A DNA stretch of 38,973 nucleotides from Candidatus Woesearchaeota archaeon (GTDB lineage: Archaea; Nanobdellota; Nanobdellia; Woesearchaeales; WJKL01), in assembly GCA_018221125.1 (NCBI GenBank), contig JAAOYC010000032.1, positions 1 through 38,973 of the forward strand, read 5' to 3'. A model generated the notes under the pieces. That model had not been told where the DNA came from, did not search any database, and saw nothing but the letters and a program-made list of their open reading frames with translations. Positions within the stretch are counted from its first letter, which is position 1; the number at the start of each line of letters is the position of its first letter. This document shows, piece by piece, positions 1-38,973 of this stretch. The translations under genes and the position numbers were made by a program.

Positions 1-192
1 CAGATACTGAAAGGTGTAAGATATCACATGGGAAGGTGGGCAAGTCCTGAGGCAGAAGCAACAAGAGCAGTGAAAGGGAGCACTGTTGAAAAGATTGTCC
101 AACTATCTGATTATATCTGCAGCAGAAAAATAGCTTCTTTTTTGCCTGGAGTAGAATTGAGTGAAAAAGTTATTAGGAATTATTTGAGATAA
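1..192 (+). CDS. C-terminal fragment of an HD-domain (HDIG-like) phosphohydrolase, truncated by window start
   Basis: Open frame 1 from base 1 to TAA at 190-192: QILKGVRYHMGRWASPEAEATRAVKGSTVEKIVQLSDYICSRK...; resembles the 'VxxADyIasRk' end of HD hydrolases. Not in ORF track because no start in window. Confidence 0.6.
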   Translation, partial: QILKGVRYHMGRWASPEAEATRAVKGSTVEKIVQLSDYICSRKIASFLPGVELSEKVIRNYLR

Positions 193-704
193 GGTCTCAT
201 TACTCCTAATTCATCTCTGGCAAGCTGGATTGGTCTTTCCAATTCTAAGAATTTTTCAAATGATATGATTAATCTGTCTTCATCAATCTCCAGAGTTCTT
301 TCATTATCTTCCCTGAATAAATGCAAAAGGTTTTCTCCTTGTTCATATGTTGATACGATTTCGGTTATATCTTTTGCTTCTGAGTAGATATCTGAATAAT
401 TGCCTGCTACTCTGATTAATTCAGGATATGCATTGATGTCATACAGCGCCCCAATAGCAGAGTAAACTGGTGTGTCTTCTTTTATTCCAAAACAAAGAAT
501 AGAATTATCCTGCGATACAAAAAAATCCAACACATCCTTAAGAGAACGATTTTTTAAAAGAGGTATTCTTCTTTTTACACTTGGAAAAAGAGGAAATGAT
601 TTCATTATTCTGTGTTCAATTATATCTCCCTCATCATCTCTAACAATTTCTTCTCCTTCCTTGCACTGGAAGATTACATCTGAAAGCGTGTATATTTCTC
701 TCAT
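180..704 (-). CDS. hypothetical protein (174 aa)
   Basis: Long ORF, no recognised domain; convergent with the partial HD gene. Confidence 0.7.
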   Translation of the reverse strand: MREIYTLSDVIFQCKEGEEIVRDDEGDIIEHRIMKSFPLFPSVKRRIPLLKNRSLKDVLDFFVSQDNSILCFGIKEDTPVYSAIGALYDINAYPELIRVAGNYSDIYSEAKDITEIVSTYEQGENLLHLFREDNERTLEIDEDRLIISFEKFLELERPIQLARDELGVMRPYLK

Positions 705-742
705 TTTAATATCCTAATATTTCTTCTTCATTTCTTCTAATT

Positions 743-946
743 TCATTTGCCTTCCTTCAAAACACGAGAAAATCTTTTAGATTTTCTGTGTCCCAAAAAA
801 CCTTCGGGTTTTTTTAGGATGTCCAAAGTCATTTTAACAATTGTTCCTGGTTTTAAGTTTTCCTCCAGGATTCTAGGTATAACTATGATAGACTGGGAGC
901 CATGCTTGGCAATTCTTTTGGTTAGGATGAATTGTGAATGTTTCAT
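743..946 (-). CDS. small AbrB/SpoVT-like putative DNA-binding protein (67 aa)
   Basis: SQFILTKRIAKHGSQSIIVIPRILEENLKPGTIVKMTLDIL resembles the swapped-hairpin pattern; 8 bp downstream of the 954-1691 gene on the same strand. Confidence 0.5.
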   Translation of the reverse strand: MKHSQFILTKRIAKHGSQSIIVIPRILEENLKPGTIVKMTLDILKKPEGFLGHRKSKRFSRVLKEGK

Positions 947-953
947 TTTTTAA

Positions 954-1691
954 TTAACTTAGTTCGGATTTTATCTTTTTTCTGTATATACATAAGGCAC
1001 GAGAAACTGACTTGCCATCCCTAACCAGGCTGCCATTGTGATAGAGTTTATTAAGCTTTTCAGCTATTAGTCTTGCACTGATAATTGGTCCCATCCTGTA
1101 TTCTGGAAGCTGTGATAATCCATGGGCAAACTCTTTTTCAGATAAAGTGCAGGAGGTTTTTGTAAAAATCCTGTCAATAAAAGGGGTGTATCCTTGTGCT
1201 CTCAAACCTTTAAGGCGGTATTCTCTTCTTTCTTCTGGTGATTTTGCAAAAAGGCCTTTCCCGCTCTCAAATGTCGCTGTGCCTCCTAATTGTCCTGCTT
1301 GGCTGCGCTTTTCTGATTTTCCTTCTTCACCAAAGTAGGATTCACTGTGGATACCGACTTTTCGGTCCAATATCCTCTTTCCAATATTTTTCCCTGGTTT
1401 TTTACACAGCATTTCTAATTCAGAGGGATCTGTAATAAGTCCTGTGCAGGGTTTAAAGCCAAACCCTCCCTTATGCCCTCTGATTGCCTGGCCAACTGCT
1501 TTTCTTGCTATGTTTGCAGATGCGCCATATTCTGATTCAACATTATACTTTTGGGTTATTTCAAAATTAAACATCCCATTCCTGTAATCTTCAGCTATCT
1601 CTGGGTGGTCTTTTATCAGGGCTTGTGCTACTTTGAGTATTTTTCTAATAGCTTTAATATGCTTATTGGTGATTGGTTTTTTATGTTTCAT
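954..1691 (-). CDS. hypothetical protein with NUMOD-like basic/glycine motifs, possibly nucleic-acid binding (245 aa)
   Basis: Contains SQAGQLGGTATFESGKGLFAKSPEERREYRLKGLRAQG; promoter-like catcaggtttataaac upstream (reverse complement of ~1750-1765). Confidence 0.6.
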   Translation of the reverse strand: MKHKKPITNKHIKAIRKILKVAQALIKDHPEIAEDYRNGMFNFEITQKYNVESEYGASANIARKAVGQAIRGHKGGFGFKPCTGLITDPSELEMLCKKPGKNIGKRILDRKVGIHSESYFGEEGKSEKRSQAGQLGGTATFESGKGLFAKSPEERREYRLKGLRAQGYTPFIDRIFTKTSCTLSEKEFAHGLSQLPEYRMGPIISARLIAEKLNKLYHNGSLVRDGKSVSRALCIYRKKIKSELS

Positions 1692-1769
1692 TTTCTTCTA
1701 AAAAAATATCTAGAACACGCTCTTTATGTATAGAGTATACATAGAATTTTGTTTATAAACCTGATGATT

Positions 1770-2141
1770 TTAGTCTTTAGGTCTTAAAATGGTTCCAGAA
1801 GTTCCAACATACTCGTATTGAGAAGGATCTAATTCTACATCTGCTGTTGTTTGCTTTTGCTGCTCTTCAAAATCTTTTCTGGATTTTTCATTATCATAAA
1901 GCTTTAGAAAAGTGGGAGAGACCATTGCATAAATTTTACCTTGAATTTCAACTTTGAAGTAATTATCCAGATTACGCTCTACTCTTCTTACTATTTTTGC
2001 TGATTCTTCTCTGCTGACTTCTTGTACAGGAACTTCATAATGTAGTGTTTCAGGCCTGTGAACAGGAGCCTCATCAAAATTCTGATTGTTTAACAAAAGA
2101 TCTATTGATTGTTGATCAATGAAATGTGTTTTTTCTGACAT
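1770..2141 (-). CDS. hypothetical protein (123 aa)
   Basis: Complete ORF with AAGGTTTTTAAA promoter-like element just upstream. Confidence 0.65.
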   Translation of the reverse strand: MSEKTHFIDQQSIDLLLNNQNFDEAPVHRPETLHYEVPVQEVSREESAKIVRRVERNLDNYFKVEIQGKIYAMVSPTFLKLYDNEKSRKDFEEQQKQTTADVELDPSQYEYVGTSGTILRPKD

Positions 2142-2184
2142 TGTAGAAAAATAAAGAATTTATTAGTTTAAAAACCTTCGTGAA

Positions 2185-2982
2185 TTACAATCTTTTTACT
2201 TCAATAGAAATAGCTGGTTCATTAACCCTGATATATCTAGGGCAGGTTGTGTATTCTAATCCATGCTCTTGACAGTAGTCTATTATTCTCTGCTTTATTT
2301 CATCGTCTTTAAATCCAATGACTACATTTATTCCGTCTTTGTCTTTGTGGATTACGTTAAAGCTTTGCAAGTCATCCAGAATCTGTTTTCTTTTTTCCCT
2401 GAATGTTTCCAGTCTTTTTGGAAGCTCATCAAATTTTGCCATTAAATCATCATACATGTGATCATCAAAATAAGAAGAATCAAAATCTTCATAGAATTTG
2501 TCATCATCTGTTGCAATAAATCCTCCATATTCTAAATTGACTGGCTTCCATTTTCCAAAACTGCCTATTAATAGATGGCCTATCTTTGCTGCATCTGTTC
2601 CTATGCTGCCAGAAACATCATTTACTAATATACATCCTTTTTTTCCGCAGATCTTGAAGATTTCTTCAATATTATCCATTGCAAAATAGCCTTGCATTGA
2701 ACATGTCAGTAAAATAGAATTTTTATCTGCTTTTTTCTCTAAATCATCCAAATCAATCAATCCTTGATTTGTTTTTACTTCTTTTATCTCTAAATCAAAC
2801 TTCTTTGGATATTTCTTGTAAGTCAACCATCCGCCCTGGTCTGGAATAAGAACAGTTGTTTTATCTAATTGTTTTGCTAAATCAAGAGCTATTTTTATTG
2901 CTTTGTTGCCTCTTTCAGCTAGCTGAATATGCTGTTTTCCAGTGAATTCCTTTAGCTTAGCAAGTATTCTTTCCATAACCAC
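2185..2982 (-). CDS. PLP-dependent aminotransferase-like protein (DegT/DnrJ fold type I family)
   Basis: AERGNKAIKIALDLAKQL... VLIPDQGGW... ILVNDVSGSIGTDAAKIGHLLIGSFGKWKPVNLEYGGFIATDD matches the fold type I substrate/PLP-lysine pattern. Confidence 0.7.
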   Translation of the reverse strand: MVMERILAKLKEFTGKQHIQLAERGNKAIKIALDLAKQLDKTTVLIPDQGGWLTYKKYPKKFDLEIKEVKTNQGLIDLDDLEKKADKNSILLTCSMQGYFAMDNIEEIFKICGKKGCILVNDVSGSIGTDAAKIGHLLIGSFGKWKPVNLEYGGFIATDDDKFYEDFDSSYFDDHMYDDLMAKFDELPKRLETFREKRKQILDDLQSFNVIHKDKDGINVVIGFKDDEIKQRIIDYCQEHGLEYTTCPRYIRVNEPAISIEVKRL

Positions 2983-3016
2983 AAATAATATTAAGGCATA
3001 TATAAAACTTCTTGAT

Positions 3017-3517
3017 ATGACATACTACGATGAAATATCTTCGGGTTATGAGGAGCTGCATAAAGAAGAGCAGCTGAAAAAGATTAAGTTGATTTCTGAG
3101 CATCTGAAAGTTTCAAAAGAAGATAAGCTATTAGATGTTGGATGCGGAACAGGGCTTACAACAGAACCTTGGGATTGCAAAAGATATGGTATAGATCCTG
3201 CTCTTAAGTTGTTAGAAAGAGCTAGAAACAAAGATAAAATTGAATATAAACTAGCTCCTGCTGAGAAAATACCTTATGAAGATAATTTCTTTGATATTGT
3301 TATTTCAATAACAGCAATACAGAATTTTGAAGACATTGAAAAAGGATTGAAAGAGATAAAAAGAGTTGGAAAAGATAAGTTTGTTTTATCATTTTTAAAA
3401 AAATCTTCTAAAAGGGAGTTTATTGATGGAAAAATTAAAAAAATATTTAATATAATGGAAATTATAGAGGAAGAAAAGGATATGATTTATTTTGCAAAAA
3501 AAGCATCAGGTTTATAA
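3017..3517 (+). CDS. class I SAM-dependent methyltransferase
   Basis: LLDVGCGTGLTTEPW motif I and NFFDIVISITAIQNF; likely ATG at 3017 (MTYYDEISSGYEEL) rather than 2942. Confidence 0.85.
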   Translation: MTYYDEISSGYEELHKEEQLKKIKLISEHLKVSKEDKLLDVGCGTGLTTEPWDCKRYGIDPALKLLERARNKDKIEYKLAPAEKIPYEDNFFDIVISITAIQNFEDIEKGLKEIKRVGKDKFVLSFLKKSSKREFIDGKIKKIFNIMEIIEEEKDMIYFAKKASGL

Positions 3518-3539
3518 GTAAACTTTATTCCTCTTTTCT

Positions 3540-4916
3540 ATGATAGACTTAGGAGCTTTAACTGAAGATTTAAAGAGAAGAAATAAAGATATTTCTAAAG
3601 AAAAAGATAAAGAAATTAATAGATTAGTAAAAAAAAGAAAGAAAGAAGTAGAAAAAGTTGAAGCAAATTATGATAACCAAATTAGTTGGTTACAATCTGA
3701 TGCTCGACATCAAATAGGTAGTTCTAGAGATGAATATATGAGAAGAGTTTCTGGAGAAATAATAAAAGATCTTGAGCAAAGTTATGATGTTTTACAAGGA
3801 AGAAGTGGTTTAGCTGGTTTAACAGATGATGAGAAAATAAAAGCAGCAAAATTTAAAACTTTTTTAAGTGCAATGGAGATTGAAGATGAAAGTAAAGTTG
3901 ACGCAGCACTTAATGTTTTTGGTTTAAATCCTGATTTAAAAGAAGCAATGACTGGTGGTTCTTTGGATCATAGAGATATTGTTTCTTATATGGGTGCATC
4001 TAATAATTCATTTTACATGGTTGTGCCTGTTGTTAAAGGAAGTGATGATATACTTGCTCAAAGTTTAGAAGATAAAGTAAGTGGTATTTTAGAACATGGA
4101 CAAGTTACACCAGGTCATAGTGTGGATTTTGGTGGAAAAGGCCGTGTTGCAAGTGTTGCTGTGAGTAAGATTAAATTTAAATATGAATGTAGGCCTACAA
4201 ATGGATTTTTAGTATATCATGTTGAAATACCTGATAATAGTGATTCTAGTTTAATGATAAGTTTACAAAAATCATTAGTATCTAAATTAAGAGAATTACA
4301 ACCAGAAGAATTTGAAAAAATGAGATTAATTCATACAACAATGCCTATTGATGGTGATGTTATGGAATATTTCTTAAATCATTCAAGAAATGATATGTAT
4401 TCTTCTTCTGATATGGTAGAAGAATTAAAAGAAGCAGGAACTGAATATGTCTCTGTTGATAAAGTTGCAGAAATATTAAGCAGAGCACCACATGTTGTTA
4501 AAGGGTTGGCTACAAAAGGAAAACTTTCAAAAAATGATAATGGAGAAATTAGTGTTGAATCATTAGGATTATATTTAGGTGAAAATAAAAATGCTCCAGC
4601 AAAAAGAGCACCTTATGTTAGGGGCACATCAACAGGTGTATTAAATTTTAGTTCTCTTGATTTTGAAGAAAGAAAACAAGAAGCGTATTTAAGATTAGAG
4701 AAATATGGAGATGAACTTTCTAGCAGAGAAGCTAAAGATGTTCTTGGAGTTAAAAATATAACAAATAATTTAACAAGCAAACTTGCTAATAAAATAGGAG
4801 AAAAAAGATTTAAAGGAAGAAGACCATTTTATTTTGTTCCTAGAGATAAATTAAAAGCTTATATGGAAGCACGTACTCCAACAAATAGGGGTTGGAGACC
4901 TAAAAGTAATCTTTAG
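3540..4916 (+). CDS. hypothetical protein with N-terminal coiled coil and C-terminal HTH-like regions (458 aa)
   Basis: N-term KEKDKEINRLVKKRKKEVEKVEANYDNQI (charged coiled coil); C-term DKVAEILSRAPHVVKGLATKGKL and SSREAKDVLGVKNITNNLTSKL look HTH-like; caggtttataag promoter at ~3509. Confidence 0.75.
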   Translation: MIDLGALTEDLKRRNKDISKEKDKEINRLVKKRKKEVEKVEANYDNQISWLQSDARHQIGSSRDEYMRRVSGEIIKDLEQSYDVLQGRSGLAGLTDDEKIKAAKFKTFLSAMEIEDESKVDAALNVFGLNPDLKEAMTGGSLDHRDIVSYMGASNNSFYMVVPVVKGSDDILAQSLEDKVSGILEHGQVTPGHSVDFGGKGRVASVAVSKIKFKYECRPTNGFLVYHVEIPDNSDSSLMISLQKSLVSKLRELQPEEFEKMRLIHTTMPIDGDVMEYFLNHSRNDMYSSSDMVEELKEAGTEYVSVDKVAEILSRAPHVVKGLATKGKLSKNDNGEISVESLGLYLGENKNAPAKRAPYVRGTSTGVLNFSSLDFEERKQEAYLRLEKYGDELSSREAKDVLGVKNITNNLTSKLANKIGEKRFKGRRPFYFVPRDKLKAYMEARTPTNRGWRPKSNL

Positions 4917-4970
4917 TTCTATTTTTTAGAAAAAATTTTTATAGATTATAAAAGAGAGAACTCATTGCAA

Positions 4971-5417
4971 TTAATCTTCTCCTTTAAATTTTCTAAATGA
5001 ATTCTGATATAAAAATAAACCATAACTTTTGCAAACTTCAGTTCCATACTCTTCAATATGAGCCTTATCTACATGTTCTAACTTAGAAATATTTAATTTA
5101 ATATTTTTTGCAGTATCATCATTATAGACAAAATCACTAAGAATATCCCAATCACCAAAATAAATTGACTTTAATTCAGGAGCGTTATCTTCAAGAAATT
5201 CTTCAAGCCCCTTTTTAATGCCTTTTTTTGTTTCAGATCTTAGAATCTGATATTGAGAATCATGTATATTATCACCAAAATAAAATTTTATATTGTCAAT
5301 AGGATAAAATTCATCTAAGAATCTGTCTTGTTCTTTATCCTCAAACTCTAATACCGCCTCTATAGACATATTACTACATAATCTTTCATTTTTTATAAAG
5401 CTTTCAGTAATACTCAT
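4971..5417 (-). CDS. hypothetical acidic protein (148 aa)
   Basis: Complete ORF, no recognised domain. Confidence 0.65.
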   Translation of the reverse strand: MSITESFIKNERLCSNMSIEAVLEFEDKEQDRFLDEFYPIDNIKFYFGDNIHDSQYQILRSETKKGIKKGLEEFLEDNAPELKSIYFGDWDILSDFVYNDDTAKNIKLNISKLEHVDKAHIEEYGTEVCKSYGLFLYQNSFRKFKGED

Positions 5418-5539
5418 TTTCTAATACCTTAAAGAACCCCCTCCAAATAACTATAGATTCGATAGTAAACTAAGTATTTAAACCTAATGGATTTTATATA
5501 TTTAGAAAATATTATAAACTATTTAATTAATTCTATGTT

Positions 5540-6040
5540 ATGAAGGTTTCAGATGTAGCAAAACCAATGCAGGCAATTCTGGTCAGTTCTAGAGCAGAGA
5601 TCAAGACAAAGTTCTCTCCTGAGCCAGAAGTCAAAGATAATATCTTTACTCTTTGCTGGCATATGCCTGTTTCTTTTGACCCTCCTTTGTTTGCAATATC
5701 TGCTGGAAAGGCGAGATATTCTTCTAAATTAATAAAAGAATCAAAGGTATTTGTTGTTAATTTCATGGATCTAAAGCATGAGAAAGAAGTTGTTTTCTGC
5801 GGAACAAACAGCGGAGAGCATATTGATAAGTTTAAGGAGACAGGGCTGGAGAAAGAGGAAGCAGAGAAAATAGACTGTGTTAGGATAAAACAAGCATCTG
5901 GTTTTCTGGAATGCAAAGTTGTTAATGAAGTTGATGCAGGAGACCATATTGTGTTTATAGGAGAAGTTCTGAACATGGATCTAAAGAAAACAAAGAACAG
6001 GATGTTCTCTGAAGATGACAGATTTACTACAACTAAATAA
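5540..6040 (+). CDS. flavin reductase family protein (DIM6/NTAB-type)
   Basis: MPVSFDPPLFAISAGKARYSSKLIKESKVFVVNFMD and GDHIVFIGEVL are typical of the family. Confidence 0.85.
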   Translation: MKVSDVAKPMQAILVSSRAEIKTKFSPEPEVKDNIFTLCWHMPVSFDPPLFAISAGKARYSSKLIKESKVFVVNFMDLKHEKEVVFCGTNSGEHIDKFKETGLEKEEAEKIDCVRIKQASGFLECKVVNEVDAGDHIVFIGEVLNMDLKKTKNRMFSEDDRFTTTK

Positions 6041-6073
6041 AATTTATATATTAGAAAATATTTTGAAAATAAA

Positions 6074-6406
6074 ATGAAAGAATATCAGGAAAAATGCAGG
6101 CTTTCAGCAAAAAAGTTTGATACTGAAAAAGAGGAAATTTTTACATGGGGATTAGGCATAGCAGGAGAAGCAGGGGATGTTGCAAGTTGCATCAAGAAAA
6201 CATTTGCCCATGACAATGACCAAAAAAAAGGCATTAGAGAGAATATAGGGGATACTTTATGGTATGCTGCAATGATCTGCAACTTTTTTGGATGGGATAT
6301 GCAGGAAGTTTTAAATGAAAATGTTGCAAAACTTGAGAAGAGATATCCTAAAGGCTTTAAAATAGAAAAAGCAAAACGGGAAATGATTGACTGGGGTAAT
6401 AAATAA
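6074..6406 (+). CDS. MazG-like nucleotide pyrophosphohydrolase
   Basis: GLGIAGEAGDVASCIKKTF ... RENIGDTLWYAAMICNFFGWDMQEVLNENVAKLEKRYP contains EAGDV/ENIGD metal-binding motifs. Confidence 0.85.
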   Translation: MKEYQEKCRLSAKKFDTEKEEIFTWGLGIAGEAGDVASCIKKTFAHDNDQKKGIRENIGDTLWYAAMICNFFGWDMQEVLNENVAKLEKRYPKGFKIEKAKREMIDWGNK

Positions 6407-6407
6407 A

Positions 6408-6908
6408 ATGAGTGTTGAAGATGTACAAAAAGTAAACCAATTGGCCCAAGAGCTGATAGAAAAAGGATTTGCAGCTGACAGAGAGGAAGCTGTAAAGAAA
6501 GCACAGGAAATGCTTAACAAGGAAATAACCAGTGCTGCCCAGGTAAAAGAGACAGATGAAAAGCAGAATATTGCTGCATCTGAAGTAAGTGATGATTCTT
6601 TAAAAAATATGATTGAAAGAGTAAAAGACCATGTTGCAAGGCAGTTTGAAGGATATAAGAATGCTCTTCTTGGCCTTGAGAAAGAGCTTCGTGCTTTAAA
6701 GCAGCAGGTTGAAGAGCTTAAATCAAGAGGTGTTTCCAGAACTGCAGCAGACAGAGGAATTGCTGAAAAGAAAGTTGAAGAAGCTGCTGAGCCTGATGAA
6801 GAGCCTATGAAAGTTGAGAAAGAAGAAGGAGAAGCTCATCCTAAAGTAGGAAGAAATAATCCAGATGATGTTTCTATAGAAAAGATGTTTTATTGTGGGA
6901 ATAAATAA
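6408..6908 (+). CDS. hypothetical coiled-coil protein (166 aa)
   Basis: ATG at 6408, directly after the MazG stop; central heptad-like region DHVARQFEGYKNALLGLEKELRALKQQVEELKSRG. Confidence 0.7.
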   Translation: MSVEDVQKVNQLAQELIEKGFAADREEAVKKAQEMLNKEITSAAQVKETDEKQNIAASEVSDDSLKNMIERVKDHVARQFEGYKNALLGLEKELRALKQQVEELKSRGVSRTAADRGIAEKKVEEAAEPDEEPMKVEKEEGEAHPKVGRNNPDDVSIEKMFYCGNK

Positions 6909-6913
6909 AAGAA

Positions 6914-7297
6914 TTATTTAATCTTTAAAGCTTTTATTATCTTGTCAAGCTTTTCATTGATTATTTCAAGATCTTTGCCAGAATTTCTACTAGAACCACG
7001 TTTATCATGTTTTTCAAAACAATCACTGCAATAAACAGGCTTGCTTGAAGTTGGTTTGAAAGGAACTTCACATTCTTTTCCGCATTCAGAACAAATAACT
7101 TGAGTCATCTCAAGGTCACGCCTGTTGTTTCCAAAACGTTTAGGGCCTCTATCTCTACCTCTTCCAAAATCTCTTCCAGAGTCTCTTCTACCAGAACTTC
7201 TTCTGCCTCTGCCAGAATCTCTTCTACCTCTTCCTCCGCCGTTTTTAACGTGGTCTTCAAAGGTTTTTTCGCCTCTTGAACGTTCAAATCTTGCCAT
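6914..7297 (-). CDS. CxxC-x17-CxxC zinc-ribbon protein with RGG-like N-terminal tail
   Basis: ICSECGKECEVPFKPTSSKPVYCSDCFEKH plus repeated GRGRRDSGRGRRSSGRRDSGRDFGRGRDRG. Confidence 0.85.
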   Translation of the reverse strand: MARFERSRGEKTFEDHVKNGGGRGRRDSGRGRRSSGRRDSGRDFGRGRDRGPKRFGNNRRDLEMTQVICSECGKECEVPFKPTSSKPVYCSDCFEKHDKRGSSRNSGKDLEIINEKLDKIIKALKIK

Positions 7298-7357
7298 AAA
7301 TCAGTTAAAAAGAGGGTTAGTTTATAAGCCTATGCGAAATTGTGTTTTGGCGAATGA

Positions 7358-8095
7358 TTAATTCTTATTTGCATTATCCCAGATAAACTCAAAATAATGC
7401 TTGAAAGATTCTGCCATCTGCTTGTTTTTGATTAATATTGTGAAAGGCTTGTTTATTCCACCCATAAAAACAACTTTGTCTCCATAGATTATTGCTGGTG
7501 TTGTTGGAGAAAATTTTTTTGGAAAGAATCTATGATTTTGTTTTTTTCCAATTGATTCCAAGACTTTTCTTGTTTTCAGTTTTGAACTCCAGATTCCTCT
7601 GAAATCTCCTTTGTAAGAAAGCTTTTGTTTTTCTGCTTTGTTAACAATATGCATATAATAATAGCCAATGGATTCTACAGCTTTTCCAGTTGCTCCAAAG
7701 AAAAGAAATTCTTTTGCTTTTCCTGAAACTGCATCATTGAATGCATCATCTATTACTGTTTTTGCTCCTTCAATTCCATCGTATTGGTTAACAATACATT
7801 CTTCTGCTGGATTTTGATATAAAGCAGTTAACTGCGGAAGTATTTCTTTTATTGAATCTTGTTTTTCTTTTAATAAGCTTAATAATTTATTTGGATTTGA
7901 AGCAATGTAGATTCTTTTGTTTGATTTCAGGATATAAGATACTAATCCTTTTTCTATTAATTTAGTAAGAATATCATAGACTAATGTCCTGAATAAACCG
8001 CATTTTTCAGAGATATTGGTTGCGCCTGCTTGCTTTAGGTTAAGCAAAGTAAGATATACTTTTGCCTCGTTTTTTGTCAGTCCTTCTATATTCAT
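7358..8095 (-). CDS. TrmB family transcriptional regulator
   Basis: N-term wHTH GLTKNEAKVYLTLLNLKQAGATNISEKCGLFRTLVYDILTKLIEKGLVSYI and C-term sensor domain. Confidence 0.85.
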   Translation of the reverse strand: MNIEGLTKNEAKVYLTLLNLKQAGATNISEKCGLFRTLVYDILTKLIEKGLVSYILKSNKRIYIASNPNKLLSLLKEKQDSIKEILPQLTALYQNPAEECIVNQYDGIEGAKTVIDDAFNDAVSGKAKEFLFFGATGKAVESIGYYYMHIVNKAEKQKLSYKGDFRGIWSSKLKTRKVLESIGKKQNHRFFPKKFSPTTPAIIYGDKVVFMGGINKPFTILIKNKQMAESFKHYFEFIWDNANKN

Positions 8096-8126
8096 GGCAA
8101 AGGGAAATGAGGATTATTTATAAAGG

Positions 8127-8145
8127 TGTCATTAAATTTACGACA
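8127..8145. promoter_or_regulatory. putative operator, imperfect inverted repeat TGTCATTAAATTTACGACA
   Basis: Near-palindrome in the TrmB/radical-SAM divergent intergenic region, next to the TATA-like TTTATAAA of the minus-strand TrmB gene. Confidence 0.45.
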
Positions 8146-8180
8146 TAGATTGAAAAATCAAGTTCTTTGACTAAATAGGC

Positions 8181-9689
8181 ATGAGGTTAGAAAAAATAGT
8201 TTTAGTTGAATTAGATTCAGATTTGCCTAGTTTAGGAAAATTATTAGCAATGCCTAGATATGGAATTACTGCAATTGGGTCTATACTAGATGAAGCAGGA
8301 TATGATGTTAAAGTTTTATGTGATGTTTATGGAAAGGTTTCAATTGAAGAGATTCTTTCAGAAAATCCAGATTATATTTTATTTAATGGGATAAAGACAT
8401 CAATTGATAGAGTCAGAGCAATGGCTAATGAAGTTAGAGCAAAGACAGACAGTCCAATTATAATTGGAGGAGAAGAAGCAACAACATCCCCTGAAAATGT
8501 CCAGGATTTTGCAGATTATGTTGTTTTACATGAAGGAGATAAAACTATTTTAGATTTAATTAAGGCTTTGAAGTCTGGAGGAGAATTTTCTAAAATTAAA
8601 GGAATTATGTATAAGAAATCGGGAGGGTGGGTATATACTGGGAAACCAGAAAGAATTGAAGAAATTAATCATCATCTAAATCCAGAGATTTTTAGAGGTC
8701 TAAAAGATATTAAAAAAGGATTTTTAGCAAAATGGTTAAATATATCTGGGTTGCGTCTTATATCATTTCCAATTCAAACATCAAGGGGTTGTCCTTATGA
8801 ATGTAGTTTTTGTTCAAAAGATGCTCAGTTTGGCAAAAAAGGATATTTTGAAAGGGATATTGGTGATGTAATAGAAGATATAGATAGGGTTATGGAATAT
8901 TCAGGCATTACAGAATTCGCGATTGTGGATAATCTTTTTGGATATTCAAAGGAATATGCTAAAGAATTTTTTGAGAGAGTTATTGCTTATTTTGAAAAAC
9001 CTAAACCAAGATTTTCAGCTTTGATGCGAGCTGATCAATTCAAAGGATTTTCTGATGAGAATATTTCACTAATGAAAAAAGCTGGATTTAAAAGTGTTAA
9101 TCTAGGGATGGAGTCTATTAATCAAAAAACTCTAGACCAATATGATAAAGGAGAGGTTGTTGGAGATTATGATGCTGCTGTTAAAAGGTTGGATGCTCAT
9201 GATATTGCAGTGCTTGGGTCATTTGCAGTTGGAGGTGGTGAAGATAGGTTAGCAGATGTATATGGAATAGTGAATTTTGCAAGAAGATTAAAAATGAGGC
9301 AGATTCATTTGTATCCTTTTAGTATTACACCTGGAACTAAAGAATATAAAGAACATAAACATCTAGTTATCCCGAGTATCCCAGATAAATATTGGAATGG
9401 TCATGCTGTAACAATATTCCCTAAAAAAATGCTGCCTAGTGAATTACAAGAAACAACTTTTAATACCATGTGGAATTTTTATCGGTCTTATCATTTATCA
9501 CTTCCATTAAAAACCTTAATTCATAAATTTTTATTCTATACAATAGCAATTAGAAGAATTGAAAAATCATTAACCAGTCATCTTGATTTTTTAAAAACTA
9601 AAGAAGCAGAATTAATTGAGAAAGGCATTTATCAAAGAAGTTCTGAAGGTTGGGAATTAGATGAAGGGAAACTAATAAATAGTAGTTGA
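8181..9689 (+). CDS. B12-binding domain radical SAM protein
   Basis: N-term cobalamin-binding-like region; SRGCPYECSFCSKDAQFG (CxxxCxxC) radical SAM cluster; GMESINQKTLDQYDKG. Confidence 0.9.
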   Translation: MRLEKIVLVELDSDLPSLGKLLAMPRYGITAIGSILDEAGYDVKVLCDVYGKVSIEEILSENPDYILFNGIKTSIDRVRAMANEVRAKTDSPIIIGGEEATTSPENVQDFADYVVLHEGDKTILDLIKALKSGGEFSKIKGIMYKKSGGWVYTGKPERIEEINHHLNPEIFRGLKDIKKGFLAKWLNISGLRLISFPIQTSRGCPYECSFCSKDAQFGKKGYFERDIGDVIEDIDRVMEYSGITEFAIVDNLFGYSKEYAKEFFERVIAYFEKPKPRFSALMRADQFKGFSDENISLMKKAGFKSVNLGMESINQKTLDQYDKGEVVGDYDAAVKRLDAHDIAVLGSFAVGGGEDRLADVYGIVNFARRLKMRQIHLYPFSITPGTKEYKEHKHLVIPSIPDKYWNGHAVTIFPKKMLPSELQETTFNTMWNFYRSYHLSLPLKTLIHKFLFYTIAIRRIEKSLTSHLDFLKTKEAELIEKGIYQRSSEGWELDEGKLINSS

Positions 9690-9717
9690 TTCTAAATTAA
9701 CCAAAAGAGGTTGATAA

Positions 9718-10983
9718 ATGCTAGAGTATATTAATAGGAAGTACAAGCCAAAGCCAAATGACTTGGTTGCTGAGTACAGAGTAGAGCCAAACAGGATTTC
9801 TATTGAAAAGGCATGCGAGCATATTGCTGGGGAGTCGTCTATAGGGACATGGACTACTATTGCAACTATGAATGAGAAGATTGCAGCCAAGCTTAAGCCA
9901 AATGTTTATTCTATTGACAAGAAAACTAAAGAAGTGAAGATTGCTTATCCTGCTCAGCTGTTTGAAGCAGGGAACATGCCTCAGATATATTCAGCTATTG
10001 CAGGGAATATATTTGGGATGAAGGCTGTCAAGGGATTGAGATTACAAGATATTTCTTTTCCAAAATCCATTCTTGACAAGTTCTCAGGCCCAAAGTTTGG
10101 GATAAAAGGTATCAGAAAGCTGCTGAGAGTTAAAAAAAGGCCTTTAGTTGGGACTATTGTAAAGCCAAAGGTTGGATTGAATGAAAAACAGCATGCACAG
10201 GTTGCTTATGAATCATGGCTGGGTGGACTGGATGTTGTAAAGGATGATGAGAATCTGACATCCATGAGCTTTAATAATTTTGAAAAGAGGATCAAGCAGA
10301 CATTGAAGCTAAGAGACAAGGCTGAGAATGAGACAGGAGAAAAAAAGATATACATGCCAAATGTCACTGCTGAGACATCTGAGATGCTGGAGAGAGCAAA
10401 GTTTGTGAAAAAGCAGGGAGGAGAATATATCATGATTGATATCATCACTTGCGGCTGGTCTGGACTGCAGACTTTAAGAGATGCAAATTTAGGGATGGTT
10501 ATCCATGCTCACAGGGCAATGCATGGTGCTTTTACTGAGAATCCAAAGCATGGGATTTCCATGTTAACAATTGCAAAGACATCCAGGTTGATTGGAGTTG
10601 ACCAGATACATGTTGGCGCTATTTTAGGAAAGATGAAAGGTGGGGAAGAAGAGGTTGTTGCAATTGGAGAGGAGATTGAAGAAAAGATTATTCAGCCTGA
10701 CAAGGAAGACCATGTTCTGGCGCAGAAATGGCATAATATCAAGCCAGTATTAGCTGTCTGCTCTGGCGGATTAGAGCCAAGCAAGATCCCTGAGCTAGTT
10801 AAAGCAATGGGAAATGATATTGTGATGCAGTTTGGAGGGGGATGTCACGGGCATCCTGATGGAACTTTCTCTGGAGCAAAAGCAATAAGGCAGGCATTGG
10901 ATGCAGCAATGCAGAAAATACCTCTTTCTGAGTATGCTGAGTATCATAGTGAATTAAAGAAAGCATTGAAAAAGTGGAAGTGA
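9718..10983 (+). CDS. rbcL: ribulose-bisphosphate carboxylase large chain, form III-like
   Basis: ESSIGTWTT, GTIVKPKVGL, GLDVVKDDENL (carbamylated Lys motif), HAHRAMHGAFT, HVGAILGKMKGG (loop 6), CSGGLEPSKIPEL, QFGGGCHGHPDG. Confidence 0.93.
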   Translation: MLEYINRKYKPKPNDLVAEYRVEPNRISIEKACEHIAGESSIGTWTTIATMNEKIAAKLKPNVYSIDKKTKEVKIAYPAQLFEAGNMPQIYSAIAGNIFGMKAVKGLRLQDISFPKSILDKFSGPKFGIKGIRKLLRVKKRPLVGTIVKPKVGLNEKQHAQVAYESWLGGLDVVKDDENLTSMSFNNFEKRIKQTLKLRDKAENETGEKKIYMPNVTAETSEMLERAKFVKKQGGEYIMIDIITCGWSGLQTLRDANLGMVIHAHRAMHGAFTENPKHGISMLTIAKTSRLIGVDQIHVGAILGKMKGGEEEVVAIGEEIEEKIIQPDKEDHVLAQKWHNIKPVLAVCSGGLEPSKIPELVKAMGNDIVMQFGGGCHGHPDGTFSGAKAIRQALDAAMQKIPLSEYAEYHSELKKALKKWK

Positions 10984-11016
10984 AGGTTTTTATAGGTATA
11001 TAATTGCTCTTTTTCT

Positions 11017-11700
11017 ATGAATAAAAGATTAGTAAAATTACTAAAGCAGGATGGCAGGAGTATATTTCAGATAGCCGGAGAGATTGATATTGGAGGGAGC
11101 AATTTAAGCGAAAATATAAAGGGTGTTACTCCAAGATATGAAAATGCAGAGAAGATATGTGATTATTTTGGTGTTTCAATAGATTATTTGTTTCCAGGTG
11201 TTGAAGAGGATACTTCTAAAAACATAAGATTGATAGCAGCAAGAGAGAGAAAAGATAAGATACAATCAGAAGCTGCTGAAGAGATGGGCATATCCAGCTC
11301 ATTGCTGAGCAAATGTGAATGGAAAGGATATATTCCTAGTGAAAAGACAATGGGGATTATATGTGATTATTATGGTATCAGCAAGAAACGCTTATTTCCT
11401 GATTATAAGGATAAGAAACGAAAACTAGTGATAACTAAAGATGAAAATTCAAATAATGTATTGATAGAAGCAAGATTGGCGTTAGGATGGGGACAGAAAA
11501 AACTAGCAGAAGAAGTAAATGTTACTAAAGGTTATATCTGCCATCTGGAAAAAAATAGGTATTACCCAAGTGAAGATATGAAAGACATGATATGGGAAGT
11601 ATTAAATGATGAATATCAGGAAAGAGGACTTGATTTTGATATTAGTGCAGAAGAGCTTTTTTCAAGCAATTTAGAGGCTATTTTAGAGGCAAATAGTTGA
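11017..11700 (+). CDS. XRE-family regulator with three tandem HTH domains
   Basis: Three HTH-like units: LLKQDGRSIFQIAGEIDIGGSNLSENIKG; IRLIAARERKDKIQSEAAEEMGISSSLLSKCEWKGYIPS; LIEARLALGWGQKKLAEEVNVTKGYICHLEKNRYYPS. Confidence 0.8.
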   Translation: MNKRLVKLLKQDGRSIFQIAGEIDIGGSNLSENIKGVTPRYENAEKICDYFGVSIDYLFPGVEEDTSKNIRLIAARERKDKIQSEAAEEMGISSSLLSKCEWKGYIPSEKTMGIICDYYGISKKRLFPDYKDKKRKLVITKDENSNNVLIEARLALGWGQKKLAEEVNVTKGYICHLEKNRYYPSEDMKDMIWEVLNDEYQERGLDFDISAEELFSSNLEAILEANS

Positions 11701-11712
11701 AATTTCCATAAG

Positions 11713-11723
11713 CTTTATAAAAG
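11713..11723 (+). promoter_or_regulatory. TATA-like element of the S-layer-like gene
   Basis: agctttataaaag, followed by an ~75-80 nt leader to ATG 11799. Confidence 0.5.
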
Positions 11724-11798
11724 ACTGCTACTACTCTAGAATAAGAATTAGGGTGAATAGGTAATCAAGCTTGAAAAACTCCATGGAGGAAATTAAAA

Positions 11799-13214
11799 AT
11801 GAAGAAAAGCATATTAATGGTCATACTAATGGCTATAGCTCTGGTTTTCTGTATTTCTACTGTAAGTGCAGCTGTAACTGTTGAAAGCACATTCAGCTCA
11901 AGTGCACCTACTTTTGGAGATGAGAACCAGATGGCTAGTAATCCAAATGCAGATGATGTGGATGATGAGAATATCTATGATACAGGAGATGTTACTTTAA
12001 ATTCAACAGCTGCTGTAACAATAACAGGCATTTCTATCAGTCCTGCAAGTGGATTTAGTGAAAGTGACTTAAGTATCACAGTTGACGATTCAGACACAGC
12101 ACTTGCTGCTGGTGTTCCAGAAGCTGTTACATTAAAAGCAAGAATCCCTGAGGATCTGGATGCTGTTGATGACAATCTGGAAGAAGCTGCAATTAAGGTA
12201 GGAACTGCTACTATTACATTCAGCGACGCTTCAACTGCTTCTTTTGATGTATATATGCAGAGAAAGAACATGCTGGATATAGATGATATAGACATAATTG
12301 TTGATGATGATGAATCATATGACGAAGATGATAATATTGATGAACTAAAAGCTGGTTCTGTCATTGAAATCGAAGTTAACGTTGAAAACACATATGATGA
12401 TGACGATGATGATGTTGATATGGATGTTGAACTTACAGTTGAAATCGATGATGACAGTGATTTTGACATTGATGACGGAAATGATGTTGACTTAGATTCT
12501 GAAGAAGATGGAACTCTAGAAGCAACAGTAACAGTTGAAGACGGCATTGATGATGATGATTATGAAATGACTCTTTTTATAGAAGGAGATGACGAAAACG
12601 GCGCTAAACACGGTGCAGCTTTTGAAATTGACCTTGAAGTTGAAAGAAAGAGCCATGATCTGATAATCAAATCAACAAGTCTTGGATTCAGCACAATGAG
12701 CTGTTCAAAAGGACAAAACTCTGTTTATGTGAGGGTTTCCAATGATGGAAAGAATGATGAAGATGAATCTGCTGTTTATATCACAAACAGTGATTTAGGC
12801 ATTGATTTTTCCAAAGAAGACTTTGAGATTGAAGAACGTGATGACTGGTCAAAAACATTAACATTTGAAGTGCCTGACAGCCTGGCTGTAGGAATTTATC
12901 CGATTAGAATCAGAGTATACTACAGCGGAGATGAAGATGATGGTGTTTTAGCAGACCTGGTAGACATTGATCTTGAAATCAAAGCATGCAGCACAACTAC
13001 TATACCTGATACTGCACCTGAAGACCCTGTAACTGAAGAAGTTGTAGAAATTCCTGACGAAGTTCTTGAAGAATTCGGAATAACTGAAACAGTTGACAAA
13101 GGAAGCTTTACAGACAGCACAGCATTTATAGTCTTGCTTGTTGTATTGATCCTAGGAGCTGGCGCAGGAGTCGGAGTGTTAGTATTTTATCTGCTTAACA
13201 GCAAAGCTGATTAG
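11799..13214 (+). CDS. putative S-layer / cell-surface protein, Asp-rich, with signal peptide and C-terminal membrane anchor
   Basis: N-term MKKSILMVILMAIALVFCISTVSAA; DDDDDDVDMDVELTVEIDDDSDFDIDD; C-term TM FIVLLVVLILGAGAGVGVLVFYLL. Confidence 0.75.
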   Translation: MKKSILMVILMAIALVFCISTVSAAVTVESTFSSSAPTFGDENQMASNPNADDVDDENIYDTGDVTLNSTAAVTITGISISPASGFSESDLSITVDDSDTALAAGVPEAVTLKARIPEDLDAVDDNLEEAAIKVGTATITFSDASTASFDVYMQRKNMLDIDDIDIIVDDDESYDEDDNIDELKAGSVIEIEVNVENTYDDDDDDVDMDVELTVEIDDDSDFDIDDGNDVDLDSEEDGTLEATVTVEDGIDDDDYEMTLFIEGDDENGAKHGAAFEIDLEVERKSHDLIIKSTSLGFSTMSCSKGQNSVYVRVSNDGKNDEDESAVYITNSDLGIDFSKEDFEIEERDDWSKTLTFEVPDSLAVGIYPIRIRVYYSGDEDDGVLADLVDIDLEIKACSTTTIPDTAPEDPVTEEVVEIPDEVLEEFGITETVDKGSFTDSTAFIVLLVVLILGAGAGVGVLVFYLLNSKAD

Positions 13215-13216
13215 AA

Positions 13217-13246
13217 CTTTTTTCTTTTCTTTTTTTCTTTTTTATT
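13217..13246 (+). terminator. archaeal poly-U terminator
   Basis: ttttttcttttctttttttcttttttatt immediately after the S-layer-like gene stop. Confidence 0.6.
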
Positions 13247-13311
13247 TATCCTGTTAAAAACAAGAATCTTTATATAATTCTAAAACATATCATATCTGGG
13301 TGGAAGCATAG

Positions 13312-16300
13312 TTGAGAAAAAAACTATTCTTATTGGGACTAATTGTATTTCTACTATCCTTTTCGATAGTCATTAATGTTAATTCTGAAGTGTTATGCAA
13401 AGGAGATATAGTAGATGGTGTTTGCAAAGGAGCTGAGCTTGAAGGAGCTAAGATACATAAAGAGATTAGAGAAAGGATTGAAACCAGGCTTATTGAAAAA
13501 GATACAGGCAAAGAAGTAAAAAGAATTCTTATTGTTATGAAAAAAGGCAAATCATTTGATAAGAAAAGATTAGATGATAGAATAGGTTTTGTTGATAGAG
13601 CATTAAAGGCTGTTGGATTATCTCCAAAAGTAAAATTTAAAGAAAATATAAAGAATTTGGCAGTTATTGAATATGATTTAAGTGATCTGGATATCTTAAT
13701 AAAGATTAGCAAAGAGCCAGATGTTGGTTATATTATGGAAGAGCCTATTCTTTATTTAGCAACTTCTGATGTCACAAGGATAATTGGTTCTGATGATATA
13801 AATCTAGTAAGGGTTAATGCAACTCCTCTTGATGGAAAAGGATATACTGTTTGCCTGCTAGATAGTGGAGTTGATTATACGCATCCAGATCTGCAGGATT
13901 ATGTTATTCTAGGTCCTGATACCAGGGATGATGATGGTGATCCAATGGATTCTGAAGGTCATGGTACACATCTTGCAGGAGATATACATTCTGTTGCTCC
14001 TGAAGCTAAGATTGCTGCAGTTAGGGTTTGTCATACCAGTTGTGGACCTACAGACATGGCTCAAGGAGTTCAATGGTGTATTGATAATAAGGATCTGTAT
14101 AATATAACTGCAATAAGCATGAGTATACAGGATTTTGGAGGACATCCTGCTCCAAGTGGAGCTTGTCCTAGTTGGATGGATTCTGTATTAGAAGATGCTA
14201 AGAATGCCAGTCTGTTTACAGTTTCTGCTTCAGGAAATCAGGGCTATACAACTGGAATTGGTTATCCTGCATGTTCTCCTTATTCATATTCAACTGGAGC
14301 AACTGATGATTTGGATACAATAGACGGATCTTCAAACAGATATTTTAATCCTGGCTCAGGAAATCATCTTGATTTTTTTGCTCCTGGAGATAATGTTATC
14401 TCAACTAAGCTAGGAGGGGGTTATAGCGGAAAATCAGGGACATCAATAGCAACACCATTTGTTGCAGCAGCGTCTCTATTAATACATCAATATCATGCAT
14501 TAAATAGTTTAGCAACAGATCCAGATATAATAAGGGATTTGTTAAATGAGACAGGCAAAATAATTGGAAGCTGGCCAAGGATAGATGTCAAGGCAGCTGT
14601 TAATAAAGATGCATTGTATGATTGTGCTGAAAATTGGGTGCCTAATTCAAGTGAATGTGCTGGAGATTATAGAAACATGACTTATAATGATGCTAATGCC
14701 TGCGGCACAAGTTTCAATGTACCAGAAGATAATGGAACATCTATTTATTGCGGTTTATCAGAATGTGATTCAGGACTGGTAAATTATTGGAGCTTTGATG
14801 ATGGATATGCAGAAGACAGTGTTGGCAGCAGCAATGGAACAGAATATAATACTACAAATATAAAAGGCAAAATTGGAATTGGTAAGAGTTTTAACGGCAG
14901 CAGCTATATAACAGCAGATGGCTCAACTAGTTATGATATTTTTACTGTTGCGCTATGGGCAAGATTTAACAATCTGAATAATGACCAGGTTTTGGTTGCA
15001 AAACAGGATGGAACAGGAACTGGAGAAACCTGGCTTCTTTATGATAAAAATGATAATAAAATAGAATCCTGGCTTGGTGGTGCAAAAACATTTACAGGTT
15101 ATACACCTGCTGCAGATGATACTTTTAGGCTTTATACTTTAACATATGACAATGGTTGGGTAACAATGTATGTCAATGATATATTAATAGGAGGTCCATC
15201 AGCAAAAACAGAAGGAGATGCAACTGGAAATTTTGTTTTTGGTGCTAACAAGGATTTAGCTACTCAATTCCTGCATGGGGATATAGATGAAGTTGCTATT
15301 TTTGACAGTGCGTTATCATTAACAGAGATACAGAATATTTATAATAAAGGAGTAACTGAACATAATTACTGCATGAATGATTCTTATGAATGTTATTATA
15401 ATATTAAATGTGGAATAGATTATTATGAAGGATTCTATTGTTCAGCAGGGGATATTTATGATAATTTAACAAGCTATACATGCAACAGTCCTGGGACATC
15501 TGGTTCAAGCTGTTCAAATTCAACAATGCCTGTTTTAAAAGAATCCTGCAGTTATGGTTGCGATGCTGCGCAGTGTGTGGCTTGCTCTTTAGATAGTGAT
15601 TGCGGAACTGACTTCTATGAAGGATTATATTGTTCAGCAGGAGATGTTTATGATGATTTCACAAGCTATACATGCAATAATAATGGAACAGCATCTGCAA
15701 GCTGTTCAAGTTCAACAGCTCCTGTTTTGAATGAAACTTGCCCAGATACATGCACTAATGGAACATGTGATTCAGTTGAATGTTTCTCTGATACAGATTG
15801 CGGAACTGATTATTATGATATTTCATATTGTTCTAGCGGGGATGTTTATAATAATTTCACAGATTATACCTGCAATGATCCTGGAAATGCTAGTTCAAGT
15901 TGTTCAAATGCAACAACTCCTAATTTAAATGAGACTTGCAGTTATGGTTGTGATTTGGGATTTTGTGTTGCCTGCTCTTCAAACAGTGACTGTGGGGATA
16001 ATTTCTGGACAGGAAGCCGTTATTGCAGCGGAGGGGATGTGTGGCAGGATTATATGAAATATGTTTGTTATGATGATGGAACTGTTTCATCTTACTGCAA
16101 CAGCTCTTTTGGAGACAGGAGAAAGAGAGATTGTGATTATGGATGTTCTGATGGAGTTTGTTTAGATAATCCATCTGGTTATGATTGTTCTGTTGATTCA
16201 GATTGCGGAGCAGATGGTTTAGTTGGAGGGAGTTATTGTTCTGCAGGAGATGTTTATCAAAGCAGCAGAACATGGAGCTGCAATAATAATGGAACAGTTG

Positions 16301-16920
16301 ATGCTTACTGCAGTTATAGTGATGCTGCTCAATCAATTGAAAATTGCACTGGTAGTTGTGTAAATGGAGCTTGTGTAAGCAATATCTGCAATGTTGCTGC
16401 TGATTGTGGTGCGGATGATTGGGTAGGAAGTCCTTACTGCAATGGAACAGATATTTACCAAAGCTATAGAATGTGGAGTTGTGCTGTTCCTGGAACAGAC
16501 TCATGCAATTATACAGATGATGGCCAGTTAAATGAAACTTGTGCAGTGGATTGCCTGAATGGTGTTTGTGTTGATGCTGATGGAGAAAGCGGAAAAGATG
16601 TTGATGTAGGAGTTGCTAATTTCCATGTCCAGACAAATAATGTTAGTGCGGGTATTCCATTAACTGTTTTATTTAATCTTGATAATAATGGCAATGTTAC
16701 TATCAATGATATTGAATGGATCTTTGATAGTGATGAAGGTGCTGCTATCATAGGAGTTGTTTCTGAACTCAGGGCTGGAGAGAGTATCCTTATCATAAGA
16801 GATATAACTTATTCAGGTGCTGGAACATATTACCCAAGTGTGGTTGTTGACCCTGATAATAATATAGATGAATCAAATGAAGCAAATAATCAAGATAATC
16901 TTACTTTAATTATACCTTAA
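13312..16920 (+). CDS. secreted subtilisin-like serine protease (S8) with LamG domain, six Cys-rich repeats and CARDB-like C-terminus
   Basis: TTG start after SD-like gggtgg; signal peptide; catalytic D (CLLDSGVDYTHPDL), H (SEGHGTHLAGDI), S (GKSGTSIATPFVAA); LamG-like GLVNYWSFDDG...GDIDEVAIFDSALSLTEIQNIYN; CARDB-like end DNNIDESNEANNQDNLTL. Confidence 0.85.
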   Translation: MRKKLFLLGLIVFLLSFSIVINVNSEVLCKGDIVDGVCKGAELEGAKIHKEIRERIETRLIEKDTGKEVKRILIVMKKGKSFDKKRLDDRIGFVDRALKAVGLSPKVKFKENIKNLAVIEYDLSDLDILIKISKEPDVGYIMEEPILYLATSDVTRIIGSDDINLVRVNATPLDGKGYTVCLLDSGVDYTHPDLQDYVILGPDTRDDDGDPMDSEGHGTHLAGDIHSVAPEAKIAAVRVCHTSCGPTDMAQGVQWCIDNKDLYNITAISMSIQDFGGHPAPSGACPSWMDSVLEDAKNASLFTVSASGNQGYTTGIGYPACSPYSYSTGATDDLDTIDGSSNRYFNPGSGNHLDFFAPGDNVISTKLGGGYSGKSGTSIATPFVAAASLLIHQYHALNSLATDPDIIRDLLNETGKIIGSWPRIDVKAAVNKDALYDCAENWVPNSSECAGDYRNMTYNDANACGTSFNVPEDNGTSIYCGLSECDSGLVNYWSFDDGYAEDSVGSSNGTEYNTTNIKGKIGIGKSFNGSSYITADGSTSYDIFTVALWARFNNLNNDQVLVAKQDGTGTGETWLLYDKNDNKIESWLGGAKTFTGYTPAADDTFRLYTLTYDNGWVTMYVNDILIGGPSAKTEGDATGNFVFGANKDLATQFLHGDIDEVAIFDSALSLTEIQNIYNKGVTEHNYCMNDSYECYYNIKCGIDYYEGFYCSAGDIYDNLTSYTCNSPGTSGSSCSNSTMPVLKESCSYGCDAAQCVACSLDSDCGTDFYEGLYCSAGDVYDDFTSYTCNNNGTASASCSSSTAPVLNETCPDTCTNGTCDSVECFSDTDCGTDYYDISYCSSGDVYNNFTDYTCNDPGNASSSCSNATTPNLNETCSYGCDLGFCVACSSNSDCGDNFWTGSRYCSGGDVWQDYMKYVCYDDGTVSSYCNSSFGDRRKRDCDYGCSDGVCLDNPSGYDCSVDSDCGADGLVGGSYCSAGDVYQSSRTWSCNNNGTVDAYCSYSDAAQSIENCTGSCVNGACVSNICNVAADCGADDWVGSPYCNGTDIYQSYRMWSCAVPGTDSCNYTDDGQLNETCAVDCLNGVCVDADGESGKDVDVGVANFHVQTNNVSAGIPLTVLFNLDNNGNVTINDIEWIFDSDEGAAIIGVVSELRAGESILIIRDITYSGAGTYYPSVVVDPDNNIDESNEANNQDNLTLIIP
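15367..16581 (+). repeat. six tandem ~65-aa Cys-rich repeats inside the subtilase
   Basis: Recurrent pattern DSDCGxDxxxGxYCSxGDVYxxxxxYxCNxxGTxxxxCsxx...xLNETCxxxCxxGxC. Confidence 0.8.
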
Positions 16921-16927
16921 TTGGAGG

Positions 16928-17377
16928 ATGAAGAAAATGAAATTTAAGAAAGTCACTTTAACTGCAATTGTTTCAGCAATATTGGCTGCATCGCCTGGAT
17001 GTGGCGGTGGAGGAGGTGGAGGAGGAGGTAGTAACCCTCCAAATTATGCTACTGAAGTTGAAGGAGATAATCAACTTGCAGACACAGCAGATGCTTATTT
17101 AGCTGGTAGTGAGATTGAAAGCTATAGAAGCAATCCTTTAGTTGATGTAGTTGGAAATCAATTCAGAGTTGACCTTGAAGTTGTATTATCTGATGGAAGA
17201 ACAATCTTAATCTGGTATCAAGGAGAGAATGATGGAGAGCATCTTGATGAAAAAGGATTCATTGAATCAAAGAATGATGTTTATTGGGTTCAGATAAATC
17301 CTTGTCCAAAAGAAGATATCCCTGGTACATTGGATGAAATAAATATTGTTCATGATTGGGCTCAAGGAGAATATTAG
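16928..17377 (+). CDS. small putative lipoprotein with poly-Gly linker (149 aa)
   Basis: Lipobox-like AASPGC followed by GGGGGGGGGS; starts 8 bp after the subtilase. Confidence 0.75.
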   Translation: MKKMKFKKVTLTAIVSAILAASPGCGGGGGGGGGSNPPNYATEVEGDNQLADTADAYLAGSEIESYRSNPLVDVVGNQFRVDLEVVLSDGRTILIWYQGENDGEHLDEKGFIESKNDVYWVQINPCPKEDIPGTLDEINIVHDWAQGEY

Positions 17378-17395
17378 TTTTTTTCTTTTTTATTT
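17378..17395 (+). terminator. poly-U terminator
   Basis: ttttttcttttttattt after the stop codon. Confidence 0.55.
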
Positions 17396-17443
17396 GTCCC
17401 TTAGTCTGGACTAAAAGTCCCGAAGGTTTATAAAGGGAATAAA

Positions 17444-18424
17444 TTGGATATTTCTATGGCATATAGTTTTGAAGAATTGAAACCACTGGAAACCCGAGAA
17501 ATTATTCACATCTCTCAGATGGGAGACAATAGAGATGAGAATGGTAATTTTTCTCTATTGAGAGGAAAGAAAAACACTTTTTTCTTTGAAAAAATGGGAG
17601 GATATGGAACAATTTACCGTCCATTTGAACCAGAAGTAGAAGAATCTCTTGATGATTTAGTTTCTTTTGTAAAAGAGGACTGCGCATCTGTAAATTTAAG
17701 ACATTTCCCCCCTTCTGTATTGGATAAGTATTTTTTTACAGTGATACCTCACGGAGGGACAAATAAACATTGGAGACTTTATCAAACACCTTTAACAGTT
17801 GAAGATTATGATGCTAAGCTTAAAAAATTCAGGAAGACTGGTTATGAGTATAGAGAATTAACTCCAGAAGATACACCTAAACTTATAGATTTGATCAAGG
17901 AATGGGCCAGAGGTAAAAAAGAAAGCGCAATGCGTGTATCGCTTGATTCTAATCTTGGAAGTGTACGAGATATTGATGAAAATATTGAAAAATTGCAAAA
18001 TATTCGCAGCGAAGTTGCATGGTTAGATTTTTTAGCAAGGGAACCCAAAGAATATGAAAAATTAATGGCTCAGCCATTAACTACTCTTTATGGAACTTTT
18101 AGAGATGGCCAGCTTTTATCATATATCTATACAGAAGGGAATGAATTCTTTATGGCTTTTCATTCCAGGGCTTCAAAAAGAGTGAATAGCAGATCTCCTC
18201 AAGAATTTTTAGATTTAGCAGTTGCAAGAGAATTTGCACAAAGAGGAGTTAAGAAATTTGACAGAGGATTTTTAAATATTAGAAAAGGGATGATCGGGCT
18301 TATTGAATACAAAAAGAAGTTTGGAGAGATAAAAGGAGCTATTGAAATAAATTGGGATGGTGTTTATTTGTGCAATTCTCCTGAATATAGATATTTACAA
18401 GAAAAAATTGATTTTAGTAATTGA
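17444..18424 (+). CDS. GNAT/DUF2156-like protein (326 aa)
   Basis: C-terminal half LYGTFRDGQLLSYIYTEGNEFFMAFHSRASKRVNSRSPQEFLDLAVAREFAQRGVKKFDRGFLNIRKGMIGLIEYKKKFG resembles GNAT/FemAB-like acyltransferases; start may be ATG 17456 (MAYSFEEL). Confidence 0.5.
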   Translation: MDISMAYSFEELKPLETREIIHISQMGDNRDENGNFSLLRGKKNTFFFEKMGGYGTIYRPFEPEVEESLDDLVSFVKEDCASVNLRHFPPSVLDKYFFTVIPHGGTNKHWRLYQTPLTVEDYDAKLKKFRKTGYEYRELTPEDTPKLIDLIKEWARGKKESAMRVSLDSNLGSVRDIDENIEKLQNIRSEVAWLDFLAREPKEYEKLMAQPLTTLYGTFRDGQLLSYIYTEGNEFFMAFHSRASKRVNSRSPQEFLDLAVAREFAQRGVKKFDRGFLNIRKGMIGLIEYKKKFGEIKGAIEINWDGVYLCNSPEYRYLQEKIDFSN

Positions 18425-18468
18425 TTATTTCTCAATAAACTTCTGCATCCTATTTACAAAGTCTTCTG
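18410..18468. repeat. left copy of ~59-bp direct repeat; carries remnant C-terminus EDFVNRMQKFIEK* (minus strand)
   Basis: gattttagtaattgattatttctcaataaacttctgcatcctatttacaaagtcttctg, near-identical to 19455-19511. Confidence 0.85.
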
Positions 18469-18593
18469 TGAGATAAACGCCCGTATAAAACAAGGGATTT
18501 AACAATTAGGGGCTAAGAAGCAAATCAAATATGCACTGGTCACTGGACATGTGCCCGCAAGATATATAAATTAACTTATCTTATTAGTAAGTT

Positions 18594-19439
18594 ATGAGTA
18601 AAGTAGATAATAAATTAGCTGTATTTCAGGGAAAACATATTAGAAAAATTTGGCATAATAATGAATGGTATTTTTCAGTAATTGATATTATAGATGCTTT
18701 AGATGCAAGTACTAGACCCAGAAAATATTGGTCTGATCTAAAAAAAAAACTTACTGAAGAAGGTTTTGAGTTGTCCGCAAAAATCGGACAACTGAAATTA
18801 GTGGCTTCTGATGGCAAATCTTACCTTACGGATTGTGTAAGTACCAAAAACACGTTTAGGATAATTCAATCTATTCCCTCTAAAAAAGCAGAACCTTTCA
18901 AACAATGGCTCGCAGAAGTAGGTTATCAAAGAGTACAAGAGATAGAAAATCCAGAACTTGCTCAGAAGCGAATGAAATCATTATACAAGGCAAAAGGTTA
19001 TTCTGATGAATGGATTGAGAAACGAGTTAGAGGTATTACAATAAGAGATGAATTGACTGATGAATGGGGTAAAAGGGGTGTAAAAACAAACAGGGAATAC
19101 TCTATTTTAACTGCAGAGATTTCTAAAACAACATTTGGTTTAACTCCTGGGGAATATCAAAAATTAAAAGGTCTCAAACACCAGAATTTAAGAGACCATA
19201 TGAATGATTTAGAATTAATATTTAATATGCTTGGAGAAGCTTCTACTACGAAGATTGCCAGGAATAAAGATGCACTTGGATTTGATGAAAACAAGACTGC
19301 TGCAAAAGGAAGAGGAGTGGTGGCAGGAGTAGCGAGAAAAGAATTAGAAAAAAGAAGTGGTGAGAAAGTAGTTAGTTCTGAGAATTATTTAGAAGCACCT
19401 GAAAAAGTAAAGAAGCTGAAGAATAAAAGAAAATCTTGA
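18594..19439 (+). CDS. Bro-N domain protein / phage antirepressor-like (DinD-like C-terminus)
   Basis: FQGKHIRKIWHNNEWYFSVIDIIDALDASTRPRKYWSDLKKKL and ITIRDELTDEWGKRGV...ILTAEISKTTFGLTPGEYQKLKGLKHQNLRDHMNDLELIFNMLGEASTT. Confidence 0.9.
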   Translation: MSKVDNKLAVFQGKHIRKIWHNNEWYFSVIDIIDALDASTRPRKYWSDLKKKLTEEGFELSAKIGQLKLVASDGKSYLTDCVSTKNTFRIIQSIPSKKAEPFKQWLAEVGYQRVQEIENPELAQKRMKSLYKAKGYSDEWIEKRVRGITIRDELTDEWGKRGVKTNREYSILTAEISKTTFGLTPGEYQKLKGLKHQNLRDHMNDLELIFNMLGEASTTKIARNKDALGFDENKTAAKGRGVVAGVARKELEKRSGEKVVSSENYLEAPEKVKKLKNKRKS

Positions 19440-19454
19440 AGCAAAATTAATATA

Positions 19455-19511
19455 GATTTTAGTTGATTTATTTCTCTATAAACTTCTGCATCCTGTTTAC
19501 AAAGTCTTCTG
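19455..19511. repeat. right copy of the direct repeat, within the 3' end of the nucleotidyltransferase gene
   Basis: gattttagttgatttatttctctataaacttctgcatcctgtttacaaagtcttctg. Confidence 0.85.
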
Positions 19512-20274
19512 CTTCTTTGTAGAGTTTTTCATATTCAGGGCCTTTTATCTCTTTTATTTCCCTGTGCGTGATGCCTTTCATAAGCTTATAGAATCTGTCC
19601 ATTGTTTTTGCATATTTTGCTTCCAGCTTGTGCTCTTTGACAAGTCTTTTCTCCAGCAAGTCTCCTGCGTATTGAGGAGAAGGCGGTGTTTCGCCAATAT
19701 GCATCAATGCTGCATGGGTTGCATCAATAACAGCCCAGTATAAATCTAAAGTTGCCTGGAGTATATGCCATTTTGAGTTTAATAATGTTCTTGGAGCCCG
19801 TCCAAAATAAACCCAGACAGACTCTTTTGTTGGCTTTATCCTTCCCTGGATAAGTAATGCCTGCATTGGGTCAAAGAATCCTGTATCCAGCAATGCAATT
19901 CCATCTCTTAGGATGTTTATTGCAACAGGGTCTCCTGCCCTTAGATATTCCCAGAAAGATGTTATTGTCATTGATGTTACATGCAGACGAGTTGATACTT
20001 TTCCCAGTGTTTTTTCAACTATCAACCTATACACTTCTATTACTTCTCTTGTCATCCTTATTGACAAGTCATCCACTACAATAAGAACATCAATGTCTCC
20101 TTTCTGGCCAACAGGTGTCTTTTTTCTTGCTGCTGAGCCGAACAGAACAACTGCTTTTAAGAAATCTCCGAATTCGTTTTTTAATCTTTTTGCAAAAGAC
20201 TTTGCAGCTGCAATGTCTTCATTCGGATATTTAACTATGTTAGGATGAGCGCCTTTTTTTAGTGTGAATTTCAA
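19468..20274 (-). CDS. nucleotidyltransferase (MNT-like) with C-terminal helical, possibly HEPN-like, domain (268 aa)
   Basis: VVLFGSAARKKTPVGQKGDIDVLIVVDD (GS-x-DxD motif); C-terminal helices TLDLYWAVIDATHAALMHIGETPPSP... Confidence 0.8.
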   Translation of the reverse strand: MKFTLKKGAHPNIVKYPNEDIAAAKSFAKRLKNEFGDFLKAVVLFGSAARKKTPVGQKGDIDVLIVVDDLSIRMTREVIEVYRLIVEKTLGKVSTRLHVTSMTITSFWEYLRAGDPVAINILRDGIALLDTGFFDPMQALLIQGRIKPTKESVWVYFGRAPRTLLNSKWHILQATLDLYWAVIDATHAALMHIGETPPSPQYAGDLLEKRLVKEHKLEAKYAKTMDRFYKLMKGITHREIKEIKGPEYEKLYKEAEDFVNRMQKFIEK

Positions 20275-20338
20275 ATCTATCTCCCTCTTTTATTGAAATT
20301 AGCATTAAATAGTATTTAAAAGTTGTGTTTTAATAAGA

Positions 20339-20496
20339 TTTACACAATGTGCTTCTTTCAGAACCACAAGTATAAAACTTTAGGTAAGTTTTACACAATT
20401 TGCTTCTTTCAATAAAGTTCATATCACTTTGCTCATGAACATACTTCATTTCAAAGAAATGAAGAACCACAAGTATAAAACTTTAGGTAAGTTTTA
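20339..20496. repeat. mosaic repeats in a divergent intergenic region
   Basis: tttacacaat(g/t)tgcttctttca at 20339-20360 and 20390-20411; gaaccacaagtataaaactttaggtaagtttta at 20361-20393 and 20464-20496. Confidence 0.85.
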
Positions 20497-20554
20497 TATA
20501 TAAGTGAGACAAATTGGTCATATGAACATCTTAAAAATAGAAAGGTTTAAATAA

Positions 20555-20572
20555 TTGGACTATTTAGTCCAA
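20555..20572. promoter_or_regulatory. perfect palindromic operator candidate TTGGACTATTTAGTCCAA
   Basis: 18-bp palindrome between the TATA-like aggtttaaat and ATG 20586 of the HTH-MNT gene. Confidence 0.55.
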
Positions 20573-20585
20573 ATAGATTGACCAA

Positions 20586-21116
20586 ATGATGCAACTAAAT
20601 GAACTATTAGGAAACAAGGAATTGTTCAGGATACTTAATTTCTTTATATCTAATCCTACAAAAGAATTTTCTCAGACAGCGGTGCGAAAGAAGATAGGAA
20701 TCTCTAAAACTACCTTGATTAAATGGATAGATAAGTTAGAAAAAAATGAGTTATTGAATCTGAGAAAAATAGGAACATCAAACTTGTATAAGCTAAGCAG
20801 GGAGAATGTTATCATCAAGCAGATAAAGATATTAAAGAGTCTACTGCAACTAGGGCCTTTGAAAAGTATTGATGCAGAAATTTATGTATATGGAAGTGCT
20901 GCAAGGGGGGAAGATGCAGAAGATAGTGATATTGATATCATGTTGATAGGAAAATTGAACAGGAAAGATGTAATTGAAGATATTGACAGGCTGGCTAAAA
21001 AAATAAAACGAAAGATAAGTTTCAAGATATTTGATAGGATAGAATGGTCAAAGATTGCAAGAGAAGATAATCCTTTTTATGAAAGAGTTGAAAAAGATAA
21101 GATAAGATTAGGATGA
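20586..21116 (+). CDS. HTH + minimal nucleotidyltransferase (MNT) protein, putative antitoxin/regulator
   Basis: N-term wHTH FSQTAVRKKIGISKTTLIKWIDKLEKNELL; YVYGSAARGEDAEDSDIDIMLIG. Confidence 0.9.
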   Translation: MMQLNELLGNKELFRILNFFISNPTKEFSQTAVRKKIGISKTTLIKWIDKLEKNELLNLRKIGTSNLYKLSRENVIIKQIKILKSLLQLGPLKSIDAEIYVYGSAARGEDAEDSDIDIMLIGKLNRKDVIEDIDRLAKKIKRKISFKIFDRIEWSKIAREDNPFYERVEKDKIRLG

Positions 21117-21535
21117 ATATAAGAAAAGCGATTGAGGAGAGATTTTTAGAAAAAATTGAGATGGATAATGAATTGATTAGCAAGGAATTTGATGAGTCTG
21201 CCTATGATTTTGAAAAAGCACAAAAAGCTTTTGAAGAAGAAGATTACAAGTGGAGCATTGTGAAAAGTTATTATTCTGTATTCCATTCAGCAAAAGCAAT
21301 GTTGTTTGCATTAGGATTGAAAGAAAGAAAACATTTTGCAATAAGTATAGTATTAGAAGATCTTAACTTAAGAGGCAAATTAGAATCAATCTATGTAAAT
21401 GATTTTAAAGCAGCTAGTTCTGCAAGAGAAGATGCTGATTATCATTATTCTTATTCAAAGAAATCTGCACTGCATATTTTAGAGATTGCAGAAGAATTTA
21501 ATGATAAGATGGAAAAATTAGTAAAAGAGCTGTAA
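21113..21535 (+). CDS. HEPN domain protein, putative toxin/RNase partner of MNT
   Basis: KSYYSVFHSAKAMLFALGLKERKHFAIS and AREDADYHY (Rx5H); overlaps the MNT stop by 4 nt (ATGA). Confidence 0.88.
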   Translation: MNIRKAIEERFLEKIEMDNELISKEFDESAYDFEKAQKAFEEEDYKWSIVKSYYSVFHSAKAMLFALGLKERKHFAISIVLEDLNLRGKLESIYVNDFKAASSAREDADYHYSYSKKSALHILEIAEEFNDKMEKLVKEL

Positions 21536-21536
21536 A

Positions 21537-22184
21537 ATGGCTAAGGAAGATCTAGAGAAAGTATTGAAGAAGAAAGTTGAGCCTTTGCTAGAAGAATCAA
21601 TGCACAAGATTTTAGGTGTAACTATTTCTGAGTTTGGGAAAGATATCACTGACAGTATTGAGAAAAATCCTTTGATTGCCTATGATATTGATATTAGATT
21701 GGGTTTTAAGGCAGCAAAAAAACTGTTCAAGAAGCAGTTCTTGACAAGGATGCTGCAGACTAATTTTGGAAACATCTCTGCTGTTGCAAAAGTAACTGAA
21801 TTAGACAGGAGAAGCGTGCATAGAGCTGTAAAGGAATTGGGAATAGGAATAAAAGGGATTAGAAGAGATATGATTAAAGCTGATTATTATCGTCGAGAAG
21901 CTGTTGGAGAGATATTGAAAGGGACTTTGGACAGTTATAAGACAGTGATCAGGCCTGGAAAGCTAGAGAATATGTATGAGAATGTTGACAAGATAAGCTT
22001 TGATATTGTGAAAGAACTACCTGCAATAGAGATGAGCTGGGATGCTGCTGAGAAGATGTTTGAAATCCAGTATTTTGAGAAAGCACTTAAGGAGAATAAA
22101 GGCAATGTTTCCAGAACAGCGCGTAGAATAGGTTTAAGATATGAAACTTTGCATAGGAAGCTGAAGAAGTTAGGGTTGAAGTAG
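21537..22184 (+). CDS. protein with two Fis-type (HTH_8) helix-turn-helix domains
   Basis: KKQFLTRMLQTNFGNISAVAKVTELDRRSVHRAVKELGI and EIQYFEKALKENKGNVSRTARRIGLRYETLHRKLKKLGLK. Confidence 0.85.
   Translation: MAKEDLEKVLKKKVEPLLEESMHKILGVTISEFGKDITDSIEKNPLIAYDIDIRLGFKAAKKLFKKQFLTRMLQTNFGNISAVAKVTELDRRSVHRAVKELGIGIKGIRRDMIKADYYRREAVGEILKGTLDSYKTVIRPGKLENMYENVDKISFDIVKELPAIEMSWDAAEKMFEIQYFEKALKENKGNVSRTARRIGLRYETLHRKLKKLGLK
22140..22184 (+). repeat. left copy of 45-bp direct repeat (3' end of Fis-type gene)
   Basis: tatgaaactttgcataggaagctgaagaagttagggttgaagtag; 41/45 identical to 30768-30812. Confidence 0.88.
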
Positions 22185-22185
22185 A

Positions 22186-22776
22186 TTAAGATGAATATTT
22201 TTGAATGAATTCTTCTACTTTGCTGTTGAAAAGATTTTCAGTTTCTTGTTCTTGTTGTTCTTGGATCTTCTTATAATGCTTTACAATAGGAATATGAAGT
22301 ACAGCAGGTATAATCCCTCCCACAATAGCTCCTAAAACTGAACCAGCTGGGGCAGCAACATAAGCAATATTCTGGCTTTCTGTTAAGTAGTCAGCTAAAG
22401 TTCCTGCACCGATTGCTCCTCCAATATAACCAGCTACTGCAAATGTTATGCATGATGCTATAGCACTATATCCTGGAAGAGTGGGTGTGTCTTCTATATT
22501 TTCTTTAAGCATATCCCTTAAGTTTGGCAATTCTGATAATTCTTTTCCCCAGTTAGGAATTGAAAGGGTTTTTTCACTAAGTGAAGCATTCCTTATTGAA
22601 TGATAATGAACTATTTGACAAAACTCTTCATAATAATCTTTACCAAGTCCTTTAAGTTCATTTGCAACATGAGATTTAAGATTTTCTAAATCTGATTCTT
22701 CTAAACCCCATGAATCGGAATTTAATCTAAGAGAATCCCAAGCCTCCATTGCTGGTGTAATTATTTCCATTAACAT
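22186..22776 (-). CDS. hypothetical membrane protein, glycine-zipper 2TM (196 aa); cluster gene J
   Basis: YSAIASCITFAVAGYIGGAIGAGTL...YVAAPAGSVLGAIVGGIIPAVLHI; SD ggagaataaaaaatg. Confidence 0.75.
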   Translation of the reverse strand: MLMEIITPAMEAWDSLRLNSDSWGLEESDLENLKSHVANELKGLGKDYYEEFCQIVHYHSIRNASLSEKTLSIPNWGKELSELPNLRDMLKENIEDTPTLPGYSAIASCITFAVAGYIGGAIGAGTLADYLTESQNIAYVAAPAGSVLGAIVGGIIPAVLHIPIVKHYKKIQEQQEQETENLFNSKVEEFIQKYSS

Positions 22777-22779
22777 TTT

Positions 22780-23064
22780 TTATTCTCCTTCAGTCATATC
22801 TGCCAATAATATTGCAAGTCCTCCAACAACTTCATCTCTTTCTCTGAGTCTCTGTTCATATCCAAAACGGTTTTTAGGGTTAGGATTATTGAATTTAAAT
22901 GTAACATTTTGAAAATAGTTTCCACAATCCTCTGCTTTTACTTCTACGTAATTTCCATAAGATTCTAGCCGTCTACCACTGTGTAGTCTGTTTGGATGTT
23001 GTGTAAGATAGAATCTTACCTGATCCATCTGTTCCCAATTCAATCCATCTACTTTTATTTTCAT
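22780..23064 (-). CDS. hypothetical protein (94 aa); cluster gene I
   Basis: Likely ATG at 23064 (MKIKVDGLNWEQ) after gtgataaataaaaag; track start 23079 is upstream. Confidence 0.7.
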   Translation of the reverse strand: MKIKVDGLNWEQMDQVRFYLTQHPNRLHSGRRLESYGNYVEVKAEDCGNYFQNVTFKFNNPNPKNRFGYEQRLRERDEVVGGLAILLADMTEGE

Positions 23065-23068
23065 CTTT

Positions 23069-23557
23069 TTATTTATCACTGCCTAAAATATCTTCAACCC
23101 CTTTTGATAAAGGTCTTTCAACAATACTTCTTTCTATCTCTTTTGCTTCCTCAGAAGTTATTGGTTCTGTCCAAAAATGTTCGCCTATACTGGCTTTCAT
23201 TTGCTTTACTACTTCATCAGCATATAATTTCCTTATTGCTCCACAAGGTTGATCTCTGCCCTCTTTGTATAATGCAACATATTCTTCTGTTATTTTTTCT
23301 TCGCCTCTTAATAATTTCAGCACTGCTGCAATCTTTTTAGGATTACGTTCACTTATCTTATCCATCAGTTCGCCTCTTTCTGACAGTTTTTTGCCTACTA
23401 ATAAATCTGCAATAGGTGGATTATGATAATATAGTGAAACAGGTTTTCCATCTTCATAGTGTACTATCACTGCAGTTGTCTCTTCTGGGATTAAACCAGT
23501 TTTGTCTGTGCCATCTATTGCATACGTTTCCTTAACTAATCTAGATTCTATTGTCAT
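23069..23557 (-). CDS. hypothetical protein (162 aa); cluster gene H
   Basis: Likely ATG at 23557 (MTIESRLVKETYAIDG) preceded by gaggttaaaa; longer track start would overlap gene G. Confidence 0.7.
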   Translation of the reverse strand: MTIESRLVKETYAIDGTDKTGLIPEETTAVIVHYEDGKPVSLYYHNPPIADLLVGKKLSERGELMDKISERNPKKIAAVLKLLRGEEKITEEYVALYKEGRDQPCGAIRKLYADEVVKQMKASIGEHFWTEPITSEEAKEIERSIVERPLSKGVEDILGSDK

Positions 23558-23565
23558 TTTTAACC

Positions 23566-24444
23566 TCATGGGTCTAACATAAACAATCTTTTTCTCCATT
23601 TAGGGTTTAGTAAAACATCTCCGTAATTTTCTACAAGTCTAACTGAATCTTCAAATAGATTATCTGCTTGGATAAGCAAAGATGGCGCATCATAAGATAA
23701 GCAAGGCCCATCAAATTCTTGCAGCATTTCAACTAATTCAGATTTAGCTTTGTCTATTCCTGGATTATCTGGTGCATTGATTTTTCCCAGACATACTGTA
23801 CCTACGCAAGATTGCGTTATAGGAGATTCTCCATTTATTACATGGAAACCTGAGTAAATATCAGGCAATGTGCTTTTTAGTTCATGTAATTTCTCATGCA
23901 TTTTTGCAAGTGTTTCTTTTCTGTCAATAACTAGAGCTTCACATTCTTCTACTCTGCTAAAATTCTCTTCTGGATTTTCCAAGACTCTTTTAAGAGTTCT
24001 ATAAAGACGTAATGGTGAAGGGCTATCCTCCAAATCTTCAATATTTGCTGCATCAATGATATAACCCACTCTTAAAAGTCTTGCAGCGCTGTTAGTGACT
24101 TCCCTATTACAAGCATCACCAAGACCAAAACGTCTTGCAATTCTTTCAGCAAGTTCCCTTTCCTCATCAGTAGCTCCTGGATAATTTTCAAGCAAATCTA
24201 AATAAGCGCTTAAAGGCTCTGTGTATTCTTTTTTTGATTTGCCTTCTCCATCTATAAGAACTTTCATATCACCGGGCTTTACTTTTAATTCTCCTGCATG
24301 TTCTTTGACTATTCTGTCTACTTTTCTGCCGATATCAACTACATCCTGGGATTTACAGCTAAAATATACACTGTCTACCCAAAACTGATCATTTGCATCT
24401 ATGCAATATACATTTGGTTTTACTACATCAAATTTTATTTCCAT
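23566..24444 (-). CDS. hypothetical protein (292 aa); cluster gene G
   Basis: Complete ORF preceded by ataaaggtgaataaaaatgg. Confidence 0.75.
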   Translation of the reverse strand: MEIKFDVVKPNVYCIDANDQFWVDSVYFSCKSQDVVDIGRKVDRIVKEHAGELKVKPGDMKVLIDGEGKSKKEYTEPLSAYLDLLENYPGATDEERELAERIARRFGLGDACNREVTNSAARLLRVGYIIDAANIEDLEDSPSPLRLYRTLKRVLENPEENFSRVEECEALVIDRKETLAKMHEKLHELKSTLPDIYSGFHVINGESPITQSCVGTVCLGKINAPDNPGIDKAKSELVEMLQEFDGPCLSYDAPSLLIQADNLFEDSVRLVENYGDVLLNPKWRKRLFMLDP

Positions 24445-24446
24445 TT

Positions 24447-24947
24447 TTATTCACCTTTATCAAGAAGAGCTCCATAATTAATCAACCAGGGATGCTCTTG
24501 TACAAATTCATTGAATAATTCCTTGAATCTTTCTCCTAATTCCTCGAATTGCTGGTAATATAATTCAGTGTGTCTTTTAATTGCAGGCGTGGTATGTTCT
24601 GGATTCTGGACTTTAATGCAGTTCACACCCATTTCTCTTGCTGATTCTATAATATACTGCTCAAAATCTACAAAAGACTTGTCTTCCTGAGATGGATATT
24701 CATATTCTTCGACTGCCATTGTTACATATTGACTTACGTGTGAGGCTACTGACACCTCTTTGCTGCCAATGTTTACTTTATTTCCCGCACCAATGATAAC
24801 TCCAATAAGTGCCTTAGCCTCATAGCCTACTCCCTTTTCAGGATCAAATCCATAAACAATAACACTTGGTCTTAATCCACCTTCGAATTCTACCTTATAT
24901 TCTAAACTAATTTCTTCTTTTCTTGGTTCTTGTGTTTCTTCTGTCAT
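24447..24947 (-). CDS. hypothetical protein (166 aa); cluster gene F
   Basis: Complete ORF ending ...LLDKGE; preceded by aaaaggtgaataaaaaatg. Confidence 0.75.
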   Translation of the reverse strand: MTEETQEPRKEEISLEYKVEFEGGLRPSVIVYGFDPEKGVGYEAKALIGVIIGAGNKVNIGSKEVSVASHVSQYVTMAVEEYEYPSQEDKSFVDFEQYIIESAREMGVNCIKVQNPEHTTPAIKRHTELYYQQFEELGERFKELFNEFVQEHPWLINYGALLDKGE

Positions 24948-24950
24948 TTT

Positions 24951-25373
24951 TTATTCACCTTTTGAGTCAGGTGCTTTAAGTTCAGCTTTTGCGTCAAGTA
25001 CTTGAAGTTCACCTGCATATTGTCTTACTCTATAATAACCATCTTTGAAATCGCAAAAGAATTCTTTTACCATATCTACATAATCATATCCTATAGTAAC
25101 TCCTAAACCAAATCCCACTCCTAGAGTCAATAAAGTTGCTAAATCACTGCTTTCAAATGCATAGTGGGTAAAAGTTGCGACACCACTTAAAACAGCAACA
25201 GGCAAAGCAACTCCGCCAACTGCTTTTAGAAAGCTCTTGTTTCTCTCGCTTTTAGCTTCACCTAAACAATCTTCTATTCCTTCTCTCTTCTTAAGATTAT
25301 CCAAAGCTTGATCTAACTTTTCTGTATCAATTTTTTCATTGAGGTTTGAATAGTCTCCTTCTGGACATTTCAT
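24951..25373 (-). CDS. hypothetical 2TM membrane protein (140 aa); cluster gene E
   Basis: AVGGVALPVAVLSGVATFTHYAFESSDLATLLTLGVGFGLGVTIGYD; start overlaps the gene D stop. Confidence 0.75.
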   Translation of the reverse strand: MKCPEGDYSNLNEKIDTEKLDQALDNLKKREGIEDCLGEAKSERNKSFLKAVGGVALPVAVLSGVATFTHYAFESSDLATLLTLGVGFGLGVTIGYDYVDMVKEFFCDFKDGYYRVRQYAGELQVLDAKAELKAPDSKGE

Positions 25374-25843
25374 TCTTCATCACCTACTTTTGTTCTAGAA
25401 ACATAAAACTGCGCTGTTGCGTGCATAGAATATTCAACCTTTTTTGATTTTTCCCAAAGGTTGTTGAAAATATAATCATCTATAACATCTGGTTTTATAT
25501 TACCCATTATATCACTATCTTCTGTGCGTGCATCAAGATCTACTGGAGGTCTGACTTCTTGTTCAACAAAATTAACACTAAAATAAGGAACTCCTAATTC
25601 TTCTGCCATACGCATTGAAGAACGAAATATTTCTCCTGAGCCATATTCCTCCCTGATTCTTTTAGAGGGCATAGATACAATATAATTTCTTGGACCTAGA
25701 TAAGCAGAGCTGACCATTGTCAATTCATCTGGTTCAATCTTGTCATCAAGTGTTTTTGCAAAGTAGAAACGATCTAATTCAGCTAGTCTGAATACTCCGT
25801 CTTTCAAAACAATTAATTGTGGTTTTGGTTTTTCTTCTGTCAT
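25370..25843 (-). CDS. hypothetical protein (157 aa); cluster gene D
   Basis: Complete ORF preceded by caggtgaataaaaaatg. Confidence 0.75.
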   Translation of the reverse strand: MTEEKPKPQLIVLKDGVFRLAELDRFYFAKTLDDKIEPDELTMVSSAYLGPRNYIVSMPSKRIREEYGSGEIFRSSMRMAEELGVPYFSVNFVEQEVRPPVDLDARTEDSDIMGNIKPDVIDDYIFNNLWEKSKKVEYSMHATAQFYVSRTKVGDEE

Positions 25844-25850
25844 TTTTTAT

Positions 25851-26477
25851 TCACCTGTATCCTAATCCTACTATTGGAAGTGCATATTGCACTATAACAT
25901 TTCCTTGTTCATCCAGAACCTGGAAACCTAGAATTGAAACTGATTTACCTAAAAATTCTTTCAGAGAAATTAAATTTAATTTTTCTTCTGGAAAGCGTGG
26001 TTCTAAAGATGATTCTAGTTGGTTAAGTTTTTCAAGTGGTGGATCCTTTATGAGTTCAAAATTATCGTATGGTTCATTTTCAGGGAGTAGATCTTTTTTT
26101 TCTATTTTTTCAAGCAGTGGAATTCTTTTTTCTATTTTATCTCTGTCAAAAAACTCTTCAAGAGAAGATAAATTTTCTTCTCGATAATTAGGTTGGTCTT
26201 TTATGACTAATTCAGGAAAGTGTTTAAGTCTTATATCATCATATAAATCAAGTGAATAAACAACTACTCTTGCTCCTAAACCAATTCTTAATGGAATATC
26301 CATTCTAAAAGGCTCTTCATGCCCTTCCAGTCTGAACTCCAGGCTTCCCTGATGTTTAACAGCATAGCTATCCATACCTAAGAATTTTTTAGCTTCTATC
26401 TGCTCATGAGATGACTCCTGTACAACTCTTCCTTCTGTATGAGGAATTTCCTTACCATCTAAATATAGTCTTTCCAT
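25851..26477 (-). CDS. hypothetical protein (208 aa); cluster gene C
   Basis: Complete ORF preceded by aaaggtgaataaaaaatgg. Confidence 0.75.
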   Translation of the reverse strand: MERLYLDGKEIPHTEGRVVQESSHEQIEAKKFLGMDSYAVKHQGSLEFRLEGHEEPFRMDIPLRIGLGARVVVYSLDLYDDIRLKHFPELVIKDQPNYREENLSSLEEFFDRDKIEKRIPLLEKIEKKDLLPENEPYDNFELIKDPPLEKLNQLESSLEPRFPEEKLNLISLKEFLGKSVSILGFQVLDEQGNVIVQYALPIVGLGYR

Positions 26478-26480
26478 TTT

Positions 26481-26861
26481 TTATTCACCTTTATCAATAC
26501 CAATTCCATATATTTGAATAGAATCTCCATATGCTGTAACTTCTCTTCCTTTTAGAACAGACAAATCTTCTCCTAAAGTTCCTGTATCGCAAAGAAATGA
26601 AGCAATCCTCTCTAAGCCTGCGATTGGAAGACTTGCATGGGTACCAGATTCAGATATTTCTACATATAATCCAGATTGTTCAGAATCAATCTTTTGCCTG
26701 TCACATTTAATTCTTTCAACAACTCTGCCTGGGCCAATTTGGAAAAAATAAGCATCAGCAATTGTTGCTTCTTGTGATTTAGCATTAGCTAAATCTGCTT
26801 CAGTAATATCTCTATTTGATGGTGTGTATACCCTTTGATTGTTGAATTCGAATGTTTTCAT
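26481..26861 (-). CDS. hypothetical protein (126 aa); cluster gene B
   Basis: Complete ORF ending GIDKGE; preceded by ggggataaaaaatg. Confidence 0.75.
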   Translation of the reverse strand: MKTFEFNNQRVYTPSNRDITEADLANAKSQEATIADAYFFQIGPGRVVERIKCDRQKIDSEQSGLYVEISESGTHASLPIAGLERIASFLCDTGTLGEDLSVLKGREVTAYGDSIQIYGIGIDKGE

Positions 26862-26864
26862 TTT

Positions 26865-27236
26865 TTATCCCCATCGCTCTGATTTTTCACTGCTGATATC
26901 TGTCCTACCAGGATTCATTTTAGAATATCCAAAAGTAATTAGTATATCCTCTCTAGCTTTTCTTAACTGTTCTCTGTCTTCTCCTAATAGAACTAATGCA
27001 GTCAATACATCACCATCCTGAGCACCATGAACATACTGGGTTCCATCAAAATGATCTTTTCTAAATACAGCATCTCTAAATTCAACTTGGCAGCCATATT
27101 GTTCAGCTACAAAACTAAATGTTGGCCTTATTCCACTTCCTTTGAGATATCTATTATCTAATACTGCGTCTGTTGAAACGTGTCCATAAACTACTATTTC
27201 CTGTAATGTTTTTTCTTGAGTTTCATTTGTTTCCAT
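26865..27236 (-). CDS. hypothetical protein (123 aa); cluster gene A, first gene of the cluster
   Basis: Complete ORF preceded by aaaaggtgataaaaaatgg. Confidence 0.75.
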   Translation of the reverse strand: METNETQEKTLQEIVVYGHVSTDAVLDNRYLKGSGIRPTFSFVAEQYGCQVEFRDAVFRKDHFDGTQYVHGAQDGDVLTALVLLGEDREQLRKAREDILITFGYSKMNPGRTDISSEKSERWG

Positions 27237-27386
27237 TTTTTATCACCTTTTGTTGTTATTTAATCACTTCTCAGTAAGTATATAGATTTCAAGCATATGT
27301 ATAAACCTTGTTATTATAGAATATAGATTAGTATATATGTATATACAAGCGAAAGGTTTAAATAGTTCTAGGATTTATCTATACAT

Positions 27387-28286
27387 ATGAAGAGAAAAAT
27401 CGTAAAACAAGGGGCAGCAACTATGACTATTAGCCTGCCTGCTCCATGGATTAAGAAATTCAGCTTAAAAGAAGGAGATGAGCTTAATATAGAGGAAGTT
27501 GGAAGCAGTATCAATATAACAACTGAGAAGGCTATGGGCAAGAGAAGGATAGAGCTGGATGCAAAAGAGCTTGGTTTTTTCACTAAAAATGAGCTAGGGC
27601 ATCTGTATTTTCTTGGTTTTGATGAAGTGATTATTCATTTTAAGAATAAAGAAGTGCTAAACCAGATAAAAAGCAGGCTGCCTGACTGCATTGGATATGA
27701 GATTATAGACCAGACTGAGGATAAGATAGTGATAAAAAGCATATCAAGCGAGTTAGAAACAGAATTTGACAATATCTTAAGAAAGGTATTTCTGATGCTA
27801 AAAGAGATGGGAGACAGTGTCTATGATGCATTAAAAAACAATGAATTTTCAAGATTAAAACAAATAAGAGATATGGAATCAATAAACAACAAATTTACTG
27901 CTTTTTTAACAAGATTGTTGTCTAAAAAAGGATATAAAAGGCCAGAAAGAAGCCTGCAGGCGTATGACATGATGCAAAACTTAGAAAGAACTGCTGATGT
28001 GTACAAGTATATATGTGATGATTTTATAAATAGGAAGAAAGCAGTTGATAAAGATGTTTTAGAATTATTAAACAAGATAAATGATTATTATAAACTGTTA
28101 TATGAAATCTTCTACAAGTTTGATCCTGAGAAAAAGACAGCATTATATGGAGACAGGCATGCATTGAAAGAGCAGGCTGATAAATTCCTGAAATCAGGCA
28201 AAGAAGTTGTTCTAAGCCATCATTTGATTGAGCTGTTAGAAAGGATATATAACACAGCTGGTTCTTATTTAGCTATGAGTATTTAA
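27387..28286 (+). CDS. PhoU family protein with N-terminal AbrB/SpoVT domain
   Basis: KRKIVKQGAATMTISLPAPWIKKFSLKEGDELNIEE then PhoU-like helical repeats; promoter-like aaaggtttaaatag. Confidence 0.85.
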   Translation: MKRKIVKQGAATMTISLPAPWIKKFSLKEGDELNIEEVGSSINITTEKAMGKRRIELDAKELGFFTKNELGHLYFLGFDEVIIHFKNKEVLNQIKSRLPDCIGYEIIDQTEDKIVIKSISSELETEFDNILRKVFLMLKEMGDSVYDALKNNEFSRLKQIRDMESINNKFTAFLTRLLSKKGYKRPERSLQAYDMMQNLERTADVYKYICDDFINRKKAVDKDVLELLNKINDYYKLLYEIFYKFDPEKKTALYGDRHALKEQADKFLKSGKEVVLSHHLIELLERIYNTAGSYLAMSI

Positions 28287-29860
28287 GCTGCTGGAACTAC
28301 AACAAGAGGTTCTTTATATTGCTTGTATGCTTTGTAGTTTTCTGCTGTTTGTTTTAGTATTTCAACAGGAGATTCTGCTGCAAAGTCTACTAAAGAAGTT
28401 CTAAGATTTGAAAGCATTCCTGCTTCAGCTGGATTTTGTGTTAAAGCACCGTCTATCATGCTGATTGCTTTTTCAAAATATAATTTGCATTTTTGCATCT
28501 GTTCATCTTTTACTTTTGGATGTTCTTTTGCAAATATGATTGCTCCTCCGCATTTGTCAATCTGGTCATTGATCAAGGAGTATCTTAATGCTGTAGATAA
28601 CCAAGTATTAGGAAGCAATAATGGAGTTTTATGTTCTGCTGAGTGTTCATTATGTTTGTCAACATACATGTGCAGCATATCTCTTGAAAATTCAGCTGGG
28701 TCCATGTCAGACCTGTCTCTTATTACAGAGTTTGTGAATCTTGCCAAGTCATCAAATTTCCTTCCTATTTTTGCTGCTTCATAATCTACAATAAAGCATT
28801 CTTCTTCTGACATTCTGCAGTTTCCTATGTGGAAATCTCCGTGTGTGAAATGTCTTGGGTCAAATGTTTTAGTAAAAGCAGAGTAAGCCTGCATTAAATC
28901 GTGAGCTTGAGGACTTACGATTACAGAATTACCTGATACAGGCGTTACAAATCTGCTTCTAAATTGAGTATTATAGTCAGTTAGTTCTAATGACAAGCCA
29001 TAATGTTCTCTTAATTCTGGCAAGTTCAATGAAGCCAGAACATGGATCTGTGATATCTTGTCTAAAGCTTTTCCGCATGCATCTAGAACTTCTGAGTCAG
29101 AACCTTGTTTTACAACATTTCTTAATTCCTGTTCACCAACATGATTAATAAGCAATCTTGTGTTTCTGTCATAGATTGTGTGTGTCTTGATTCCTAAATC
29201 ATTCAAGAATTGAGGAAGAATTTCTTCTTTTTCATCTGCATCTTTTGCAACAATATGTAATTGTTTTAATGCTCCATTTTCTTCATATTCAAATGTTAAG
29301 ATATCAACATTATGCTGGGACTGGTCTGCTAAGCTTACTATTCCTGAATATCTTATTCCAGGATGCTCTTGTGCAAGCATTGCTAATACTGGCTTGTATT
29401 CATCTGGCAAAGAACTTTCTGCAGTTTCTAATGAAACTGCTGCTTTTGTTTTAGGTGCTTCTGATTCTTTTTTAACAGAATAACCGGCTTTAGTATAATT
29501 ACCTAAAAGTTTTTCTAATGATTCAATGTTTTCTTTGTTATTAAATATGTATTCCTTCATTTCTTCTTTGTCATAGGATGTGTACTTCTCTTTAAATTTA
29601 GAATATTGTTCTATTTGAGGGATATAATACTGATTGAATTCTTCTGGATTTTCCTCTAATTGGTTATAAACAATAGAATCTAGATCTTTTATTTTATGAT
29701 TTAGACTATTATGGTTTATATTCTCTTTTTTGATTTTCTTAGAGTTTTCATTGAGAAAAGAACTGTAATAGATCTCAATATTTTTTAGAATACTAGGTTC
29801 ATAATTATTTTCCTTCTTGCTAAAACCATCTATAATTATTTCTTCTAGTGATTTATCCAT
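28283..29860 (-). CDS. aminoglycoside-phosphotransferase-like kinase (525 aa)
   Basis: HFTHGDFHIGNCRMSEEECFIVDYEAAKIGRKFDDLARF (HGDxHxxN and D motifs); upstream gaaaggtttataaagg. Confidence 0.8.
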   Translation of the reverse strand: MDKSLEEIIIDGFSKKENNYEPSILKNIEIYYSSFLNENSKKIKKENINHNSLNHKIKDLDSIVYNQLEENPEEFNQYYIPQIEQYSKFKEKYTSYDKEEMKEYIFNNKENIESLEKLLGNYTKAGYSVKKESEAPKTKAAVSLETAESSLPDEYKPVLAMLAQEHPGIRYSGIVSLADQSQHNVDILTFEYEENGALKQLHIVAKDADEKEEILPQFLNDLGIKTHTIYDRNTRLLINHVGEQELRNVVKQGSDSEVLDACGKALDKISQIHVLASLNLPELREHYGLSLELTDYNTQFRSRFVTPVSGNSVIVSPQAHDLMQAYSAFTKTFDPRHFTHGDFHIGNCRMSEEECFIVDYEAAKIGRKFDDLARFTNSVIRDRSDMDPAEFSRDMLHMYVDKHNEHSAEHKTPLLLPNTWLSTALRYSLINDQIDKCGGAIIFAKEHPKVKDEQMQKCKLYFEKAISMIDGALTQNPAEAGMLSNLRTSLVDFAAESPVEILKQTAENYKAYKQYKEPLVVVPAA

Positions 29861-29935
29861 AAGTCCTCATGAATTTAGAGGTATTACTCCTTTATAAACC
29901 TTTCGGTTTTTCACTACTAAAGGGTGGTTACGTTA

Positions 29936-30739
29936 TTACTGCAGTGATCCTTCTAATATTTTTTCTAGTTTTCTAAAATTCCACCAGTTTCTTATATGTC
30001 CTTTAACATCTATTAAAGAATTAATAATTTCAATGTCAATATATGCCTGCATATCTAATTTTACATGAACTGTTCCTGTTCTGTAATAAGCTGAGGAGTC
30101 TCTTTTTAATAATTCTTCAACATCAATATCAAGTGTCATAGAAGGGTCAATCTTTTTTCCGTTTTTTATTGTTAAAGCAGTTGTTTCCCATGGAATCCAT
30201 TTACCGTTTGAATAAAGTTCAACCCATGCATGGCAAACCCATCCTTTTATATGTTTACTATAACTAAGACCTTCTGCAAGTCTAACAAGATTTCTCATCT
30301 TAGGGCATTCTGTTTTTGTAGATAATACAACAAACATTGAATAAGTCAGTGCTGCATATTCATCACAATCTCCTTCTCCTTTTTTAAAACTTCTTTCTAA
30401 ATCAAGCCCGTCTGTCATTTCATAATCCTGGATTGTTTCTGCAATCATATTAGCATATTTAAGCCATCCAATTGTTTTTTCTTCTAAAGAAGGGTTTTCA
30501 TTTTCATAAGGAAAATCATATTTTGAGAAATGAAAAAAAGATTCAGTTTTTTTATTGATTGTTATTGTAGGTTGTGATTGTTCTGCTTTTTTTTGGAGAT
30601 AAAAGTAATCAATGGGTATGCTTGAAGCAACATTTGCAATATAAAAAAGTCCTAAAAAACCTATTATGGATCTTACATATTTTCTAAATCTATTTTTTTT
30701 CTTAAGTTTCTGTTCTAAGTCATCCATGCTTAAACACAT
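29936..30739 (-). CDS. membrane-anchored transglutaminase-like protein
   Basis: N-term TM; KGEGDCDEYAALTYSMF ... VCHAWVELYSNGKWIPWETT (Cys/His/Asp-Glu pattern). Confidence 0.82.
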   Translation of the reverse strand: MCLSMDDLEQKLKKKNRFRKYVRSIIGFLGLFYIANVASSIPIDYFYLQKKAEQSQPTITINKKTESFFHFSKYDFPYENENPSLEEKTIGWLKYANMIAETIQDYEMTDGLDLERSFKKGEGDCDEYAALTYSMFVVLSTKTECPKMRNLVRLAEGLSYSKHIKGWVCHAWVELYSNGKWIPWETTALTIKNGKKIDPSMTLDIDVEELLKRDSSAYYRTGTVHVKLDMQAYIDIEIINSLIDVKGHIRNWWNFRKLEKILEGSLQ

Positions 30740-30767
30740 ATTAAATGATTTATAAAGATTGGCGTAT

Positions 30768-30812
30768 TATGAAACATTGCATAGAAAGCTGAAGAAATTA
30801 GGGTTGAAATAG
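30768..30812 (+). pseudogene. remnant 3' end of a Fis-type HTH gene (YETLHRKLKKLGLK*); right copy of 45-bp direct repeat
   Basis: tatgaaacattgcatagaaagctgaagaaattagggttgaaatag; four synonymous differences from 22140-22184; no upstream ORF. Confidence 0.85.
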
Positions 30813-31571
30813 TTACCTTACTCCAGCAACATTTCTTGAAGATTTTCTGCTTTCAGAAATAATATGAATTTCTCCACTTGAGTCTATTTGAAGAGAGACT
30901 TTTCTTATATATTTGGAGGGGTCTCTTAATACATTATTATCTTTAACAAAGATGGTTGCCAATGTAGGATACATTACTGGTCCGTTTGGGATTTTTAAAA
31001 CAGTAGTTTCGTATGGAATCCATTTTCCCTTTAATTTGATTTCAAGATAAGCATGTTCACCCCCTGAAACGCCTTCAGTAAATTTAGCATAATCCCTTAA
31101 TTCAGTAAGTTTTAGTCTTTCAGTTATTGCAAAGAACTGTGTGTATGTCATTTCAGCATATGTTTCGCAATCTCCTTTGGCTCTTTTTAATGCTTTATCT
31201 GGGTCATAGCCTCTTGTTACTTCATAATCTATTCTTGAGTCTACGATTATATTAGCAAGTTTTAGACATTCAATTGTTTTTCTTTCTAATTCAGAATATT
31301 TTCCAGTTGCTTCAGGAGTGCTAAACCCATTTTCAGCATAATATGATAAATCAATACCTGAAAAACCTATTTTTTCCTGCAGTTCTTTTGACTGGACCCG
31401 CTCTGCTCTTCTATTAAGGCGTGCTGCTTGTCTTCTGCTTGGAATTACATTGTATTTTTGGTTTACATTGTGTAAATAACAGCCGCTGGAAATAATCGCA
31501 GCTGCTGAAAGAATCCATGGAGTTGCAGCATGGTCCCAAATATATTTGACAGTTTCTGTGAACTTTCCCAT
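30813..31571 (-). CDS. transglutaminase-like protein, membrane-anchored/lipoprotein-like
   Basis: WILSAAAIISSGCYLHN; KGDCETYAEMTYTQFF ... GGEHAYLEIKLKGKWIPYETTVLKI. Confidence 0.8.
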   Translation of the reverse strand: MGKFTETVKYIWDHAATPWILSAAAIISSGCYLHNVNQKYNVIPSRRQAARLNRRAERVQSKELQEKIGFSGIDLSYYAENGFSTPEATGKYSELERKTIECLKLANIIVDSRIDYEVTRGYDPDKALKRAKGDCETYAEMTYTQFFAITERLKLTELRDYAKFTEGVSGGEHAYLEIKLKGKWIPYETTVLKIPNGPVMYPTLATIFVKDNNVLRDPSKYIRKVSLQIDSSGEIHIISESRKSSRNVAGVR

Positions 31572-31602
31572 AATAAAATAATGTTTTAGTAATTTATAAA
31601 CC

Positions 31603-31740
31603 TTAGGGATTTAAATGTCTAGTAGAAAATAATTTCATTACTGAAAGATATGTGCCTACATCCTTAGAAAGTTTTTGCAGAGCATCAGCAATTCCTTCTG
31701 CCACAAAACCATCTATTGATTCTGTACTGAAAACTCCCAT
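31603..31740 (-). CDS. small hypothetical protein (45 aa)
   Basis: MGVFSTESIDGFVAEGIADALQKL...; ctttataaaaaacc ~25-30 nt upstream of ATG 31740, so the longer track start is unlikely. Confidence 0.45.
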   Translation of the reverse strand: MGVFSTESIDGFVAEGIADALQKLSKDVGTYLSVMKLFSTRHLNP

Positions 31741-31774
31741 AAAGATAGTAAATTTAAGGTTTTTTATAAAGCTT

Positions 31775-33400
31775 TTAGAATTTGATAAAAAATCCTGCAT
31801 TGATTGATTCTGTTTCTTCTGGATCTCCTCCATAATCTTCTTCTTCTCTTTGGTAATTAACAGTAAATCCTTTTTTTCCTGAATTTATATAGAGTCCTGC
31901 AGTAATGCCTTGTTTATCTGGGCAGAATTCATAATCAGAAACAGTTTTGTATATTCCTAAATCTATTCCAATATCCTTGCTGCCTATTTTTACATCTGCT
32001 CCAAACTCTTTTTCCCATGGCCTGTGCATAAAATAAGATTCAACTGAAAGATTTGCTTTATTGAACTTGACAAGAGCTCCTACTCCTGCTTCATAAAGGC
32101 CTGGTTTGACATGTTCTGCTCCAACTTCATAAAAATCAGCAAACTGGACAACAACATATGGCTTGATATCTGCTGCTTCTGTCTTTGCATTGTAAGAACC
32201 CACAGCTCCAATCATCCATTCTTTATTAAGCATATCATCAGCTGTCCTGATTAGAGTAGCGGCAACCTTTCCTCCTATGCTAAATCCCTGTTCATTATTT
32301 GTAGACATAGATGAACTAATAGTTAATCCATATACGTCATTATTGTCTATTTCTAAGTCATGATGGATTTTTCCATAGATTAACCCTGCAGTCATGTCAC
32401 TGTCCATATCACTTTCTGATGATTTCATTGCATATCCAAAGTGAATCAAATCCAGGTGTTTTAATGGAGAAGACTCACTTCCTCTTACTGTTCCTATTTT
32501 TGCAAAAAAGCCGTTATGATTTAATTTAGCTGAATCAACATAGTCTCCTTTATCTAAGGTGATTATTGTACCTTTTTCCTCTTTAACTCCATGAAGCAGT
32601 AAATCTTTAAGAGGCTTGAAACAAGGATCATAATCCAGGAAATCAAAAAGATGCTTCCCATCATCTGTAATCAGCTTGTATTTCATTTTACCGTCTTCTA
32701 AAAACATATGCTCAAATGAAGCTGTTCCAATATTTTTTTGATAAGCTTCAAGAGTTTTTTTAACATTGTTTGTATTAGTCAATAGAATATGTTCATAATC
32801 AATAACAGCAAGTCCATTATCCAGTTTTACCAATGAATAAAGATGGCCTTTTCCTTTTCTGTTTCCTGAAATTGCTGCAGATTCCATGCCCAGATCATCT
32901 GCAAGCTTTTCAATGAATGAATGAATATGTACGCAGTCTCCAATTGGTCTTTCATTTCCAGTGTTTAATGAATACTGCAATGCTGAAAAAAATGAGTTTT
33001 GAGAAACTAATTCGTCTTCTGATGTTTCATAATTAAATTCCTCTGCAAATCCTGCAATAGCTGCAAACAAAGCAATGTTTTGGCTGTCTGAAAGTGTTCC
33101 AGCTCTTTGCACAAGCTCCTGATATGAATTGATGTTATTGTCTCTTATATCATTCATTACATCTTCTACCTGAATTTCTTCTGGATTTGTTAAAAAAAGG
33201 ATATTTGGAACAAGGTCTAGCTGCGACATTCCCCTTATATATGTTGAATCTCCTGTTACATAACTTGTTTTTTTTGGCTTTGTTTCTGTCTTATAATTGA
33301 CTTTGACTTCTATTGATTCTTCAGAAGCTGCACTAGTGATAAACATACCTGCTGCTAGTACTGCAGCTGCTATTCCCTTGACAATGCTTTCTAATCCCAT
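31775..33400 (-). CDS. secreted protein: transglutaminase-like domain plus predicted beta-strand-rich (barrel-like) C-terminus
   Basis: Signal peptide VKGIAAAVLAAGMFITSAA; GDCVHIHSFIEKL...GHLYSLVKLDNGLAVIDYEH; alternating strands ending ...ESINAGFFIKF. Confidence 0.65.
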   Translation of the reverse strand: MGLESIVKGIAAAVLAAGMFITSAASEESIEVKVNYKTETKPKKTSYVTGDSTYIRGMSQLDLVPNILFLTNPEEIQVEDVMNDIRDNNINSYQELVQRAGTLSDSQNIALFAAIAGFAEEFNYETSEDELVSQNSFFSALQYSLNTGNERPIGDCVHIHSFIEKLADDLGMESAAISGNRKGKGHLYSLVKLDNGLAVIDYEHILLTNTNNVKKTLEAYQKNIGTASFEHMFLEDGKMKYKLITDDGKHLFDFLDYDPCFKPLKDLLLHGVKEEKGTIITLDKGDYVDSAKLNHNGFFAKIGTVRGSESSPLKHLDLIHFGYAMKSSESDMDSDMTAGLIYGKIHHDLEIDNNDVYGLTISSSMSTNNEQGFSIGGKVAATLIRTADDMLNKEWMIGAVGSYNAKTEAADIKPYVVVQFADFYEVGAEHVKPGLYEAGVGALVKFNKANLSVESYFMHRPWEKEFGADVKIGSKDIGIDLGIYKTVSDYEFCPDKQGITAGLYINSGKKGFTVNYQREEEDYGGDPEETESINAGFFIKF

Positions 33401-33569
33401 AGAAATAAGTTATTTTAGAGCAATATAAACCTCAGTTGTAGTTATAAGTACAACAAAGGATATGACTTTTTTGTCACAGATTTGGATAGTTTTATACACT
33501 AGTATTTATAAGTCTAGAAATCATATATACTATAGTGTGATATTAGTGTCACATCCAAGAGGAAAGAAT

Positions 33570-33695
33570 ATGGTATGGTTTGATGCAAGTTTAAGATTTC
33601 AGATGTGTGAAAGTGGTATAAGTGGTCATGTTGTAACACCACCAATCAAAACTAGCATTAGCTCTATAAGCGGGTTTACACCAGGTGGCCAATAA
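33570..33695 (+). CDS. small ORF (41 aa) translationally coupled to the metallopeptidase
   Basis: gaggaaagaatATG; MVWFDASLRFQMCESGISGHVVTPPIKTSISSISGFTPGGQ*; TAATG overlap with the next gene at 33695. Confidence 0.5.
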   Translation: MVWFDASLRFQMCESGISGHVVTPPIKTSISSISGFTPGGQ

Positions 33696-34543
33696 TGTCC
33701 TATTCAATCAATTGCGGAGATAGTGGAGGCTGCGGTTACAGCAGCAATGGAGGAAGTGCAGGTTATTCTACAAGGGATTCTGAAAACACAGAAAATTATG
33801 GTTTAGAAGGTGTTCTTGGAAAATATAGCGGAAGCAGTGGAGGAGGCAATGTCTATTCTGGAAATGATATCTCTTATATGATTGCAGCAGAGCCTGCTCA
33901 GTTCAGATCAAGTGGATTCTATGATTTTGATAATGTAAAAAAAGAAGTTTATTCAGACAATTATAAAACAAATAAAAGAATTTCTGAAACATATTCTCAT
34001 TCAGTAGATGATTTTCTTAATCCAGAAAGGCCAAAAACTGTTTTTGTTGGAAAAGCCAATGAAATCAAAGAATTTGTTGAAGAGACATTTTTCAAATTAA
34101 CAGGAAGAGATTTTCCAGATGATGTTGTTGTCAGAATAGTGACTGATGAAGAGATAAAGAAGATGCATCCTGGCAATGTCTTAGGATTTGCATTGAACAG
34201 AAAACATCTTGGATTGGTTTCAGAGATATTTGTCAAGAATGATATGCTGGACAGATTGATGATTACACTTGGGCATGAATTAGGGCATGTGTTGACTAGA
34301 AGATTATCTGATAATAAAGATGAAGAAGCAAAGGCATTTGCATTCAGCTTAGCCTGGATGAAAAAGATCAAAGAGGAGAATATTGCAAACTTATCAACTT
34401 CAATACAATTAGATGCTCCTGCTAAGAACGGGCTGCATGATGTTGCCTTGGATTTTGTCTTAGGATTGATAAATAAGGGAAGAGAGGCATTTGATGTCTG
34501 GAAAGATATTGTAAAAGGTTTTGTGAGAGTGGGAGCATGGTAA
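33695..34543 (+). CDS. zinc metallopeptidase with Gly/Ser-rich N-terminus
   Basis: MITLGHELGHVLTRRLSDNKDEEAKAFAFSLAW (HExxH plus downstream Glu). Confidence 0.78.
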   Translation: MSYSINCGDSGGCGYSSNGGSAGYSTRDSENTENYGLEGVLGKYSGSSGGGNVYSGNDISYMIAAEPAQFRSSGFYDFDNVKKEVYSDNYKTNKRISETYSHSVDDFLNPERPKTVFVGKANEIKEFVEETFFKLTGRDFPDDVVVRIVTDEEIKKMHPGNVLGFALNRKHLGLVSEIFVKNDMLDRLMITLGHELGHVLTRRLSDNKDEEAKAFAFSLAWMKKIKEENIANLSTSIQLDAPAKNGLHDVALDFVLGLINKGREAFDVWKDIVKGFVRVGAW

Positions 34544-34851
34544 GTGCTTCTGAGCAGTATACTGCTATGCAAGCAATAACTAAACAATATGAATTAACTC
34601 CAATTCCTAATCCTGGAAAAGATTACGAAAGCGGCAATTCAAAGTTTAATTATGTTGCTATGCTAGACAAACCTTATCAAGGAAGAGCTGTAATCGACAA
34701 TCCTGCTGTGCAGGAAAAAGAGAAACCTAGAGTTCAATATAATTCTAGTGAAAGAATAATAGACCTGCCTCAAATGTCTCATAAGAAGAATGATAATCTT
34801 AGTGAAAGAATTTTAAGCCTGCCTCAAATGTTCTATAAGCAGAGTGCTTAG
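34537..34851 (+). CDS. hypothetical protein with C-terminal duplicated motif SERI(I/L)xLPQM (104 aa)
   Basis: ATG 34537 overlaps the metallopeptidase end; SERIIDLPQMSHK...SERILSLPQMFYK. Confidence 0.65.
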   Translation: MVSASEQYTAMQAITKQYELTPIPNPGKDYESGNSKFNYVAMLDKPYQGRAVIDNPAVQEKEKPRVQYNSSERIIDLPQMSHKKNDNLSERILSLPQMFYKQSA

Positions 34852-34889
34852 CAAAAAACATTTAAATTGGAATTTCTTACTGTTTCTAT

Positions 34890-35555
34890 ATGAGATTAGG
34901 TGAATTAAGAGCAGTATTTGGCAGCAGGATAAAGGCTTTGGAGATATTTTTTCTAATGTATGGGCTAAAGCCTGTTGTAAGGCAGGGATTTTATGATAAT
35001 GAGATAGGAAGAGTAAAGGAGTTCTGCAGGAGCAAAGGCTTAGCCTGGGAGATAGCCCCTTATAAAGTTGTTCTTGCTGACCCTGACAGTAAGTTCTCTA
35101 ATAAAGGTTTTAAAGCAAGGATTGATGATCCCAGGAGAGGGATGTATTTTGTCTATATATCTAAAGATGAAAGAAAGGCAACAGAGGCAAAAATCTATGA
35201 GATGAAGAATGATCACAGAAGATTAGGAGAAGCACTAGGATATCCTGACTGCTGTGTTGAGTTTTTTGTCAAGAATGAGCCAGAAAGAAGAAGACTGGAT
35301 AATAATTATGTTATTCCTGCTTTAAGGAATTCACAAGGAGTAAGATTTCCTTATTACACTAATGTCTGCAAAAGACACAAAGATGCTGCTTTTCTAAGCC
35401 ATTTTCCTCATTCTTTTGAATGCACAGCATCAATTGAAATGGCAAAAAAATGCTTTAAGATGCTGAGCGAGCTAGAGCCAGACACAGCAATGATGTTAGT
35501 AAGAGAGCTGAAAGGAAGAGTAAGGATTGGAAGCAGGGAGATTGAGTTTTATTGA
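34890..35555 (+). CDS. DUF483-like protein
   Basis: KNDHRRLGEALGYPDCCVEFFVKNE...YYTNVCKRHKDAAFLSHFPHSFEC. Confidence 0.7.
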   Translation: MRLGELRAVFGSRIKALEIFFLMYGLKPVVRQGFYDNEIGRVKEFCRSKGLAWEIAPYKVVLADPDSKFSNKGFKARIDDPRRGMYFVYISKDERKATEAKIYEMKNDHRRLGEALGYPDCCVEFFVKNEPERRRLDNNYVIPALRNSQGVRFPYYTNVCKRHKDAAFLSHFPHSFECTASIEMAKKCFKMLSELEPDTAMMLVRELKGRVRIGSREIEFY

Positions 35556-35630
35556 TTGTAGCCCCGTTTTAGTAGTTAAAACCCAAAGGTTTATAAATAA
35601 AGATAACTAATCTATTTTAGTGATTTTAAG

Positions 35631-36353
35631 ATGTTTTTAACTGTTAAACCTCAAGAAGGCAAAGGACTCGAAAATGCTATTAATGTTAGCAGCCACGGGA
35701 CTAAGCCATATAATAGATTCAGTCCATTTACTTACTCTACAGATATTCTAATACCTGTGCCTGAACAGGATGATATTTATGCAAACAGCGTGGAATCAAT
35801 ATGGCAGGGGCTTAAGCTAATTGACAAACAGGTTGATTTTGAGAGGTTTACTAAAAAGCCAAAAAAAAGAAGGGGAAATGTCCAAGGGCACATGTATGGC
35901 AAGAATATTCTGGATATTGTTTCTGCAAGAGAGCAGATATACAAACCTTCTTATCTTTTTTATGTTGAAAATTTTGTTCCATCTGAGATAAAAGAAGATG
36001 TTCTTGCAAAGGCGCTTGAACACGAGGTTGCCTTTTATGATGTTGAATCAAATATAAACATTAAAGATATTTCTGCTCCGCTGGCTCATTCAGTTTTCCT
36101 AAAAATGTTTTTTGATGACTATTTGGGAAGAAGGCTGGAAGATGTTAGAACAAATATAGACGGCGAATATCAAAAACAGGAATTTAAGCATGAGACACTG
36201 GCAGAGCCATTGGCAAGGGCATTGAGATTATATGCGGACTCTTCTGAAGTTGACAAGATGCTAATGGAACATTTGCTGGCAAAAGAGCATGATTTAGACA
36301 AGTTCCATAAAAGATATTATTCTAATCTGTTAGAAAAGATAAATTCCTTATAG
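35631..36353 (+). CDS. hypothetical protein (240 aa)
   Basis: Complete ORF with aaaggtttataaataaag promoter at ~35584. Confidence 0.7.
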   Translation: MFLTVKPQEGKGLENAINVSSHGTKPYNRFSPFTYSTDILIPVPEQDDIYANSVESIWQGLKLIDKQVDFERFTKKPKKRRGNVQGHMYGKNILDIVSAREQIYKPSYLFYVENFVPSEIKEDVLAKALEHEVAFYDVESNINIKDISAPLAHSVFLKMFFDDYLGRRLEDVRTNIDGEYQKQEFKHETLAEPLARALRLYADSSEVDKMLMEHLLAKEHDLDKFHKRYYSNLLEKINSL

Positions 36354-37334
36354 CTGATCTAATTTCTTCCGCAGGATGTAATACCCTTTTCTTTGAATAA
36401 GATTGTGAAGAGTTATGTCTCCTTCTGCTGCAAAGTGAGTTGGCCTGTTCTTCTCAAACTTCATCCACATCCTGCTGGCAGGATAAATTATCTTCACAAT
36501 TATGACATCTGTTGCTGCGCCGGATCCTACCAGATGCCTGATTTGCATTTCACTCATTCTAGAATAATCCATTGGCTCTAGCAGATAGATATAAGGATCA
36601 AGCTTGTTCTTTCTCAAAAACGCCTTATCATGTTCAATTATGTCTGCTGCATCCTTGTTTGTAAAATGATACCCTAGGATTTCTACATTAGTTCCTTTTA
36701 ATGTGCAGCCCTGCACAGGTCTCGAATCCCTGAATATCTGGTTTCCTTTTATTTCCACAGTGATTTTGTTTGAAACCAGACTTCCTTTCTCAATCAGTTT
36801 AGCAAGCCTGACATAGTCTCCCTTTATCCCTTTTCCGGGCTTTATACTCTGATATTCCTCTATGTTTTTCAGATATTCTGTAAAACATTTCTCCAGCTCC
36901 TGCAGCAAGACAACCATCTGCCTTATTCCTTGGCTGTAAGCAGAATCTACCTCATTTTTTAATTGCTCCCAGTCTAATGGGGTTTTATCCAATATAACAG
37001 ATATTGTGCCTTTTTCTCCTAGCCATGGATTGGAAAGCTTTGAGATTATATTATTTTCGTAGATTTTTATTTGCCCTTCAATCTGATTTATTTTTGATAC
37101 AAATATAGAGTCTAGTCTCTTCAGAGTATCAAGAAGATGTATCAATTTTTCTTCAAACCTGTGCTCTCTCTTTAATGTCCTTGAGCAGGCATTTGCATAT
37201 ACTCTTGACTGCGCTTCGTTTCTTGAGCTAACAAATTTTTTTAATTTTTCAAGAAAATGGGATTCAAGCATTATCCATTTCTTTTCCCTTTCAATCAGCC
37301 TGATTATTTTTTTGATGGCATCTATTGTTTCCAT
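36348..37334 (-). CDS. hypothetical protein (328 aa)
   Basis: Likely ATG at 37334 (METIDAIKKI) overlapping the TrmB stop; converges with 35631-36353 by 6 bp overlap. Confidence 0.7.
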   Translation of the reverse strand: METIDAIKKIIRLIEREKKWIMLESHFLEKLKKFVSSRNEAQSRVYANACSRTLKREHRFEEKLIHLLDTLKRLDSIFVSKINQIEGQIKIYENNIISKLSNPWLGEKGTISVILDKTPLDWEQLKNEVDSAYSQGIRQMVVLLQELEKCFTEYLKNIEEYQSIKPGKGIKGDYVRLAKLIEKGSLVSNKITVEIKGNQIFRDSRPVQGCTLKGTNVEILGYHFTNKDAADIIEHDKAFLRKNKLDPYIYLLEPMDYSRMSEMQIRHLVGSGAATDVIIVKIIYPASRMWMKFEKNRPTHFAAEGDITLHNLIQRKGYYILRKKLDQL

Positions 37335-38059
37335 TATTCTTTTCCAACCTTCCAAAGCAATTCAAATAATTTTCTTTCTGTTTCAGCAATTTCTTTGTTG
37401 TCTATAATAACTCCAATAGAATTCTCTTTTTCAAAGGTTAAGGTTGCAACTTTATTGCCATAGATTATCTTTGTTGTTGGCAATCTTTCATTGATGAATT
37501 TTAAGTCAACAGATTTTCGAGGATTTTTCTTCTGGTAATTCCTCATTCTTTTGCAGTCTAATGTTATTACTTTGGAAAACATCCCAAGTTTTCTCTTTTT
37601 CCTGATAAAATGAGGAAAATAAAAAGGCAGAGCATCCATGAAATTAGGGTCTGCTATAAACCATGTTTCTTTTTTGTGCTTTAATATATCTTCTAAGACT
37701 GTTTTTAGGCCAGCAATGCCTTCATATAATTCTATAGCAGGCTTTGCTTTTACTGATTCTTTTAATGCTTCTAATTCAGGAAGGATTGATTTAAGTTTAA
37801 CCTCTTTTTCCTGCAAATCACCCAGGAATTTTCTAGGAGCAGCTGATTCAAAATATTTAACTCCTGACTTTATAACATAGCTAACTAATCCTTTTTCCTG
37901 AAGATATTTCAAAACATCATAGCAAGTTACCCTATTAAGCCTGGATTTTTTTGCAATTGCATTGACTGCTGACTGGCCTAAGGATAATAGAGTAAGATAT
38001 ACTTTTATTTCCTTGTCTGATAATCCTAAATCCCTTAAGATTGCTTGTTTTTCAGGCAT
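37334..38059 (-). CDS. TrmB family transcriptional regulator
   Basis: LGLSDKEIKVYLTLLSLGQSAVNAIAKKSRLNRVTCYDVLKYLQEKGLVSYV plus C-term sensor domain. Confidence 0.85.
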   Translation of the reverse strand: MPEKQAILRDLGLSDKEIKVYLTLLSLGQSAVNAIAKKSRLNRVTCYDVLKYLQEKGLVSYVIKSGVKYFESAAPRKFLGDLQEKEVKLKSILPELEALKESVKAKPAIELYEGIAGLKTVLEDILKHKKETWFIADPNFMDALPFYFPHFIRKKRKLGMFSKVITLDCKRMRNYQKKNPRKSVDLKFINERLPTTKIIYGNKVATLTFEKENSIGVIIDNKEIAETERKLFELLWKVGKE

Positions 38060-38091
38060 TTTAGGTTATTTTATGTTTAAATCTATATAAA

Positions 38092-38110
38092 GTTGTCGAT
38101 TTTCTACAAC
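38092..38110. promoter_or_regulatory. putative operator GTTGTCGATTTTCTACAAC
   Basis: 5-bp inverted repeat arms with 9-nt spacer, upstream of TrmB (minus strand) next to its TATA. Confidence 0.35.
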
Positions 38111-38133
38111 AAAGGTTAATAAAACAAGTTGTG

Positions 38134-38145
38134 CTAACTAGTTAG
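38134..38145. promoter_or_regulatory. 12-bp perfect palindrome CTAACTAGTTAG
   Basis: Upstream of ATG 38176 in the divergent region. Confidence 0.35.
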
Positions 38146-38175
38146 TAAGGAAAGGGAATTAATGAGGAAAATAAA

Positions 38176-38661
38176 ATGGAAAGAATAACACAAAAGGAAT
38201 TGATTGGAAAGTTACAAAAAGGAGATTATAAACTAAATGATCTTTTTATTAGTGAAGTTATTGTACTTGATGATACCTTGTGGGGATTAGAAAACGGAGT
38301 TTACAAACCACTAGGTGAATTACAAATAGCTATGCAATATTCCAATGGAACATACCAAAATGCACATAATGAACCAAGTTATACCGCATATGATATGCTT
38401 TCAGTACTTAGCCATGATTTTTCTAATGGGACTATCTCCAGATACGATGACGGTTCTCCTTCTAACTTAGAGGATCATGTTGGTTACATAAAAGAAAAAC
38501 ATTTATTCGTACGTTCAGAGGGTCAAAGTGGTATCATAAGTGCCAGAAGAGTTATACAAGAATTTATCACCAAATTTTTAGATGTGTATCAAAAAAGGCA
38601 CGAATTGAAAAATGATGAGGCTAAAGAATGTCTTCAAAAAAGCTTTGTAAAATATGACTAA
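38176..38661 (+). CDS. hypothetical protein (161 aa)
   Basis: Complete ORF with aatgaggaaaataaaatg SD. Confidence 0.7.
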   Translation: MERITQKELIGKLQKGDYKLNDLFISEVIVLDDTLWGLENGVYKPLGELQIAMQYSNGTYQNAHNEPSYTAYDMLSVLSHDFSNGTISRYDDGSPSNLEDHVGYIKEKHLFVRSEGQSGIISARRVIQEFITKFLDVYQKRHELKNDEAKECLQKSFVKYD

Positions 38662-38687
38662 AAGAATTATTAGATAGGTGATAAAAT

Positions 38688-38973
38688 ATGGAAAATGAAA
38701 ACCAAAAATTTCAAGAAGCAGTAGATTACTTTAATCAGAAGCTCAAAGAAGCAGGAGTAGAAGAACTTAGAATTGACTGTTACCAGTGTGATGATGTGCT
38801 GCTACTTAGCTACCTCCTTCCTGAATCTGATACAGGAAGAAGTATGACTTTATTCATGGACTTGAAAGATCCAATTTTTTTACGAGGCATTTCTGGCAGA
38901 GCTGAGACTCTTGCAGAAATAGTAGATAAAGGCAGTTTAGGACATGTGCTAGTGCAGTCAGACGGATGTAACG
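38688..38973 (+). CDS. hypothetical protein, truncated by window end
   Basis: ATG 38688 preceded by ataggtgataaaat; open frame MENENQKFQEAVDYFNQKLKEAGVEELRIDCYQCDDVLLLSYLLPESDTG... to window end. Confidence 0.65.
   Translation, partial: MENENQKFQEAVDYFNQKLKEAGVEELRIDCYQCDDVLLLSYLLPESDTGRSMTLFMDLKDPIFLRGISGRAETLAEIVDKGSLGHVLVQSDGCN

What the first reader, a model, noticed from the sequence alone, without database searches (positions are those of the whole stretch)
22140..30812. ~8.6-kb block bounded by a 45-bp direct repeat of a gene 3' end: candidate integrated element
Seen: the last 14 codons plus stop of the Fis-type HTH gene (22140-22184) recur at 30768-30812 in the same orientation, 41/45 identical. 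All four differences are synonymous third positions (ACT/ACA, AGG/AGA, AAG/AAA twice). The second copy has no gene upstream and abuts the stop of the convergent transglutaminase gene (30813). The block between contains the ten-gene orphan operon, AbrB-PhoU, an APH-like kinase and one transglutaminase. Inference: incoming DNA inserted at a gene 3' end and carried its own version of that end, as att sites do. No integrase was recognised inside. The alternative is decay of a second Fis-type paralog.
Basis: partly seen in the sequence, partly recalled or inferred. Interest (0 to 1): 0.75.

Follow-up and report, generated by a model that had tools for sequence, protein, structure and literature searches.

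The report
Gene-end duplications flank inserted archaeal genes
In a tiny uncultured archaeon (Woesearchaeota), an 8.6-kb stretch of acquired genes sits between a gene and a leftover second copy of that gene's last 45 bases, and the same arrangement recurs in relatives around single mobile genes, which points to a recurrent way for genes to enter these genomes without a recognisable integrase.

Summary
The repeat is real: 22140-22184 and 30768-30812, 41/45 identical, all four differences synonymous; no third copy or Fis paralog was found in the draft genome. The 8.6 kb between the copies is acquired: in six relatives the gene at 33695 follows Fis within 0.4-1.9 kb, and a tested operon protein has no clear homologue in 196 genomes. 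The anatomy recurs. Family relative G003 has the same Fis 3' end duplicated around different cargo (HEPN/MNT-like pair). The window holds a second case: a Bro-N gene between 66-bp copies of a nucleotidyltransferase gene's 3' end. Bro-N genes in this lineage carry such repeats far more often than ordinary genes (18/77 against 4/251). Base-matched codon tests show that in four cases, G003 among them, the two copies diverged while both were functional, so an incoming allele's end was involved. For the window's own 45-mer this is only suggestive (P 0.03-0.09). With no integrase in the block and no fixed core or length, I favour repair- or homology-driven insertion at gene ends, akin to 'insertion with long target duplication' of restriction-modification genes, over a classical att element. 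No reads and no exact empty sister locus were available.

The parts
21537..22184 (+). Fis-type HTH gene (215 aa), intact target gene
   Evidence: Pfam HTH_8 E = 2e-13; conserved beside the nucleotidyltransferase gene in relatives
22140..22184 (+). functional copy of the repeated gene end (last 14 codons plus stop)
22185..30767 (.). inserted block, 8583 bp
   Evidence: absent from the Fis-33695 interval of relatives; cargo not found in relatives
22186..27236 (-). ten-gene operon without recognisable families; its last stop codon lies 1 nt from the Fis stop
   Evidence: 292-aa member has only a chance-level match in 196 genomes
27387..28286 (+). AbrB-PhoU-like gene in the block
   Evidence: Pfam MazE_antitoxin and PhoU
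28283..29860 (-). APH-like gene in the block
   Evidence: Pfam APH E = 1e-4, just below cut-off
29936..30739 (-). transglutaminase-like gene TG1, right end of the block
   Evidence: Pfam Transglut_core
30768..30812 (+). orphan copy of the Fis gene end
30813..31571 (-). transglutaminase-like gene TG2 just outside the block, stop abutting the orphan end; paralog of TG1 (35% aa)
18404..18468 (-). orphan copy of the nucleotidyltransferase gene end (left repeat of the Bro-N insert), overlapping the tail of the plus-strand gene 17444-18424
18541..18569 (+). conserved promoter box (CACTGGACA ... TATA) of the Bro-N gene
18594..19439 (+). Bro-N gene, sole gene of the second insert
   Evidence: Pfam Bro-N E = 3e-11; multicopy in relatives
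19449..19511 (-). functional copy of the second repeat (3' end of the nucleotidyltransferase gene)
19468..20274 (-). nucleotidyltransferase gene, target of the Bro-N insert; no Bro-N insert in G003

Best explanation
The 8.6-kb block is horizontally acquired DNA inserted at the 3' end of the Fis gene. Shown: two versions of the gene end flank genes that are not at this place in relatives, the same anatomy recurs at this gene in G003 with other cargo, and around Bro-N genes at many other genes. Inferred mechanism: a break in the last tens of bases of the resident gene was repaired from incoming DNA that carried a diverged copy of the same gene end followed by cargo; the gene-side end copied the incoming end plus the cargo, and the far side was joined without homology, so the resident gene's last 25-95 bp stayed behind beyond the cargo. 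A circle or fragment carrying one copy of the gene end and recombining into it would leave the same product. The target gene stays intact, so the insertion is tolerated. No integrase is needed or seen. Bro-N genes are frequent passengers of the same process.
For: Non-syntenic, lineage-restricted cargo. Same gene, other cargo in G003. Second case in the window. Bro-N loci with flanking repeats 14/48 and, in a replicate set, 4/29, against 4/251 random ORFs. Copies diverged mostly at synonymous sites: duplicate-then-drift rejected for G003 (P 0.001), L247 (0.009), L074 (0.014), L062 (0.016), while an orphan copy of known shared origin (G056) has decayed with a stop. No integrase or transposase family in the block. 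Body of Fis plus orphan end restores a 215-aa frame ending directly at TG2.
Against: For the window's own pair the codon test is not decisive (P 0.03-0.09), and L072, L089 and L095 fit plain duplication with drift. Orphan lengths are confined to 25-94 bp, which random end-joining does not predict. Only one other Fis locus has an orphan end. No empty site with identical flanks, no reads, no excised form. Other mobile genes show the repeats less often (MNT 3/28, ParE 2/20), so Bro-N may have a role that this model does not include.
Confidence: 0.55

Rival explanations
1. [quoted passage not shown]
For: Confined repeat length, 25-94 bp. The window Bro-N repeat spans the tails of both convergent genes, as a duplicated target would. 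L072, L089, L095 and the window pairs do not reject drift.
Against: Four cases reject it (G003, L247, L074, L062).
Confidence: 0.25
2. Classical integrative element: a tyrosine recombinase acting in trans, or lost, integrated the block at an att site in the gene end.
For: Gene 3' ends are usual att sites (established knowledge); the genome has two tyrosine recombinases on other contigs; a tRNA 3' end on contig C39 carries similar stacked inserts.
Against: No integrase in the block; no common start or core between the window and G003; Bro-N inserts use many unrelated genes and also 5' ends.
Confidence: 0.1
3. Decay of a second Fis gene, or tandem duplication of Fis end plus transglutaminase followed by later insertion of the operon; the orphan end is what is left.
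For: TG1 and TG2, on either side of the orphan end, are paralogs.
Against: No paralog in relatives. TG1 and TG2 are only 35% identical in protein while the supposedly co-duplicated, unconstrained end is 91% identical. Does not account for the same pattern around Bro-N at other genes.
Confidence: 0.05
4. Assembly chimera of two strain variants.
For: Fragmented draft genome (68 contigs), no reads.
Against: Longest exact match inside the 45-mer is 11 nt, shorter than usual assembly words; independent assemblies (G003; G056 and G114 sharing one insertion) show the same kind of structure.
Confidence: 0.05

Closest known systems
Insertion with long target duplication of restriction-modification gene complexes (Nobusato et al. 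2000; Furuta et al. 2010; as cited in PMC3031569)
   Same: Small gene units without transposase, flanked by long, variable direct repeats of the target.
   Different: Cargo here is Bro-N, HEPN/MNT or an orphan operon, not restriction-modification; archaeal; repeats sit at gene ends; in several cases the copies are diverged alleles rather than a duplicated target. The primary papers were not held.
Transposed Arabidopsis genes with genic flanking repeats (PMC2869330)
   Same: Single genes flanked by direct repeats that match the target site and are mostly genic.
   Different: Plant nuclear genome; the authors propose circles made by recombination between repeats.
Integrase-dependent elements at gene 3' ends (integrative elements, genomic islands; general knowledge)
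   Same: Direct repeat of a gene 3' end; the target gene keeps a working end.
   Different: No integrase in the insert, no fixed core, inserts down to one gene, many target genes, also 5' ends.
Homing of free-standing endonuclease genes (general knowledge)
   Same: Single-gene mobility through break repair with copying of flanking sequence.
   Different: No endonuclease recognised in the block or in Bro-N; only the contig C39 case has a LAGLIDADG gene.

Membership tests
Insertion with long target duplication | Long variable direct repeat of target sequence around an insert without transposase | tested here: met
   25-94 bp repeats, 18 of 77 Bro-N loci, plus both Fis cases
Insertion with long target duplication | The two copies derive from one target copy (identical at birth) | tested here: inconclusive
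   Rejected in four of ten cases, allowed in six including the window pairs
Insertion with long target duplication | Single-copy, unoccupied target in a close relative | tested here: inconclusive
   G003 lacks the Bro-N insert but its neighbouring gene differs; relatives lack the block, but no relative has Fis directly beside TG2
Insertion with long target duplication | Restriction-modification cargo | tested here: not met
Integrase-dependent integrative element | Integrase gene in the element | tested here: not met
   No integrase family in the block; genome's two are on other contigs
Integrase-dependent integrative element | Fixed att core at the target gene | tested here: not met
   Orphan end starts 27 nt further upstream in G003 than in the window
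Integrase-dependent integrative element | Excised circular form | not testable with these tools
   no reads available
Homing endonuclease cassette | Endonuclease gene in the insert | tested here: not met
   None in block proteins or Bro-N by Pfam and PHROGs; no confident solved-structure relative of Bro-N
DNA transposon or insertion sequence | Transposase and terminal inverted repeats | tested here: not met
   No transposase family; none of the 25 longest inverted-repeat pairs joins the block's two ends

The most novel reading that the evidence does not exclude
Bro-N genes of Woesearchaeota are a single-gene mobile element of a new kind: expressed from a promoter shared with DNA-repair genes, they move between gene ends by break repair and bring a functional replacement of the target gene's end, and other cargo such as the 8.6-kb block uses the same route.
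Probability: 0.18. Interest if true: 0.85.

Novelty: new variant of a known kind. Interest (0 to 1): 0.6.

Why it matters
DPANN genomes are small yet differ greatly in gene content, and how they gain genes is largely unknown. An insertion mark that can be read from draft genomes (an orphan gene end beyond the cargo) would make such events countable, name the passengers (Bro-N, HEPN/MNT, orphan operons) and let the incoming allele be compared with the displaced one. If Bro-N takes part actively, a widespread family without an assigned role here would gain a testable one.

Tried and rejected
1) A first codon test that ignored base composition gave P = 5e-6 for the pool and 0.024 for the window; I replaced it by a base-matched test, which weakens the window case. 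2) A general Fis 3'-end hot spot: among 38 related loci only G003 has a convincing copy (L182 could not be scored properly because the gene lies at the contig start). 3) A compositional difference of the block: none (33.5% against about 34% G+C). 4) Gene-end repeats as a generic property: rare in about 615 kb of sampled sequence outside the cases described. 5) LAGLIDADG genes as a test of homing: only 2 of 30 have repeats, and one of these (L308) is simply two complete tRNA genes, so homing as the general mechanism is not supported. 6) Scans of viral contigs failed four times; plasmids hold no relative of operon protein o4. 7) The whole genome was not available as a file, so frequency in the own genome rests on sampled stretches.

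Full report
Observation. The window compared with itself gives E = 6e-11 for the pair. In the draft genome (964,591 bp, 68 contigs, 78.6% complete) there is no third copy with up to 3 mismatches and no second Fis-type gene. Named relatives place the lineage in Woesearchaeota.

The block is acquired. In relatives the nucleotidyltransferase gene and the divergent Fis gene are followed by the gene at 33695. The distance from Fis to 33695 is 416-1911 bp in six relatives (2903 bp in a seventh), 3160 bp in G003 and 11,511 bp in the window. A 292-aa protein of the ten-gene operon has only a chance-level match in 196 genomes, and transglutaminase 2 only weak domain-level matches. The genes of the block are therefore not vertically conserved at this place, and no relative has a Fis paralog where the orphan end lies. 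G+C content gives no help.

Recurrence at the same gene. G003, of the same family, has the Fis gene, then a HEPN-like gene and an MNT-type nucleotidyltransferase, then an orphan Fis 3' end of about 71 nt abutting a convergent gene. The HEPN label of the first gene rests on size and position only; Pfam did not confirm it. Of 18 base differences between the functional and orphan ends, 16 are synonymous. No convincing orphan end was found in the other 37 Fis loci.

Recurrence in the window. A 66-bp repeat (88%) at 18404-18468 and 19449-19511 bounds one Bro-N gene. It repeats the 3' end of the nucleotidyltransferase gene and also the tail of the convergent plus-strand gene. In G003 the same nucleotidyltransferase gene has no Bro-N insert, though its neighbour there is a different gene.

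Recurrence around Bro-N genes. Bro-N proteins are patchy (105 of 196 genomes), reach 13 copies per genome, and the closest relatives of the window's copy (76%) lie in another family, while the best copies in same-family genomes are 68% (G001) and 58% (G002). A repeat on both sides (blastn E < 1e-5 within 800 bp) was found in 14 of 48 loci, then in 4 of 29 further loci drawn from the whole phylum, against 4 of 251 random ORFs of 200-400 aa, one of which is the G003 case (Fisher P 2e-9 and 0.005). Repeats are 25-94 bp, median 58.5; the left repeat lies a median 118 nt before the gene, the right one a median 10.5 nt after its stop. Most clear cases are gene 3' ends; L067 and L247 (archease-like sequence) are 5' ends and L079 a promoter. 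G056 and G114, of one genus, share one insertion, so the loci are not all independent. Other mobile-type genes show repeats less often: MNT 3/28 (G003 included), ParE 2/20 with one low-complexity hit. The random-ORF control is lenient; mobility in general, not Bro-N itself, may explain the excess.

Which copy came from where. If the copies arose by duplication and then drifted, the orphan should collect amino-acid changes. The G056 orphan does (10 of 14 changed codons, one stop). Conditioning on the base changed, duplicate-then-drift is rejected for G003 (P 0.001), L247 (0.009), L074 (0.014) and L062 (0.016), but not for the window's Fis end (0.089; 0.031 if only the orphan drifts), the window's Bro-N repeat, L073, L072, L089 or L095. 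So in several cases the two copies diverged as parts of two working genes, and DNA carrying a foreign allele of the gene end entered. For the window this is inferred by analogy.

Mechanism. Shown: insertion at gene ends, two alleles in several cases, intact target gene, no integrase or transposase in the window's inserts, variable start and length. Inferred: break repair or recombination at the gene end using the incoming copy, the other junction made without homology. Joining the Fis gene body to the orphan end restores a 215-aa frame ending directly at the stop of TG2, the expected pre-insertion locus. The narrow range of orphan lengths is not explained by random joining and is the main argument for a staggered-break (target duplication) origin of at least some cases.

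Known systems. The nearest precedent is insertion with long and variable target duplication described for restriction-modification genes (as cited in PMC3031569; the primary paper was not held), and in plants transposed genes flanked by genic repeats (PMC2869330). My searches found no description of this in DPANN archaea; the library is partial, so absence is weak evidence.

Side results. Bro-N genes share a promoter box with genes of DNA replication and repair, and free-standing LAGLIDADG genes lie beside tRNA genes (see noticed in passing). They suggest, but do not show, a link between break repair and these mobile genes.

Limits. One draft genome without reads; sampled rather than complete scans; the repeat threshold was set on the first Bro-N set and applied unchanged to the replicate set.

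Noticed in passing
window 18541-18569; loci L264-L277 (contigs C6, C14, C21, C28, C35, C39, C41, C47, C61 of the genome): A promoter box (CACTGGTCACTGGACA, then a TATA box 6-18 nt later) occurs 14 times in the genome, 0 times in the reversed control. It precedes Bro-N genes, four LAGLIDADG_3 genes, MCM, a DEAD-box helicase (Hef-like), a DEAD_2 (XPD-like) helicase, a Cas4-like nuclease and a D12 adenine methyltransferase: a candidate DNA-repair regulon shared with mobile genes.
   Followed up: partly
loci L283-L312: Of 30 free-standing LAGLIDADG genes in relatives, 22 lie within 200 nt of a tRNA gene, 19 of these tRNAs with a predicted intron; Bro-N, ParE and MNT loci: 1, 0 and 0 of 30. Intron calls are ARAGORN's and unverified.
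   Followed up: partly
L278 (genome contig C39), reverse-complement 5020-6680: A LAGLIDADG gene and an MNT gene are stacked behind a tRNA gene; the tRNA 3' end with the promoter box is repeated after the LAGLIDADG gene (73 bp, 97%), and a 22-nt piece follows the MNT gene.
   Followed up: partly
window 29936-31571: The last gene inside the block (TG1) and the first gene beyond the orphan end (TG2) are transglutaminase paralogs (35% aa); why both flank the orphan end is unexplained.
   Followed up: no
window 22186-27236: Several genes of the ten-gene operon are joined by the same linker, (AAAGGTGA)ATAAAAAATG, so the stop region of one gene supplies the presumed ribosome site of the next.
   Followed up: no
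L043 (G142) 4047-4103 and 5171-5225: A gene of the 33695 family lies between two copies of another gene's 5' end (57 bp, 88%), a 5'-end version of the same anatomy.
   Followed up: no
L116 (genome contig C14) 6998-7036 and 8805-8843: A 39-bp repeat (90%) of the start of a small membrane-protein gene bounds about 1.8 kb of other membrane-protein genes; could be a further case or paralog similarity.
   Followed up: no
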